Under the pieces are notes generated by a model. That model saw nothing but the letters and a program-made list of their open reading frames with translations. It was not told the origin of the DNA and searched no databases. A program made the translations under genes and the position numbers. A stretch of 44,488 nt of DNA from Acidimicrobiia bacterium. GTDB lineage: Bacteria; Actinomycetota; Acidimicrobiia; Spongiisociales; Spongiisociaceae. Location of the stretch: the NCBI GenBank assembly GCA_011523395.1, contig WTGW01000090.1:1-44488 (forward strand). Reading direction: 5' to 3'. Of this stretch, positions 1 to 44,488 are shown in pieces. Each line of letters starts with the position of its first letter. Within the stretch, counting starts at the first letter, position 1.

Positions 1-168
1 CAGTGGTCAGTGGTCAGTGGTCAGTGGTCAGTGGTCAGTGGTCAGTGGTCAGTGGATGTTGTAACACGGGACTGTTGGGACGCGAACACCAGGCTGGTGG
101 GCCCGAGGAACTTCCTCACCCATAGGTCGCAAACTGGCCACTGGAAACCGGCCACTGGCCACTTGTCT
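1..168 (+). repeat. Heptad-capped palindromic element, copy A1
   Basis: Positions 1-55 are nearly eight exact CAGTGGT units, cut by the window edge. Positions 56-133 are a unique core containing the dyad CACCAGGCTGGTG. Positions 134-168 are inverted-sense heptads (CTGGCCA, CTGGAAA, CCGGCCA, CTGGCCA, CTTGTCT). The core recurs in reverse at 5108-5182 and forward at 35563-35640. The right-hand heptads run directly into the stop codon (167-169) of the lipoprotein gene. Confidence 0.9.
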
Positions 169-2317
169 AATACGTGATGGGCTCCGGCGTCCCGTAATCC
201 GGGAGGGGGAACCCGGTCCAGGAGGTTGCCTCGAACGTGTCCAGGTCCGAGCCCAGCAGGCCGCCTTCCGACACGGTGAAGAGCGTGTCGCCCACCACCA
301 GGGAGCGGAGGATCGGCCAGGGACCCCAGAACCGGAGCTCGTCCTCGGGAACGCCGGGCACCTTGGGCTCGTGCTCGACAGTGGCCAGTTGCCGGATGCC
401 TCCGGCGCCGACCGAGAGCACGAAGGCGCCCGCGAAGTAGTCCCAATAGTCCGACTGGTCGTCGTACTTCCACCAGCCCACCGGCATCACGGCCATGTCC
501 TTCGGCGCCCAGTACAGGAAGGCGCGGTGGTCCCACTCCACGTCCGAATAGGAGTCCTCCACGGTGAACTGATGGATGCGAAGCGGGTTGGACAGATCGG
601 AGACATCGAACACCGATACCTGAGTGCCCAGCGTCCATCCCCGTTCATCGGCATCCTGACCGATTCCCAGCAGGAGCCCGTCACCGATCGGATGCAGGTA
701 GGCGGAGTAGCCGAGGATCTTGAGCTCGCCCACCACCCGGGGGTTCTCGGGGTCGGACAGGTCGACGGTGTAGAGCGGATCGGTCTGGCGGAAGGTGACT
801 ATGTAGCCGATATCGCCGATGAACCGGACGGCGAAGATGCGCTCGCCCTGCCCGAGACCTCCCACGGATCCGACGATCCGTAGCTGCCGGTCATCCCTGG
901 CCAGGACGTCCACCCGGCTCACCGAGGGCTGATCTCCACGAGACCACCACCCCCATGACGGATCGTTGGTGGACGCCACCCGCAGGTGTCCGTCGTGCTC
1001 CGACATGGCGAACTGGTTCAGGAGGAACCCGTCCACCGATCCGCTCGCCAGGTATTCGGCGCCGCCCGCGCCGCCTATGTCGAACTGATGGATGTGCGTG
1101 CTGACAGTCTCCGCCTCCCTGGTCGCCTGGTCCTCGTCCAACGCCGCCCAGTCGGCCCAGCGCTGGGTGGCGACGTAGAGGTTGGTCGAGGACGCGTAGA
1201 CCGTGTCGCCTCCCGACACCACCGTGGAAACCGCCTCGGTTCCGATCCCGCCGGCGAGGTCGAAGCTCAGCACGGACAGGAAGTCGAACCCCGAGAACTC
1301 GTCGGGTGCGTATGACGAGCCACAATCGATGAACAGGCCCCGCGACGTGCCGCCCGCACCCTCGAGGACGTAGCCGGGCGCCCAGTCCTCCAGGGTCGAG
1401 TCCTCGATGGTCATCCGGTTGGCCATCTCAGCCCGGGCCTCGGCCGACCTGGATGCGGGATAGACGAACGGGAGCCGTTCGTGGGGCCGGGAGGAGAGGA
1501 CCAGGCTGACCCGCTCGCCCACCAGCCGGGCCGACACGTACCTACCCTCCACCGTGAGGGTGCCGGTCACGGTCAGGCCCTCGGGGTCGGACAGATCGAC
1601 CTGCACCACCTGGGTGAGGTCGCCCTCAGGCCCGTAGCCGCCCGCCATCAGGAGAGCGGTGCCTTCGCCGAGGAACATCCGGAAACTGTGGAAACGGCCG
1701 AGACTCTCGTCCTTGCCCTCCTGGGACTCCCAGGACCAGAGATCGAGCGTCCCCACCAGTTCGGGACTACCCGACGACACGTCGATGTAGTGGAGAATGC
1801 CATGGGCCACCACGAGGATCCGGTTCCCATCGGTCTTGACGAGGTCCGGCTCGTCGACGCCGATCTCCTGGACGTTGGTGGTCGAGTAGTCGACGCCCGC
1901 TTGCGGGGCCGCGGCGACGCTGTCGGTAGCGGCGGCCGCAGCGCTTTCCTCCATGATCTCGAAATCCGCCTCTTCCACGATGAGGGGTTCGGGGTAGCGG
2001 CCGCCGTCGAGTCCGTAGGGCCCCACCCGTTCCAGCGCTTCCGCCTTGACGTGGCCGATGAACGCATCGCACGAATCGAACTCCACCAGCGCCGACGCAA
2101 AGAGACCGACCACGGGGTCGGGACCGGTGGTGGAGACCGTGAGGCCCGTGGTGGAGACTGCGGGTCCGGTGGTGGGGGTCGTGGCACCGGTGATCGCCGG
2201 TATGGTCTCTACGGTCGAGGTGACGGCATCCGGTCGGGTGGTGGTCACGGCCGGGTCCGGCGCGCAGGCGCCGACCAAGAGTGCCATGGCGACCAACCAG
2301 CATGCGTGCTTTCTCAT
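167..2317 (-). CDS. Secreted beta-propeller lipoprotein (COG4880-like)
   Basis: A 716-residue exported protein. Residues 1-18 form a lipoprotein signal ending in the lipobox VGAC (Cys18), followed by a Thr/Pro/Val-rich linker to about residue 70. The segment IGVDEPDLVKTDG near residues 153-166 is the hallmark of the secreted C-terminal beta-propeller family (COG4880/PF09826). Propeller-blade phrases such as DLSDPENPRVVG and DVSDLSNP recur along the protein. The ATG is preceded by AAGGAG at a 6-nt spacing. It is divergent from sufC. The biochemical role is unknown; an extracytoplasmic binding or protease-regulating scaffold is possible but unsupported here. The stop codon abuts heptad element A1. 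Confidence 0.85.
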   Translation of the reverse strand: MRKHACWLVAMALLVGACAPDPAVTTTRPDAVTSTVETIPAITGATTPTTGPAVSTTGLTVSTTGPDPVVGLFASALVEFDSCDAFIGHVKAEALERVGPYGLDGGRYPEPLIVEEADFEIMEESAAAAATDSVAAAPQAGVDYSTTNVQEIGVDEPDLVKTDGNRILVVAHGILHYIDVSSGSPELVGTLDLWSWESQEGKDESLGRFHSFRMFLGEGTALLMAGGYGPEGDLTQVVQVDLSDPEGLTVTGTLTVEGRYVSARLVGERVSLVLSSRPHERLPFVYPASRSAEARAEMANRMTIEDSTLEDWAPGYVLEGAGGTSRGLFIDCGSSYAPDEFSGFDFLSVLSFDLAGGIGTEAVSTVVSGGDTVYASSTNLYVATQRWADWAALDEDQATREAETVSTHIHQFDIGGAGGAEYLASGSVDGFLLNQFAMSEHDGHLRVASTNDPSWGWWSRGDQPSVSRVDVLARDDRQLRIVGSVGGLGQGERIFAVRFIGDIGYIVTFRQTDPLYTVDLSDPENPRVVGELKILGYSAYLHPIGDGLLLGIGQDADERGWTLGTQVSVFDVSDLSNPLRIHQFTVEDSYSDVEWDHRAFLYWAPKDMAVMPVGWWKYDDQSDYWDYFAGAFVLSVGAGGIRQLATVEHEPKVPGVPEDELRFWGPWPILRSLVVGDTLFTVSEGGLLGSDLDTFEATSWTGFPLPDYGTPEPITY

Positions 2318-2346
2318 CTCCGGCTCCTTCCAGGAATGATTCTCAT

Positions 2347-2359
2347 GGACGATTCGTCC
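2347..2359. promoter_or_regulatory. 13-bp palindrome in the lipoprotein/sufC divergent gap
   Basis: GGACGA-T-TCGTCC is a perfect 6-bp inverted repeat around one centre base. It lies 30 bp upstream of the lipoprotein ATG and about 95 bp upstream of sufC, where an operator would be expected. No regulator is identifiable. A possible sufC -10 (TACCCT, 2411-2416) follows but has no clear -35. Confidence 0.3.
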
Positions 2360-2453
2360 CTATGACGTCCCGGGGCCGCCCTTCGGTTCCCGACCCCGCA
2401 GCCGGGCGGGTACCCTGGGGTCCGCACCGCTACCTCATCAGGAGATCCACCCA

Positions 2454-3208
2454 TTGACCGACCCCGGCCCCCTGCTGGCCGTCGAAGACCTGCATGCGTC
2501 TGTAGACGGACAACCCATCCTGTCCGGCGTCAACCTCACTGCCCGTAGGGGCGAGATCCACGCCATCATGGGTCCTAACGGATCCGGGAAGTCCACCCTG
2601 GCCAAGGTCTTGATGGGACATCCGAGCTACGAGGTCACGTCGGGGACGGTCTCCTTCAAGGGGGAGGACATAACGGAGGCCGATCCCCCCACCCGGGCCA
2701 ACATGGGAATGTTTCTCGCCTTCCAGTATCCGGAGGAGATTCCGGGCGTGTCGGTCGTCAACTTCCTCCGCACCGCGCTCAGCAACCGGACCGGGGTCGA
2801 CTACACCGTCCTCGAGTTGCGGTTGCGGGTCATGGACGCCATGGAGTCGCTCGGCATGGACGCCTCCTTCGCCGACCGCTACGTGAACCAGGGCTTCTCC
2901 GGCGGCGAGCGCAAGCGCAACGAGGTGCTGCAGATGGCGGTGCTCGAGCCGGAGCTGGCCATCATGGACGAGACCGACTCCGGACTCGACATCGATGCCC
3001 TCCAGGTCGTGGCCGAAGGGGTGAACCGCCTGGCCGGGCCCGAGCGCGGGTTTGTCGTCATAACCCATTACCAGCGGCTCCTCGACTATGTCACCCCCGA
3101 CCATGTCCACGTACTGGTTGATGGCCGGATCGTGAGATCCGGTGGCGCCGAGTTGGCCCATCAACTGGAGGAGGAAGGATACGAAGCCTTCCGAGCCGTC
3201 GCGGCGCC

Positions 3209-3212
<4 letters not shown>
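2454..3212 (+). CDS. sufC: Fe-S cluster assembly ATPase SufC
   Basis: A 252-residue ABC-type ATPase that normally energises the SufBCD scaffold in the cytoplasm. Walker A is GPNGSGKST at residues 40-48. The SufC-typical signature FSGGERKRNE is followed by Walker B and the family motif MDETDSGLDIDAL. The start is TTG with AGGAG nine bases upstream. The stop overlaps the sufS ATG by four bases (ATGA), so the two are translationally coupled. SufB and SufD, its obligate partners, are not beside it: the upstream neighbour is a divergent lipoprotein gene. They must lie elsewhere if the pathway is complete. Confidence 0.95.
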
Positions 3213-4444
<1,232 letters not shown>

Positions 4445-4515
4445 GGGACCGGGATTGCCTGCGGTGAGCAATCGGGTAACGGCAACGCACCGGCTGCGCT
4501 CCCCAGGAGGGTACT

Positions 4516-4548
4516 GAGAATGTCCAGTCGCCAGTCATCGGACAGTGA
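4516..4548 (+). repeat. Degenerate CAGT heptad-like tract between sufS and sufU
   Basis: CAGT-containing words recur at roughly 7-bp spacing (CCAGTCG, CCAGTCA, then GACAGTG). The tract may be a decayed relative of the CAGTGGT arrays seen elsewhere, but it has no core sequence. The rest of the 4445-4619 gap holds only a weak GATTGC/GCAATC hairpin near 4451-4471 without a T tract. Confidence 0.3.
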
Positions 4549-4619
4549 AACCCCAGGTCAATGCTTCGCAGGCCAACCCATCCCCGACTCTTCCCGCACC
4601 CTCCTATGGTGGGACGCTC

Positions 4620-5075
4620 ATGGCGCTTGAAGATCTCTACCGCGAGGTGATCCTCGACCATTACCGGAATCCCCGTAACCGGCAGGCCCTCGGGCGGGCC
4701 AACGCGGTCGCCGACGGCAGCAATCCGCTGTGCGGCGACGAGGTCCGGGTCGAATTGCTGATCGAGGGGGGCGAGGTCACCGCGATCGGGGTGACCGGTC
4801 ACGGATGCTCGATATCGCAAGCCTCGGGCTCGATGATGGGCGACGCGGTGAAGGGGCGGAGCATCGAGACGATCCGGACGCTCACCGGCCGGTTCAAGGG
4901 CATGATGAGCATTGACGGCGCCGATGAGCCCGGGCTCGACCCGAGCCGGCCGGGTGCGGTCCTGGGTGATCTGGAGGCGCTCCAGGGAGTCCGCAAGTTC
5001 CCGGTCCGGATCAAGTGCGCCAACCTGCCCTGGACCACCCTCGAAGAAGCCATCAACAACTTCAAGGCTGATTAG
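4620..5075 (+). CDS. sufU: Sulfur transfer / Fe-S assembly protein SufU
   Basis: A 151-residue IscU-like, zinc-binding sulfurtransferase partner of SufS in Gram-positive and actinobacterial Suf systems. The zinc/sulfur-acceptor residues are visible: Cys38 and Asp40 in NPLCGDE, Cys63 in GHGCSIS, and Cys133 in KCANLPW. I chose ATG 4620 (MALEDLYREVILDHYRNP) because family homology begins there. An in-frame GTG at 4545 would add 25 low-complexity residues. The TAG stop (5073-5075) is the first three bases of the TAGTGGC heptad of element A2. Confidence 0.94.
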   Translation: MALEDLYREVILDHYRNPRNRQALGRANAVADGSNPLCGDEVRVELLIEGGEVTAIGVTGHGCSISQASGSMMGDAVKGRSIETIRTLTGRFKGMMSIDGADEPGLDPSRPGAVLGDLEALQGVRKFPVRIKCANLPWTTLEEAINNFKAD

Positions 5076-5227
5076 TGGCCAGTGGCCGGTGACCAGTAGC
5101 CAGTTTGCGACCTATGGGCGAGCAAGGTCCTCGGGCCCACCAGCCTGGTGTTCGCCTCCCAACAGTCCCGTGTTACAACATTCACTGACCACTGACCACT
5201 GACCACTGACCACTGACCACTGACTCG
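5073..5227 (-). repeat. Heptad-capped palindromic element, copy A2
   Basis: This is a reverse-oriented copy. Degenerate heptads at 5073-5107 (TAGTGGC, CAGTGGC, CGGTGAC, CAGTAGC, CAGTTTG) lead into the core, then six exact CACTGAC units at 5183-5224. It occupies the whole convergent gap between the sufU and fumC stop codons. The core matches copy A1 closely once reverse-complemented, including the CACCAGGCTGGTG dyad. Confidence 0.9.
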
Positions 5228-6619
5228 TCAGAGGATTCCGCCCTCGGTCATCCGCTTGATGTCCAGCACCCGATCCAACTCCTCCGCCTCCATCAGACCC
5301 ATGTCGAGCACCACCTCGCGGATGGTGCGGCCCGTGGCGTAGGCCTCCTTGGCCACCCGTGCGCCCATGTCGTAGCCGATCCGGGGGTTGAGGGCGGTGA
5401 CCACCGCCAGGTTGCTCTCCGCCAGCCGGCGAGCCCGCACCGCATCCGCCTCGATCCCGTCGACGCAGCGTTCCCGCAGGGTGGACGAGGCGCTGGCCAG
5501 GAGGCCGATCGACTCCAGGAGGTTGTGGGCCATCATCGGCATCATCACGTTGAGCTCGAAGTTGCCGTTGGCGCCGCCCCAGGAGATGGCCGAGTCGTTT
5601 CCGATCACCTGCGCGGCAACCTGGCACACCATCTCGGGAATGACCGGATTGACCTTTCCGGGCATGATCGAGGATCCCGGCTGGAGGGCGGGAAGCCTGA
5701 TCTCCCCCAGGCCCGTACGGGGTCCCGACGCCAGCCAGCGCAGATCGTTGGCGATCTTGAACAGGGACACCGCAACGGTCTTCAGGGCTCCAGAAGCCAT
5801 CACGACCGCATCCTTCCCGGCCTGGGCCTCGAAGTGGTTGGCGGCCTCCCTGAGCGGATAGCCGGTCCTCCTGGCCATCAGGCCGATGACCGAAGCCGCG
5901 AACCCGGGCGGCGCGTTGATTCCCGTTCCGACGGCGGTGCCTCCCAGGGCGAGCTCGTCGAGGTCCGGCAACACCGCCAGCAGGCGTTCGACGCCCTTCG
6001 CGACCTGCGCCGCGTACGAGGAGAACTCCTGGCCCAGCGTCACGGGCGTGGCGTCCATCAGGTGGGTGCGGCCGGACTTCACCACGTCCCCGAAGTCGGC
6101 CGACCTCGCCTGGAGCGATCGGGCCAGCGCCTCCAGCGCCGGCATCAGGTCCTCTCTGGTGGCGGAGGCGGCCGCCACGTGCATGGCGGTGGGGATCACA
6201 TCGTTCGAGGACTGGCCGAAGTTGACGTGATCGTTGGGATGGACGGACCGGTCCCCGATCGAACCTCCGAGCAACTGGGCGGCCCGGTTGGCGATGACCT
6301 CGTTGGCGTTGGTATTGGTGGAGGTACCCGACCCGGTCTGGAAGACGTCGAGCACGAAGTGGTCGTCCCAGAGACCGGCCATAACCTCGTCCGCCGCCAG
6401 CGACACCGCCGAGGCGACCTCGGCCGGCAGATGACGCTCCTCGCCCGCCACCTGCGCTGCCGAGCCCTTGATCAGGCCGAGCGACCAGATGAACCAGCGG
6501 CCGAACCTACGGTCGGAGATGGGGAAGTTCTCGACTGCCCTCCCGGTCGAGGCGCCGTAGAGAGCATCCGATGGGATCTCCACCTCCCCCATGGAGTCCT
6601 TCTCGATCCGGAACCGCAC
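5228..6619 (-). CDS. fumC: Fumarate hydratase class II FumC
   Basis: A 463-residue class II fumarase (aspartase/fumarase superfamily), interconverting fumarate and malate in the TCA cycle without an Fe-S cluster. Signatures are [12 protein letters not shown], the His motif [11 protein letters not shown], and the superfamily signature loop [15 protein letters not shown] carrying the catalytic serine. I chose GTG 6619 ([13 protein letters not shown]) because it fits the usual length and follows an AAGGTGAGG ribosome site. An in-frame ATG at 6667 would add 16 Gly/His-rich residues. A -10-like TACACT (6672-6677 complement) lies upstream. Confidence 0.95.
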
Positions 6620-6719
6620 CAACCCCTCACCTTCGTGACCTCGACCGCGCCCTTCATGGCCGGGCATAGCGAGTGTACCCGGCCGGGCACATCCGGCAGC
6701 ACACCTCGCCACCACGCTC

Positions 6720-7604
6720 CTAGAGGCCGAGGCGCTCCATCCGGTCGGGATAGCGCTGCCAGTCCTTCTCGACCTTCACGCGGAGATCCAGAAAGATCCG
6801 CCGGCCCAGCGCCTCCTCCAGCTCGCGCCGCGCCCGGGTGCCGGCATCGCGCAGGTTGGCCCCTCCCGCACCCACCACGATCCCCTTCTGGGACTCCCGC
6901 TCCACGTAGATGACTGCTTCGATCCGGGTCAGGCCGTCCTCCCGGACCTCGATGCCCTCGGTCTTGACGGCTACCGAGTGGGGTAACTCCTGCCAGAGCC
7001 CGGGTAGCAACTTCTCCCTGACGGTCTCGGCGATCAATACCTCGTCCGGCCGGTCGCTCACCACACCGGGCGGATACAGGGCCGGACCTTCCGGCAGGCG
7101 GGGGACCAGCTCGGCGACCACCCTCTCCAGGCCGTCGCCCTCGAGAGCCGAGACCGGGATGTAGGCGCCGAAGTCCCACAGCGCCGCCTCGCTCAACCGT
7201 TCCGCCACGCGACCCTTGCGCGCCGCGTCCACCTTGTTGACGATCAGGACCACCTGCTCCGGTTCCATCGAGTCGAGGAGGTGTTCCGCTATACGGCGGT
7301 CTCCGGGCCCCACCCGGGCGGTGGCGTCTATGACGAACACCGTACAGTCGGCGTCGGTCACGGTCCGGTATGCGGTCGAGTTGAGGCGCTCGCCCAGGGC
7401 CGTCCGGGGGCGGTGGAGCCCGGGCGTATCCACGAACACGATCTGGGCGGCGGGGTCTTCCACCGTCAGAACGCCCCGGACGTTCAATCGGGTGGTCTGC
7501 GGCCGCCGGGAGGTGATGGTCACCTTCTGCCCGACCAGGCTGTTGATCAACGTCGACTTGCCTACGTTGGGCCGCCCCACGACCGCCACGAATCCGGAAC
7601 GCAC
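6720..7604 (-). CDS. era: Ribosome-assembly GTPase Era
   Basis: A 294-residue GTPase that binds 16S rRNA and the 30S subunit through a C-terminal KH domain. G1 is GRPNVGKST near the N-terminus, G3 is DTPGLHRP and G4 is NKVD. The KH segment includes [13 protein letters not shown] 7604 gives the classic start [17 protein letters not shown] and has GAGGA four bases upstream. An ATG at 7622 would add six residues encoded partly by the inverted repeat of the 207-bp element that sits directly upstream. The element separates era from the CNNM gene, to which it would otherwise be nearly fused. Confidence 0.95.
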
Positions 7605-7612
7605 GAGGTCCT

Positions 7613-7819
7613 CAGCCCCCATTATTCATGGATGGGGGTTTGTCGGGTGACGATGAAGGCCGCTCCGTGCCCCTGATCCGGGGTTATGGCCTTTTGGCGG
7701 CCCCATCCTCTGGCCGAATGTGCATCAACCGCCGGGAGAAGGGTGGCCCCTTCAGAAATGATGTGGTTGAAATGGCCTGATCCGGGTCGGTGTGCTGGGG
7801 ACATGAATAATGGGGGCTA
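7613..7819. mobile_element. 207-bp MITE-like element with terminal inverted repeats, copy 1
   Basis: The outer ends are a perfect 17-bp inverted repeat (AGCCCCCATTATTCATG at 7614-7630 and its complement at 7802-7818). A copy of the same length with related ends lies at 29579-29785. Shared internal stretches include GGGGTTAT, GGTTGA and GTCGGTGTG at nearly the same offsets. There is no coding capacity. The left end lies 10 bp upstream of the era start. The right end overlaps the stop codon of the CNNM gene. Confidence 0.75.
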
Positions 7820-9013
7820 GCGATCTGTGTTACCCACCCGGTGGACCAGCACGCGTTCCACCCGCCGGCCCTGCACCCGGTCGGCGACCAGCACGGCCTC
7901 ACCCATCTCGAAGCGCTCCCCCACCATCGGAACCCGCCCTGCCAGCCCGAGCACCAGGCCGCCCACGGTATCCCATTCGTCATCGGGCAGATCGGCGCCC
8001 AAGACCTGGTTGAGGTCGTCCACCGACAATCGAGCAGCCACCAGGAACCCTCCGTCATCCAGAGGCTGCACCATGGGGGCCTCGGTGTCGTACTCGTCGA
8101 CTATCTCACCCACCAACTCCTCGATCAGGTCCTCGATGGTGACCAGCCCGGCTGTCCCGCCGAACTCGTCTACCGCAATGGCGATGTGGATCTGCGTGGA
8201 CTGCATCTCCCGGAGCAGGTCGCGCACGGGCTTGGACTCGGGAACGAAGTGGGGCTCGCGAGATATCCGGGTGACGGGCTCGGGATCCCTTGATGCCGCC
8301 ACCCGGCCCAACAAGTCCTTGGCGTACACCATTCCCACTATGTCGTCGGTCCCCTTGCCGGTGACCGGCACCCGCGAGTAGCCGCAGTCCAGGATGAGAT
8401 CCAGGGCCTCCGTGGTGGTGCTGGCGGCGCCCAGCGTCACCATGTCCGTGCGCGGCACCATCACCTCGCGCACGATGGCATCGGAGAACTCCAGCACCGA
8501 GGAGATCATGCGGATCTCCTCTCGATCCGACGGATCGTGATCGCCGTTGGCCACGGCCGGGGCCGGGACGATGTCCTCCTCGTCCTCGATCAGGTCTCCC
8601 GCCCGGCTGCCGATCGAAATGGCCAGGCGCAACAGCCTGGCCAGCCGGTATGCGATGCGGTGGGGCCGCTTCCGGCCGACCGAGCGGGGCCACAGGTCTC
8701 CCAGCAGCACGATCATGGCGGCCGTCATCGCCAGCGCCATCGCCAGCCGTGACCCGCTCAGCGTGGCCCCGGTAGCCCAGGCGGCCGAAAGGGCGACGGT
8801 CACCAGGAGGGTGGCATGTATCAAGGAGATGGCCGGCCGGATACGGGTGCGCTCCTCCAGCAGCTCCGCGACGATCCCGGCGCCCTCACTGCCGTCCGCG
8901 GCGTCGTGCAGGGCATCGGCTCGGGGCGTGCGGACCAGCGACTCCCCGGCCGCCCGGAGCGCGGCCGCCAGCGAGAGCACCGCCACCGCCGCCGCCCAGG
9001 CCAGCCAGTTCAT
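7817..9013 (-). CDS. CNNM/CorC-HlyC family membrane protein
   Basis: A 398-residue protein of the 'hemolysin C'/CorC class. The N-terminal DUF21/CNNM transmembrane part covers about residues 1-150. A CBS pair follows (MVPRTDMVTLG, SRVPVTGKGTDDIVGMVYAKDLL). The C-terminal CorC/HlyC domain includes DDEWDTVGGLVLGLAGRVP. The family is linked to Mg2+/Co2+ transport or efflux; true haemolysin activity is unlikely. Its ATG overlaps the ybeY stop by 4 bp. The conserved ybeY-CNNM-era order supports the call. The TAG stop falls in the inverted repeat of the 207-bp element. Confidence 0.9.
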   Translation of the reverse strand: MNWLAWAAAVAVLSLAAALRAAGESLVRTPRADALHDAADGSEGAGIVAELLEERTRIRPAISLIHATLLVTVALSAAWATGATLSGSRLAMALAMTAAMIVLLGDLWPRSVGRKRPHRIAYRLARLLRLAISIGSRAGDLIEDEEDIVPAPAVANGDHDPSDREEIRMISSVLEFSDAIVREVMVPRTDMVTLGAASTTTEALDLILDCGYSRVPVTGKGTDDIVGMVYAKDLLGRVAASRDPEPVTRISREPHFVPESKPVRDLLREMQSTQIHIAIAVDEFGGTAGLVTIEDLIEELVGEIVDEYDTEAPMVQPLDDGGFLVAARLSVDDLNQVLGADLPDDEWDTVGGLVLGLAGRVPMVGERFEMGEAVLVADRVQGRRVERVLVHRVGNTDR

Positions 9014-9480
9014 CGCCGCTCCATCCCGATCGCGGCCAGGAGGTGGCGCTCCCTCGACTCCATTTGTTCGGCCTCCGAGTCCGACTCATGGTCATAACCG
9101 ATCAGGTGCAGCAGGCCGTGGGTGACCATGAGCGCCATCTCATGCTCATACGCAGTGCCGAGGCGCCGCGCCTGGTCTTCGACGTAGCCGGGCGCGATGA
9201 TCACGTCGCCGAGCGCGTACGGAACCCCGGCCCCGCTCCGGGCGGCGCTCTCCCGATGCCCCACACCGCGCGGCGCAAGAGGTAGCGCCAACACGTCGGT
9301 CGGCCCTTCCCGGCCCAGGAACCGCTGATTGTGTACCGCCATGTCATCGTCGGTTACCAGCATGATCCCCACCTCGGTGGACGATGGCATGTCCTCCTTC
9401 TCCAGCACGACCGCCGCCAGGGCGCGGAGGCCATCCCCGTCGACCGGCAGGTCCTGGTGGTTCGATAAGAGAATCTCCAC
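9010..9480 (-). CDS. ybeY: Endoribonuclease YbeY
   Basis: A 156-residue metallo-endoribonuclease for 16S rRNA 3' maturation and 70S quality control. The zinc-binding signature HGLLHLIGYDH is intact near residues 120-130. GTG start (MEILLSNHQ). It lies between the pgpH-type gene (25 bp upstream) and the CNNM gene (ATGA overlap downstream), the usual phoH-pgpH-ybeY-era neighbourhood. Confidence 0.95.
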   Translation of the reverse strand: MEILLSNHQDLPVDGDGLRALAAVVLEKEDMPSSTEVGIMLVTDDDMAVHNQRFLGREGPTDVLALPLAPRGVGHRESAARSGAGVPYALGDVIIAPGYVEDQARRLGTAYEHEMALMVTHGLLHLIGYDHESDSEAEQMESRERHLLAAIGMERR

Positions 9481-9505
9481 GGGCTACGCATCCAACCGCG
9501 GGCGG

Positions 9506-12112
9506 TCAACCCGGTTCTCCGCCGGGGAAGTCCGGGTACGGGATGCGCTGGTGGTAGTGCCCCACCAGAGCCTCGACCATGGCTTCCTTCACCCTGCTGA
9601 GATCCCCCAGCGTCACATCCGAAGCCGACAACTGGCCGTCGGCCACCTTCTCCCCAACCACTTTCTCCACCAACTGCTCGATGCGTTCGGGCGTGGGCTC
9701 CTCCACCTGGAAGACCGCCCGGCAGGCGCCCTCGACCGAGTCGGCCAGCATGACGATGGCCATTTCCTTCTTGACCGGTTTGCGCCCCGCGTGGCGGTAG
9801 TCCTCCCTGTCCACGGCATCGTCTCCGTACTGCTTGCGGGCCTTGTTGTAGAAGAAATGCATGATGCCGTCGCCATGGTGGGTGATGACGGCTTCGGCTA
9901 CATCTCCGGGGATCCGGAACTTGCGCGCCAGGCTCAGCCCGTCCAGCACGTGGCGGCGCAGCACCTCGGCGGACTGCAGGGGAGGCATCTCGTCGTGGGG
10001 GTTTTGGATGCCGAACTGGTTCTCGATGAAGAACTGCGGATGCTCCGTCTTGCCGAGATCGTGGTAGTAGGCGCCCGCCCGGGCCAGCAACGGGTTCGCA
10101 CCCACCGCTCGGGCCGCCCGATCCGCCAGTGTCCCCACCATCAGGGAGTGGTTGAAGGAGCCGATGGCCTTCTCCTCCAGCAGGCGGAGGGCAGGATGGT
10201 TGCGATCGGTCAGGTCCAGGAGTCGTAGCGAGGTGGTGATGTCGAACACGATCTCCAGAACCGAGAGCAGTGAGCTTCCGACCAGCCAGGAGATGGCGCC
10301 ACCGCCGACCGCGAACGCCGCCGACCGGAGAATGCTGATGTCCTGGGGGAAGAACCAGGCGATCAGCGCCGCGACGCCGCCGCACATCGCCATGATGTAC
10401 AAGCCCGCCCTGCGCAGGTCGCGCCGGGCTGAGATAGCCGATACGAACGGGATCGGTACGAGCACCGACAGGCCTGCGTACAGCGTGAAGCCCGGGTCGG
10501 TAGTGGCAATGGACGTCATGGATCCCACCACCACAGCCATGAGCACCGCCGTGCGGGCGTCGAACAGGATGGCGGTCATCAGGCCGAAGGCGGCCGCCGG
10601 CATCAGGAAGCCGATCGCGCCGTCTCCCCCGGCCGCGAACACGGCCGCCCCACGGGCCGACACCGCGGCGAGCACCACCAGCAGGCCGAACAGGGACATG
10701 CGGCGCATCGAGTTCCAGACGTTCCGTTGGAACCTGTACAGGTAGAGCGCAGGCAACCCGACCACGATGGCCACCGCCGCCGCCAGCGCTACGTATCGGG
10801 GCGCCGCCCGCCCGAGTAACCCCGCATCGGACAGCGCCGCCTCGATCTCCTCGGTTACCTCCTGGCCCTCCTCCACGATCACTTCACCGGCTTCATACCG
10901 GATGGTCAGGGGGACGACCTCGGCGGCCTCCTCCTCCCGCTGACCCTCCGTAGCCACGGCGTCGACCGTCTTGTTGGCCGCTAGGAACACGGTGGCCACT
11001 TCCGGGACCACCTGGGAGACCTGCTGCCATATCGCCGAGTCGGCATCCGGAAGCTGCACGAACCTGGGCGTGGAGCGGATCTGTATCTGGACCTCGCGCA
11101 GGTCCTCGCTGAGGATCCCGCCGTCGGTATTGAGAGCCTCGGTCGCCAGCAGGAGGGTCTCGCGTTCGATCGAGAGCAGCCACGGCTCCTGGCCCCGGAT
11201 CTCGCGCAGGACGTCCCCCGTGGCGATGTCCACAAGGAGGGAGACCGCACTGTCCGACAGCAGCAGGCCGCGCGCCTGGAGGCTGGCCAACTGGGTGTCC
11301 TTGGAGGTCACGGCGGGGCGCAGGGGGATGTGGATCGTAACCGTCTCCTGGCCGTCCACGAGCTCAACTTCCTGGGAGAGGAGCTGCTCGGGGCCGGTCA
11401 ACCTGTCAGGAACGGAGTCGGTATCGATGAGAACGGCCGCGGGCCCCGGCGCCATCCGTCCGACCGAGTAACGACCGTCCGAGAACGTGACCGTCTCGAA
11501 GCGGGTCCCGGTCGCGTCGTAGGCCACCACCCTCACGTCTCCGAGGCCGTAGTCCACCGCGAGGTTGAAGAACCCGTTGGCATCGGTATCGATGAACACC
11601 CGCCCGTTGACACCGGCCGTCGCGGCCACGGCGGCGGGCAGGGTGGTGGGCGTGGGCGCCTCCTGGGTATCCGTGGCTGGTTCCTGCCCCGGCTCCGCAC
11701 CTGGATCGACAGTCGTGGCGACGGTCGTCGCGACGGTGGTCGTGGGTACCGTCTGGCGGACCACGGTGCTCGTCGTGGTGACCACCGGCAACGGGCGGGC
11801 GCCCTGATCGACGGTGGCGGCCCGCAGCGACTGGAAGAAGGCCCGGATGTCGTTGATCACGATGGCGTCGATTTCCTCGTGCCGCCCGTACACCGGGTCC
11901 ACCGCATCCCGCGCCGCCTGGCGGGCGACCTCGGTGGCAGCGGAGTCCTGGATCTCGATCGGGGACTCGGCCACGAAGGACTGGGGCGCCGGCTCCCCCA
12001 CCACCACCTGGACGGTGGTGAACTCCTGGTTGATCAGCATGCCGGCCCAGGAGAGTGCAGCGGTAGCCACCAGGATCAGCCCGGTGATCACGGCCCTGAC
12101 GCGGGGTGTCAT
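9506..12112 (-). CDS. pgpH: 7TM-HD phosphodiesterase, PgpH type (c-di-AMP hydrolase), with SdrD-B-like insert
   Basis: An 868-residue membrane protein. One N-terminal TM helix (about 9-27) leads to a large extracytoplasmic 7TMR-HDED region, then seven TM helices (about 450-650) and a cytoplasmic HD domain with YYHDLGK (His684-Asp685) and a second HHGDGIMHF motif. PgpH proteins hydrolyse c-di-AMP. Unusually, the extracytoplasmic part carries a Thr/Val/Pro-rich linker (about 115-165) and then GRVFIDTDANGFFNLAVDYG from residue 170, which reads as an SdrD-B/Cna-B-like Ca-binding fold. The ATG overlaps the phoH stop by 4 bp. Confidence 0.88.
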   Translation of the reverse strand: MTPRVRAVITGLILVATAALSWAGMLINQEFTTVQVVVGEPAPQSFVAESPIEIQDSAATEVARQAARDAVDPVYGRHEEIDAIVINDIRAFFQSLRAATVDQGARPLPVVTTTSTVVRQTVPTTTVATTVATTVDPGAEPGQEPATDTQEAPTPTTLPAAVAATAGVNGRVFIDTDANGFFNLAVDYGLGDVRVVAYDATGTRFETVTFSDGRYSVGRMAPGPAAVLIDTDSVPDRLTGPEQLLSQEVELVDGQETVTIHIPLRPAVTSKDTQLASLQARGLLLSDSAVSLLVDIATGDVLREIRGQEPWLLSIERETLLLATEALNTDGGILSEDLREVQIQIRSTPRFVQLPDADSAIWQQVSQVVPEVATVFLAANKTVDAVATEGQREEEAAEVVPLTIRYEAGEVIVEEGQEVTEEIEAALSDAGLLGRAAPRYVALAAAVAIVVGLPALYLYRFQRNVWNSMRRMSLFGLLVVLAAVSARGAAVFAAGGDGAIGFLMPAAAFGLMTAILFDARTAVLMAVVVGSMTSIATTDPGFTLYAGLSVLVPIPFVSAISARRDLRRAGLYIMAMCGGVAALIAWFFPQDISILRSAAFAVGGGAISWLVGSSLLSVLEIVFDITTSLRLLDLTDRNHPALRLLEEKAIGSFNHSLMVGTLADRAARAVGANPLLARAGAYYHDLGKTEHPQFFIENQFGIQNPHDEMPPLQSAEVLRRHVLDGLSLARKFRIPGDVAEAVITHHGDGIMHFFYNKARKQYGDDAVDREDYRHAGRKPVKKEMAIVMLADSVEGACRAVFQVEEPTPERIEQLVEKVVGEKVADGQLSASDVTLGDLSRVKEAMVEALVGHYHQRIPYPDFPGGEPG

Positions 12113-13086
12113 CGGCCGGTCGGCCCCTTGTCCGCCGCCTCGTAGGCTTCCACGATCTCTGCCACCAGACGGTGGCGAACGACATCGGCGGCGTCCAGGT
12201 GGACCACCGCGACGTCCCGCACCTGCCCCAGGATTCCCCGGGCGTGGGCCAGCCCCGACAGGCGATCCGGCGGCAGATCGACCTGGGTGGCGTCGCCGGT
12301 GATGATCATCTTCGAGTTGAACCCCAGCCTGGTCAAGAACATCTTCATCTGAGCGCGGGACGTGTTCTGCGCCTCGTCCAGTACCACGATCGAGTCGTTG
12401 AGCGTGCGGCCCCGCATGTAGGCCAGGGGGGCGATCTCGATCGTTCCCCTCTCTATGTAGCCCATGACGTCGTCGGGCCCGAGCATTTCGTACAAGGCGT
12501 CGTACAGCGGTCGGAGATAGGGGTTGAACTTGGCCTCCAGGTCGCCGGGCAGGAAGCCGAGCCTCTCCCCTGCCTCGACCGCCGGCCTGGTGAGGACTAT
12601 CCGCTTGACCTTCCCCGTGATCAAGGACTCCGTGGCGGCCGCCATGGCCAGATAGGTCTTGCCGGTCCCGGCCGGTCCGATCCCGAAGACGAGAGTCGAC
12701 CGACGGATCGCCTCGACATAGCGGAGCTGGCCTACCGTCTTGGGCCGGATGATCTTGCCGCGGGCCACTTCGATGGTCTCCCCGAGGACACCACTGGGAG
12801 AGGGCACCGAGTCATTGACCATCTGTATCACCCGATTCACACCTTCCGGCTCCAGACTCATGCCCCGCTGCACGAGCATCAGCAACTCCTCCACCACTTT
12901 GTGGGCACGGCGGGCCGCCCGTTCGTCGCCCTGGAACACGATCTCGTCACCACGCGCCACGATCACAGCTTCGGGATATGCCGTTTCCACCATCCGGAGG
13001 TGGGAATCCCGTTCGCCGAGCAGGTCCAGCATCAGGCTGATGCCGGGGACATGCAGAGTGAGGGCAGGCGGCGCGGAGGGAAGCAT
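12109..13086 (-). CDS. phoH: PhoH-like ATPase
   Basis: A 325-residue cytoplasmic P-loop ATPase of the PhoH/YlaK group. The N-terminal KH-like RNA-binding segment is followed by Walker A GPAGTGKTYLAMA and Walker B VVLDEAQNTSRAQMKMF, with the sensor region ITGDATQVDLP. It is coupled by ATGA overlap to pgpH. The function is thought to be RNA-related, but the substrate is not known. No good Shine-Dalgarno precedes the ATG. The 129-bp gap to dnaJ (13087-13215) shows no gene, and no rsmE is present there. Confidence 0.93.
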   Translation of the reverse strand: MLPSAPPALTLHVPGISLMLDLLGERDSHLRMVETAYPEAVIVARGDEIVFQGDERAARRAHKVVEELLMLVQRGMSLEPEGVNRVIQMVNDSVPSPSGVLGETIEVARGKIIRPKTVGQLRYVEAIRRSTLVFGIGPAGTGKTYLAMAAATESLITGKVKRIVLTRPAVEAGERLGFLPGDLEAKFNPYLRPLYDALYEMLGPDDVMGYIERGTIEIAPLAYMRGRTLNDSIVVLDEAQNTSRAQMKMFLTRLGFNSKMIITGDATQVDLPPDRLSGLAHARGILGQVRDVAVVHLDAADVVRHRLVAEIVEAYEAADKGPTGR

Positions 13087-13215
13087 TAACGAAGCAGGGC
13101 GATGGTGCGGAGCTCCAAAGGCCCGTTCAGGATACCACGAGAGCCTGGACTATCGATGACCACCATTAGTTTGATTCTCGCCGCGGATGGCAGGCCGGGC
13201 CCGCGCATCGGCGCC

Positions 13216-14274
13216 TCACAGGAGCTCTTCACCACCGGCATCGGCGAACTGGCGCAGTAGCTTGCGCTGGGTCCGGCTGAGCTTGGTGGGCACCACCACC
13301 TTGACGCGCAGGTATAGATCACCTCGACGAGATGTGCGCAGGCGGGTGATCCCCTTTCCGGCCACCCGGATAACTTCCCCGTGCTGGGATCCGGCCGGCA
13401 CCCTGATCCGATGGGTCCCGCCATCGAGGAGAGGCACGTCCACATGGGTTCCCAGCGCCGCGGCGGCGACGCCCACCGAGACCTCGCTGATCAGGTCGTC
13501 CCCATCGCGCTCGAAGACAGGATGGGGCTCGATCACCAGATCGACGTAGAGGTCGCCGGCGACGGCCCCGCGGCGACCGGCTTCCCCCCGGGTCGGGAGG
13601 CGGAGGCGGTTGCCCGCCTCCACGCCGGCAGGAATGTCGACCTGCACGGTCTTCTCACCCTCCCGGATTCCCTCTCCGCGGCAGGACCGGCACGGATTGG
13701 CCAGCACCGAGCCGTCGCCCTGGCAGGACCGGCAGGTGGTCAGGGTCATCAACGAGCCGAACACGCTCCGCCGGGCCATCCTCACCTGGCCGCTCCCTCC
13801 GCAGATCCGGCAGGCCTGGAGACCGGCGCCGTCTCCGGAACCCGAGCCTTCACACGACCCGCAGGCCAGGGCGGTCCGGAACACGACCGACTTCTCGACC
13901 CCGAAGGCCGCCTCCTCCAGAGTCAGCACCAGATTGACCCGTACGTCCCGACCCCGATTGACCCGTGGCTCCCGGGAAGCCGCTCCGAAGATGCTGCCGT
14001 CACCGAATACGGAGCGCAGCAGGTCGTCAAGAGAGCCCGGGCCCTGGAAGAACGCACCCGGATCCAGCGTCTCCCCACGGTCGTACCGGGCGCGCCGCTC
14101 GGGATCGGACAGGACCTCGTATGCCTCCGCAACCTGGCGGAAACGGGCCTCGGCCGTAGGATCGTCGGGATTGGCGTCGGGGTGGGACTCCCGAGCCAGC
14201 CGCCGGAAGGCGCGCTTGATGTCGTCTCGGGACGCGTCGCGCTCAACATCCAGGATGCGGTAATAATCGGCCAT
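13216..14274 (-). CDS. dnaJ: Chaperone DnaJ
   Basis: A 352-residue type I Hsp40 co-chaperone of DnaK. The J domain (residues 1-70) carries HPD in [13 protein letters not shown] short Gly/Phe stretch ([10 protein letters not shown]) follows, then four zinc-finger repeats ([32 protein letters not shown]), and two C-terminal substrate-binding domains. It lies 24 bp downstream of hrcA and is probably in the same transcript. This is the hrcA-linked DnaJ paralogue usual in actinobacteria. No dnaK or grpE is present here. Confidence 0.96.
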
Positions 14275-14298
14275 CTCGGTCTCTCTGCCGTCGGTGTA

Positions 14299-15306
14299 TC
14301 AGTTCTCGCCAAGGCTCTCGTCGAGACCGACCCCGATGTCCTCCAGGACCCGGATGGTCCGGCCGTAGTCCATTCTCATCGGTCCCAGCACCCCGAGCCG
14401 GCCGCCGGGACCGGAAGACTCCTCGCCATAGGTGGTGGTCACGAGTGAGATGTCCGTGGCGGAGTCGATGCCCAGTTCGGAGCCGATCCGCACCTCTGTC
14501 CCGGCAGGGAGGTGCCCCAGTACCTCGAGCAGGGACGCCTCCCGCTCCAGGATGTCGAGGACGCCCTGGACCTTGGACAACTCTCCCCAGGCAGCCGTCA
14601 AATGGGGCGCCGAACCCATGTACAGCTCGTGGTCCGGTGCGGCGGTGCACTCGAAGGCCGCGGCTGCCTGCCGCAGGATCGATGCGGCCCCCTCGGTGGG
14701 ACCTGCAAGGGACATCGCCTCCAGGTCAAAGCTGTCGGACATCGGGGTCCCGACCTGGAAGCGACGGATCAGCGTCTCGGCCTCCCGCACCTCGGATCCG
14801 CCCACGGGTTCAGGCAGATGCAGGAGCGTCTGGGATACCCGTCCGGCCAGCGTTACCAACACCATGAGGACCGTATCGCCGGTGGTACGGACCAGGTGCA
14901 CCCCGCGGATGACCTCGTTTACCATGCTGGGGCCGGTCACGACTGACGGGAAATGCGTGATCTCGCTGAGCAGGGCGGACGTGGCCTTGAGCAGGCGGCC
15001 CAACTCCGTCTGGACGGATGCGAAGAACTCGGCCACCCGGGCGGAGGCAACCGGCGTCTCCCGTGGACGCATCAGGCTGTCCACGTAGTAGCGATAGGCC
15101 TGCGGCGTCGGGACCCGCCCGGCGGATGTGTGAGGTTGGAACGCGTAGCCGGCGGCCTGGAGCGCCACCAGTTCTGTCCGGATCGTGGCGCTGGAAACCG
15201 GCAGGTTGCCGGCCTCGAGAATGGCGCGGGAACTTACCGGCGCACCCGTGCGGATGTGCTCCTCGACCATGGTGCGCAGGATCCGGGCCCGCCGACCGTC
15301 CAACAT
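14299..15306 (-). CDS. hrcA: Heat-inducible transcription repressor HrcA
   Basis: A 335-residue repressor of class I heat-shock genes. The N-terminal winged helix is visible (ARILRTMVEEHIRTGAPVSS, then SATIRTELVALQ and TSAGRVPTPQAYRYYVD). The C-terminal HrcA fold ends with GGRLGVLGPMRMDYGRTI. I chose ATG 15306 because family homology starts at MLDGRRARILR; the frame stays open further upstream without similarity. TATCAT (15315-15320, complement) lies 8 nt upstream and no Shine-Dalgarno is visible, suggesting a leaderless mRNA. I found no CIRCE inverted repeat nearby. Confidence 0.94.
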   Translation of the reverse strand: MLDGRRARILRTMVEEHIRTGAPVSSRAILEAGNLPVSSATIRTELVALQAAGYAFQPHTSAGRVPTPQAYRYYVDSLMRPRETPVASARVAEFFASVQTELGRLLKATSALLSEITHFPSVVTGPSMVNEVIRGVHLVRTTGDTVLMVLVTLAGRVSQTLLHLPEPVGGSEVREAETLIRRFQVGTPMSDSFDLEAMSLAGPTEGAASILRQAAAAFECTAAPDHELYMGSAPHLTAAWGELSKVQGVLDILEREASLLEVLGHLPAGTEVRIGSELGIDSATDISLVTTTYGEESSGPGGRLGVLGPMRMDYGRTIRVLEDIGVGLDESLGEN

Positions 15307-15314
15307 GGCCGGAT

Positions 15315-15320
15315 ATGATA
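15315..15320 (-). promoter_or_regulatory. Putative -10 box for leaderless hrcA
   Basis: TATCAT on the minus strand ends 8 nt before the hrcA ATG, so transcription would begin at or next to the start codon. No ribosome-binding site is visible. The -35 is not convincing. Two 13-bp direct repeats (GCCGGGGGACGAT at 15339-15351 and 15352-15364) lie just upstream. Confidence 0.4.
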
Positions 15321-15381
15321 CCCGCGCCCACCGGCGCTGCCGGGGGACGATGCCGGGGGACGATGCCGGGAGATGGCGCCG

Positions 15382-15410
15382 TTGGAATGGCCGGTCGGGC
15401 CTGCTAGCCT
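15382..15410 (+). promoter_or_regulatory. Putative rpsT promoter
   Basis: TTGGAA (15382-15387) and TAGCCT (15405-15410) are separated by exactly 17 bp, with the predicted start about 25-30 bp upstream of the rpsT ATG. Both hexamers deviate from consensus at two positions. Confidence 0.4.
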
Positions 15411-15442
15411 CACGGCTCTCGCATACCCCACCCTTCGAAGAT

Positions 15443-15703
15443 ATGCCACACACCAAGTCACAGGAAAAGCGCGACCGGCAGGCCATCGCCAACCGGGGCC
15501 GCAACCGGGCTATCCGTTCCGAGTTGAAGACCCGGACACGTCACGTGGAGGAAGCCGCCGCGAGCGGCGACCGTGAGGCAGCCGAGCAGGCTCTGCGAAT
15601 CGCACAGAAGCGCACCGATCAGGCTGTGGCCAAGGGTGTCCTCAAGAAGAACACCGCCAACCGCCGTAAGGCCAAGCTGGAGCGCCTCGTTTCCAGTTCC
15701 TAG
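15443..15703 (+). CDS. rpsT: 30S ribosomal protein S20
   Basis: An 86-residue basic protein of the small subunit (bS20). The start MPHTKSQEKRDRQAIANRGR and the end KKNTANRRKAKLERL match the family, and the length is typical. ATG 15443 is chosen by homology; the frame stays open upstream through sequence that is antisense to hrcA. It is divergent from hrcA and convergent with holA, the usual location of rpsT next to holA/comEC in many bacteria. Confidence 0.95.
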   Translation: MPHTKSQEKRDRQAIANRGRNRAIRSELKTRTRHVEEAAASGDREAAEQALRIAQKRTDQAVAKGVLKKNTANRRKAKLERLVSSS

Positions 15704-15759
15704 TTCTTTGGTCTCTCGTTTCTAGCTGATAGTTACGGCTGCTAGCGACTAACAACTAG
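15702..15759. repeat. Degenerate heptad tract at the rpsT/holA convergent junction (family C)
   Basis: The 52-bp convergent gap can be cut into imperfect 7-mers (for example TTCTAGC, TGATAGT, GCTAGCG, ACTAACA, ACTAGCC) related to the CTAGCAA arrays at 24611 and 44363. The holA stop TAG (complement of 15756-15758) lies in the last unit, and the rpsT stop TAG lies in the first. Confidence 0.55.
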
Positions 15760-16745
15760 CCTCGATACCAGTAGCAGAGGGCAGCCACCAACCGCTCCAG
15801 GGTCGGCAGGTGGGTCTCCTCCGGCATGCTCTTGAGCGTGGCATCGGTCCTGCGAACCGCGTCCACGGCTCTGTTCAGGTCCTCTCTCGACATGGCCCGT
15901 CCCGCCTGCCACGCCTTCCGGGTCGGGTAGGCGCCGGGCTTGGCGCGGATCCACTCTGCGAACGTAGCCATGTCGGGAGCGGCCGCCGCCAGCGCCCTCT
16001 TCCGGAGGTCGTTCTCGATTGCCGCCACGATGACGAGAGGGTGCCCGTGGGTGAGGAGGTCATGCAGCCGTCGGATGGCGTCGTCCACCACTCCCTTGGC
16101 CAGGGCGTCGGTCAGCTTCCAGAGGGGCTGATCCGGCCGGTTACGGAACCGCTCCAGGACGATCTGATCCGTTACCGGGCCGTCGACGGTGCTCAACTGG
16201 TCGAGAGCCTGGTCGATGGCGCCCACGTCGGACCCGAAGCGTTGGATGAGCGCTTGAGCAGCATCCGAACCGAGGCGGAGCCCGCGCCCGCGAGCGGCGT
16301 TGCGGACCCACCCCGCAACATCCCCGTCGGCCAGCTTGCGGACGGCTATCACCTCGGCATTCCTCTTCACGTGGGCGGCGAGCGGGGTCGGGAGCTTCCC
16401 GGTCGTGACCAGCACCACCGGCCGGCTTTCGTCAGCATGGTTGGCAAGCAACTCGGCCACCACGGCCGCCTCATCGGCCTGGAGTCGATGGGCGTCCATC
16501 AGCATGACGCCCGTGCGCCCGCCGAACAGGGACCCGGACTGCAGGGCGGGCACGATCGGCTCGACCTCGGGACGCAGCATTCCCTCTCCCCCTACCGACT
16601 GGCCCCGGCCCGGCACGTCGATCCGGATGACCTCGGATGGTTCGAATCCGGCGCCGGCCAACAGCTCGCCGGCGCGGTCGAGCAGGCCCCGCCGGTCGCC
16701 CGGACCGGGATTCGTCGGACCCCTCAGGTGGGTGAGCGTCTTCAC
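15756..16745 (-). CDS. holA: DNA polymerase III delta subunit HolA
   Basis: A 329-residue clamp-loader delta subunit that opens the sliding clamp during replication. Recognisable parts are the AAA+-like middle region (LFGGRTGVMLMDAHRL) and the collar segment (RFGSDVGAIDQALDQLS, ALAKGVVDDAIRRLHDLL, ENDLRKRALAAA). The start is GTG 16745. A perfect 10-bp inverted repeat (16745-16754 / 16765-16774) abuts this codon, so initiation may be sensitive to RNA folding. It is downstream of the SDR and comEC on the same strand and convergent with rpsT. Confidence 0.92.
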   Translation of the reverse strand: MKTLTHLRGPTNPGPGDRRGLLDRAGELLAGAGFEPSEVIRIDVPGRGQSVGGEGMLRPEVEPIVPALQSGSLFGGRTGVMLMDAHRLQADEAAVVAELLANHADESRPVVLVTTGKLPTPLAAHVKRNAEVIAVRKLADGDVAGWVRNAARGRGLRLGSDAAQALIQRFGSDVGAIDQALDQLSTVDGPVTDQIVLERFRNRPDQPLWKLTDALAKGVVDDAIRRLHDLLTHGHPLVIVAAIENDLRKRALAAAAPDMATFAEWIRAKPGAYPTRKAWQAGRAMSREDLNRAVDAVRRTDATLKSMPEETHLPTLERLVAALCYWYRG

Positions 16746-16774
16746 TAGTGGTCCGTCTGCGAGGGGACCACTAG
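16745..16774 (-). promoter_or_regulatory. Inverted repeat joining the SDR stop and holA start
   Basis: CTAGTGGTCC and GGACCACTAG pair perfectly over 10 bp with a 10-nt loop. The proximal arm reaches the first base of the holA GTG, and the distal arm contains the TAG stop of the SDR gene. No T tract follows, so it is a poor intrinsic terminator. CCACTAG/CTAGTGG resembles the heptads used elsewhere in the window. Confidence 0.55.
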
Positions 16775-17520
16775 AGGTTCCAACCCCCGCCGACCTGGAT
16801 GAAGGCCCCGGTTACGTAGCCCGCCTCCTCGCTCATGAGGAAGGTGACCGCTTCCAGGACGTCGTCAGCGGTGCCGTGGCGTCCTGCCGGTATGCGGTCC
16901 CGATCCGGGAGCGGATCGGAGTTTTCCAGGACGCCCGGGAGGATGGCGTTGACCGTGACGCCGCGGCCGGCTTCCGCCCTGGCCATGGTCCGGGTGATCA
17001 TCAGCACTCCCATCTTGCCGATGTGGTACGGGAGGGTACGGGGCCGGGCGGTGATCCGATCGGCGCCCGCGTCGGAAATGTTGATGATCCGGCCCGCCTG
17101 CTCGCGAAGGAGGGGCAGTACCGCCCTGGACACGTAATAAGTGGCCGTAGCCGTCGACGCGATCTGGGACTCCCACTCTTCGGCGCTCAGGTCTTCGTAG
17201 TCCTTGAGCAGGAAGAGGCCGGCATTGTTGATCAGCACGTCGAGTCCTCCCAACTCCCGGGAGATGGAGCCGGCCATCCTCTCGACGTGCTCCGGGTCGG
17301 TTACGTCCGCCCGGAGGGCGAGGGCCCGTCCCGGCCCGCTCCGGATCGCCTTGACCAGCCGCTCGGCCGCCTCATCGCTGGAGCGGTGGTTGATGACGAC
17401 GGTGTGTCCGCGCCCGGCGAGCCGGATCGCCAGCGCCGCCCCCAGACCCCCCTCGTCCCCTCCGGACCACCGGCCGGCGCCGGTGATCAGGATCCGCTTG
17501 GGCTGCTTCGTCATGGCCAT
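16771..17520 (-). CDS. SDR family NAD(P)-dependent oxidoreductase
   Basis: A 249-residue classical short-chain dehydrogenase/reductase. The cofactor loop is ITGAGRWSGGDEGGLGAALA (about residues 12-31), a glycine motif longer than the standard TGxxxGxG. It is followed by VINHRSS, DVLINNAGLF, the catalytic Ser in INISDAG, the YHIGK catalytic Tyr/Lys pair, and the C-terminal GAFIQVGGGWNL. NADP preference is plausible from Arg after VINH. The substrate is unknown; FabG- or pteridine-reductase-like roles are both possible. Two in-frame ATGs (17520, 17514) compete. It sits between comEC and holA, which are usually adjacent. Confidence 0.85.
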   Translation of the reverse strand: MAMTKQPKRILITGAGRWSGGDEGGLGAALAIRLAGRGHTVVINHRSSDEAAERLVKAIRSGPGRALALRADVTDPEHVERMAGSISRELGGLDVLINNAGLFLLKDYEDLSAEEWESQIASTATATYYVSRAVLPLLREQAGRIINISDAGADRITARPRTLPYHIGKMGVLMITRTMARAEAGRGVTVNAILPGVLENSDPLPDRDRIPAGRHGTADDVLEAVTFLMSEEAGYVTGAFIQVGGGWNL

Positions 17521-17566
17521 CGATCCGGATCGTAGCGATGGGGTCTGCTCGAGCCGAGCCGGATCG

Positions 17567-19654
17567 TCACGGCCGTAGGCCGACGACCACGTCACCCTCC
17601 CGGTCGGTACGACGCACCTCCATTCCGGCCCGCTCCAGCGCGGCCAGTAACTCCTCGGAGGGGTGCCCGAACCGGTTGGGTCCGACGCTGACCACGGCCA
17701 CGGAGGCGCCTGTCCGTACCAGCCACTCCTCATCGGAGGTGGCGGCGCCCTGGTGGGGAACCTTCAGCACATCCACCCGGGGAGGATCGAGATCGGCCTG
17801 GGAGACGGTCTCTATGTCCCCGGTCAGCAGAACCGTGCCGCCACCGAGCGTGGCCCGGATCACGATCGACTGGTCGTTGAGAGACTCATACCTGCGGACC
17901 GGACCCAGGACCTCAAGCCGGATTGAGCCGATCCGGTGAAGGCCCAGGCTCGGGATCGCGACTCTGGTCACCTGCCCGGCCCTCTCCACCAGGCTCGTGT
18001 ACCCGTCCGGCTGGCCGGGGAAGGGTGCGTACCACAGCTGCCCGACCGGAATAGATCCGATGACGTCCCCCAGGCCGCCATAGTGGTCGTCATGGGCATG
18101 CGACAGGACCAGCAGGTCCACGGCTCCGACACCGAACCGGGCCAGTCCGGCCCGGACCCTGGCGCCGTCGCTTCCCCCGTCGACCAGCACCGTCTCACCC
18201 TGGCGGCCCAGCAGCAACAGCGCATCGCCCTGGCCCACGTCGAGAGCCACGAAGGCCGGCCGGGCCGGAGAACCCGCCAACGTGAGCGGACCGGCGAAGG
18301 CCGTCAACGAGCAGGCGAGCAGGCTGGCGGCCAGCACCGCCGCCGGGCGGAGGCGGCGGGACACCGCCACCAACCCACACCCGGCGAACAGCAGGGCCGC
18401 CATCCACCCGATCTGCGGAAGGGCTGACGACAGATCGGCGATTCCCAGGACCGCCCGAGCCAGCAGCGCGCCTGCCTCCACCAACCAGTCCAGACCCACG
18501 ACGACCCCGGCCCCTCCCAGCCCGGTCGCCGCCACCACGAGCGGAGCGGCCGCCACGTTGGCCACCGGCGACCACAGGGAGAGCTGCCCGATCGCGAGCA
18601 GGAGGATCGGGGCCACTGCCAGCTGAGCGCCGCAGGCTGCTCCGAGCGACGTTGCGAGCCACCGGGGGCGAAGGCTGCGAAACCATCCGGCTCCGACCAC
18701 CACCCCGGCCGTGGCGGCGACCGAGAGCTGGAATCCGAGGCTGAAGGCCAGCTCCGGGGAGACCAGGAGGAGCAGCCCCACCCCGACCCCTATCACCCTC
18801 CAGATGTCCGGGCGCAAGCCGAAGGGGCGCGCAATGAGGACCAGCGCCGCCATGGTCGCGGCCCGCACCACCGACGGGTCCGGCCCGATCAGGAGGACGA
18901 AGAAGGCCAGGCCGGCCAGACCCAGGATTGCCCGGCGGACGGAACTCCAGCCCAGCGGGCCCGCCACCAGGAACAGGGCGCCCAGGAAGAGCGCCACGTT
19001 GCTCCCGGAAACGGCCACGAAGTGCGACAGCCCGGCACGGCGCATCGCCTCCTCCTCCCACGGTCGCAGGTGCGAGACATCCCCCAGCAGGAATCCGGCC
19101 AGGAGCGCCCTCCCCCGGTCGCTATCCGGTCGGAGACGATCGATGATGAGGGAGCGAACCCGGGCGGCCTGTCCGGCCACCCACCCGACCTGTCCAGGGG
19201 CGGAACGGGCGCCGGCCAGCCTGCCGTGCCAGACCACGGGGTCCCTGGCAGGGCTCCTGATGACCGGATCCGCCGCGCGATGCATGGTCGTCTCGACCCA
19301 CCACCGGCTGGCCCGGGTCCAGCCTGCCACGTCACCCCGGAGCCGGCCGGCGGGACCGTCCCAGGTGACCGGCCCCGCTGCTCCCTCGATACCCAGCACC
19401 CGGACGAGGACTCGGTCCCGGTCCGGACGACCCGAAGCGTCGGTCAGAGCCTCGACGAGGACGGTCACCTCGCCCGGGGGGAGAGGTGTGTTCGCCATCG
19501 CCTGCTGGCGAGCGCCCAGGAACAAGCCACCGACGACCCCCAAGGCCATCAGGCCTGCCACCACGGCGGCGCCCCATCTCTGCCAGAGGCCGGCCACGGC
19601 TGCGGCGCCCAATGCCACGACCGCCAGCCACGGCACCCGGAGCCCGGCGACCAC
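17567..19654 (-). CDS. comEC: Competence DNA channel ComEC/Rec2
   Basis: A 695-residue polytopic protein for single-stranded DNA import. The N-terminal DUF4131 and ComEC membrane domains (SHFVAVSGSNVALFLGALF) are followed by a C-terminal metallo-beta-lactamase domain (VALDVGQGDALLLLGRQGE, then LSHAHDDHYGG with His519, His521, Asp523 and His524). GTG 19654 is the first canonical start, but hydrophobic in-frame sequence (RWFLAGAGAIWIG) continues upstream from the comEA stop, so the true N-terminus may be longer and use a non-canonical codon. It is downstream of comEA. Confidence 0.93.
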   Translation of the reverse strand: MVAGLRVPWLAVVALGAAAVAGLWQRWGAAVVAGLMALGVVGGLFLGARQQAMANTPLPPGEVTVLVEALTDASGRPDRDRVLVRVLGIEGAAGPVTWDGPAGRLRGDVAGWTRASRWWVETTMHRAADPVIRSPARDPVVWHGRLAGARSAPGQVGWVAGQAARVRSLIIDRLRPDSDRGRALLAGFLLGDVSHLRPWEEEAMRRAGLSHFVAVSGSNVALFLGALFLVAGPLGWSSVRRAILGLAGLAFFVLLIGPDPSVVRAATMAALVLIARPFGLRPDIWRVIGVGVGLLLLVSPELAFSLGFQLSVAATAGVVVGAGWFRSLRPRWLATSLGAACGAQLAVAPILLLAIGQLSLWSPVANVAAAPLVVAATGLGGAGVVVGLDWLVEAGALLARAVLGIADLSSALPQIGWMAALLFAGCGLVAVSRRLRPAAVLAASLLACSLTAFAGPLTLAGSPARPAFVALDVGQGDALLLLGRQGETVLVDGGSDGARVRAGLARFGVGAVDLLVLSHAHDDHYGGLGDVIGSIPVGQLWYAPFPGQPDGYTSLVERAGQVTRVAIPSLGLHRIGSIRLEVLGPVRRYESLNDQSIVIRATLGGGTVLLTGDIETVSQADLDPPRVDVLKVPHQGAATSDEEWLVRTGASVAVVSVGPNRFGHPSEELLAALERAGMEVRRTDREGDVVVGLRP

Positions 19655-19716
19655 TCCGATCCAGATGGCGCCGGCGCCGGCCAGGAACCATCTGGCCTGC
19701 GGGTCGGGCAGGCGGC

Positions 19717-20355
19717 CTATCTACGCACCTCTACGTAGTCACGCATTCCGGCCAGCCTGCCTTCGCCGATGCCCGGAACGTCGAGCAGATCCTCCAGCGT
19801 CATGAAGGGGCCGTGGGACTCCCGGTAGGCGACGATGCGCAACGCCAGAACCTCCCCCACCCCGGGGATACCCGTGAGGGCCTCATGATCCGCCCGGTTC
19901 AGATCGACCGGATAGCCCGATCCCGCGCCGGACCCGTGTGATAGCACCGCGCCCGGATCATCGCCGGCCCAGGGGATGTCGAGGTGCATACCGTCCGTCA
20001 CCGGCGCAGCCAGGTTCACCACGCGAAGCTCCGAGCCCGGCAGCGCGCCGCCCACGCCCGCGATCGCATCGGCCACCCGGCTTCCTTCCGGTAACACCAC
20101 CAAGCCGGGCGCCGCAACCGCACCCGAGACGTAAACGGTTGCCACAGGCGGAGCGGCGCCGACCGCGGACCCGGGTACTGCCACTACCTCCGGGGACGGT
20201 CGGGACTCCGGCGGAGGGGCCGTGGGCCGGTTCCAGAGGGCGAAACCGATCACGACCACCAGCGCGCCGCCGAGGGCCAGGTAGGCGCCCCGGCGCGATA
20301 CCGGCACACCCGGTGCCGCAGCCGGTACGCCGCTACCGGACGGCGTCTCCGACAT
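19717..20355 (-). CDS. comEA: Competence DNA-binding protein ComEA
   Basis: A 212-residue membrane-anchored dsDNA receptor. There is a cytoplasmic tail, one TM helix (about 26-42) and a Pro-rich spacer. An SLBB-type domain follows (VYVSGAVAAPGLVVLPEGSR), then a C-terminal helix-hairpin-helix pair (VDLNRADHEALTGIPGVGE and LLDVPGIGEGRL) that contacts DNA. The start has AAGGAGG six bases upstream. It is first in a comEA-comEC transcript. Natural transformation is only inferred: pilus genes are not in view. Confidence 0.93.
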   Translation of the reverse strand: MSETPSGSGVPAAAPGVPVSRRGAYLALGGALVVVIGFALWNRPTAPPPESRPSPEVVAVPGSAVGAAPPVATVYVSGAVAAPGLVVLPEGSRVADAIAGVGGALPGSELRVVNLAAPVTDGMHLDIPWAGDDPGAVLSHGSGAGSGYPVDLNRADHEALTGIPGVGEVLALRIVAYRESHGPFMTLEDLLDVPGIGEGRLAGMRDYVEVRR

Positions 20356-20382
20356 GGGCAGCCTCCTTCATCCACGACGCCG

Positions 20383-20396
20383 CGGTACTTGTACCG
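20383..20396. promoter_or_regulatory. 14-bp palindrome upstream of comEA
   Basis: CGGTAC-TT-GTACCG is a perfect inverted repeat 28 bp upstream of the comEA ATG, in the divergent comEA/ABC-transporter gap (20356-20503). It could be an operator. No regulator is assigned. Confidence 0.3.
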
Positions 20397-20503
20397 GCAA
20401 GGAAAGTGATTGAGAAGCCCCCTGTGGCATCGGGGCGGTGAGGGTCGGGGAGGATACGAGCCGGTGGTGATTACCCTCCGAACAGCCACATGGCAGGTGT
20501 CCC

Positions 20504-21391
20504 GTGCTCGAACTTGACGGCTTGACCAAGCGCTACGGTGAGGTGGTCGCCCTGGACGACTGCGGTTTCTCGGTCAGGCCCGGGCGGATCGTCGGCTTCC
20601 TGGGCCCCAACGGCGCCGGTAAGACCAGTGCCATGCGCGCCGTCTTCGGCCTGCTGCGCCTCGATGGGGGCACCGTGACCTGGATGGGTCGACCCGTCAC
20701 CCATGACGCTCGCCGGCAGTTCGGATACATGCCGGAGATGCGCGGCCTCTACCCCCGAATGCCGGTGCGCCGCCAGGTGATCTACTTCGCCCGGCTCCAC
20801 GGGCTCGACAAGACGACCGCCGCCCACGCCGCCGACCGGTGGATCGCCCGGATCGGGCTCGAAGAACGCGCAGGTTCCCGGGTAGACGACCTCTCGCACG
20901 GAAACCAGCAACGGGTACAGCTCGTGACCGCGCTGGTACACGATCCCGAACTCCTGGTCCTGGATGAACCCTTCAGCGGCCTCGATCCGCTGGGCGTGGA
21001 GGAGATGTCCCGGATACTGCAGGAGAGGGCGGAACAAGGATCGGCGGTGCTCTTCTCGAGCCATCAGCTTGATCTTGTGGAGCACCTGTGCGATGACGTC
21101 GCCATCATCAACCAGGGCCGCGTGGCCCTGTCCGGACCGGTCAGGACGCTGAAGGACCGAGCGACCCACCGGCGAGTCGAGGTGGATCTGGACTCGTGGA
21201 CGGCCCTCACCCCCGCCATTCCCGGTGTCCGGCTGGTGGAGTCGCGAGGCAATCGTCACGTTCTCAGGGTGCCTGCGCAGATAGGCATGGACGAGATAAT
21301 GGCCGCGCTAGCGGACGGCCGGACGATCCGGGAGTTCTCCTACGGTCCGCCCACCCTGTCGGACCTCTTCAGGGAAGCGGTCGCATCGTGA
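20504..21391 (+). CDS. ABC transporter ATP-binding protein (ABC-2 exporter, NatA-like)
   Basis: A 295-residue ATPase. Walker A is GPNGAGKT at residues 34-41, the signature is LSHGNQQRVQL, and Walker B is LLVLDEPFSGLDP, followed by the switch His in SSHQLDLVEHL. A C-terminal extension of about 70 residues is typical of the NatA/DrrA-like group. GTG start. The stop overlaps the permease GTG by four bases (GTGA). The substrate is unknown; similarity to NatA suggests sodium or drug export, but this is not established. Confidence 0.9.
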   Translation: MLELDGLTKRYGEVVALDDCGFSVRPGRIVGFLGPNGAGKTSAMRAVFGLLRLDGGTVTWMGRPVTHDARRQFGYMPEMRGLYPRMPVRRQVIYFARLHGLDKTTAAHAADRWIARIGLEERAGSRVDDLSHGNQQRVQLVTALVHDPELLVLDEPFSGLDPLGVEEMSRILQERAEQGSAVLFSSHQLDLVEHLCDDVAIINQGRVALSGPVRTLKDRATHRRVEVDLDSWTALTPAIPGVRLVESRGNRHVLRVPAQIGMDEIMAALADGRTIREFSYGPPTLSDLFREAVAS

Positions 21392-22602
21392 CCACCTACC
21401 GGGCGATCGGCCTCGTGATGTGGCGCGAACTCCTGGAGCGCGGCCTGAGCAAGTCCTACGCGCTGAGCTGGCTCTTTCTGGCCATCCTTGTCGGCGCGGG
21501 TATAGCCATTCCGGGGTTCTTCGGAGATGACGGATCGGTCCGCACCTACCGGGTCGCCACCGTCGGCGCCGAGAACGTGGGCCAGGGCGAGCTGGCGAGG
21601 TCGCGGGCGCCGGGAGAGCCGGGCTCCTACCGGATCGATCTCACCAAGTCCGCCGACAGCGACGCGGCGGCAGCGGCCGTGGCGGCTGGATCCGTGGATG
21701 CGGCCCTGGTCGGGGGCGGCAGCAATGTAGAGGTACTGGTAAGCAGGGACACGCCCTCCGAGCTCGAGTCCGCGCTGCGACAAGCCGTCCTGTCGTACCA
21801 GGTGCAGCGCATGGTGGCTAGCGGCGACGTGTCCGAGCGGGCGGTGCCGATCATCAGCGGCGAGACGGTGAGGGCCGTGAACGTCGAACCCGAATACGAC
21901 GCCGATGCCGCCGCCGAGGATCGACAGTTCGTGATCTCCCAGGTGGCGCTGGTGCTCCTGTTCATGGCCGTCATGACGACCGGATCATGGGTGCTGCTGG
22001 GTGTAACCGAGGAGAAGACCAACCGGGTGTCAGAAGTGTTGCTCGCCTCGCTACGTCCGTGGCAGCTCCTGGCGGGCAAGATCATCGGGGTGGGACTACT
22101 CGGCCTCTTGCAGTTCGGATCGATCGCAGCAAGCCTGATCGTGGCCGTCCGCTTGGTCCTCGACATCACCCTGCCCGAAGTCGACGCCGGGTTCCTGGCC
22201 ATCGCGCTGGTCTGGTTCGTGCTCGGCTACCTCGTCTACGCCACCGGTTATGCGGCGGTGGGGGCCATAGCCCATCGTCCGGAGGATGCCCAGAACGCCG
22301 CCTTCCCCCTGATGATCGTCACCGTGGCCGGCTACATGATCGGCATCCTCTACGTCTCCGGCAACCCGGACACGGTGTGGTCGACGGTTCTCACGCTGGT
22401 TCCGGTGACCGCCCCCTTCGTGCTCCCCGTTCGAGCCGTGTCCGACTCGGTGGCCCTCTGGGAGCAACTGGCCGCGTTCGTGCTGATGATCGGGTTCATC
22501 GTCCTGCTGATCAGGGTGGCCGGGCGGGTATACGCGGGCGGGGTGTTCAACTACCGGACCCGGATCAAGGCCCGGCAGGCCTACCGCTCCGCCGAGTTCT
22601 GA
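21388..22602 (+). CDS. ABC-2 type permease (NatB-like)
   Basis: A 404-residue membrane partner of the preceding ATPase. An N-terminal TM helix (about 26-46) is followed by a large extracytoplasmic loop (about 50-185) and then about six TM helices. The conserved ABC-2 phrase EEKTNRVSEVLLASLRPWQLLAGKI marks the NatB/YhaP class (COG1668). GTG 21388 is chosen because it overlaps the ATPase stop and begins MTTYRAIGLVMWRELLERG. The frame is open upstream only as antisense noise. Confidence 0.9.
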   Translation: MTTYRAIGLVMWRELLERGLSKSYALSWLFLAILVGAGIAIPGFFGDDGSVRTYRVATVGAENVGQGELARSRAPGEPGSYRIDLTKSADSDAAAAAVAAGSVDAALVGGGSNVEVLVSRDTPSELESALRQAVLSYQVQRMVASGDVSERAVPIISGETVRAVNVEPEYDADAAAEDRQFVISQVALVLLFMAVMTTGSWVLLGVTEEKTNRVSEVLLASLRPWQLLAGKIIGVGLLGLLQFGSIAASLIVAVRLVLDITLPEVDAGFLAIALVWFVLGYLVYATGYAAVGAIAHRPEDAQNAAFPLMIVTVAGYMIGILYVSGNPDTVWSTVLTLVPVTAPFVLPVRAVSDSVALWEQLAAFVLMIGFIVLLIRVAGRVYAGGVFNYRTRIKARQAYRSAEF

Positions 22603-22659
22603 GACAGCCGCCATCCACCGGCCTCGGCAGCCGGCCGGGGGGATGCTGAACAACGGGAT

Positions 22660-22771
22660 CCGGTTAACCGCGATGGTTCTAACCGGGGTGTCGTTTCCGG
22701 CTATCGGGCCAACGGGACGTTTCTCAGAACCCTTCTAACACCACGATGCCGGGCGGAAGGTGCTCCGGTTA
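22660..22771. promoter_or_regulatory. Three CCGGTTA half-sites upstream of the antiporter
   Basis: CCGGTTA (22660-22666) and TAACCGG (22680-22686) form a 7-bp inverted repeat with an inner ACC/GGT extension. A third direct CCGGTTA lies at 22765-22771, overlapping a -10-like TATAGG. The arrangement fits an operator with a promoter-proximal half-site. The rest of the 22603-22809 gap contains only a GC-rich CCGGC/GCCGG hairpin just after the permease stop. Confidence 0.4.
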
Positions 22772-22809
22772 TAGGGGAGTTTCCTGGTGGGAAGGGGTAT
22801 CGTGACAGG

Positions 22810-24594
22810 ATGCTGCTGGCTCTCTCGGTCCCTCCGCTCTTGGAGGAACTCGCGATCCTGCTGGTGGCGGGAACGCTGATCGCGCTGGGGTCGGCGCGCC
22901 TGGGAACGGTGCCGATAGTCGGTTTCCTGGCGGCGGGCGCGGTGATCGGACCGGGCGGCATCGGCCTCGTCGGTGACATCGATCTGGTGAACCAGACGGC
23001 GGACATCGGCGTGGTCCTGCTGCTGTTCACCCTCGGTATCGAGTTCAGTCTCGAGCGGGTGCGAAGGCTGGCATCCCTGTTCCTTGTCGGTGGCTCGATC
23101 CAGGTCGCGATTACGACCGCCGTGGTGACTCTGCTGGTGTCGGCCTTCGGCGCGGGCTGGCGCACTTCGCTGTTCACCGGGTTGCTGGTGTCCCTGAGCA
23201 GCACGGCCATCGTGCTCAAGATGCTGTCGGAACGCCGTGCGACCACGTCTCCCACCGGCAACGTGGCGGTCTCGTTGCTGATCTTCCAGGATCTCGCCAT
23301 CGTAGGGATGGTGTTGCTGGTGCCTTTCCTGGGGAACCAGCCAGCGGCGCCGGTTGATGTGTTCATAGCTATCGGTAAGGCCTTGGGCATAGTTGCCGTG
23401 GTGGTGATCCTGGCACGCACTGTGGTTCCGAGGCTGATGCGTTGGGTGGCTCGCCACCAGTCGGGCGAGGTGTTCCTGCTGACCGTGCTCGCAATCTGCT
23501 TCGGCACCGCATACCTCACCAGCCTCCTCGACATCTCGATCTCGCTCGGCGCGTTCCTCGCCGGGTTGATGGTCAGCGAGAGCCGCCTGGCGGCGCGTGC
23601 GATGGGAGAGGTGATGCCGCTGCAGATCCTTTTCTCGGCAACCTTCTTCGTATCGATCGGCATGTTGTTCGATCCGGCATACCTGGCCCGTAACGCGCTG
23701 CTCGTCATCGGCCTCGCCATCGGCGTGGTCGTGGTGAAGCTGCTGTCGACCGCGGCTGCCGCCGCCGCGCTACGGCAACCGCGGACCGTTGTGGTGTCCT
23801 CGGCGCTGATTCTCGCCCAGATCGGCGAGTTCTCTTTCGTGCTCGAACGAGCAGGCGAGGAGTTCGGGCTCGTTCCGGCCGGCCTGGACGGTGGCACCGA
23901 TGCCTTCATCGCCGTGACGGTGTTGTTGATGGCTCTGAGTCCCTACGCCCTGCGGCTGGGCGACCGGATGGCTGCCCGCATGGCCAAGGCGAGCGGCCCG
24001 AGTTCGGAGACACAGGTCATGGGCGGCCCTGACGCCTTCGCCCACCACGGCAGCGATCTCCGGGATCATGTGGTGGTGACCGGATACGGGCCGCGCGCTC
24101 ATCGCATCCTCGACGCTCTCGAAGAGGTGTCGGTCCCGTACACGATCGTCTCGCTGGACCCCCAGGCCGAGCGGCAAGCAGCGGAGTGCGGCCGCGCCCT
24201 TCTGGTCGGTGACGTGTCACGCCATCTCATAGCGGAACGGGCCGGTCTCGGCGAAGCCCGTATCGTCCTGGCGGTCGACAGCCCACCGGCAACCGTCGAA
24301 CAGTTCGCCCGCGTCGCCCGCGAACACAACCCCCATGTGGTGGTTCTGGCCTGGGCCGAGGATGTGGACGACGCCGCCGACCTGCAGCGGAACGGCCTGG
24401 TCGATCACGTGGTAGCGGAACGCCAGGCCGCCCTCGATGCCCTGATCGCGCATACCCTCGGACACTTCGAGGTGCCCGAAACCGACGCCGAAGCCATCCT
24501 GCATACCGTGCTGGGACCCGAGAGTGACGAGACGGACGGCGGCGCCACGAGCCCCCCGCAAGACGACCAGCCGGCCGGCTCAGAACATCTCTAA
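22810..24594 (+). CDS. CPA2-type monovalent cation:proton antiporter with RCK domain (KefB/YbaL-like)
   Basis: A 594-residue membrane protein. Residues 1-385 hold about 12 TM helices of the Na+/H+ exchanger fold (FLAAGAVIGPGGIGL, LFTLGIEFSL, SLSSTAIVLKML, LLIFQDLAIVGMVLLVPFL). From about residue 420 there is a cytoplasmic TrkA-N/RCK Rossmann domain (HVVVTGYGPRAHRIL). The family exchanges K+ or Na+ for H+ under ligand gating. The Rossmann glycine motif is GxGxxA, slightly atypical. It stands alone and is convergent with leuS. With TrkAH (29787-32649) it suggests active K+/pH management; specific ion use is not deducible. Confidence 0.88.
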   Translation: MLLALSVPPLLEELAILLVAGTLIALGSARLGTVPIVGFLAAGAVIGPGGIGLVGDIDLVNQTADIGVVLLLFTLGIEFSLERVRRLASLFLVGGSIQVAITTAVVTLLVSAFGAGWRTSLFTGLLVSLSSTAIVLKMLSERRATTSPTGNVAVSLLIFQDLAIVGMVLLVPFLGNQPAAPVDVFIAIGKALGIVAVVVILARTVVPRLMRWVARHQSGEVFLLTVLAICFGTAYLTSLLDISISLGAFLAGLMVSESRLAARAMGEVMPLQILFSATFFVSIGMLFDPAYLARNALLVIGLAIGVVVVKLLSTAAAAAALRQPRTVVVSSALILAQIGEFSFVLERAGEEFGLVPAGLDGGTDAFIAVTVLLMALSPYALRLGDRMAARMAKASGPSSETQVMGGPDAFAHHGSDLRDHVVVTGYGPRAHRILDALEEVSVPYTIVSLDPQAERQAAECGRALLVGDVSRHLIAERAGLGEARIVLAVDSPPATVEQFARVAREHNPHVVVLAWAEDVDDAADLQRNGLVDHVVAERQAALDALIAHTLGHFEVPETDAEAILHTVLGPESDETDGGATSPPQDDQPAGSEHL

Positions 24595-24610
24595 GCTATG
24601 ATACCTATTG

Positions 24611-24641
24611 CTAGCAACTAGCAACTAGCAACTAGCAACTA
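24611..24641. repeat. CTAGCAA heptad array (family C, copy 1)
   Basis: Four exact 7-bp CTAGCAA units (24611-24638) plus a partial unit fill the convergent gap between the antiporter stop (24594) and the leuS stop (24647-24649). The same unit occurs five times near 44363-44397. No long core is attached. Confidence 0.85.
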
Positions 24642-24646
24642 AATCG

Positions 24647-27397
24647 TCATACCACGATGTTGAGCAGCCGCGGCCTCCGGTCGATAACCCTCCGCACCTC
24701 GCTCCCGGCCACATGGCGAGCCACGTTGTGGTGGCCTAGGGCCAGATCCAACGCCGCGCTCTCGGAGATCCCAACGGGTACCTCGATCCGGGCTCTGACC
24801 CGGCCGTTGACCTGAACCACCATCGTCACCGACTCATCGGCGGCGGCCCCCATGTCTGCCTCCGGCCAGGGCTCGAGGTGGATGCTGGCCTCGTTGCCTA
24901 GAAGGCTCCAGACCTCCTCGGTGACATGGGGAGCGATCGGCGCCAGCAATAGGGCGAGGATGGAGAGCGTCTCCCGCCAGACCTCCGGGGTGACGTTCCG
25001 GGCGGCCAGAGCGTCGTTCATCGAGTTGCGCAGCTTCATCAATTCGGCCACCGCGGTGTTCCAGGAGAACGACTCGAGATCCTGTCCCACCTTGATGATC
25101 GCCTGGTGGGCGCGACGCCGGAGCGCGGCGGTGGCGGGGTCATCCACCTGCCCGGCCCGGTATTCCGCCCTGCCGAGGCGCCAGACATCCACGATGAAGC
25201 GCTGCGCACCCTTCATCCCCCGGCTGTCCCAGGGGCCGCCCTTCTCCCATTCGAAGGCGAACATGAGGTAGGTCCGGACGGTGTCGGCGCCGAACCGTTC
25301 CACCAGGTCGTCGGGATTGACCACGTTGCCGCGGGACTTCGACATGCGCTGGACGTCCAGCCGGTGGCGCAGTTGGGTGACGCTGTTGGCTCCCGGGATG
25401 GTCGGGATCTCGATCGTCGCGCTCTCGGCTATCTCGACCGTCACGGGCTCGGCGCCATCCGGCGGTTGGACCACCAGCATGCGCTCGGTGCGGCTGACGA
25501 TCTCGCCCACGAGACGGTCTCCGTCCGCCTCCTCCGGCGATGCGTCGGGACCGGTCACCACCAGCACCGAGTCGGCCACCAGCCGGTCCTCTTCCCGACT
25601 GCCGAGCACCAGCACCCGGTCACCCCGGCGCTCCTCTCCGAGCACCTGACCCTGGTTCCGGAGCATGACCATCGGCTCGTCGAACATGCCCTCCGGATCA
25701 CGACCTTGAGCCCTCATCGCGGCGGCCGTGTCCGTGAAGCATCCCATGTCGCGAAGCGCCTTGGTGAAGAACCGGGTGTACATGAGATGCATCACGGCGT
25801 GCTCCGAGCCACCGGTGTAAGTGTCGACAGGCAGCCAGTAGGCCGCCTCTTCGGGATCGAAGGGAGCGAGGTCGTACGCCGGGCTCAGGTAGCGGAGCTG
25901 GTACCAGGACGAGCACATGAAGGTGTCCATCGTGTCGGTCTCGCGGGTCGCCGGCTCCCCCTCCGAGTCGACCGCCCTCAGGAACGGCTCATGGGAGACG
26001 AGCGGGCTCCGTCCGGTCGGCATGAACTCCACGTCCTCGGGCAACTCCACCGGCAGGGCGTCATCGGGTACCAGTTCCACGGTCCCGTCCTCGCGGTAGA
26101 CCACCGGAATCGGCGAGCCCCAGTAGCGCTGGCGGCTTATCAGCCAGTCCCGCAGCCGGTACTGGACGGCCCCCTCGCCGTGTCCCCTCGCCTCGAGCCA
26201 ATCGATCATGGCCACCTTGGCCTCGGCTATGTAGAGGCCATCGAGAAAGTCGGAATTGATCGATGGGCCATCCCCTTCGTAGGCGTCCCCATCGAAGTGA
26301 TCGGGCGGCCGGACGGTGCGCACCACGGGCAACCCGTACCTGACGGCGAACTCCCAGTCCCGGCTGTCCTCGCCCGGAACGGCCATGATCGCTCCGGTTC
26401 CGTAGCTCATCAGCACGTAGTCGGCTATCCAGACCGGGATGTCGCCGCCGGTGACGGGATTGGTCGCATAGCCACCCGTGAACACCCCGTGCTTGTCCCG
26501 AGTCAGGTCGGTTCGCTGCAGCTCCGAACGGCGAGCGGCGCCGTCCCGGTACCCCTCCACCTCTTCCCTCCGGTCCGCGGTGGTGAGAACCTCCACCAGA
26601 GGATGCTCCGGGGCGAGCACCATGAAGGTGGCGCCGTGGAGGGTGTCCGGGCGGGTGGTGAACACCTCGATCGGATCGGCGCCTTCCACCGGGAACCGGA
26701 CCCGCGCCCCCACGGAGCGTCCGATCCAGTTGGTCTGCATCGCCTTGATGGGCTCGGGCCAGTCGAGACCACCGAAGTCAAGGAGTTCCTCCGCGTAGCG
26801 GGTGATACGGAAGAACCACTGCTCCATCATGCGCTGGACCACCGGCTGGCCGGTCCGCTCGTCCCTCCCGTCGATGACCTGCTCGTTGGCCAGCACGGTC
26901 TGGAGGGTCGGGGACCAGTTGACCAGGGCCTCGCCGCGGTAGGCCAGGCCGGCCTCATAGAGCCGCGCGAAGAACCATTCCGTCCAGCGGTAGTACTCCG
27001 GCGTGCAGGACACCGCCTCGCGCTCCCAGTCGATCATGGTTCCCATCGACCGGAGTTGGCGGCGCATGCGCTCGATGTTGGCGTAGGTCCATCTCCAGGG
27101 GTGGATGTTGGCCTGCACCGCGGCGTTCTCCGCCGGCAGCCCGAACGCGTCGAACCCCATCGGGAAGAGGACGTTGTAGCCCTTCATCCGCATGTAGCGG
27201 GCCCGGGCGTCCGAGGGAGTCATGGCGTACCAATGCCCGATGTGGAGATCACCGCTCGGGTAGGGCAACATGGTCAGCGCGTAGTGCTTGGGACGCTCCC
27301 AGTCCACCACCGTGCGGTAGATGCCGTCTCTCTCCCAGACCTCCTGCCAGCGCGCCTCGACCCGGCCGTGGTCGTATCTCTCGGTCCGTTTGGTCAC
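24647..27397 (-). CDS. leuS: Leucyl-tRNA synthetase
   Basis: A 916-residue class Ia synthetase charging tRNA-Leu. HIGH is at residues 52-55 in PYPSGDLHIGHWY. The KMSKS equivalent is RMSKS at 684-688. The CP1 editing domain and the C-terminal anticodon-binding and tail domains are present. The protein is longer than the usual 800-870 residues, mainly through an acidic insert of about 90 residues before RMSKS. GTG 27397 is chosen because homology starts at VTKRTERYDHGRVE. An open frame continues upstream only through the tRNA gene. A TAGAAT box ends 7 nt before this GTG, implying a leaderless mRNA. Confidence 0.96.
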   Translation of the reverse strand: MTKRTERYDHGRVEARWQEVWERDGIYRTVVDWERPKHYALTMLPYPSGDLHIGHWYAMTPSDARARYMRMKGYNVLFPMGFDAFGLPAENAAVQANIHPWRWTYANIERMRRQLRSMGTMIDWEREAVSCTPEYYRWTEWFFARLYEAGLAYRGEALVNWSPTLQTVLANEQVIDGRDERTGQPVVQRMMEQWFFRITRYAEELLDFGGLDWPEPIKAMQTNWIGRSVGARVRFPVEGADPIEVFTTRPDTLHGATFMVLAPEHPLVEVLTTADRREEVEGYRDGAARRSELQRTDLTRDKHGVFTGGYATNPVTGGDIPVWIADYVLMSYGTGAIMAVPGEDSRDWEFAVRYGLPVVRTVRPPDHFDGDAYEGDGPSINSDFLDGLYIAEAKVAMIDWLEARGHGEGAVQYRLRDWLISRQRYWGSPIPVVYREDGTVELVPDDALPVELPEDVEFMPTGRSPLVSHEPFLRAVDSEGEPATRETDTMDTFMCSSWYQLRYLSPAYDLAPFDPEEAAYWLPVDTYTGGSEHAVMHLMYTRFFTKALRDMGCFTDTAAAMRAQGRDPEGMFDEPMVMLRNQGQVLGEERRGDRVLVLGSREEDRLVADSVLVVTGPDASPEEADGDRLVGEIVSRTERMLVVQPPDGAEPVTVEIAESATIEIPTIPGANSVTQLRHRLDVQRMSKSRGNVVNPDDLVERFGADTVRTYLMFAFEWEKGGPWDSRGMKGAQRFIVDVWRLGRAEYRAGQVDDPATAALRRRAHQAIIKVGQDLESFSWNTAVAELMKLRNSMNDALAARNVTPEVWRETLSILALLLAPIAPHVTEEVWSLLGNEASIHLEPWPEADMGAAADESVTMVVQVNGRVRARIEVPVGISESAALDLALGHHNVARHVAGSEVRRVIDRRPRLLNIVV

Positions 27398-27404
27398 GCC
27401 GGTG

Positions 27405-27410
27405 ATTCTA
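27405..27410 (-). promoter_or_regulatory. Putative -10 box for leaderless leuS
   Basis: TAGAAT on the minus strand is followed by 7 nt and then the leuS GTG, the spacing expected when transcription starts on the initiation codon. No Shine-Dalgarno is present. The -35 region is weak. Confidence 0.5.
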
Positions 27411-27463
27411 GGAGAGTGCCGGGGCAGGAATATCACGGGCGGGATGGCGGGGGGCGGATGAGG

Positions 27464-27536
27464 TGGAGCTGACGGGATTTGAACCCGTGACCTCTTGCAT
27501 GCCATGCAAGCGCTCTGCCAGCTGAGCTACAGCCCC
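27464..27536 (-). tRNA. tRNA-Ala(GGC)
   Basis: A 73-nt cloverleaf. The acceptor stem GGGGCTG/CAGCTCC has one G-T pair, and the D stem is GCTC/GAGC. The anticodon stem CTTGC/GCAAG encloses loop ATGGCAT with anticodon GGC. The T stem ACGGG/CCCGT has loop TTCAAAT. The discriminator is A, and CCA is not encoded. It lies 66 bp upstream of leuS on the same strand. Confidence 0.97.
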
Positions 27537-27610
27537 GTGGTCGGTCCGTCGACCGGGATGGGGGATCCCCACCAGCTTACCAAGTTTCCTCCGCCGGCCC
27601 TGCGGCCGGA

Positions 27611-27997
27611 TCAGTCCGGTGAGTCCGGCTCCCAGAGGAGGCGCGGCGCATCACCCCATAGCCGGTCCAGGGCGTAGAAGTCCCTTGCCTCGGTCTGGAA
27701 TATATGGACCACCACGTCTCCGTAGTCCGCCAGCACCCACTCACCGGTGTCGAGGCCTTCGGTGCGCAGTGGCTTACGACCGCACCGGCCGAGCCGCAGA
27801 TCGACCTCCTCGAGCATGGTGCGGACCTGACGCTTGGAGGTTCCGGTGCCGATCACGAAGATGTCCACGATTCCCAGCAGATCGCCCATGTCGAGGACCA
27901 CGATGTCGCTTCCCTGCTTGGCGTCGATGGCATCAGCCGCGAAGGCGGCGAGTTCTGCCGACGTGATCTCGATGGCTGTTACCTGCTGGTTCTCTAT
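27611..27997 (-). CDS. rsfS: Ribosomal silencing factor RsfS (start unresolved)
   Basis: A protein of about 128 residues of the RsfS/Iojap family that binds uL14 and blocks subunit joining under starvation. Core motifs are VVLDMGDLLGIVDIFVIGTG, SKRQVRTMLEEVD and DYGDVVVHIF. Conserved-looking N-terminal sequence (AFAADAIDAKQGSDI) lies upstream of the first canonical start (GTG 27901) and is preceded by an in-frame TAG, with no ATG/GTG/TTG between. I extend the gene to an ATA at 27997; ATC 27973 is another option. The ATA overlaps the stop of a nine-codon upstream frame (ATAG). It is downstream of nadD, the normal partner. Confidence 0.75.
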   Translation of the reverse strand: MENQQVTAIEITSAELAAFAADAIDAKQGSDIVVLDMGDLLGIVDIFVIGTGTSKRQVRTMLEEVDLRLGRCGRKPLRTEGLDTGEWVLADYGDVVVHIFQTEARDFYALDRLWGDAPRLLWEPDSPD

Positions 27998-28041
27998 GGC
28001 CGGCTATCCCGGACTGGCGACACCTCCTCGGGGCAACCCGG

Positions 28042-28047
28042 AGTATA
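28042..28047 (-). promoter_or_regulatory. Putative -10 box upstream of rsfS
   Basis: TATACT on the minus strand lies 45 bp upstream of the presumed rsfS 5' end, in the 172-bp nadD-rsfS gap. The -35 is weak. An AGGAGG sequence and a nine-codon GTG-initiated frame follow; the spacing of AGGAGG to that GTG is too short for efficient initiation. Confidence 0.35.
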
Positions 28048-28169
28048 GGGTGCCGGGAACGGCGAGGACAGGCTGGACCACAAAGCCTTGAGCCGGGGTT
28101 CTATCGTCGACGGTCGGGCCGAACGGACATTGTGCGGGACTCTCGGCGGCCCGGAGGCGCCTCGGTGTC

Positions 28170-28736
28170 TCAGCGGTAGAGGCCGCGCGCGTCGATATAG
28201 CGCCATACGCCCTCCGGCACCAGGAAACGCAGGCTCCGACCGGCCATGGCGCGCTCGCGCAGGTCCGTGCCCGAGATGTCGAGCTGCGGGACATCGAGCC
28301 ACTTCACGCGGGTGATCACGGCCTCCTCCACCGTATCCGGATCGACACCGGGCCGGGGCGCCACGGCGATGCTCACCATTTCCTGGAGTTCGGCGCTCCG
28401 ATGCCACGAGGCGATCCGGGAGGCGGCGTCGGCCCCCAGGATCAGCGTCACCTCGTGATCGGCGAGGCCCGACACGGTATCGAAGGTATAGGTCGGGCCG
28501 GGCCGGACCACCTCGCGGTCGTCGCCCTCCATGTACGGTATCCCCTCAACCGCCGCGAGGGTCATGCCCCACCGGTCCTGGGCCGGTGTCACCACCGTAC
28601 CCTCCTTCTGCCAGGGCGACCCCGCCGGTACCAGCCAGACGGCTTCCAGGCCCAACTGCCGGAAGGCCGCCTCGGCCACCGCCAGGTGAGCGACGTGCGG
28701 AGGATCGAAAGTTCCGCCCAGGAGGCCGATGCGCAT
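28170..28736 (-). CDS. nadD: Nicotinate-nucleotide adenylyltransferase NadD
   Basis: A 188-residue enzyme adenylating nicotinate mononucleotide in NAD synthesis. The nucleotidyltransferase motif GGTFDPPHVAHLAVAE is at the N-terminus. The ISGTDLRERA motif (the ISST-like loop) and the WRYIDARGLY tail are present. Length is typical. It lies 25 bp downstream of the M23-fold gene and upstream of rsfS, the common nadD-rsfS pairing. Confidence 0.95.
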   Translation of the reverse strand: MRIGLLGGTFDPPHVAHLAVAEAAFRQLGLEAVWLVPAGSPWQKEGTVVTPAQDRWGMTLAAVEGIPYMEGDDREVVRPGPTYTFDTVSGLADHEVTLILGADAASRIASWHRSAELQEMVSIAVAPRPGVDPDTVEEAVITRVKWLDVPQLDISGTDLRERAMAGRSLRFLVPEGVWRYIDARGLYR

Positions 28737-28761
28737 CCCGTGAGGCTACCTCCCGGACTCT

Positions 28762-29268
28762 TCAGGACCGTCCCACCAGGCGGAGACCGGCGGACGGCGC
28801 CCTGGCCTGGCAACCCATCACCCTCAGCGGATCCATGTACTCGCCATCGATCCGGACCGACAGATGGACGTCGCCATGGCCGGTATCGCCTCCCACGGTG
28901 CCGACCACCGTTCCGCGCTCGACATCCTCGCCGGTCAGCACCGTGATATGTCCCAGGTAGGAGTAGCTGGTCCACAGGCCGCCCCCGTGGTCGATGGTGA
29001 CCACCGGGTTGTCTACCACCCGGCCGGAGAAGATGACGGTCCCTCCGGCCGCCGCCTGGACCAGGCCGTCGCGGTCTCCTTCGTAGTCGGTTCCCCAGTG
29101 GCCCTCGTAGCCCGGACCGGGATCGAAGGGCACGGTGATGACCCCGTCGACGGGCGGGCTCAGGCCCACGCACGACCGACCATCCGCAGAGGTGCTCCGT
29201 GCCGACGCGGCCGGGCCGACTAGCGCCACGGCAACAACCAACACGATGAACAGGCGACAAGCAATCAC
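28762..29268 (-). CDS. LytM/M23-fold secreted protein lacking catalytic histidines
   Basis: A 168-residue exported protein. The signal peptide is residues 1-23, with cleavage after ASA. A single M23/LytM domain covers about 40-150. The zinc ligands are kept: His57 and Asp61 in HWGTD, and His135 in DVHLSVR. The two residues that act as catalytic histidines in LytM-type enzymes are replaced: Tyr104 in YSYL (normally YxHL) and Asp133 in DVH (normally HxH). It may therefore be a non-hydrolytic regulator or binder like EnvC/NlpD rather than an endopeptidase. GTG 29268 has AGGAAG seven bases upstream and places the signal peptide correctly. Confidence 0.82.
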   Translation of the reverse strand: MIACRLFIVLVVAVALVGPAASARSTSADGRSCVGLSPPVDGVITVPFDPGPGYEGHWGTDYEGDRDGLVQAAAGGTVIFSGRVVDNPVVTIDHGGGLWTSYSYLGHITVLTGEDVERGTVVGTVGGDTGHGDVHLSVRIDGEYMDPLRVMGCQARAPSAGLRLVGRS

Positions 29269-29578
29269 AGCAGGACTTCCTGCCTCCCGTCGCGCTCCGG
29301 CCGCCGCGCCAGGCGGGCTGCCCGAGCCGCGCGCATGGTCGGGCGCCCCACCAGGCCGGAACGTAGGCCGATCCGGGACCGCCTTCAAGCCCCTTCACGG
29401 TCGGTTCGAGGCATCAGGCCCATACCTCCGGGGAAGGGGCGCTGCCAAACCAATCCGACGGGCTTCGCCCGCGGCAAACCAACGGCGTGGGAATCGCCGG
29501 CGACTGCTGGGCTTGTTGCGTGGAATCTCCCCAGAGCCCCCTACAATGGGGCGCCGACCGATGGGAAGAGTACGGCTG
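29269..29578. other. Intergenic region upstream of the LytM-fold gene
   Basis: These 310 bp hold no gene I can support. A TACAAT hexamer on the plus strand (29551-29556) could be the -10 of the trkA transcript, though its -35 is weak. A small CGGGC-TTC-GCCCG hairpin lies near 29459-29471. Confidence 0.5.
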
Positions 29579-29785
29579 TAGCCCCAATTCTTCATGGATC
29601 GGGGGTCTGTACGGTGACAGGAGCGCGAGTTCTGGGCTTTTGCCCTGGGGTTATCGCTACTGGTAGTTGCTTCTTGGCCTGGTGCGACCTTCACCTGCCT
29701 GGTGTTGGAGTAGCAGGCATCAGTTCATGAGGTTGACGTGCCTAATGTACGTCGGTGTGACGGGAAACATGAAGAATCAGGGCTA
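29579..29785. mobile_element. 207-bp MITE-like element, copy 2
   Basis: The terminal inverted repeats (29579-29596 and 29768-29785) match over 16 of 18 bp. Each end matches the corresponding end of copy 1 (7613-7819) at 15 of 18 positions, and both elements are 207 bp long. Internal words (GGGGTTAT, GGTTGA, GTCGGTGTG) are shared in the same order. The right end stops one base before the trkA ATG, so the element supplies the only ribosome-site-like sequence (CAGGG). Relative to its downstream gene it is inverted compared with copy 1. Confidence 0.75.
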
Positions 29786-29786
29786 G

Positions 29787-31115
29787 ATGCGCATCGTGGT
29801 GGTGGGTGCGGGGGCGGTAGGGGGATACATAGCCGAACGCCTATCCCTAGAGGGTCAGGACGTGGTGGTGATCGACATCGATCCTCGCCGGGCCGCCGAA
29901 CTCAAGGACCGTCTCGACGCTCTGGTGATCACGGGTAACGGCGCCAGCGCCGCTACGCTCGAGCAAGCCGGAATCGGTCAGGCCGGCCTACTGCTCGCGG
30001 TGACCGCCAGCGACGGCGCCAACATCCTCGCCTGCCACACGGCCAAGAAGATGGGCGTGGAACGCACCGTCGCCCGGGTGCAGGAACCGGATCTCAGGGA
30101 CGGCCTCGACGGTATCGACGTAGATGTGGTGATCGATCCCGTCGAGGCGGCAGCCGCGGAAATCGCTGCGCTGGTGGTGGAGTCCGGGCTGAGCGAGCTC
30201 ATCGAGTTCGGTGAAGGGCAACTGTCCCTCGTCGGCGGCACCGTTACCGCCGGCTCGCCGCTGGTGGGAATACCGCTGATGGATATTCCTCGCAACGAGA
30301 GCTTCAGCTGGCTGGCCATCGCCGCGGTCCGGAACGGCTCCACCATCGTGGCGCGGGGAGACACGACCGTGGAAGAGGGTGACCACCTGCTGCTGATGGT
30401 CAAGAGCAGGAACGTCGACCGAGCCAGGTCGCTGATCGGCATCCACGACCGCGACATCCGCCGGGTATTGATCATCGGAACGACCCGCGTGGCCCGGCTT
30501 ACCACCGCCCTGCTGGTCGAGGCGGGCATGGAGGTCGTGGTGATCGACCCCGACGAGGCCCGGTGCGGCGCCGTGGCCGAGGAGGTCCCGTCCGCGCTCG
30601 TAATCGCCGCCGATCCCACCGATCCCAGGGTGTTCGGGGAGCTCGATACCAACCTTCACGACGCCGTGGTCGCCCTCACCGGTGTCGATTCCATGAACCT
30701 GATCCCCTGCCTGGTAGCCAAGGCGATGGGTGCCGCCACCACCATCAGCCGGGTGACGCGCATGAGCTACGTGGATCTGCTGGCGGGCATCGGGGTGGAT
30801 ACCACCGTGTCCACCCGCCTGACCGCCGCCGCGTCGATCCTCCGGTTCGTGCGCCGAGGCACCGTCTATTCGGTAGTGACCTTCTCCGACACCGACGCCG
30901 AGGTGATCGAGTTGGAGGCTGTTCCGGGCTCCGAGGCGGTGGGGCACTCGCTCCTGGAACTAACCCTGCCCTATGGCATGGTGGTGGGAGGAATGGTGCG
31001 CGGTGACATCGCCTTCGTCCCCTCGGGCGCCACGACCATCGAGGAGCACGATCACCTGATCATCTTCACCGTACCCGACGCCATGGCTGCCGTCGAGTCG
31101 ATGTTCTCGGCGTGA
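29787..31115 (+). CDS. trkA: Trk potassium uptake regulatory subunit TrkA
   Basis: A 442-residue cytoplasmic gating ring subunit that binds NAD(H)/ATP and controls TrkH. There are two tandem RCK halves. The first Rossmann motif is VVVGAGAVGGYIAERL with acidic VVVIDID at strand 2. The second begins near residue 225 (RVLIIGTTRVARLTTALL, then VVVIDPD). Each half ends in an RCK-C domain. The ATG follows immediately after the 207-bp element. It is 40 bp upstream of trkH, probably co-transcribed. Confidence 0.95.
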   Translation: MRIVVVGAGAVGGYIAERLSLEGQDVVVIDIDPRRAAELKDRLDALVITGNGASAATLEQAGIGQAGLLLAVTASDGANILACHTAKKMGVERTVARVQEPDLRDGLDGIDVDVVIDPVEAAAAEIAALVVESGLSELIEFGEGQLSLVGGTVTAGSPLVGIPLMDIPRNESFSWLAIAAVRNGSTIVARGDTTVEEGDHLLLMVKSRNVDRARSLIGIHDRDIRRVLIIGTTRVARLTTALLVEAGMEVVVIDPDEARCGAVAEEVPSALVIAADPTDPRVFGELDTNLHDAVVALTGVDSMNLIPCLVAKAMGAATTISRVTRMSYVDLLAGIGVDTTVSTRLTAAASILRFVRRGTVYSVVTFSDTDAEVIELEAVPGSEAVGHSLLELTLPYGMVVGGMVRGDIAFVPSGATTIEEHDHLIIFTVPDAMAAVESMFSA

Positions 31116-31155
31116 GCCCGCCCGGCGGCCCTCGGCGCCACCACCACCGGCGGAC

Positions 31156-32649
31156 ATGACCTCACCCGGACGATCCTTCCGGCTTCGCCGTCCGGGATCC
31201 ATCTTCGGTCGCCTGTCCTACGTGATCGGCGCCGTGGTGGTGGCGGCCGGGACCGCCATGTTTCCGGCGGCCGTCACCGCGCTCATCTACCGGGAACAGG
31301 AGGTTGCCGGCTGGATCACCTTGTCGGCGGTGCTCACCATCCTGGCCGGACTGTTCGGCTGGCGGGTGATCGGGAGTCCCGGGACCCTCACCACCAAGGA
31401 GGGGTTCGCCACGGTAGGCCTCGCCTGGTTCGCCATGGCCTGCTTCGGGGTGCTTCCGTACCTGCTGACCGGAACCATCGACAACCTCACCGACGCATTC
31501 TTCGAGACCGTGTCCGGCTTCACCACCACCGGCGCCACCTTGATCCCCGATCCGGCCGCTATGCCCCGCGGCATTCTCATGTGGAGGTCCACCACCCAGT
31601 GGCTGGGCGGCATGGGCGTGATCGTCCTGTCGCTGGCCGTCCTCCCCCTGCTCGGAACCGGCGGGGTACAGCTGGCTCGGGCCGAGTCGCCCGGGCCCGA
31701 ACCCGATCGTCTAACGCCTCGATTCCGGGAAACCGCCAAGAGGCTGTGGTACATCTACGCCTTGTTGACGCTGGTGGAGATGCTGCTCCTATGGGCGGGG
31801 GACATGACGCTCTTCCAGGCCATCAACCACTCCTTCACCAACATGGCCACCGGCGGGTTCAGCACCGAAGCCACCTCCATCGACGGTTTCAGCCCCTACG
31901 TGCAGTGGGTGGTGATCGTCTTCATGTTGATTTCCGGAACCTCGTTCGCGCTGCACTTCCGAGCCCTGCGGGATCCCGGCCGGTACCTCAGGAACGCCGA
32001 GTTCAGGTTGTTCACGGGGATCGTGGCGGTCGCCAGCCTGGTCATGATCCTGAGCCTGTGGGGGCAGGCGCCTGCAGCCGACGTCATCCGCGACTCGGTC
32101 TTCACATCTATGTCCCTGGTCACCGGCACCGGATACGCAACCGCCGACTTCGGCGCTTGGATACCGGCTCTCCAGCTGTTCGTGGTCGGCCTGATGTTCC
32201 TGGGCGGTATGGCGGGATCGACCACCGGCGGTATCAAGATCTACCGCATGGGTGTACTGGTCAGGGCGGCCGCGGCCGACCTGAGACGGCTCATCCACCC
32301 TCGCGGGATCTTCCTGATCAGGTTCGGCTCGAAGCGGGTGAACGAGCCCGTCGTGGAAAGTGTCCAGTCGTTCTTCCTCTTCTTCATGTTCCTTTTCATG
32401 ACCGGTACTTTCCTGCTGGGCTTCCTGGGCGCCATATTCGGGCCCGAACTCGGCCTCGTGGAAGCCGCATCGGCCACCGCCAGCGCGCTCAGCAACTTCG
32501 GCCCGGCGCTCGGCGAGTTCGGCCCGACCGGTAACTACTCCGCCCTGACGTGGCCGGGCAAGTGGTTGCTCTCGCTGTTGATGATCGCCGGCCGCCTCGA
32601 ACTCTTCCCGGTGCTGCTGCTGTTCACCCGGTCGCTCTGGCGCCGGTAG
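31156..32649 (+). CDS. trkH: Potassium uptake channel subunit TrkH
   Basis: A 497-residue K+ translocating membrane protein with four M1-P-M2 repeats. The four selectivity-filter segments are visible in order: SGFTTTGAT, NMATGGFST, VTGTGYAT and LSNFGPALG. The P-loop neighbours WRSTTQWLGGMG and FLGGMAGSTTGGIK are family signatures. Its partner trkA is directly upstream. It is convergent with proB across a 25-bp gap that contains a GCCCGC/GCGGGC hairpin. Confidence 0.95.
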   Translation: MTSPGRSFRLRRPGSIFGRLSYVIGAVVVAAGTAMFPAAVTALIYREQEVAGWITLSAVLTILAGLFGWRVIGSPGTLTTKEGFATVGLAWFAMACFGVLPYLLTGTIDNLTDAFFETVSGFTTTGATLIPDPAAMPRGILMWRSTTQWLGGMGVIVLSLAVLPLLGTGGVQLARAESPGPEPDRLTPRFRETAKRLWYIYALLTLVEMLLLWAGDMTLFQAINHSFTNMATGGFSTEATSIDGFSPYVQWVVIVFMLISGTSFALHFRALRDPGRYLRNAEFRLFTGIVAVASLVMILSLWGQAPAADVIRDSVFTSMSLVTGTGYATADFGAWIPALQLFVVGLMFLGGMAGSTTGGIKIYRMGVLVRAAAADLRRLIHPRGIFLIRFGSKRVNEPVVESVQSFFLFFMFLFMTGTFLLGFLGAIFGPELGLVEAASATASALSNFGPALGEFGPTGNYSALTWPGKWLLSLLMIAGRLELFPVLLLFTRSLWRR

Positions 32650-32653
32650 GAGG

Positions 32654-32666
32654 GCCCGCGGCGGGC
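32654..32666. terminator. GC hairpin between trkH and proB
   Basis: GCCCGC-G-GCGGGC fills most of the 25-bp convergent gap. It has no T tract on either strand and a one-base nominal loop, so an intrinsic terminator role is only a possibility. Confidence 0.25.
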
Positions 32667-32674
32667 TCAGGGGG

Positions 32675-33796
32675 TCAGCCGTCCAGCAGGACGACCAACC
32701 GATCGCGATGGATCACCTCGGACGGGACTCCGGTATCCGTGGTGCGCTTACCCATCCGATCCCTGATCTGATCCGAGTCGGTCGTCACCAGCCCCTTCCC
32801 CACCAGGACACCCGTGGGGCCCCGAACCTCCACGGATGCGCCGGCCGGGAACTCCCCCTCCATTCCGGTGATCCCCACCGGCAGCAACGAGCCGCCCCGG
32901 CGCGCGAGCGCCCGTACCGCGCCGTCATCGATCCGGAGGGTGCCGCTCGGTTGCTGCCCGAACGCCAACCACAGCTTCCAGGCCGACAGCTTGGTGTCAC
33001 CGGGTACCACGTACGTACCCGCCGCCCCGCCCCGGATGATGGTGTCCACGACACCCGGACGATCCGAGCGGGCGATGACGGTCGGGATGCCTGACCAGGC
33101 CGCCATCCGCACCGCCTCCACCTTGGTTCCCACCCCTCCCGATCCAACCGGTCCGGGCGCCCCCGCGGCCACCCGGTCCAGGATGGGATCCCGGTGCCGG
33201 ACGGTCAGGATGGGTTCACCCTCTCCCGTACGAGGATCGGCCGAGTAGAGGCCGTCCGTGTCGGTCATGAGCACCAGCATCCCGGCGCTCACCAGGTGCG
33301 ACACGATGGCGGCGAGCCGGTCGTTGTCGCCCATCTTCCATCCATGGATGGCAACCGTGTCGTTCTCGTTGACGATCGGGACTATGCCCCGCTCGAGCAT
33401 GCGGGTCAGTGTCCCCCGAGCGTGGAGATACTGGGCTCTCATCTGCAGCACATCCACGGTCAGCAACACCTGGCCCACCGTCCGGCCGATGCTGGGGAAC
33501 ACCCGGCTGTAGTGGGACATCAGCAGCGTCTGGCCGACCGCGGCCGCCACCTGCAGGCCGGTCGTGTCCGAAGGACGCCCACCCACAGCCGAGGATCCGG
33601 CCGCTACGGCACCCGAGGAGACCAGGACAGTCGGATGGCCGGCTTCCCAGAAGGTGCTCACCTGCCACATCACCCGCTCGATGGACCGCTCGTCCACCGC
33701 GCCGTCGGCACGGGTGAGGCTCGACGAGCCGACCTTCAGGACTACAGGACTCCCCGGCGGCGGGGGTGCGCGGCGCCTGCCGGCATCCTCATCCAA
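32675..33796 (-). CDS. proB: Glutamate 5-kinase ProB
   Basis: A 373-residue enzyme for the first step of proline synthesis. The amino-acid kinase domain carries VVLKVGSSSLT, VLVSSGAVAAG and PIVNENDTVA. A C-terminal PUA domain (about 285-373) is present, as in most bacterial ProB. TTG 33796 is chosen: it overlaps the end of obgE by eight bases, has GGAG seven bases upstream and gives the family length. The frame is open further upstream only as antisense or alternate-frame obgE. proA is not in the window. Confidence 0.93.
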   Translation of the reverse strand: MDEDAGRRRAPPPPGSPVVLKVGSSSLTRADGAVDERSIERVMWQVSTFWEAGHPTVLVSSGAVAAGSSAVGGRPSDTTGLQVAAAVGQTLLMSHYSRVFPSIGRTVGQVLLTVDVLQMRAQYLHARGTLTRMLERGIVPIVNENDTVAIHGWKMGDNDRLAAIVSHLVSAGMLVLMTDTDGLYSADPRTGEGEPILTVRHRDPILDRVAAGAPGPVGSGGVGTKVEAVRMAAWSGIPTVIARSDRPGVVDTIIRGGAAGTYVVPGDTKLSAWKLWLAFGQQPSGTLRIDDGAVRALARRGGSLLPVGITGMEGEFPAGASVEVRGPTGVLVGKGLVTTDSDQIRDRMGKRTTDTGVPSEVIHRDRLVVLLDG

Positions 33797-35044
33797 GGTC
33801 GGGCTCCGAGTACTCGAAGACCAGATCGCCGATCCGCACCTCGTCACCCTCCCGGGCGCCTGCTCGGCGCAGGGACTCGTCCACCCCGAGGCGGGAGAGT
33901 CGGCGGGAAGCGAGAAGGGCGGCATCGGACAGGGTCAGGTCGTTGAGAGCCACTGCCCGTTCCGCGGCGCGACCGTTCACCACCCATACACCGTCCACGC
34001 GATCCACCTCGAAGGTGGCGCCGAGCGGGCGATGCAGTACATAGCCCTCGCCCGGGTCGCTCGTCCTGGCAGCCAGGTCGACGGCGTCGGCAATCCGATG
34101 GACCAGATCGTCGAGGCCCTGTCCTGCCACCGAGCTGATCTCGATCAGGTCCGGGGCGACTTGGAGCAGGGCCCCGGTGACCGGACTCTCTACGAAGAGG
34201 TCACGCTTGGTGACGGCCACCAACCGAGGCCGGTCGGCCAGACCCGGGTCATGCATGCGAAGCTCGCGTTCCAGTACCTCGTACTGGCGTTCCAGGGAGA
34301 GCTCTTGCAGCGGCGACGGATCGAGGAGGAACACCAACACCAGGGCTCGCTCACAGTGGCGGAGGAACTCGTGGCCGAGCCCCCTACCCTCCGCAGCCCC
34401 CTCCACCAGGCCGGGCACGTCGGCCATGACGAAGGACCGGTCGTCGATCATCACCACGCCCAGATTGGGGACCAGCGTGGTGAAGGGATAGTCGGCGATC
34501 TTGGGGCGGGCCGCCGACACCCGCGAGATCAAGGTGGACTTGCCGGCGTTGGGGAATCCGATGAGGGCCGCGTCGGCGACCAGCTTCATCTCCAGGGTGA
34601 ACCAGGCCTCAGTCCCGTACTCGCCCTGCTCGCAGAAGGTGGGCGCCCGGTTGGCGGGCGAGATCAACGCCGCGTTGCCGCGGCCGCCCCGGCCACCCTC
34701 CAGCACCGTGACCTGCTGGCCTGTGGCTACCAGGTCGGCGATGATCCGATCGTCCTCGTCGATCACCACCGTGCCGGGGGGTACCGGTACGACCAGGTCC
34801 TCGCCCTGGCGCCCGTTACGGAGGTCCGACGCCCCATGGGTCCCGTGGCCTGCCGCCCGATGGGGCCTCCGGCGGAAGTCCTGGAGGGTGGACATTCCCT
34901 CGTCCACGGCTAGGAGCACGCTCCCGCCCCGCCCGATCCGCCGGCGGGCCTTCCCTTGGGGCGGCGCCCGACCTGACGGAACGAGACCGCGCCGGCCCCG
35001 CCGTTACCGGATCGAAGATGGACGCGGACCTGGTCGATGAACAC
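33789..35044 (-). CDS. obgE: Obg GTPase (ObgE/CgtA) with an apparent -1 frameshift
   Basis: A GTPase for 50S assembly and stress control. From GTG 34919 the frame encodes most of the protein: the second half of the Obg fold (TLQDFRRRPHRAAG), G1 GFPNAGKST, G3 DVPGLVEGAAEGRGLGHEFL, and a C-terminal OCT-like domain. The missing first 45 or so residues (VFIDQVRVHLRSGNGGAGAV, then SFRQVGRRPKGRP) are in another frame from GTG 35044, ending at a TAG at the junction. One missing base near 34920-34926 (GGGAGC where GGGAGGC is expected) would restore one reading frame. This is either a sequence error or a true mutation in a normally essential gene. Confidence 0.85.
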
Positions 35045-35094
35045 GATTCCACCGTCCCACGGTCAGGGACGTTCCTTACCGGACGTCCCGACGA

Positions 35095-35352
35095 TCAGTG
35101 AAGGTCGGTCAGGACACTCACCCGGCGGCGCCCACCCTGCCGGTGGTACTTCACCGTGCCCGGCGCGATCGCGAAGAGCGTGTCATCGCCCCCACGGCGT
35201 ACGTTGACTCCCGGATGGATGCGGGTGCCCCTCTGGCGGACCAGGATGGTCCCCGCCTTGATCTCCTGACCATCGAAGACCTTCGGGCCGAGCCGCTTGG
35301 CGTGCGAATCACGGCCGTTCTTGGTGGACCCTCCACCCTTGGTCTTGGACAT
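35095..35352 (-). CDS. rpmA: 50S ribosomal protein L27
   Basis: An 85-residue bL27 whose N-terminus reaches the peptidyl transferase centre. The family pattern [17 protein letters not shown] and [20 protein letters not shown] is intact. The start has AGGAGG at good spacing. rplU is upstream, separated by 325 bp that hold heptad element A3 and a strong promoter candidate. That is much wider than the usual short rplU-rpmA spacer. Confidence 0.96.
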
Positions 35353-35434
35353 ACACGCCTCCTGTTGCCGCGATTCTCTATGAGTCTGGTTTCGTACGGG
35401 TGAATGGAGCAGAATCTCGTGCCCCGGACCTGGG

Positions 35435-35462
35435 ATTATAGCCCGTGGGCGTCAGTGGTCAG
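35435..35462 (-). promoter_or_regulatory. Putative rpmA promoter with -35 in a heptad array
   Basis: A consensus TATAAT lies at 35435-35440 (complement). Sixteen bp upstream is CTGACC (35457-35462, complement), which matches TTGACA at four of six positions and is part of the terminal heptads of element A3. The predicted leader is about 75 nt, ending in AGGAGG before the rpmA ATG. Confidence 0.55.
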
Positions 35463-35675
35463 TGGGCAGTGGGCAGTGGGCAGTGGGCAGTGGGCAGTGG
35501 GCAGTGGACAGTGGGCAATAGTCAGTGGACAGTGGGCAATAGTCAGTGGTCAGTGGGCAGTGAATGTTGTGACACGGGACTGTTGGGAGGGGAACATCAG
35601 GCTGGTGGGCCGAGAAACTTGATTACCCCCGGGTCGCTTACTGGCCACTGGCAACCGGCCACTGACCACTATCAA
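35451..35675 (+). repeat. Heptad-capped palindromic element, copy A3
   Basis: Positions 35451-35562 are exactly 16 seven-base units (mostly GGCAGTG, with GTCAGTG, GACAGTG and GGCAATA). The core at 35563-35640 matches copies A1 and A2 with more divergence. Five inverted-sense heptads follow at 35641-35675 (CTGGCCA, CTGGCAA, CCGGCCA, CTGACCA, CTATCAA). The element ends 2 bp from the rplU stop and splits rplU from rpmA. Confidence 0.9.
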
Positions 35676-35677
35676 GG

Positions 35678-35992
35678 TCAGCTGATGGCGCCCACGTGGG
35701 TTATCTCGAGGCGGGTGTGCCGCTGGCGATGACCCTTCCGGCGCCGGTACCCGGACTTGTTCTTGTACTTGAACACCTCGACCTTGCGGCCCTTGACGTT
35801 CCCGAGCACCCGGGCCTTGACCTGCATTCCGGCGAGATCCTCCCGGCTGGTGATCACAGCGCCCTCGTTGTCGACCACCAGCAAAGGGGTGAAGGTGACC
35901 TCATCCCCGGCGTCCTTCAACAACTCCACGTCTATCACGTAGCCCTTGGACACCCTGGTCTGCTTGCCACCCGAGCGGATGATCGCGTACAT
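35678..35992 (-). CDS. rplU: 50S ribosomal protein L21
   Basis: A 104-residue bL21. The start MYAIIRSGGKQTRVSKG, the middle DAGDEVTFTPLLVVDN and the end KNKSGYRRRKGHRQRHTRL are characteristic. ATG 35992 is chosen by homology and length, although no strong Shine-Dalgarno is at the right spacing; GAAAGG is 12 bases away. The RNase E/G gene is 62 bp upstream, so rplU may be on the same transcript. Confidence 0.95.
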   Translation of the reverse strand: MYAIIRSGGKQTRVSKGYVIDVELLKDAGDEVTFTPLLVVDNEGAVITSREDLAGMQVKARVLGNVKGRKVEVFKYKNKSGYRRRKGHRQRHTRLEITHVGAIS

Positions 35993-36054
35993 GTCGGAAT
36001 ACAACCTTTCGACCGTAACCCAGCCGGACACTCTCCAGAGCCCGGCCCCCCGGT

Positions 36055-37608
36055 TCACATCGCTACCTTGTCGCCCACCGGACTGATCGGAACCCCCGAG
36101 GTGGCCGCCTTCTCGTGGAGCACGAGGCCGCGCCCGTCACAGGAGGGACAAGGATCGGAGAAGGATTCTATCAGACCGCTGGACACGTTCTTGCGCGTCA
36201 TCTCGACGAGACCGAGACTCGACACGGAATGCACCTGGGTGGTGGTCTTGTCCGAAGCGAGCGCCGCCCGGAGCCGTTCCAGAACCGCCTCGCGGTTCTT
36301 CTTGACCTCCATGTCTATGAAGTCGATGACGATGATCCCGCCGATGTCTCGCAGGCGAAGCTGGCGCCCGATCTCCTCGGCGGCCTCGAGGTTGTTGTGG
36401 AGAACGGTGTCCTCGAGGTTCGCCTCGCCCACGTACTTGCCGGTGTTCACGTCAACGACCGTAAGCGCCTCGGTCCGGTCGATCACCAGGTGTCCCCCTG
36501 ACGGCAGCCATACCTTGCGGTCCAGCGCCCGGCGGAGCTGGTCGTCCACCCGGAAGCGGCTGAACAGGCTCGGATTGCGGTCCTGGCTGAGATGCACCCG
36601 GTCGACGAGTTCAGGGGAGACCTCCTTCAGATACTTCAGGACCGCCTCGTGAGCCCGGCGATCATCTATCAGCAGGCGCCGGAAGTCCCCGGTGAAGTGT
36701 TCGCGGATCACCCGGATCAGGAGGCTGGGCTCCTCGTGGATCAGCCGGGGCGCGGACGCGCCCTTGGCGGATTCCTCGACCTCCGCCCACTTGGCCTTGA
36801 GGCGGGCGATATCAGCCACGATCTCCCGCCTGGACGAACCGGCAGCCGCCGTGCGCACGATGAGACCGAAGCCGGGTGGCCGCTCTGCCTGGAGCAGCAG
36901 TCGCAGCCGGTTGCGCTCCGCCTCGGGGAGGCGACGGGATATACCCAGCATGGAGTTCTTGGGTGACAGCACCAAGTGCCGACCGGGCAAGGTCATCTGG
37001 CTCGTGAGCCGCGGTCCCTTACTGCCCATCGGGTCCTTGTCCACCTGGACCATGATGTGGTCGCCCTGCTTGAGCTGGCGCTCGATGCGCGGTCCTCGCC
37101 CGTGCGTGCGCCGGGACGAATTGAGGTCGCCGGCGTATATAACGCCGTTCTTCTCCGTACCGATGTCCACGAAGGCCGCTTCCAGACCCGGTAGCACGCT
37201 GCGGACGACACCGTTGTAGATGTTGCCGACCAGCGACTCGTTCTCGGACCGGTGGACGTAGTGCTCCACCAGGAGCGAGCCCTCCAGCACCACTATCTGG
37301 GTCTGGTGGGGTAAGACACGGACCAGCATCTGGCGGCGTCCGGCCGCCGGAAGCGGAACGGTTCCCTCTGTGTGGGAATGCGAACGACCCCGCTGGCGGC
37401 TCCCGGACCGGGCCGACCCCTGCTTGGTCTGTCTCTTCTTCCGCTTGGCGGCGGTCCTGGAGGCCTGTTTGGGCCTGGCAGGCAGTTCTCGTACCCGCCG
37501 GACCTTTACTGTCTTACCGCTGATCTTTCTGGTTGTTCGTTCTTCGGTCGATTCGTCGCCGACTCCGCGGCGAACTATTTCGGCTGTCTTGCGCCGAAAG
37601 AAAGGCAT
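36055..37608 (-). CDS. rng: Ribonuclease E/G family protein
   Basis: A 517-residue endoribonuclease for rRNA and mRNA processing. Residues 1-95 are a basic Arg/Lys/Ser-rich extension absent from short RNase G proteins. The S1-like and RNase H-like parts follow (NIYNGVVRSVLPGLEAAFVD). The catalytic region has VVDVNTGKYVG and IVIDFIDM, providing the two Mg-binding aspartates, and the zinc link is CPSCDGRG. ATG 37608 has AGGAG nine bases upstream. It could equally be named rne; the large degradosome scaffold of enterobacterial RNase E is absent. A 473-nt untranslated region precedes it. Confidence 0.92.
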   Translation of the reverse strand: MPFFRRKTAEIVRRGVGDESTEERTTRKISGKTVKVRRVRELPARPKQASRTAAKRKKRQTKQGSARSGSRQRGRSHSHTEGTVPLPAAGRRQMLVRVLPHQTQIVVLEGSLLVEHYVHRSENESLVGNIYNGVVRSVLPGLEAAFVDIGTEKNGVIYAGDLNSSRRTHGRGPRIERQLKQGDHIMVQVDKDPMGSKGPRLTSQMTLPGRHLVLSPKNSMLGISRRLPEAERNRLRLLLQAERPPGFGLIVRTAAAGSSRREIVADIARLKAKWAEVEESAKGASAPRLIHEEPSLLIRVIREHFTGDFRRLLIDDRRAHEAVLKYLKEVSPELVDRVHLSQDRNPSLFSRFRVDDQLRRALDRKVWLPSGGHLVIDRTEALTVVDVNTGKYVGEANLEDTVLHNNLEAAEEIGRQLRLRDIGGIIVIDFIDMEVKKNREAVLERLRAALASDKTTTQVHSVSSLGLVEMTRKNVSSGLIESFSDPCPSCDGRGLVLHEKAATSGVPISPVGDKVAM

Positions 37609-38081
37609 TACGGATGTCTCCTTGATCTGAAAGGACGCACGCGACTGCAAGGGCAGAAACCAAGATCCATCGGACGGCGGCGCAACCAGAGCGGGCAGGG
37701 CCTCTGGTCTGCTGCTCCGTCACGGTCTCCGGTCCCTTCTACTGTCGGTGCGACTACTGCTTCTACGTATGCCGGTGGATTCCGGCCTGCGCGGGCCCTC
37801 CCCGCGGGTCCGCGGTCGACACGGGAGGCAAACGATTCCCGTGCCGGCGACGTCTCGTTCGTTTCCGTGACTTACCGAACCACTCGAGGGCGAGCGGATT
37901 GGTGCTCGCTCCGGATACGCCTGGTCGAAGGTCCACAAGTCCTAGCGCCATTGCGGCTTTCCCGCAATCATCCCGGAGAGAATGCTGCCCACGAGGAACG
38001 GTCTTCCGGGCTCGGTAGGGAGCGACTGGATGTCAGGCTCGGTCGAGCCGCCACCCACCGCCGAGGATACTAACACCCGGT
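37609..38081 (-). other. 473-bp leader/intergenic region upstream of RNase E/G
   Basis: No gene is supportable here. Three clean hairpins lie in it: GGCTCG-GT-CGAGCC (38036-38049), ATTGCGG-CTTTC-CCGCAAT (37950-37968) and CGCGGG-CCCTC-CCCGCG (37790-37806). None is followed by a T run in the minus-strand direction. If rodA and RNase E/G are co-transcribed, this is an unusually long, structured intercistronic leader. RNase E genes are known in enterobacteria to be autoregulated through their 5' UTR. Confidence 0.5.
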
Positions 38082-39257
38082 TCAGAGATCGCGTGCCTCC
38101 GGTCGGTCGCTGACCGGCGATCTGGACCTCCAGACCGAGTTCACTATCCCCAGCCCGCCCGCCATGGCGATCATGGCCGAACCACCGGCGCTCATGAACG
38201 GCAGCGGGAGTCCGGTGACCGGAACCAAGCCGACCGTCATGCCGATGTTGACGAATATGTGGAAGGAGAGGAGCGCTGCCATGCCCACCGCGATCATGGA
38301 CCCGAACGCGTTGGGCGCTCCAGCGGCCACGATCAGCACGCGCCATATCAGGATGGCGTAGGCGAGAATCACCGCCGAACCGCCGATGAAGCCGAACTGC
38401 TCCCCCACCGCCGTGAAGATGAAGTCGGTGGTCTGGGAGGGAATGAAGCTCAGACGGGTCTGCGTGCCCTGGAACAAGCCCCTTCCCACCAACTGGCCCG
38501 AGCCGATGGCGATCTGGCTCTGGTAGAGATTCCAGTTGACGCCCTGCAGGTCAGATGCCTGATCGAAGAAGCCGGCAAGCCGGGCGATCTGGTAGGACTT
38601 GAGGATGTCGAGTTGGAACACCGCGATCACGCCAACGACCCCGGAAGCCCCCAGGACCAGCATCTGGCGAATACTGGAGCCGGCTACGAACAGCATGCCC
38701 ACGGTGATGAAGCCCACCACCAGCATGGTGCCGAGATCGGGCTGGAGGAAGATGAGGAAGCTGGGCGCGGCCGCCATCAGGAGGGCGGTCCCGAGGGACC
38801 TCCACGACAGACGTCGCCTGGCCCCCCTGGTCAGCAAGCTCGCCAGCGCGACTATCAGGGCGACCTTGGCGAACTCGGACGGCTGGAACTGGAAGGCGCC
38901 CACCGGGATCCACCGGGTAGCGCCTTTCTGGGGAGGGGCGAACAGGACGCCGATCAGGGCGATCATCATGATGCCGTAGATGAGGTACGGAAAGCGCCGG
39001 TACAGGCGGTAGTCGATCATCGAGGCCGCCACGTAGGTGACCAGCGCCACGCCCGCGAAGATCATCTGCCTCCGCATGGCCGACGTGGGATCGCCCGTCT
39101 CCTCTTCAAGCCGGACGAACGTGGACGAGTAGACCATCACGCTGCCCAGGGCCATGAGAGCGGCCATCAACACGAACACGATGACGTCCGGAGTGGGCCT
39201 GGGACGGTCCTCGAAAATCCCGCCCACGCCGTCCAGGGAAGGCCCCAACACCGCCAT
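38082..39257 (-). CDS. rodA: Rod-shape peptidoglycan glycosyltransferase RodA
   Basis: A 391-residue SEDS-family polymerase with about ten TM helices, forming the elongasome glycosyltransferase with PBP2. Conserved loops are FLQPDLGTMLVVG, GQLVGRGLFQGTQ, the catalytic-Asp loop PSQTTDFIFTAVGEQFGF, and LPFMSAGGSAMIAM. ATG 39257 lies two bases after the mrdA stop and has GGAG eight bases upstream. Longer open sequence upstream is antisense or alternate-frame mrdA. Confidence 0.95.
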   Translation of the reverse strand: MAVLGPSLDGVGGIFEDRPRPTPDVIVFVLMAALMALGSVMVYSSTFVRLEEETGDPTSAMRRQMIFAGVALVTYVAASMIDYRLYRRFPYLIYGIMMIALIGVLFAPPQKGATRWIPVGAFQFQPSEFAKVALIVALASLLTRGARRRLSWRSLGTALLMAAAPSFLIFLQPDLGTMLVVGFITVGMLFVAGSSIRQMLVLGASGVVGVIAVFQLDILKSYQIARLAGFFDQASDLQGVNWNLYQSQIAIGSGQLVGRGLFQGTQTRLSFIPSQTTDFIFTAVGEQFGFIGGSAVILAYAILIWRVLIVAAGAPNAFGSMIAVGMAALLSFHIFVNIGMTVGLVPVTGLPLPFMSAGGSAMIAMAGGLGIVNSVWRSRSPVSDRPEARDL

Positions 39258-39259
39258 GG

Positions 39260-41242
39260 CTACCGCTCCGTGTCCTCGCCGGCGACCAGGGGTGTGACCC
39301 CGGCACCCAGCAGGTACTGGAATATGGCTCGGGCCGCCGGCGCCGCCACTGCTCCTCCCGAGCCGCCCTCGTCCACCATCACGGCGACGACCCACCTCGG
39401 AGCATCGATCGGCGCCACGCCGACGAACCATGCCGTCGAGTCGTGGAAGACCCCTTCCTGGTCGGTGAACGACTGCGCGGTGCCGGTCTTGCCCCCGACC
39501 ACCTCCACCAGCCCGCCCAGATCCTCGAATGCGCGCTTGGCGGTGCCGGAACGGACCACGGAGGTCAGGTCCGTCCTCAGGGACGCCACGGTCTCCGGGC
39601 TGATGTCCACCGACCGGAGCACGCGGGGCTCGAGGGTTCGCAGGCGCTCCCCGTCGGCCGTCTCTATGGCGTCCGCCACCCTGGGCTGGTAGACGGTGCC
39701 CCCGTTGAGCATCGAGGCGTAGGCAACCGCCATCTGGAGGGGCGTGGCAACGATGGGGCCCTGGCCGACCACGATGTTCATGAGGTCGCCGCCGAGCCAG
39801 CCCTCCGCCCGTACCCGCCACGGCTGCCGTTCCCGCCATTCCTCGAAGAGCTGGCGATCGCCCAGGATTCCCTCGTGCTCGAACGGGAGGTCGACCTGGG
39901 TGGGGCGACCTATCCCGACCGCCCGGGCCCATTCCTGCACTATCCCCTCCCGGTCGGTCCGGGCGTAGGCCCTCCAGATCGACAGGGCCACCTCCCAGAA
40001 GTAGATGTTGCAGGATCGCCGCAGGGCATCGTGGAGGTTCTGCAGCCCGTCCGACTCCGGATAGGTCCAGTTCCTCCACAGGTGCTGCGAGTCGTCGCCG
40101 AAGTCATGCGCCAGCTGCGAGGAGCACTCGATGGTCTCCTCCGGGGTGGACACTCCGTCCGGGAATATGTTCTCCTCCATGGCGGTCACGTAGGTGATGG
40201 ACTTGAAGGTGGACGCGGGCGGCTTCACACCCTGGATGGCCAGGTTGTTGAAGGCCTGACGTTCCGCCAACTCTTCGAAGGAATCGACATCGATGCCGCC
40301 CACGAAGGCCTGCGGCTCGAAGGTGGGATAGGAGGCCATGGCCAGAATGGCGCCCGTGTTCACCTCCATCACCACGGCTGTGGCTCGCTCTGTAGGCTGC
40401 GGCGTCTCGGCCGGATCCTCCTCTTCCTGGGTCTCCTTCAGGGCGTTGGACAGCTCGATGGCCTCGACCAGGATCCTCTCGACCTCCGCCTGGGCCTCGA
40501 CGTCAAGGGTCAGCCGGACCGTGGCGCCGGGAATCGGATCGACAGTCCCGATCTCCTCGAGAATGGCGCCTTCGGGGTTTATCCGGTACACGTGCTTCCC
40601 GGGTGCCCCTCGCAGGAACTCCTCGTACTCCCGCTCCACCCCGAGCTTCCCGATCGGCGTGTTGGTGTCGGCTATGGGTAGTCGCTCGAGATCGCCCGGG
40701 GATGGCAACCCCATGTGACCCAGTACATGACCCATCAACGACCCCTGCGTGTACCCGCGAACGGGCAGGGCGCGCACCGTGACACCGGGAAGGGTGGCTC
40801 GCTGCTCCATTATCAGATAGGCCGTGTCGGGGTCGATCTCGAACTCGGGCAGGGCGGCCACCTCGCCTGACCCGGTTCGCTCCACCGCCTGGCGCACCTC
40901 GACAGGCGACAGCTCGAGGATGGCCGCCAGTCGCTGGAGTACGTCGTCCTCGACCTCGATCGGGAGGAGCGACCGATCGATCTCGATGATGAGACCCGGT
41001 ACGGAAGTGGCCAGCACCATGCCGTTCCGGTCGACTATGTCACCCCGTGGCGCCGCGATCGCCTCGCTGCTGACGATGTTCTGGTCGGCCTCCACGAGCC
41101 ACTCCGGGCCTGCGGCCAGCTGCACGAACCACAGCCGGAAGAACAGGATCGACAACGCCCCCGTGAACAGCAGGGCCAGGATGCCCACCCGCCAACTGTT
41201 CGTCACCTGCTCGCGGCCGTCGGGCCGCCTTCTGTCGCTCAT
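39260..41242 (-). CDS. mrdA: Penicillin-binding protein 2 (elongasome transpeptidase)
   Basis: A 660-residue class B PBP that cross-links lateral wall peptidoglycan with RodA. One N-terminal TM helix (about 17-37) precedes a pedestal domain starting APRGDIVDRNG and the transpeptidase domain. The nucleophile is Ser344 in PASTFKSI, the SxN motif is Ser410-Cys-Asn412, and KTGT starts at Lys585. An acidic Glu/Pro insert (about residues 270-290, EEEDPAETPQPTER) is unusual. Its ATG overlaps the mreD stop by four bases. Confidence 0.95.
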   Translation of the reverse strand: MSDRRRPDGREQVTNSWRVGILALLFTGALSILFFRLWFVQLAAGPEWLVEADQNIVSSEAIAAPRGDIVDRNGMVLATSVPGLIIEIDRSLLPIEVEDDVLQRLAAILELSPVEVRQAVERTGSGEVAALPEFEIDPDTAYLIMEQRATLPGVTVRALPVRGYTQGSLMGHVLGHMGLPSPGDLERLPIADTNTPIGKLGVEREYEEFLRGAPGKHVYRINPEGAILEEIGTVDPIPGATVRLTLDVEAQAEVERILVEAIELSNALKETQEEEDPAETPQPTERATAVVMEVNTGAILAMASYPTFEPQAFVGGIDVDSFEELAERQAFNNLAIQGVKPPASTFKSITYVTAMEENIFPDGVSTPEETIECSSQLAHDFGDDSQHLWRNWTYPESDGLQNLHDALRRSCNIYFWEVALSIWRAYARTDREGIVQEWARAVGIGRPTQVDLPFEHEGILGDRQLFEEWRERQPWRVRAEGWLGGDLMNIVVGQGPIVATPLQMAVAYASMLNGGTVYQPRVADAIETADGERLRTLEPRVLRSVDISPETVASLRTDLTSVVRSGTAKRAFEDLGGLVEVVGGKTGTAQSFTDQEGVFHDSTAWFVGVAPIDAPRWVVAVMVDEGGSGGAVAAPAARAIFQYLLGAGVTPLVAGEDTER

Positions 41243-41760
41243 ATACGGCGTCGCATCCGGCTACGGCGCGGTCCGGCGACCCACGAGAACAACCTGTCGG
41301 CCAGCGGAAGAACGCCCAGCGCGAACACCATGTTGTAGATCGGCACCAGCAGCAGAGTCCTGATGATGTCGGGGTTGGCCAGCGTGCCCTCTCCGAACAG
41401 GGTGCCTATGAGGGCGTTGGTGACCAGCGTGACCAGCGTGATCCCGCCGACGGTCATCACACCGACCGGGAGCCCGTAGTCGAAGCGATCCCGGCTCCGC
41501 ACCGTGATGTAGGAGCCGACCGTGAACGCAAGCCCACTCAGACCCAGGGGCGCCGATCCGAGCACGTCCAGGAGCAGCCCGCCCAGGAAACCCAGCAGGA
41601 CGGCCGCCTCGGGCTTGAGCCATATCGCGCCCACCACCACGACCAACAGGACTACGTCGGGGCTGGCACCAAGGGGCCTGATGCTGTGGAACACGCTGGT
41701 CTGGACGAGGGCCGCCGCCATCACCAGCAGCAGGGAGAGCAAGAACCGCAGACCCTCCAT
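41239..41760 (-). CDS. mreD: Rod shape-determining protein MreD
   Basis: A 173-residue membrane protein with about five TM helices, linking MreC to the elongasome. Family features are ASPDVVLLVVVVGAIW, GFLGGLLLDVLGSAPLG and a short basic tail. It starts one codon after the mreC stop and overlaps mrdA (ATGA), so the mreC-mreD-mrdA-rodA unit is tightly coupled. Confidence 0.93.
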   Translation of the reverse strand: MEGLRFLLSLLLVMAAALVQTSVFHSIRPLGASPDVVLLVVVVGAIWLKPEAAVLLGFLGGLLLDVLGSAPLGLSGLAFTVGSYITVRSRDRFDYGLPVGVMTVGGITLVTLVTNALIGTLFGEGTLANPDIIRTLLLVPIYNMVFALGVLPLADRLFSWVAGPRRSRMRRRI

Positions 41761-42564
41761 TCACGCTCCCCCATCCGCTTCGCCGTCCCGGAATTGGGGC
41801 GCGGGAGGCCACGGGATAACCGCCACGTACTCGAGGCGTTCGATATCACCCATCGGCTCCACCCGGACCCCGATGGTCCCGAACTGCGGGTCCGCCGCCT
41901 CGGCCACGATGCCGACATCCAGGTCCTTCGGGTAGGCGTTGGAGTCTCCGTAGGGCCCGAAGGTCACCAGCAGCTCGCCACCCTCCAGCGGACCGGATGC
42001 CTCGAGGATGGAGAGTTCCAGCGCTCCGGCGCCCTGTCCCGTCACCACGCCACGCTGTCCGTCGGGTAGGCGCACGGTGACCGCAGGCGCCCGGCGCGAC
42101 GTGATCGGAATGACACTGGCCCCGGCCTCACCCGCCTCTGACACCAGGCCGATCAACGCTCCCTGCCCGTCCACCACCGGCTGGCCGGTATGGACCCCGT
42201 CACCGGTACCACGGTCGATGGTCAGGGTCGGGTCGAGGGTCCCCCCGCGGGCCGTGACCTCGGCCGAGACCGAGAGTTGGTACAGGTCCTCGCCGAGCCG
42301 CAGCGCCAGCAGCGTCTCCAACTCGGACACCTGGGACTCGAGATGACCGACCTGAGCCGCTTCCCGCTCCAGGGACTCGATCCGGTCCCGGAGGCGCTGG
42401 TTCTCCTCGCGGAGCCCGGCCAGGTTGGACAGGCCGTCGGAGAAGCTCACCACCGGCGTCACCACTGCGTTCACAGCCGCTTGGAGCGGCGCCATCACCA
42501 CTTGTACGGTGCTGCGAAGGTCGGCCCCGAAACCACCTCTCGACGCCCGGATGTCAAGAGTCAT
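41761..42564 (-). CDS. mreC: Rod shape-determining protein MreC (N-terminus unresolved)
   Basis: From ATG 42564 the product is 267 residues. A coiled coil lies at about 48-85 (LREENQRLRDRIESLEREAA), followed by the two beta-barrel domains of MreC (DRGTGDGVHTGQPVVDGQGA). The needed N-terminal TM anchor is encoded upstream in the same frame (APTDRSAYVAIALLVVSLTL, to about 42627), but the frame reaches a TGA with no ATG/GTG/TTG. A GTG at 42674 in another frame could serve if one base were missing in the G-rich tract near 42628-42640. A non-canonical start is the alternative. It is followed by mreD. Confidence 0.85.
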   Translation of the reverse strand: MTLDIRASRGGFGADLRSTVQVVMAPLQAAVNAVVTPVVSFSDGLSNLAGLREENQRLRDRIESLEREAAQVGHLESQVSELETLLALRLGEDLYQLSVSAEVTARGGTLDPTLTIDRGTGDGVHTGQPVVDGQGALIGLVSEAGEAGASVIPITSRRAPAVTVRLPDGQRGVVTGQGAGALELSILEASGPLEGGELLVTFGPYGDSNAYPKDLDVGIVAEAADPQFGTIGVRVEPMGDIERLEYVAVIPWPPAPQFRDGEADGGA

Positions 42565-42755
42565 GAGGGTCAGGGAGACTACGAGTAGGGCGATCGCGAC
42601 GTAGGCGGACCGATCGGTCGGGGCGACCCTCCTCCCTCTGCCTCCGGCGCGCTGGCGGTGTTGTCTACCGGCACTCGAGAGTCTTGGCGGAGCGGAGATT
42701 TCCCTGACCCTTCATTTCATCATCCGGCGGATCCGGCTCCCGGACCTGGAACCAC

Positions 42756-43787
42756 TCAGAATCGGCCGGATGACTCGAGGACTCCCTGCAGGACGTCGAA
42801 CTGTTCCAGGCATCGACCGGATCCGACCACCACCGACTGGAGGGGCCGTTCGGCGATCTCGACCCGCAAGCCGGTCTCGAACGCCAACCGGTGATGCAGT
42901 ACCTTGAGCAGGGCTCCGCCGCCCGTGATCGTGATGCCCACGTTCATCAGGTCGGCGGCCAACTCCGGCGGGGTGTTGTCCAGCGTGTACCGGACCGCAT
43001 CGATCATTATGGACAGTGGCTCCTGGATGGCCGCCCTTACCTCGGAGGCGGTGAGCAGCACGGTCTTGGGCAAACCGGCCACCAAGTCCCGGCCCTTCAC
43101 CTCGGCGCTCGGCTCGTTGTGATACGGATAGGCCGATCCGATCGCCATCTTGATCTGCTCCGCGGTGCGCAGGCCCAGCAGGAGGTTGTGCTCCTTCTTC
43201 ACCCATTCGACGATCCGCTCGTCCATGTCGTCGCCACCGACGCGGACGCTCCTCGACACCACGATGCCGCCCATGGCGATGACCGCCACCTCGGTGGTCC
43301 CTCCCCCGATGTCGACCACCATCGACCCGGTGGGCTCGTTGACGGGCAATCCGCATCCGATGGCCGCCGCCATCGGCTCATCGATGGTGAAGGCGTTGCG
43401 GGCGCCGGCGTGGTAGGCCGCCTCTTCCACAGCCCGCCGCTCCACCCCGGTGATGCCGGACGGGACGCAGATCACGATCCTCGGCTTGGCCCAGCGGCGG
43501 CGATGCACCTTCTTGATGAAGTACCGGAGCATGCGCTCGGTGATGTCGAAGTCGGCGATCACGCCGTCCCGGAGAGGCCTGATCGCCTTCACGTGGGAGG
43601 GGGTACGACCGATCATGCGCTTGGCGTCCATACCCACGGCCAGGGCCTCGTTGGTGTTGGTGTTGATCGCCACGACCGAGGGCTCGTTGAGCAGGACACC
43701 CTGGTTACGGACGTATACAAGGGTGTTGGCTGTACCCAGATCTACAGCCATGTCCTGGCCGGCAACGACGAACGGGTTATCTGGCAT
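42756..43787 (-). CDS. mreB: Rod shape-determining protein MreB
   Basis: A 343-residue actin-like ATPase that orients lateral wall synthesis under the membrane. The phosphate-1 motif is VDLGTANTLVYV, phosphate-2 is VVDIGGGTTEVAVIAMGG, and the adenosine motif includes ITITGGGALLKVL. ATG 43787 has AGGGA upstream; an ATG 12 codons in (MAVDLGTANT) is the usual family start and also possible. It is first in the mreBCD-mrdA-rodA run, 90 bp downstream of ndk. Confidence 0.96.
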   Translation of the reverse strand: MPDNPFVVAGQDMAVDLGTANTLVYVRNQGVLLNEPSVVAINTNTNEALAVGMDAKRMIGRTPSHVKAIRPLRDGVIADFDITERMLRYFIKKVHRRRWAKPRIVICVPSGITGVERRAVEEAAYHAGARNAFTIDEPMAAAIGCGLPVNEPTGSMVVDIGGGTTEVAVIAMGGIVVSRSVRVGGDDMDERIVEWVKKEHNLLLGLRTAEQIKMAIGSAYPYHNEPSAEVKGRDLVAGLPKTVLLTASEVRAAIQEPLSIMIDAVRYTLDNTPPELAADLMNVGITITGGGALLKVLHHRLAFETGLRVEIAERPLQSVVVGSGRCLEQFDVLQGVLESSGRF

Positions 43788-43877
43788 CGATTAAGGGTCC
43801 CTGTCGCTGTTCTCGGGCCAACTCTACCCTATGGACGGGCTCAACGGACAGCCGGCCTGGTCTGCGCTCTGTTGCCA

Positions 43878-44282
43878 TCAGCCGAACCAGAGCCCGAGCT
43901 CACGAGCGGCGCTCGCCGGGCTGTCGGATCCATGGACGATGTTCTCCCCCACCTCCAGGCCGAAATCGCCTCGGATGGTGCCGGGAAGGGCCACGGCTGG
44001 ATCGGTCGCTCCCACCAAGGCTCGAGCCACCGTGACGGCCGACTCGCCCGACCAATGCATCGCGACCACCGGACCGGAGGTGATGTGCTCGATCAGGCCG
44101 TCGTAGAAGGGCTTCCCCTCGTGCTCCGCGTAGTGCGCGGTCGCCGTGGAGCGGTCGGGTAGGACCATCTCGAGGCGATGCAGGTCGAGTCCCTTGGCTT
44201 CGAACCTGGAGATCACCTCACCTACCAGGCGGCGGCGCACCCCGTCGGGCTTCACCATTACGAAGGTGTCTTCGTGGGCCAT
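43878..44282 (-). CDS. ndk: Nucleoside diphosphate kinase
   Basis: A 134-residue enzyme that equilibrates NTP pools through a phosphohistidine. His117 in NIVHGSDS is the phosphorylated residue, and the N-terminal [16 protein letters not shown] is family-typical. It lies between folC and mreB, as in many actinobacteria. Its leader contains a CAGTGGT array, and its candidate promoter overlaps a CTAGCAA array. Confidence 0.96.
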
Positions 44283-44299
44283 CGCTGTGCCTGCCTTTT

Positions 44300-44341
44300 C
44301 AGTGGTCAGTGGTCAGTGGTCAGTGGTCAGTGGTCAGTGGT
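44300..44341 (+). repeat. CAGTGGT heptad array without core (A4)
   Basis: Six exact CAGTGGT units lie 17 bp upstream of the ndk ATG, within its predicted 5' leader. Neither the conserved core nor the inverted heptads of A1-A3 are attached. Confidence 0.9.
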
Positions 44342-44352
44342 CGGTCTAATCC

Positions 44353-44381
44353 AATATAAACCAGCAACTAGCAACTAGCAA
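44353..44381 (-). promoter_or_regulatory. Putative ndk promoter with -35 in a CTAGCAA array
   Basis: TATATT (44353-44358, complement) and TTGCTA (44376-44381, complement) are separated by 17 bp. TTGCTA matches TTGACA at four of six positions and is part of the repeated heptad. Transcription would start near 44346 and run through the A4 array into ndk. Confidence 0.45.
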
Positions 44382-44399
44382 CTAGCAACTAGCAACTAG
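44363..44399. repeat. CTAGCAA heptad array (family C, copy 2)
   Basis: Five exact AGCAACT units (44363-44397) follow the folC coding end. The folC frame runs into them and stops at a TAG (44382-44384, complement) inside the array, so the last residues of FolC (LVASC) are repeat-encoded. Confidence 0.85.
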
Positions 44400-44488
44400 A
44401 GCGGTCCGGGCCTCGCCTGCCACATAGAACGAACCTGTCACCAGAACGGCGCCCTCGGCCCCACTCCACTCCTTGGCCAGCTCGACGG
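44382..44488 (-). CDS. folC: Dihydrofolate/folylpolyglutamate synthase FolC, C-terminal end (partial)
   Basis: Only the last 34 or so codons are in the window. The visible text EGAVLVTGSFYVAGEARTAL matches the conserved FolC C-terminus (VLVTGSLYLxGE). The gene continues beyond position 44488. FolC adds glutamates to folate. The position directly upstream of ndk on the same strand agrees with the common valS-folC-ndk order. The final codons and the stop are supplied by the heptad array. Confidence 0.8.
   Translation of the reverse strand, partial: VELAKEWSGAEGAVLVTGSFYVAGEARTALVASC

Follow-up and report, generated by a model that had tools for sequence, protein, structure and literature searches.

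Many diverged copies of a single core, each carried together with the same type of right arm, were found between genes across the genomes of one genus of Acidimicrobiia. These heptad elements may well be non-autonomous, MITE-like mobile DNA of gene ends, with arms built of 7-bp units, a preference for TAG or CTAG, and sites at which the resident copy is repeatedly replaced. The window, i.e., the whole stretch of 44,488 nucleotides analysed here, is contig C25 of a 3.1-Mb assembly in 239 contigs, and contained the following features:

1–163, plus strand: element A1, truncated on the left by the contig start; left heptads 1–55, core about 55–132, right arm 133–163.
About 5073–5226, minus strand: element A2; right arm 5074–5104, core about 5105–5181, left heptads 5183–5224.
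15693–15762, strand not given: degenerate heptad palindrome (by eye) between convergent genes.
24608–24644, strand not given: bare (CTAGCAA)n heptad array between convergent genes.
About 35451–35671, plus strand: element A3; left heptads 35453–35562 (16 units), core about 35563–35639, right arm 35640–35670.
44299–44399, plus strand: hybrid 'core B' element; (TCAGTGG)n left array 44299–44342, short CTAATCCAATATAAA-like core, (AACTAGC)n right array 44359–44399.

A1, A2 and A3 lie where the original prediction had placed three loci with a shared core and heptad arrays. To the right of A1 is a minus-strand beta-propeller gene, the stop codon of which starts 3 bp beyond the element. A2 is placed between a NifU-like gene and a convergent fumarase-type lyase gene, with the NifU-like stop TAG overlapping the element end, and A3, located between rplU (L21) and rpmA (L27), runs in the opposite direction to both genes. 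The element at 44299–44399 is a fourth, related one, whose short core is not that of A1–A3 and whose arms do not complement each other; together with copies in relatives, it represents a sister type, in which AATCCAATATAAA lies between (GGTCAGT)n on the left and (CTAGCAA)n on the right. The CTAGCAA units (24608–24644 and 44359–44399) form a second heptad family, in which the CTAG target itself lies inside the units. At the site of the degenerate palindrome (15693–15762), four relatives carried four different heptad arrays. On the minus strand at 35435–35462, the outermost A3 heptad contributes the hexamer CTGACC, which is followed after 16 bp by TATAAT; the two resemble a promoter directed towards rpmA (10/12 matches; one found vs. 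0.1 expected in shuffles). By eye, this 16-bp spacing was kept in the relative G008 but not in G002.

Read in the direction of A3, an element consists of a left arm (CAGTGGN)n, a core of about 70–80 bp and a 31-nt right arm of about four units, ACTGGCCACTGGCAACCGGCCACTGGCCACT, with a total length of about 120–220 bp. In the alignment of 28 cores (L037, L042 and L047 were left out of 31 copies), the right arm was nearly invariant, with a median pairwise identity of 90% versus 64% for the core. The left arm comprised 3–16 units in 27 of the 28 aligned copies and a single unit in L035, whose array and core are not in phase; left ends were ragged and rarely CTAG, and eight copies were cut by a contig start or end. 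The predicted 7-mers of complementary sense on the far side of each core were confirmed, as the right arms of A1–A3 were 77%–84% complementary to the left heptads, i.e., imperfectly so. The 16 units of the A3 left arm were indeed in phase by unit count, but the array was not perfectly repeated, since Tandem Repeats Finder (TRF) scored it at 15.7 copies with 84% matches. Like MITEs, the elements are short, non-coding and dispersed in many copies, and their 31-nt arms form terminal inverted repeats, although complementary arms are absent from the hybrid core-B elements. Cyanobacterial STRR sequences are intergenic heptamer tandem repeats. Tandem 7-bp units between genes were likewise present here, but the elements are more than a tandem array because they carry a conserved core and a fixed right arm. 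All but one of the aligned copies overlapped called genes by < 30%, the exception being L035 (33 of 106 bp).

The proposal of a distinct dispersed element was borne out by searches of the own genome and its relatives with the core. A model of the 28 copies yielded at least 61 matches in the own genome (E ≤ 0.01) and at least 15, 33, 20, 52, 7, 19, 28, 13 and 0 matches in G001–G009, respectively, all lower bounds, as strict filters were on and no more than 65 candidates were scored in each genome. Eight of the nine other genus genomes therefore contained this core (core A), with at least 7–52 matches each. The sole genus genome without a match to core A, the 160-bp MITE described below or the heptad pattern was G009. 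BLAST found 43 matches to the whole element in the own genome and 67 to the core plus right arm, some of them to heptads alone, whereas at an E value of 1e-4, matches were confined to eight of 59 genomes, all within the genus. Outside the genus, 17 of 49 genomes had a model match at E ≤ 0.01 (best E, 2e-9, at model positions 51–104); these matches were weaker, and among those listed there were five, all partial. The right-arm pattern was found in no stretch of the viral contigs.

The copies usually had an end at a stop codon. For the 31 copies, with genes called by a home-made caller and the badly parsed L042 and L047 counted in, the right neighbour was a gene 3′ end in 21 of 30, and the stop lay at −5 to +7 bp in 18 of those 21; in 10 cases, the last CT of the element plus an A constituted the stop codon (CTA/TAG). 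When either end was counted by hand, 23/31 copies had an end within the range of −5 to +7 bp around a stop; by a scripted recount, 21 of the 28 aligned copies abutted a stop. In 10 of 13 tandem gene pairs, the stop-side distance was within −2 to 7 bp, compared with 1.9 expected under uniform placement (P = 2.6e-7), although the arms themselves contain stops, so that insertion into the last codons of a gene would also give distances near −2. Among 26 right ends ending in ACT, the next base was A in 19 (CTA) and the next two were AG in eight (CTAG), although selection for a stop codon would likewise favour CTA. Across 356 kb (the window and syntenic stretches from eight genus genomes, partly orthologous to each other), of which 90% is coding, CTAG occurred 248 times; 64 of these sites were no more than 10 bp from a stop, and a further 81 lay elsewhere in genes.

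A companion 160-bp MITE, termed M180 (L141:3430–3610; loci L328–L357), is abundant in the genus and often sits exactly at stop codons. Its ends are TGGTCTGTCTG...CAGACAGACCA with small variations, i.e., termini TGGTC...GACCA, and of the 29 copies parsed (30 loci), 21 were flanked by CTAG at both ends. It lay 0 bp from the stop in 13 of 26 stop-side neighbours, a few of them orthologous, and matched at least 26–49 places in each of nine of the 10 genus genomes; unpaired matches to its terminus were also found among the fetched loci. M180 resembles the heptad element in its TGGTC...GACCA termini, its siting at gene ends and its presence in the same genus, and it occupies three heptad-element sites in relatives (A3, L041 and L032). 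It differs in that it has terminal repeats and CTAG duplications but lacks heptad arms, and its interior is unrelated. The right end of the heptad element (...GGCCA, then CTA or CTAG) resembles the MITE end GACCA followed by CTAG, and on this sequence likeness we infer that the heptad element would choose targets of the same kind.

Neither of two candidate partner enzymes was found. For a RAYT/Y1 partner, the Y1 transposase family PF01797 was detected in none of the 10 genus genomes (control rings: 5/14). IS701-type elements have a YTAG target; no partner of this type was found with DDE_5 (PF13546), which was absent from the same 10 genomes.

According to the favoured reading, a transposase supplied in trans would recognise the arm ends (TGGTC.../...GRCCA) and prefer TAG/CTAG targets. 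Insertions would gather at gene ends because CTAG is scarce inside genes and is often part of a stop codon, and they would often bring in a new stop codon. Once inserted, an element could gain and lose left-arm units by 7-bp slippage, with the right arm remaining fixed, presumably as the recognised end. Sister or other heptad elements might later displace the resident, either by inserting anew or through recombination between the arms they share.

Such displacement was assessed at orthologous sites, the flanks of which were mostly 84%–99% identical and permitted base-level comparison. At the A2 site, G001, G007 and G003 had a different heptad array (that of G001 failed the strict lag-7 test), and G002 had a plain spacer. 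At the A3 site, an element with the same right junction was found in G008 and G002, a short spacer in four genomes (with CTAG in three of them, not in G004), and the 160-bp MITE in G001 and G005; the junction CCACTA/TCARGG was thus common to three genomes, with the cores in different clades. Another 28 sites were examined, 14 of them against four relatives and the other 14 against three; the 86 comparisons comprised 14 with core A, 17 with another lag-7 array and 55 with neither under the strict test, some of these 55 holding degenerate heptads by eye. At least five of the 31 array-positive comparisons represented inherited copies. As a control, window sites that were array-free in the own genome had an array in 5 of 179 comparisons, four of the five at one site where the own genome has degenerate heptads. 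The difference (31/86 vs. 5/179; Fisher P = 9e-13) is indicative only, as the stretches compared differ (230 bp beside the flank vs. the whole spacer), and the window array sites alone (4/12 vs. 5/179 pairs) provided a weak test. At the same site, the unit sequence differed between close relatives, and at L035 an element stands in place of a 38-bp spacer common to three relatives. For a target duplication of the heptad element, no clean empty/filled pair was found among the same-site comparisons.

The core phylogeny was consistent with replacement. There were 16 same-site core-A copies, 14 of which (excluding L037/G001 and L038/G006) entered a tree of 61 cores in which some places are present twice, having been fetched twice. 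Five of the 14 grouped with the own genome's copy, and these inherited pairs had core identities of 89%–100%. The other nine, including both A3 counterparts, were not sisters of the own genome's copy (support 71–100, several only 71–89); in five other same-site pairs, cores were 56%–74% identical at the site and 65%–78% identical to a copy at another site.

A possible, though less probable, explanation of this turnover is recombinational cassette exchange: arrays would form locally at the ends of genes, and the only route by which cores spread would be homologous recombination or gene conversion via the heptad arms that elements share, with no transposase involved. It would account for the A3 site, where the right junction is identical and the cores come from different clades, for hybrids that combine the arm types of both families, and for the replacement of the whole spacer at L035, and it agrees with the lack of both transposase families (PF01797 and PF13546) in the 10 genus genomes. 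However, since relatives had no strict array in 55 of the 86 comparisons at element sites (again, some with degenerate heptads by eye), a first arrival is still needed under this explanation, and the fixed right arm and the core are carried together at 28 or more sites, like copied units.

The elements could instead be hairpins selected at gene ends, with the paired arms terminating transcription or stabilising mRNA 3′ ends, and some hairpin being maintained by selection while the sequence drifts. We consider this unlikely, although the siting at gene ends and the persistence of some array at many sites fit it. Folding located the palindrome in the arms rather than in the core: compared with shuffles, the core alone had a mean RNA z of −0.1 on either strand, with compensatory changes in none of the 12 predicted pairs of its consensus structure, whereas arms plus core reached mean values of −3.1 and −2.4 on the two strands. 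The stem formed by the arms thus speaks for a hairpin, and the unstructured core without covariation, the non-complementary arms of the hybrid elements, the failed array test at many orthologous sites (55/86) and the absence of an orientation rule in tandem gene pairs (7 vs. 6) speak against its selection. The same values of the core ruled out its reading as an RNA element; at gathering scores, the single Rfam match in the window was a tRNA. They also bear on the central dyad CACCAGGCTGGTG, which had been predicted for all three loci. It is exact in A1 and A2 and has one mismatch in A3, but it was within one mismatch in only five of the 28 family copies and marks one subfamily. The notion of a palindromic core could therefore not be upheld for the family, given this restriction, the lack of compensatory pairs and the hybrids that pair non-complementary arms.

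Polymerase slippage alone, which would make these ordinary heptamer simple repeats, is very improbable. Period 7 is strong in the genus. In the 356 kb, strict arrays numbered 17 at lag 7, and 11, 6 and 4 at its multiples 14, 21 and 28, compared with none at lags 4, 5, 8–11, 15 and 18, one each at lags 6 and 13, and two each at lags 12 and 24; chance is excluded as the source of the lag-7 arrays. In a looser scan, all 24 lag-7 arrays were intergenic and none was genic, even though 90% of the sequence is coding, whereas lags 5 and 6 gave eight and 29 genic arrays and none between genes, lag 9 gave one intergenic and 17 genic arrays, lag 10 gave one genic array, and lag 8 gave none. The homogeneous left arms of mostly 3–16 units also fit slippage, and a heptamer excess has been published, as far as extracts of the reports go (PMC6344855, PMC4692102). 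However, slippage can neither copy a 70–80-bp core with a fixed right arm to dozens of places nor account for units that differ in sequence when close relatives are compared at one site. It is thus refuted for the core and right arm and holds for left-arm length only; the original argument against slippage is correct for core dispersal and the fixed right arm, but not for the homogeneous left arm of varying length. Finally, an assembly or binning artefact, for which one could cite the several own-genome contigs that start or end inside heptads (8/28 aligned copies cut, making copy numbers and some left flanks uncertain), is refuted by orthologous copies, because separately assembled relatives hold the same family at the same sites, including five same-site copies with 89%–100% core identity.

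According to the extract available, a survey covering 7006 prokaryotic genomes found tandem heptamers to be the most abundant intergenic short tandem repeats and gave no clear indication of what they do (PMC6344855). A paper of 2009 reported heptanucleotide sites in inverted pairs from Geobacter metallireducens, with a putative assignment to IHF/HU (PMC2700814). These class 3 sites resemble the present elements as multicopy tandem heptanucleotide arrays in inverted pairs but have the consensus MTYCTGA, and the accessible part of that paper describes no conserved core, stop-codon siting or ortholog comparison. The heptamers TAACTGA of Beggiatoaceae (PMC4679880) and GGGAATC of Xanthomonas (PMC4692102) are likewise intergenic 7-bp tandem units, but the excerpts of these reports describe no inverted arms around a dispersed core; the roles they propose are RNA-binding sites or G-quadruplexes. 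The Xanthomonas heptamers lie nearer to the 5′ neighbouring ORF and, in two species, mostly occur between the same gene pair with changing sequence, according to the same excerpt (PMC4692102). BrickBuilt of Porphyromonas gingivalis is, like the present family, a dispersed intergenic MITE with a tandem repeat; in the available portion of its description, however, 23-nt units are set between leader and tail ends, and the copies lie 49–591 nt from the nearest genes rather than abutting stops (PMC4596501). REPs and REPINs, associated with RAYTs, are also small extragenic palindromes thought to spread non-autonomously, but the extract seen gives them as 20–40 bp long and GTAG- or CGTC-tagged, and the GTAG class is linked to tyrosine (Y1) transposases (PMC3733652), which were found in none of the 10 genus genomes here. 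Among the titles and abstracts listed (short extracts, with few subscription journals), none concerned the present element or other heptad-armed elements of gene ends in Acidimicrobiia.

Heptad patterns were also found in other phyla. Matches to (ACTNNNN)4ACT, with overlapping matches counted apart, numbered 235 + 206 in one Acidobacteria genome and 15 + 12 and 47 + 33 in two others, 94 + 51 in a Caldilineaceae genome, 65 + 68 in Hymenobacter and 89 + 67 in a Chitinophagaceae bacterium, compared with none in a Gemmatimonadota genome, a Streptomyces genome and G009. As the reversed-pattern control was also high in several genomes, probably due to arrays that also contain that phase, these counts are a description and not a test. 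Many of the Acidobacteria matches occurred as minus/plus pairs about 15–32 bp apart, and in the genome G059 many such pairs fill the spacer between two genes (rough gene calls). At loci L251–L269 of G059, the spacers hold heptad palindromes of about five units, a short loop and five units, and at least one arm pair is identical at several places. The stop side was nearer in only 21 of 41 tandem pairs at the Acidobacteria loci retrieved, where start calls are unreliable, so the stop-codon rule is not established outside the genus.

A more speculative and rather doubtful proposal is that intergenic heptads in many bacteria are fossil transposition junctions, each unit joining a CTAG-like target of 4 bp to a transposon end of 3 bp, so that period 7 would derive from 4 + 3 and not from polymerase slippage, and that heptad-armed palindromes of gene ends constitute a single class of mobile element across phyla. 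The units here may then be parsed as CTAG+CAA, TCAG+TGG and CTGG+CCA, and those elsewhere may correspond to CTGA+NAA or CTGG+CAA (Acidobacteria, Hymenobacter) and CTCA+AAA (Chitinophagaceae). The constant ACT/AGT of the arms may be the seam between an ...A end and a CT.. target.

The family shows heptads as the arms of a core-carrying, putatively mobile element that is positioned at stop codons and swapped between close species, which bears on the commonness of seven-base repeats between bacterial genes. An origin of heptads by transposition or recombination, beyond slippage alone, becomes directly testable with strain collections. Gene ends in this genus are remodelled by small repeats, which affect the stop codon, the last residues, the spacer and, at A3, perhaps a promoter.
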